Positions 1 through 8,385 of a DNA stretch of 8,385 nucleotides are shown here, piece after piece (position 1 is the first letter of the stretch; each line of letters opens with the position of its first letter). This DNA comes from an uncultured Desulfuromonadales bacterium (lineage in GTDB: Bacteria > Desulfobacterota > Desulfuromonadia > Desulfuromonadales > Geopsychrobacteraceae). The stretch lies in assembly GCA_947259685.1 (NCBI GenBank), contig CAMYNC010000149.1, positions 1 through 8,385 on the forward strand. The letters are read 5' to 3'. The notes under the pieces are model-generated. The model ran no database searches. It was given only the letters and a program-made list of their open reading frames with translations, and was not told the DNA's origin. The position numbers and the translations under genes were made by a program.

Positions 1-316
1 TATTTGCTGTACCACTGATATCCTGGTTTAAATCCATGTAGATTAAATCCCCGATCAGAGACCACTTCCCTTTGACTGCAGCGAGTTTCCCCATAAAGGT
101 CAGATCGAGATTATCAAGAATGTCGTTGAAGGTGATTTCGAAGTCATCTCCTGCGACATCTTCCCCATTGATTGCAGGCGCCCACATATAAAGTTCACCA
201 ACGAACTGCCAGCTATCAGCAGCCGATTCGGTTTCTGCCGCAATGGTCAGAGCCGGCACAGAGAAGATTGCCAGGGCCAGGGTTGCGATGATGAAATGCT
301 TGAACTGTGTATCCAT
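1..316 (-). CDS. Exported outer-membrane beta-barrel-like protein, N-terminal part (cut by window edge)
   Basis: The frame is open from an ATG at 316 to the window edge, giving 105 codons with no stop, so the 3' part is missing. An AGGGAG ribosome binding site lies about 5 bases upstream. Residues 1-27 form a clear signal peptide: a basic start (K6), a hydrophobic stretch (FIIATLALAIFSVPALTIAA) and a likely signal peptidase I site near residue 26-27. The mature part has short alternating strands (WQFVGELYMWAPAING, LTFMGKLAAVKGKWSLIGDLIYMDL), which is typical of uncharacterised proteobacterial outer-membrane barrel proteins. It follows the transporter-type gene after only 76 bp on the same strand and with no terminator seen between them, so co-transcription is likely. 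The substrate and exact function are unknown. I am confident that the gene is real and exported, and less so that it forms a barrel. Confidence 0.8.
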   Translation of the reverse strand, partial: MDTQFKHFIIATLALAIFSVPALTIAAETESAADSWQFVGELYMWAPAINGEDVAGDDFEITFNDILDNLDLTFMGKLAAVKGKWSLIGDLIYMDLNQDISGTAN

Positions 317-392
317 AAGTCTCCCTATCTTTAGAAAAAGTCTACAGTCACCCAGTTCCAGGCAAACTCTTCAGTCGAGGAAAGCCCAGAAT

Positions 393-1217
393 TCACTTTG
401 GAAACAAGAAGGTTACCTGGAACCTTAGACCCCAATCCGGTCCACCCGACGGGGTATCCACATAATTGCGGTAACCGAGCTGCAGTTGGATCGGCTGCTT
501 GCCGACTTTCAACAGCTGGGAAAGGGTCAGGTTGACGGGCACCGTCCACTCCTCGGCCTCCCAGTCGTAGCTAGACTCTGTATTCACACCCAAGGTGGTA
601 CTGGTTTTCGTGGTGAAGGAAAGAAACGGCTGCAGAAAAGTGGCATTGACATCTTCGACATCATCGTCGCCGGAGACCGACCACAAATGGTTGGCCAGAG
701 CACCGTAGGTCCAGCCATCTTTCTGCCGCAAGGTAACCGCGGTCGGTCCAATGCTGAATTTATCCGATGTGAGTCCATCAGAACCTGTGGGCAGCGACAA
801 CACCGGGCCGGCACCCCAGATCCAGCCACCCGCCGTCGGTGCCTTGGGGCTGATGAAGAAGCTTTGCAGAATATCGCCCATGCCGTTGGTATCGCTACCA
901 CCCGCGACAGGTGACTCCGCGTCGATGTGGACCGGCACGATGGTTCGTGAGATGACATTCCACGTATCGTTCAGTTCAATCGGAATAACGGGCTGGATGA
1001 CGTACGTGGAACGATCCGCGTCTTCAGGGCCGATGCCGGTATCCCAGTCCATCTTCATCGGCACGCTGATCAGGTTCGCGATCGGATTTTGCAGCTTCTT
1101 TGCCAGTTCGGCTGCGTCATCTGCCGCCTTTTCTTCGGCCATGGCGGGGCCCGTACAGAGGAACAGGGCAAGACCAAACAAAATTGAAGCCTTTGCAATA
1201 GCAATAGTTTTACGCAT
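393..1217 (-). CDS. Exported 'neuromedin U'/transporter-type outer-membrane protein
   Basis: This 274-residue protein matches, from memory, the bacterial family usually labelled 'transporter' or, misleadingly, 'neuromedin U'. These are predicted outer-membrane barrels of unproven substrate. Residues 1-27 are a signal peptide ending AMA before EE. Recognisable family segments are LQNPIANLISVP just after it, then GWIWGAGPVLSLPTGSD, GWTYGALANHLWS, NATFLQPFLSFTTKT, NTESSYDWEAEEWTVPVN and the closing strand WGLRFQVTFLFPK. The length is usual for the family. I chose the ATG at 1217 because a GAGGA box (1226-1230) lies 8 bases upstream. The in-frame ATG at 1232 would add only MRITF, lacks a ribosome binding site and overlaps that box. 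A sigma-54-like promoter lies about 55 bases upstream. The gene probably leads a two-gene operon with the exported protein that follows. Confidence 0.88.
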   Translation of the reverse strand: MRKTIAIAKASILFGLALFLCTGPAMAEEKAADDAAELAKKLQNPIANLISVPMKMDWDTGIGPEDADRSTYVIQPVIPIELNDTWNVISRTIVPVHIDAESPVAGGSDTNGMGDILQSFFISPKAPTAGGWIWGAGPVLSLPTGSDGLTSDKFSIGPTAVTLRQKDGWTYGALANHLWSVSGDDDVEDVNATFLQPFLSFTTKTSTTLGVNTESSYDWEAEEWTVPVNLTLSQLLKVGKQPIQLQLGYRNYVDTPSGGPDWGLRFQVTFLFPK

Positions 1218-1271
1218 AAATGTTATCCTCATAAATTGTTGAAATTACATTCCGCACTGCTGCTTGATTTC

Positions 1272-1288
1272 GGCAATTTTCTTACCAA
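1272..1288 (-). promoter_or_regulatory. Probable sigma-54 (-24/-12) promoter of the barrel-protein operon
   Basis: On the minus strand the sequence reads TTGGTAAG-AAAA-TTGCC. The sigma-54 consensus is TTGGCACR-N4-TTGCW. The invariant GG and GC are present with exactly 10 bases between them, and both TTGG and TTGC are complete. Transcription would start near 1261, giving a leader of about 44 bases before the ATG at 1217. No equally good sigma-70 promoter was found in this gap. The match is by eye and has not been tested. Confidence 0.5.
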
Positions 1289-1609
1289 TCCTTATCAATC
1301 ATCATATCGGCTCGCACAAAAGGGTTTCATCTATCAGGACTTTTGTTGCGGGACGGATGTCTGGTAAGCAACTAAAATATACAAGTTCTTCCTCCCTAAC
1401 CCGTTATTGATTCAGCTCCCGTTCTGAATTCCTCAGGGCTACGTTGATCTCCTGGCAAAGATGTTGCTGACAGTTGGTCGTAGTGATCGTCGGAGCTCCG
1501 CCACAGCTAGAGAACACAACGGAAAACGACAGCGATAGCCATCAGTTCCAGAGGGACAAACGTTTAATGTCAGTTTTACGGATTGTATTTGTTCTGAAGG
1601 GTTAGTGCA

Positions 1610-1626
1610 TGCACCTAAATGGCGCA
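1610..1626. promoter_or_regulatory. NtrC-like enhancer dyad
   Basis: TGCACCTAAATGGCGCA is an imperfect dyad (TGCACC / GGCGCA, 5 of 6 symmetric). It differs at only three positions from TGCACTAAAATGGTGCA, the NtrC site I recall upstream of E. coli glnA. It overlaps a perfect 10-bp palindrome, GTGCATGCAC (1605-1614). It lies about 350 bp upstream of the start expected from the sigma-54-like promoter. That is far, but possible for an enhancer-type activator. It also sits next to the regulator's terminator, so chance resemblance is a real alternative. Confidence 0.3.
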
Positions 1627-1651
1627 AAAATGGCGGGGAAAGGCCCCATTT
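1626..1651 (-). terminator. Probable intrinsic terminator of the LuxR-family gene
   Basis: On the minus strand AAATGGGG, a short loop and CCCC-G-CCATTT form a hairpin with one bulged base. It is followed at once by a run of five T (1630-1626). It begins about 60 bases after the regulator's TAG stop. It should separate the regulator transcript from the barrel operon. Confidence 0.5.
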
Positions 1652-1708
1652 GGATAGTTTTCTGGACAGGTTGACGAATGTGAGGGGGAGAGCGCGTTTA
1701 GGTTGAGG

Positions 1709-4444
1709 CTAACCGATAAGGCCTAAGTCCATAGCCCTTTCAACAGCCTGGCGGCGTTTTTCGACGCTGAGCTTCTGATAGATGTTTCTCAGGTGTGACT
1801 TTACGGTCACCGGGGAGATGTGCAGCTTGTCTGCGATCTCCTTGTTTTGCATCCGCTGGGACAAAAGCTCAAGAATGTCCAGCTCACGATGCGTTAGCGG
1901 CTCAGGCAAGCACTGAGCGCTGGTGGGTGCCTGGTCCCGTTTGGTTCTGAACTCTGGAGACTCCTGTAAATCGACCTGGCCATCGCCTTCGAAAGCGCTC
2001 AAGATCTGCTCAATCTGATCTGGATTGGCATCGTTGCGGTCCAACCGCTTTAACGCATCTGCCATGAGTGGGCCGCATTCGATAAAAGGACGGACCCATC
2101 TGCCAGGCTCGGCTAAGTTCACAGCTTCTGTCAAACACTTCAGGGCGTCATCTTCGCGACCCAGGTTCAAGAGCGCCAAAGACTTCAGGGTAGAGACCTC
2201 AATCTGCTGGCAAGTGAACCGGCACTCCTCATTTATTTGATTGATGGTTCGGAGCAGCTCAATAGCGTCTTCCAGATTCTTTATTTCCCCTGTAGCGATC
2301 AAAACCCTCGCTTGAGTGATCGAAGGGACTTCCAGCCACATGAATAACGCAGAAGCAACCGGTACTTCTTTAGCTGATTGTGCCCAAGCCGCCGCCGTTG
2401 TTAAATCGCCGCGCAACAAAGCGAGTCGGGCCTGGAAGGAGTGGGCCATGGAAAAAAATTCGGGCTCATTCAGTTCCACGGCGAACTCCTGCATCCGGCG
2501 GCAGGTCTCTACCGCCTCGTCGTCGCACTGCATCAGTTGCTGGGTCAGAGACAACCCCGCCAGAGCATCAACCGCCGCCATGGGTTCCAACATGTAACGA
2601 AGCTCGACTGTTTGCGCAAACTGAATCGCTGCGCCCTCCAGGTCCCCGGTGTGCAGTTGGGTGCAGCCGATAAAGTAGTAACTCCAGGCTTCGGCAAGCC
2701 GCATATTGTGCTTCTTTGCCACCTGCTGCAGACGTTGCGCTTCGTGGCGTGCCAGCGACAGATCGCCGCCAATCATGTAGATGAAGGCTAACCCGGCAAT
2801 TAAACGTGAGCGCAAATAGTTCTCAGCCGGGTCGACTTCACTGATCCTGGTTTTCAAAGCCTCAATGGCCTGAGCCTGCTCGCCGAGCATACAACGTACC
2901 AGACCGAGCATGAGTTCGGCTTCGCCCAGAAACGGGGTCTGCTTACCCATCAGCAGCGACACGGCCTCTTCAAGAGTTTTTCGACTGAGTTCGGTCTGAC
3001 CTTCGAAGTAAGCGACGTAGCCGCGCAGGAAGGAGAATTCTCCCACCACCAGCGGTTCTGCAGGTTGACCATGGAGTAGCACTTCGACCTGCTCAAGCAG
3101 CGTCAAGGCCCGGGCCAACTGATGCTGCAGGTTACAAATCCATATTTCAGTCAGCAGCAGCTTCGGTCGCACCTGCCGGATCTCGTTGGGGAGCATGTTA
3201 AACCACTGGACAACGACATTCCATTGCTCTGAATCCAACTCGCGGTACCGATGCTCTTCGACGATATCTGCCGCACGTTCATCATCTCCCGCCAGCAGCG
3301 CATGTTTAATCGATTCTGTGATCAACCCGTTCGACTCAAACCAGACACTGGCCTGGAGGTGAAGCTGCTCAATCTTCTCGGCACTCATGCTCTGTTTCAA
3401 CTTGCGCTGTAGCAGGTCCTGAAACAGGTGGTGATAACGGAACCATTGATTTTCTGTATCGAGAGGAATAATGAATAGGTTATTTTTAAGCAGCCAGCTG
3501 ACAAATATTCCTCCATCCACATCATCCTGTCCCGGCGTTGTATCATTCTCACGCAGCGCATCGAACAGCGAAGAGCAGAATCGATTCAGGATCGAGGATT
3601 TCAGAAGGCAGAGCCGGATAGCGGGAGATTGGTTTTCCAAAAGCTCGCTGACCAGGTAATCCATCACATAACGCGTGGTCCCGCGCAGGTCCAAAAGTTT
3701 TTGGCCCAGATCAGCCTGCCCGTGCAAGGCAAGAACCGCCAGGCGCAAACCGGTCACCCATCCCTCAGCCTTGTCTGCCAAAGCTGAGGCGATGGTGTCA
3801 TCACATTCTTGAGCCATCGACAGGCTCAGTAGCTCTTTCGTTTCAGCAACGGAAAAGCGTAGGTCGCTCATCCGAATCTCGGTCAACAGACCTTTACCGC
3901 GAAGTGCTGAAATTGCGATGCCTGGGTCCCGCCGACCAATCAAAACAAGCTGCATCGATAAGGGTGGATAGCGTAGCAGAGTATCAAGAAGCTCAAGAAC
4001 GTCTAGGCTCTGAACAAGATGAATATCATCGAGAACGATAATAAACTCCAGTTCAATCAGTTCCAGTTCGTTCGTCAGGGTACTTGCCAACAGTTTGGTA
4101 GGCGGTAAAACCGACCCATCGAGCAGGACGATGGTCTCCCTGCATGCATCGGGAAAAACTTTCTGAATGGCCGCAATAAAATAGAGAAGAAACTGGTTCA
4201 GATCATTATCATTCTCATCAAGGGACAACCAGGTGGCGGGTTTCTCACTCGTCTCCAGCCAGCAACTGGCCAGAGTGCTTTTCCCGTACCCGGCCGGAGC
4301 CGAAACCAATATCAAACCCTGAGAGATGTTCTTGTCCAGACGTTCCAACAATTCGGGCCGGTGCACATGGTCTAAGGGAACCGGGGGGCGATGCAATTTG
4401 GATCGAAGGATGGGGAGTTGCGAAGCTGCCATTTGAATATACAT
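1709..4444 (-). CDS. MalT-like LuxR-family ATP-binding transcriptional regulator (LAL type)
   Basis: This 911-residue protein has the full architecture of large ATP-binding LuxR (MalT-type) activators. The N-terminal nucleotide-binding domain shows Walker A APAGYGKST (49-57), Walker B FIIVLDDIH (134-142), a sensor segment LVLIGRRDP (166-174) and EGWVTGLRLA (about 227-236). The arm motif WFRYHHLFQDLL (334-345) follows. A long helical-repeat sensor region runs from about 360 to 800. A C-terminal LuxR helix-turn-helix (849-911) contains LTHRELDILELLSQ and NKEIADKLHISPVTVKSHL. In this family, ATP and an inducer bind the N-terminal and sensor parts and drive oligomerisation before DNA binding. The inducer here cannot be read from sequence. 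The start is uncertain: ATGs at 4444 and 4432 are both possible and neither has a strong ribosome binding site. The frame is intact. It may control the barrel genes downstream, but that is inferred from position only. Confidence 0.93.
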   Translation of the reverse strand: MYIQMAASQLPILRSKLHRPPVPLDHVHRPELLERLDKNISQGLILVSAPAGYGKSTLASCWLETSEKPATWLSLDENDNDLNQFLLYFIAAIQKVFPDACRETIVLLDGSVLPPTKLLASTLTNELELIELEFIIVLDDIHLVQSLDVLELLDTLLRYPPLSMQLVLIGRRDPGIAISALRGKGLLTEIRMSDLRFSVAETKELLSLSMAQECDDTIASALADKAEGWVTGLRLAVLALHGQADLGQKLLDLRGTTRYVMDYLVSELLENQSPAIRLCLLKSSILNRFCSSLFDALRENDTTPGQDDVDGGIFVSWLLKNNLFIIPLDTENQWFRYHHLFQDLLQRKLKQSMSAEKIEQLHLQASVWFESNGLITESIKHALLAGDDERAADIVEEHRYRELDSEQWNVVVQWFNMLPNEIRQVRPKLLLTEIWICNLQHQLARALTLLEQVEVLLHGQPAEPLVVGEFSFLRGYVAYFEGQTELSRKTLEEAVSLLMGKQTPFLGEAELMLGLVRCMLGEQAQAIEALKTRISEVDPAENYLRSRLIAGLAFIYMIGGDLSLARHEAQRLQQVAKKHNMRLAEAWSYYFIGCTQLHTGDLEGAAIQFAQTVELRYMLEPMAAVDALAGLSLTQQLMQCDDEAVETCRRMQEFAVELNEPEFFSMAHSFQARLALLRGDLTTAAAWAQSAKEVPVASALFMWLEVPSITQARVLIATGEIKNLEDAIELLRTINQINEECRFTCQQIEVSTLKSLALLNLGREDDALKCLTEAVNLAEPGRWVRPFIECGPLMADALKRLDRNDANPDQIEQILSAFEGDGQVDLQESPEFRTKRDQAPTSAQCLPEPLTHRELDILELLSQRMQNKEIADKLHISPVTVKSHLRNIYQKLSVEKRRQAVERAMDLGLIG

Positions 4445-5036
4445 TCCAAAGCGCTAAAGAAATGACATAAGGCTTCCGCCACATACGGATAGCTTGCACT
4501 CAATGTTCAACAGCCATTTTCAGTATCAGAAGTTTAGCAATTCAAATGGCTTCAGTACATCGATAATATTAAAACGGTCAATATGAGGGGCTCGGAAGTT
4601 GTTCCCGAAGGTTCGAAAGGAGCAAAGTCTACTGATCTGAGCAATCCTAGAAAACCTAACTGGTTGGTTAGTGATCGAGGATGATTCCAGCCCGAAAATA
4701 TCGATCAGTCAAAAGTATTCTGAATTGTTTTGACCCCCTGTGTCACCCATTTAAAGTCAGGATATCGGTCAGATCGAGCATGTTCCGAATATCGCGCAAT
4801 CCAAGACACCCAGATCGCGATTATCAAAATTTAGCGTTTTTGCCGCATCAATCGATTTTGCCTTATCAAAATTGTTTTCCTGACTTTTGACAGGCCGATC
4901 CCCTCATGATTTTCCCTTCAAAAGTCCTTCCATAACTGCCGATTTCACCCAATGGCTGTCCAATAGGACAATTGTCAAATTTGATTTTCCGATTTTTGGA
5001 AGAGAAAATGCCCCAGATCTGGCCGACTTGGCGCAT
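4445..5036. other. AT-rich intergenic stretch, no gene recognised
   Basis: This DNA lies between the regulator start and the Fic transposon. It must contain the regulator's promoter, but I found no convincing -35/-10 pair. Short open frames (4681-4890 and the one starting at 4887) lack ribosome binding sites and family resemblance. Small repeats are present: an 8-bp inverted repeat (4512-4551) and an 11-bp direct repeat TTATCAAAATT at 4821-4831 and 4863-4873, 42 bp apart. GATCG-containing words recur between 4670 and 4820. It may be decayed coding DNA or a long control region. Confidence 0.5.
4512..4551. repeat. 8-bp inverted repeat in the LuxR upstream region
   Basis: AGCCATTT (4512-4519) and AAATGGCT (4544-4551) are perfect inverted copies separated by 24 bases. 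They lie 68-107 bases upstream of the regulator start. They could be half-sites of an operator or a hairpin in the leader. With arms this short, chance is possible. Confidence 0.3.
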
Positions 5037-5044
5037 CAAAAAAC
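5037..5044. repeat. Left target-site duplication of the Fic transposon
   Basis: CAAAAAAC directly abuts the left terminal inverted repeat. The identical 8 bases directly abut the right one (6358-6365). An 8-bp AT-rich duplication at both outer edges is what a transposase leaves on insertion. Confidence 0.8.
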
Positions 5045-5070
5045 GGGTATTTGGAATAGGCTGTTGAAAA
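5045..5070 (+). repeat. Left 26-bp terminal inverted repeat of the Fic transposon
   Basis: It runs from GGGTATTTGGAAT at the outer tip to GGCTGTTGAAAA at the inner end. It is the reverse complement of 6332-6357 with one mismatch (A at 5058 against C in the other arm). The inner end supplies the TTGAAA -35 box of the likely fic promoter. Confidence 0.9.
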
Positions 5071-5092
5071 ATAATCACCCAGCCTTTATTTT
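5064..5092 (+). promoter_or_regulatory. Likely sigma-70 promoter of fic
   Basis: TTGAAA (5064-5069, 5 of 6 to TTGACA) is followed by a 17-base spacer and TATTTT (5087-5092, 4 of 6 to TATAAT). Transcription would start near 5099, about 53 bases before the fic ATG. The -35 box lies inside the left terminal repeat, so the promoter would move with the element. Confidence 0.5.
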
Positions 5093-5135
5093 AGGTAAAA
5101 GCGAAAAGCTAAAATAATGTCGATCTTTATTTTAG
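5084..5135. promoter_or_regulatory. Triple 11-bp repeat, candidate operator of fic
   Basis: CTTTATTTTAG occurs at 5084-5094 and again, identically, at 5125-5135. An inverted copy with one mismatch, CTAAAATAATG, lies between them at 5109-5119. The first copy overlaps the proposed -10 box and the other two lie between the expected start point and the gene. This arrangement fits a repressor site. The Fic protein's own C-terminal winged helix is the obvious candidate binder, but that is inference. Confidence 0.45.
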
Positions 5136-5151
5136 ATTCGAGGGAAGCAGG

Positions 5152-6321
5152 ATGAAAAGAGAACTCCAAGGTAGATACGTGGCTATAGCAACGGTGAGTG
5201 AGAAGGCTCAGGCCTTCGTGCCTGCTCCGCTGCCTCCGCGGCCGCCCATCGAATGGACACCGGAACTGCGCAGTAAGTTCGATCGGGCGCTGCTGGCTCT
5301 CGGCCGGTTGGACAGTGTTTCAACCCTTCTACCGGATACCTCGCTGTTTCTCTACATGTACGTCCGCAAGGAGGCAGTGCTCTCCTCAATGATCGAGGGA
5401 ACCCAGTCGTCGTTGTCGGACCTACTGATGTTCGAGCTGGATCAGGAACCTGGCGTACCACTTGATGACGTGCGAGAGGTTAGCAACTATGTCGCTGCTC
5501 TCAACCATGGCCTGCATCTGCTTGAAGACGGTTTACCTCTTTCGTTACGCCTATTCCGGGAGGTTCACGGCGTGCTACTGACCAAGGGGCGTGGTAGCAA
5601 CCAGACCCCAGGTGAGTTCCGGCGCAGTCAGAACTGGATCGGCGGTACCCGGCCAGGTAACGCGGCTTTCGTTCCGCCTCCTGCCGAAGAGGTGCTGGAG
5701 TGCATGAGCAAACTCGAACTCTTCCTGCACGACCAGCCCGAGTCAACTCCCGTGCTGCTCAAGGCAGCATTAGCCCATGTGCAGTTCGAGACAATTCACC
5801 CGTTTTTGGACGGAAATGGCCGCTTGGGGCGGCTCTTGATCACGCTACTGCTTTGCGAGAAAAAGGTGCTGCAGGAACCGATGCTCTATCTGAGCCTCTA
5901 CTTCAAGACGCATCGCCAGTATTACTATGAACTGCTCAACAACGTGCGCCTAACAGGCGACTGGGAAGCATGGCTCGATTTCTTCGCCGAAGCGGTAACC
6001 GTCACTGCCACCCAGGCCGTGGAAACCGCGCAGCAGCTTCTCGATCTGTCAAGCCAGGATCGTGAAACGATTAGCGGTCTTGGTCGTGCAGCGGCGTCTG
6101 TCCTTCAGATCCACCGAGCGTTGATGGAGCACCCCATAGCCACTTCAGGTTGGCTGGTGAAGAAGACCGGCATTACCCCCGCAACCGTAAATAAGGCGCT
6201 TGGGCATCTGGAGCGGCTTGGTATCGTGAAGGAGATCACGGCACAAAAGCGAAACCGGCTATTCAGCTATGCGGGTTACATCGAAATAATGGGTCGCGGA
6301 ACGGAGTTGCCGGGAGAATAG
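5152..6321 (+). CDS. Class II Fic-family protein AMP-transferase with C-terminal winged helix
   Basis: This 389-residue Fic protein would transfer AMP (or another nucleotide part) from ATP to a Ser, Thr or Tyr hydroxyl of a target protein. The catalytic motif HPFLDGNGRLGR (216-227) is complete, with H216, the D220-G-N-G-R224 anion-binding loop and R227. The substrate-docking flap is GGTRPGNAAFVPPP (164-177). The N-terminal Fic_N region contains S78-x-x-x-E82-G83, the inhibitory helix motif of class II Fic enzymes, so the protein is self-inhibited and needs no separate antitoxin; none is encoded beside it. Residues about 314-375 form a winged helix (TSGWLVKKTGITPATVNKALGHLERLGIV). The ATG at 5152 has an AGGGAAGCAGG ribosome binding site directly upstream, and the N-terminus looks complete (AFVPAPLPPRPP). 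Its more GC-rich coding DNA contrasts with the AT-rich flanks. The target protein is unknown. Confidence 0.93.
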   Translation: MKRELQGRYVAIATVSEKAQAFVPAPLPPRPPIEWTPELRSKFDRALLALGRLDSVSTLLPDTSLFLYMYVRKEAVLSSMIEGTQSSLSDLLMFELDQEPGVPLDDVREVSNYVAALNHGLHLLEDGLPLSLRLFREVHGVLLTKGRGSNQTPGEFRRSQNWIGGTRPGNAAFVPPPAEEVLECMSKLELFLHDQPESTPVLLKAALAHVQFETIHPFLDGNGRLGRLLITLLLCEKKVLQEPMLYLSLYFKTHRQYYYELLNNVRLTGDWEAWLDFFAEAVTVTATQAVETAQQLLDLSSQDRETISGLGRAAASVLQIHRALMEHPIATSGWLVKKTGITPATVNKALGHLERLGIVKEITAQKRNRLFSYAGYIEIMGRGTELPGE

Positions 6322-6331
6322 GTTCGACCAG

Positions 6332-6357
6332 TTTTCAACAGCCGATTCCAAATACCC
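6332..6357 (-). repeat. Right 26-bp terminal inverted repeat of the Fic transposon
   Basis: It is the inverted partner of 5045-5070, matching at 25 of 26 positions. It begins 10 bases after the fic stop codon, so the element is packed tightly around the gene. Confidence 0.9.
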
Positions 6358-6365
6358 CAAAAAAC
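6358..6365. repeat. Right target-site duplication of the Fic transposon
   Basis: CAAAAAAC is identical to 5037-5044 and sits directly outside the right terminal repeat. Confidence 0.8.
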
Positions 6366-6374
6366 TAACTGTAG

Positions 6375-6396
6375 GGCAGTCACAAACTGCCATTTA
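6375..6396 (+). terminator. Weak hairpin, possible terminator for fic transcripts
   Basis: GGCAGT (6375-6380), a CACAA loop and ACTGCC (6386-6391) form a perfect 6-bp stem. It is followed by ATTTATTA, only a partial T tract. It lies 53 bases after the fic stop but outside the transposon, so it belongs to the target DNA. Confidence 0.35.
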
Positions 6397-6432
6397 TTAC
6401 TAGTTTTGAAAAAAAAACAGAAACTGTCATAG

Positions 6433-6676
6433 GTTGTTATCAAAAGCGAAAGCCTGAATTTTGCCATCCCAAGAGATAGGCCCCAGTTCAAAGGAACCGA
6501 AGCAATACTTAACCAGACTGTGCCCGTTTATACAGTGGATTTTACAGGCTCCAAAGGGCTTGATCCCAATTTGACAAACCCAAAAATCAATGCCATAACG
6601 GTATAACTTCTCAAACTACGAGGAAACATACCAATGGAGCATCGATGCTGAAAATATAACGTCTGCACCCCTATAA
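6433..6676 (+). pseudogene. 3' remnant of an unrecognised gene, broken by a frameshift
   Basis: From 6433 a frame with no start codon reads as ordinary protein (for example GTEAILNQTVPVYTVDF and GLDPNLTNPKINAITV) and stops at TAA 6604-6606. The next frame, open only from 6599, continues just as naturally with YNFSNYEETYQWSIDAEN and ITSAPL to TAA at 6674-6676. The two frames overlap only at 6599-6603, so a single small event there (one extra base, or two missing) splits one protein. Joined, they give about 80 residues of a C-terminus. A terminator-like hairpin overlaps the second stop, which supports a true gene end. An in-frame TAG at 6430 and the lack of a start show that the 5' part is lost. 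I do not recognise the family; the segment looks strand-rich and possibly extracellular. A sequencing error could explain the frameshift but not the missing start. Confidence 0.5.
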
Positions 6677-6695
6677 AAGGGGGCGGGCTTTTTTT
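6668..6695 (+). terminator. Intrinsic terminator after the gene remnant
   Basis: CCCCT (6668-6672), a 5-base loop and AGGGG (6678-6682) form a stem. GGCGGGC and seven T (6689-6695) follow. The stem is short and set a few bases before the T run, but the context after a coding end fits. The IS3-family element begins 28 bases later. Confidence 0.55.
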
Positions 6696-6723
6696 GTTGC
6701 GAGGGGAAATGCCATGCCCCCTG

Positions 6724-6741
6724 TGTCAGGATAGATGTCGC
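6724..6741 (+). repeat. Left terminal inverted repeat of the IS3-family element
   Basis: TGTCAGGATAGATGTCGC matches the reverse complement of 8361-8378 in TGTCA and GATGTCGC, and in 15 of 18 positions overall. The two arms have the same spacing. The TG tip is normal for IS3 elements. Confidence 0.8.
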
Positions 6742-6790
6742 CTCTCCTTGAGAGATTTTGTGTTAGCCTCGTGGGCGAAAGAGAGAGACG

Positions 6791-7294
6791 ATGCCAACCA
6801 GATATTCCGAAGAGTTTAAAGCGAGCATCATCGCCAAGCTACTGCCCCCTAATAACGCCCGGGTTCTAGAGGTGGCCAAGGAGACCGGAATCCCCAAGGA
6901 CACCTTATACACTTGGCGGACTAAGTATCGCCATGCCCCCCATGGCAGCACAGCGCCGGGCCAGAACCAGAAGAGCGACAGCTTTAGAAGCGAAGAGAAG
7001 TTTGCCGTTGTGCTTGAAACCGCCAGTCTGAACGAGTTGGAACTCGGGGAGTATTGTCGGCGAAACGGGCTTTACCCGGAACAAATCGCCGGCTGGAAAA
7101 AAGCATTTATCCAGGGCTCTAGTCCGGAGGCCAGCAAGGCCGAACGGGTACAGTTGCAGCATCAGGCCCAAACGATCAAGCAGCTCCAGAGCGAACTTCA
7201 TCGCAAAGATAAGGCTTTGGCCGAGGCGGCGGCACTGCTGGTTCTCGGAAAAAAGGCTCAGGCGCTTTTGGGGGACCCCGAGGACGAAAAATAG
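6791..7294 (+). CDS. IS3-family transposase OrfA (DNA-binding subunit)
   Basis: This 167-residue protein has two helix-turn-helix regions. The first, at about 5-44, contains YSEEFKASIIAKLLPP and LEVAKETGIPKDTLYTW. The second, at about 66-104, contains RSEEKFAVVLETASL and LGEYCRRNGLYPEQIAGW. A leucine-rich coiled coil (about 118-150, ending KDKALAEAAALLVLGKK) follows, as expected for OrfA multimerisation and terminal-repeat binding. The ATG at 6791 is preceded by a purine-rich GAGAGAGACG. The stop is TAG at 7292-7294. Made alone, OrfA usually tempers transposition in this family; fused to OrfB by frameshifting it gives the active transposase. Confidence 0.9.
   Translation: MPTRYSEEFKASIIAKLLPPNNARVLEVAKETGIPKDTLYTWRTKYRHAPHGSTAPGQNQKSDSFRSEEKFAVVLETASLNELELGEYCRRNGLYPEQIAGWKKAFIQGSSPEASKAERVQLQHQAQTIKQLQSELHRKDKALAEAAALLVLGKKAQALLGDPEDEK
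7249..7255 (+). promoter_or_regulatory. Programmed -1 frameshift site (A AAA AAG)
   Basis: In the OrfA frame the codons read GGA AAA AAG (residues 153-155). The heptamer A AAA AAG is therefore in exactly the phase needed for tandem -1 slippage. After the slip, translation continues from GGC 7255 in the OrfB frame with no stop. The predicted OrfAB fusion has 521 residues: 155 from OrfA and 366 after the shift. A second, weaker A-run (GAAAAAT) lies just before the OrfA stop. Confidence 0.75.
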
Positions 7295-7317
7295 ACCTCT
7301 CTAAGCGCCAAGAAGTA

Positions 7318-8355
7318 ATGACCCTAATCGATGAAAGCTGCGCTGCCGGAGCTCGCCTAACCCAGGCCTCCGAGGTTCTTGGGCTTTCGTCCCGGACCGT
7401 GCAGCGCTGGCGTCAGGGCGGCACGGTGAAGGCCGATGGACGCAAGGCGGGAGCTCAGGGTCGAGTCCCGACGAACAAGCTCGCAGGCGAGGAGCGGGAC
7501 GCGATTCTGGCCACCGCCAATGCCCCACAATTCGCCCATCTGCCTCCCAGCCAAATCGTACCGCTGCTCGCGGATGAAGGTTGCTATCTGGCCTCCGAAT
7601 CGAGCTTTTATCGCGTCTTGCGCGAAAATAAACAACTGGCCCATCGCGACCGGGCTAAGGCACCTAGGAATAAGCGCCCGGAACCGGTAACAGCTACCGC
7701 GTCGAATCAGCTCTGGAGTTGGGATATCACCTATCTTTCAACGACCGTCAAGGGGATCTACTTTTACCTCTACCTGATCATGGACGTCTATAGTCGCAAG
7801 ATCGTGGGTTGGGAAATCTACGCAGAGGAATCCGCCGAACACGCCGCCAGCATTGCTCGTAAGGCTTACCTGCGCGAAGGGGTGGCCGGTAGATCTCTGG
7901 TACTGCACTCCGATAATGGTTCGCCCATGAAAGGCGCCACAATGCTGGGAACCTTGCAGAAACTTGGCATAACGCCCTCTTTCAGCCGCCCCTCGGTCAG
8001 TAATGACAATCCTTACTCGGAGGCCTTGTTCAAGACTCTGAAGTACCGCCCATGCTTTCCGGAGAAGCCTTTCGACTCTTTGGAGGAGGCACGTCAGTGG
8101 GTTGCCGGGTTCCAGCAGTGGTACAACGAAGAGCACCGGCACAGTGCTTTGAAGTTCGTAACGCCAGGGCAACGCCACCGTGGTGAGGATGCCGCCCTGC
8201 TCAACCAACGAGCGGGAGTCTACGCTGTTGCGAAGAGTAGAAAGCCCGAGAGGTGGTCAGGCAATACCAGAAACTGGACCCGGCCAGAGGAGATCACCCT
8301 CAACCCGAAAAAATCGCCTCAAAGTCAGGCGATAAAGACAGACGAAGCCGCTTAG
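7318..8355 (+). CDS. IS3-family transposase OrfB (DDE integrase core)
   Basis: From its first ATG this is 345 residues. The frame is open well upstream, as expected for a product made mainly as an OrfAB fusion. Residues about 1-35 hold a helix-turn-helix (LTQASEVLGLSSRTVQRWRQ). The rve-type catalytic core contains D136 (WSWDITYL), D199 (LHSDNGSPM) and E235 (SNDNPYSEALFKTLKY). The spacing of 35 residues between the last two is the DD(35)E signature of the family. The WYNEEHRHSALKFVTPGQRH tail is also typical. The C-terminal extension is basic and Pro/Arg-rich. Its own ATG has only a weak ribosome binding site. The stop lies 5 bases before the right inverted repeat. Confidence 0.93.
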   Translation: MTLIDESCAAGARLTQASEVLGLSSRTVQRWRQGGTVKADGRKAGAQGRVPTNKLAGEERDAILATANAPQFAHLPPSQIVPLLADEGCYLASESSFYRVLRENKQLAHRDRAKAPRNKRPEPVTATASNQLWSWDITYLSTTVKGIYFYLYLIMDVYSRKIVGWEIYAEESAEHAASIARKAYLREGVAGRSLVLHSDNGSPMKGATMLGTLQKLGITPSFSRPSVSNDNPYSEALFKTLKYRPCFPEKPFDSLEEARQWVAGFQQWYNEEHRHSALKFVTPGQRHRGEDAALLNQRAGVYAVAKSRKPERWSGNTRNWTRPEEITLNPKKSPQSQAIKTDEAA

Positions 8356-8360
8356 AAAAT

Positions 8361-8378
8361 GCGACATCTTTATTGACA
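8361..8378 (-). repeat. Right terminal inverted repeat of the IS3-family element
   Basis: GCGACATCTTTATTGACA is the inverted partner of 6724-6741. Its outer six bases (8373-8378) read TTGACA on the plus strand, a perfect -35 hexamer pointing out of the element. Confidence 0.8.
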
Positions 8379-8385
8379 ACGACCG

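Follow-up and report, generated by a model that had tools for sequence, protein, structure and literature searches.

How does a single intact fic gene come to lie between two inverted transposon-type ends with no transposase gene beside it? We examined this question in one stretch of DNA of 8,385 nt, here referred to as the window; fetched loci are denoted by L-numbers and genomes by G-numbers. The unit spans positions 5045–6357 (1313 bp). Its left terminal inverted repeat, GGGTATTTGGAATAGGCTGTTGAAAA, is an ISL3-type end on the plus strand (5045–5070), and on the minus strand the right one (6332–6357) has the sequence GGGTATTTGGAATCGGCTGTTGAAAA; the two arms are complementary at 25 of 26 nt (96%). 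Directly outside them, the same 8-bp target-site duplication, CAAAAAAC, was read at 5037–5044 and at 6358–6365, which is the mark of one insertion event of a bounded unit. The fic gene (5152–6321, plus strand), identified by its ORF and by domain search, encodes a 389-aa SoFic-type class II protein adenylyltransferase, and only 10 bp separate its stop codon from the right arm. The 26-bp ends, the exact repeat flanking both and one intact fic filling the unit up to those last 10 bases had all been claimed in the initial annotation, and re-measurement bore them out. No gene other than fic was found inside the unit, either in the ORF list or by domain search. The GC content is 0.40–0.44 to the left of the unit, 0.53–0.61 within fic and 0.40–0.49 to the right of the unit.

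The encoded protein has Fic_N and Fic domains and a C-terminal winged helix at about residues 300–389. It contains the Fic motif HPFLDGNGR, which conforms to HPFx(D/E)GNGR, and the N-terminal SSMIEG, which by the rule (S/T)xxxE(G/N) we take to be the class II inhibitory motif; both are widely conserved in the aligned relatives, and the earlier proposal of a self-inhibited class II Fic is thus supported by motif. The PADLOC SoFic model matched residues 18–380 with an E-value of 2.7e-119, the NCBIfam SoFic equivalog model NF046030 gave 147.9 bits against a cut-off of 550, and the solved SoFic was recovered as a distant relative (phmmer 6.4e-36, residues 34–382). By its sequence, the window Fic is a relative of SoFic and not its equivalog. 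SoFic and CccR resemble it in joining Fic to a C-terminal HTH domain. In E. coli, on the other hand, Sofic has a 47-aa antitoxin gene downstream, as described in the available part of the source (PMC12249575), whereas no plus-strand ORF of at least 25 aa was found between the fic stop codon and the right repeat of the window. By analogy, the window Fic may be a toxin-like defence factor: the N-terminal inhibitory helix would keep the enzyme inactive until it is triggered, perhaps by an infecting phage as with SoFic-type proteins, and the triggered Fic would then act as a toxin-like defence.

A 30-nt query from the right end was compared with plasmids by BLAST, and 8 records matched. The top match (E 0.01) fell at the end of an annotated ISL3 transposase gene in Geoalkalibacter subterraneus plasmid pGSUB1, and the other records were read as chance. 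A pattern search recovered the inverted partner end in the same record, giving a transposon of 8388 bp (NZ_CP010312, 120993–129380) that is flanked by an exact 8-bp repeat, AAAATAAA, and has genes for HsdM, HsdS, an unknown protein, HsdR and a DDE_Tnp_ISL3 transposase. The right arm of the fic unit agrees with the better end of this transposon at 24/26 positions and with the other at 21/26, and the left arm agrees with the better end at 23/26. A second relative, in genome G436, has a transposase that is 61% identical and encloses it, together with a Schlafen AlbA_2/HATPase protein, between the ends GGATACCCGGAATCTACTGTTGATAA and GGGTATTCGGAATAAAGTGTTGAAAA, which match each other at 19/26; the sequences flanking this element, TTAAAAAC and CAAAAACC, do not repeat each other exactly. 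The cargo of these autonomous relatives is thus a type I restriction-modification system in Geoalkalibacter and a Schlafen-type protein in G436. For ISPst2, also of ISL3, the part of the source available (PMC6305408, Table 3) gives the ends GGGTATCCGGAATTTCTGGTTGAT and GGGTATACGGATTTAATGGTTGAT and the duplications TTTTTAAA and CAAAAAAG; the window arms match these published ends at 16/24 (IRL) and 15/24. Judged by the letters they share, the window arms are ISL3-family ends. The unit has the terminal inverted repeats and the A/T-rich 8-bp target duplication of that family (CAAAAAAC, as compared with AAAATAAA in the reference element) and has no internal DDE_Tnp_ISL3 gene, because of which we regard it as a bearer of ISL3 ends and not as an ISL3 IS.

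When three ISL3 transposases were searched by tblastn against the window and the 151 fetched fic loci, no matches were found, and two positive controls were detected. This null result, along with the ORF and domain searches, agrees with the initial annotation, at which the locus was described as a transposon-like unit without a transposase and with fic as its sole gene. A search of the viral contigs found no ISL3 transposase. At E 1e-60, one was present in 9 of 194 genomes from the class of G003. At E 1e-90, none was found in 389 genomes from the class of G005, where no positive control was detected either, and this empty answer therefore shows nothing.

With IS-type ends, a passenger gene and no transposase, the unit has the composition of a mobile insertion cassette (MIC), in which IS-type ends enclose passenger DNA and a cognate transposase may activate them, according to the available parts of two sources (PMC3129680, PMC4133298). 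It is likely that the unit is an ISL3-family mobile insertion cassette, with two ISL3-type ends around a self-contained fic and no transposase. An ISL3 transposase from elsewhere in the host, provided by another element, would recognise the 26-bp ends and paste the unit into an A-tract, creating the 8-bp duplication. We infer this mobilisation in trans, as well as the expression, autorepression and defence of the cassette. Observations on the side of the cassette are the arms with their duplication, the Geoalkalibacter and ISPst2 ends, the junctions, the hybrid promoter, the precedent of CccR and an independent Phd-ParE unit; those on the other side are that the fic unit is known in a sole copy, that the 151 fic loci contain no ISL3 transposase and only 9 of the 194 genomes from the class of G003 have one, that the match at E 0.01 came from a query of 30 nt, that partnerless end-like sequences are common in Desulfuromonadia and that the protein stays below the NCBIfam SoFic cut-off.

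The genome loci fetched for comparison were the best 80 of 582 confirmed. Among the 120 Fic relatives listed of 8000 scored, those with 92–94% protein identity come from many disparate groups, including Desulfococcus, Halothiobacillus, Prosthecochloris, Bacteroidota and Myxococcota, some of them being metagenome bins. When the whole window was compared by blastn with the 151 fic loci, 148 of them matched, and their matches start at position 5080 or later and end at 6336 or earlier, with none elsewhere in the window. Only 9–13 bp lie between the left arm and the start of the family-homologous DNA (5080–5084 in the best matches). These limits show that fic homology ends at the arms. Arm-less fic loci sharing the DNA outside the unit had been named beforehand as a finding that would refute a mobile unit; arm-less loci do exist, and none of the 151 matches the window beyond either arm. 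The claim that the unit spreads fic, on the other hand, found no support, as the relatives are already widely spread, arms like those of the window are absent from all the scanned ones, and a second copy was not found. Since relatives occur in many groups without arms, the gene family spreads by other means, and it is the window copy of fic that was, as it seems, packaged into ISL3 ends, while the family otherwise disperses differently. Two other routes were considered for the family and rejected: an integron attC origin of the shared fic flanks, since the attC layout was not seen by eye, and tRNA-linked integration, for which a tRNA or tmRNA gene lay somewhere in 7 of 29 scanned loci in an inconsistent pattern.

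The main rival to the cassette is a decayed remnant, at which a full ISL3 transposon with both fic and a transposase inserted and an internal deletion then took the transposase, so that the unit was never mobile with fic only. Autonomous relatives that combine cargo and transposase exist (Geoalkalibacter and G436), and the fic unit is known in one copy only. However, no trace of transposase DNA was seen in the 9–13 bp to the left of the family-homologous DNA or in the 10 bp after the stop codon, and a separate Phd-ParE cassette keeps its exact duplication in G469, a genome without an ISL3 transposase match. The missing trace and the Phd-ParE unit argue against the remnant, which we consider unlikely.

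This Phd-ParE cassette (L197:5687–6492, 806 bp) has arms matching at 25/26 and the exact repeat TAAAAATC, and its sole genes encode a PhdYefM antitoxin and its ParE toxin partner, with no transposase. Its arms agree with those of the window at 19–21 of 26 positions, the inner part being different. Searching G469, whose completeness is not known, for DDE_Tnp_ISL3 gave no match, and homologous DNA over the Phd-ParE genes was identified in G953 without such arms. In Desulfuromonadia as a whole, the end pattern with up to 3 mismatches was found at 35 places in 26 of 194 genomes and a reversed control pattern at 13 places in 12 genomes, therefore a good part of the 35 places is chance. The partner end was absent for the 14 Desulfuromonadia ends that were examined; as partnerless end-like sequences are common in this class, a single end proves nothing.

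A screen with the 13-bp core GGGTATYYSGAAT, which overlooks elements in which one end has diverged, the Geoalkalibacter one among them, gave matches in 86 of 186 Desulfuromonadia genomes, and its reversed control was also frequent; among the matches listed, the two units of G469 were the only core pairs facing inward and less than 10 kb apart. In 183 genomes from the class of G005, the core matched in at least 123, with one inward pair among the matches listed. This pair, in G627 and 9.1 kb apart, was rejected, as it lacks a duplication and has, by eye, housekeeping-like genes inside. The second G469 unit (L240:10856–11468) contains only YefM- and YoeB-like genes; its ends match at 15/26 and an exact duplication is absent. 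A HipA/HTH pair in G504 (L210:9179–11509), with ends matching at 15/26 and flanks agreeing at 6/8, is a tentative cassette. The end pair in L241 (about 2.3 kb, ends 22/26, no exact duplication) surrounds a repeat-rich putative lipoprotein and that in L243 (about 2.6 kb, ends 20/26, flanks 7/8) a chemoreceptor-like ORF, both recognised by eye; as cassettes they are unproven, and their cargo is not toxin-like.

Perhaps toxin or defence modules that regulate themselves have been enclosed by ISL3-type ends again and again, as cassettes without a transposase, which would ride ISL3 transposases in trans and persist after transposase loss because their cargo is addictive or protective, although we find this generalisation rather doubtful. 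Its members would be the SoFic-type Fic and the Phd-ParE of G469, and possibly the YefM-YoeB of G469 and the HipBA of G504. Against repeated packaging stand the 15/26 ends without exact duplication of the YefM-YoeB and HipBA units and the non-toxin-like cargo of L241 and L243.

Further controls concerned the arms themselves. A 23-letter arm pattern, allowing up to 3 mismatches, occurs within the window at these two places only, and was found in none of 200 dinucleotide shuffles. Searches for the 23-letter pattern in the genome contigs and in the viral contigs gave no match. A looser pattern had one match in the viral contigs (L229), which was read as chance, as the paired end is absent. With 3 mismatches, 395 genomes from the phylum of G005 gave 5 single matches, of which those in L157, L158 and L160 lie inside genes and were read as chance, that in L161 has the same matched letters as L160, and that in L159 has no partner end. 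None of the searches of genome and viral contigs, of the G005 phylum and of Desulfuromonadia turned up a further fic unit. In the search for an empty site, a 590-bp left-flank query had only two matches, of 30–33 bp, in 291 genomes.

We also scanned fic loci blindly for inverted arms around fic that agree at 16/20 or more, are accompanied by an exact 8-bp repeat and lie within 2 kb on either side. The sample comprised 120 fic loci: besides the window, it took in 119 of the 151 relatives, the 32 viral loci (L121–L152, 38–52% identical) being omitted. The window came back with 19/20; the one other pair, at 17/20 in L006, was read as a terminator-like repeat, and mispaired flanks, used as a control, gave 0 of 355. 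Without the repeat condition, in the window and 84 loci, inverted pairs of 18–19/22 were detected in 5 other loci (L006, L011, L022, L055 and L067), the sequences of which are unrelated and lack matching 8-bp flanks. It is very improbable that two dispersed end-like repeats flank fic in inverted orientation by chance, without any transposition of a unit: partnerless end-like sequences do occur in several Desulfuromonadia genomes, but the exact 8-bp repeat, the 25/26 arms, the fic homology ending at the arms and the 0/355 mispaired controls all oppose it. Membership in the IS1595 family, which has 8-bp duplications and passenger-only members and was brought up for these in the initial annotation, is hardly credible for the unit, since its arms resemble instead ISL3 elements with DDE_Tnp_ISL3 beside the end (Geoalkalibacter, G436) and the published ISPst2 ends, an identification that leaves the suggestion unsupported.

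Transposase-less IS-ended cassettes (MICs) and passenger-bearing ISL3 elements are known. The cargo of MIC231 is adp. Like the fic cassette, MICs have IS-type ends around a passenger without a transposase, and the examples differ from it by their cargo, qnrS2 and adp as opposed to fic. The MIC with qnrS2 is described in the available part of PMC5444012. The passengers of ISPst2 are a putative permease and an ArsR-type regulator, and those of ISPpu12a a lipoprotein signal peptidase and a heavy-metal antiporter, as given in the available parts of PMC6305408 and PMC4133298. As far as these parts go, ISPst2 and ISPpu12 resemble the fic cassette in their ends (GGGTAT..GGAAT or similar), their A/T-rich 8-bp duplications (TTTTTAAA and CAAAAAAG for ISPst2) and their having passengers, but they have their own transposase. 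The Geoalkalibacter transposon shares the ISL3 ends, an exact A/T-rich 8-bp duplication and an anti-invader cargo, whereas it is autonomous, with its own ISL3 transposase, and carries type I restriction-modification. The G469 cassette has 25/26 ISL3-type arms, the exact duplication TAAAAATC and a toxin module only, likewise without a transposase, and differs in that a toxin-antitoxin pair replaces fic and the inner arm sequence is another. Toxin-antitoxin pairs also ride Tn3-family transposons, where, according to the available part of PMC7157771, they are part of the transposition module; they are toxin modules on a transposon as here, but the family and the role in the transposition module are unlike those of the unit.

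In a partial literature search we could recognise neither an ISL3 MIC nor an ISL3 or transposase-less cassette whose cargo is fic or a toxin-antitoxin pair, and we rate fic cargo between ISL3 ends without a transposase as a variant not recognised in the literature searched. The fic unit and the Phd-ParE unit together suggest that toxin genes which control themselves can be packaged between borrowed transposon ends. The fic cassette would be a concrete example of how one gene for a toxin-like defence factor can be made ready to move although its unit lacks a transposase. Should such cassettes prove to be a class, single-module toxin or defence cassettes could be searched for by their ISL3 ends, and the mobilisation of defence genes in trans would become directly testable.

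The left junction bears on how the packaged gene may be expressed. Among the fic relatives whose upstream DNA extends for 140 bp, the 11 closest, identical at 89% or more, were compared; in 10 of them TTGATT lies 17 bp before TATTTT, and the 11th has TTGCTA. In the window, the arm occupies the position of the relatives' -35, and TTGAAA (5064–5069), within the arm, is followed after exactly 17 bp by the same TATTTT (5087–5092), forming a predicted hybrid promoter (5064–5092, plus strand). This shows the left end to supply a -35-like box at the spacing of the family; the promoter would thus have been made at the junction, a transposon end replacing the gene's own -35 at exact spacing. A promoter scan of 4950–6450 detected 2 sites, including the hybrid promoter, as compared with a shuffle mean of 0.7, and because of this small difference the scan alone is weak. 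The hybrid promoter is probably active, and with the -35 box donated by the left end fic would be expressed from the fused promoter.

At 5086–5135 on the plus strand, three TTATTTTAG half-sites in the orientations +, - and +, whose starts are 23 and 18 apart, form a predicted operator, the first half-site overlapping the -10 and the others extending from there toward fic. This operator scored 27/27; 60 mononucleotide shuffles of the stretch reached 21 at most. The Fic winged helix probably binds these three half-sites over the -10 and would repress its own gene. A precedent is the Fic-HTH protein CccR: as described in the available part of PMC9755527, its repression of its own promoter works through an inverted-repeat operator close to the -35 and -10, and the half-site triples would fit a comparable autorepression of fic. 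Triples scoring at least 21 were present in 68 of 80 tabulated fic loci, although this threshold lies within the single-locus shuffle maxima (18–23) and some of the 68 may therefore be chance. The triples are 41 long in 58 of these loci, 40 in 7 and 39 in 3. When half-sites were compared with the recognition helix, kinship among the loci being ignored, ATTTTA-type half-sites went with an ATVN-type helix in 47 of 52 cases, and in 13 of the 16 cases with a different half-site the helix was of a different type too.

A second transposase-less unit with ISL3-type arms was identified in the Desulfuromonadia genome G469 (locus L197, positions 5687-6492). It is 806 bp long, its arms match at 25 of 26 positions, it is bordered by an exact 8-bp repeat, TAAAAATC, and its sole content is a Phd-ParE toxin-antitoxin pair. 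In another locus of the same genome (L240, 10856-11468; 613 bp), a YefM-YoeB-like pair has weak ISL3-type ends on both sides, with no exact duplication at these ends. Two poor ISL3-type ends also enclose a HipA-like gene together with an HTH gene in genome G504 (L210, 9179-11509), and 6 of 8 positions are the same in the two flanks.

ISL3-like end pairs were also detected around a putative lipoprotein gene (L241, 1674-3981) and a chemoreceptor-like gene (L243, 1386-4017), both annotated by eye, with no exact duplication at either pair. The cargo genes of these two pairs are not toxin-like in appearance. Single ISL3-end-like sequences, often preceded by an A/T run, were observed in Desulfuromonadia (loci L198-L209, L211 and L212), and no partner end was found for them. 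By eye, the inner sequence beyond the lone ends seems to be common to L199 and L201, to L206 and L211, and to L198 and L200.

A complete ISL3 transposon, with an exact 8-bp repeat, was identified on the Geoalkalibacter subterraneus plasmid pGSUB1 (L156, 1494-9881; NZ_CP010312, 120993-129380), and has a type I restriction-modification system as its cargo. Beyond the element, at a distance of about 1 kb, there is an iscB gene.

Among the loci with relatives of the window fic, the fic genes of L003, L005, L006, L007 and L026 are 92-93% identical and come from different phyla, and these loci have about 140-155 bp of upstream and 250 bp of downstream DNA in common. Between L005 and L006 the upstream similarity extends over 1020 bp; in both, segments of the shared downstream DNA recur upstream as a diverged copy, so that their fic genes have direct repeats on both sides. 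An Acidobacteria bin (L059) and an Accumulibacter bin (L062) share about 3.4 kb downstream of fic. A tmRNA gene lies within about 0.5 kb of fic in L008, L017 and L030, and a tRNA is close to it in L009, L017 and L019.

The predicted operator upstream of fic, composed of three half-sites, is of nearly constant length across L002-L085, where the half-site sequence tends to covary with the recognition helix of the C-terminal Fic winged helix.

Elsewhere in the window, a LuxR/MalT-like regulator is encoded at 1709-4444, its named relatives being mostly from Desulfobacterales or other deltaproteobacteria, which is the sole indication of the host in this analysis. Shortly after the right end of the fic unit comes an IS3-family element (6724-8378) with imperfect 25-nt inverted ends and two ORFs (6791-7294 and 7318-8355).
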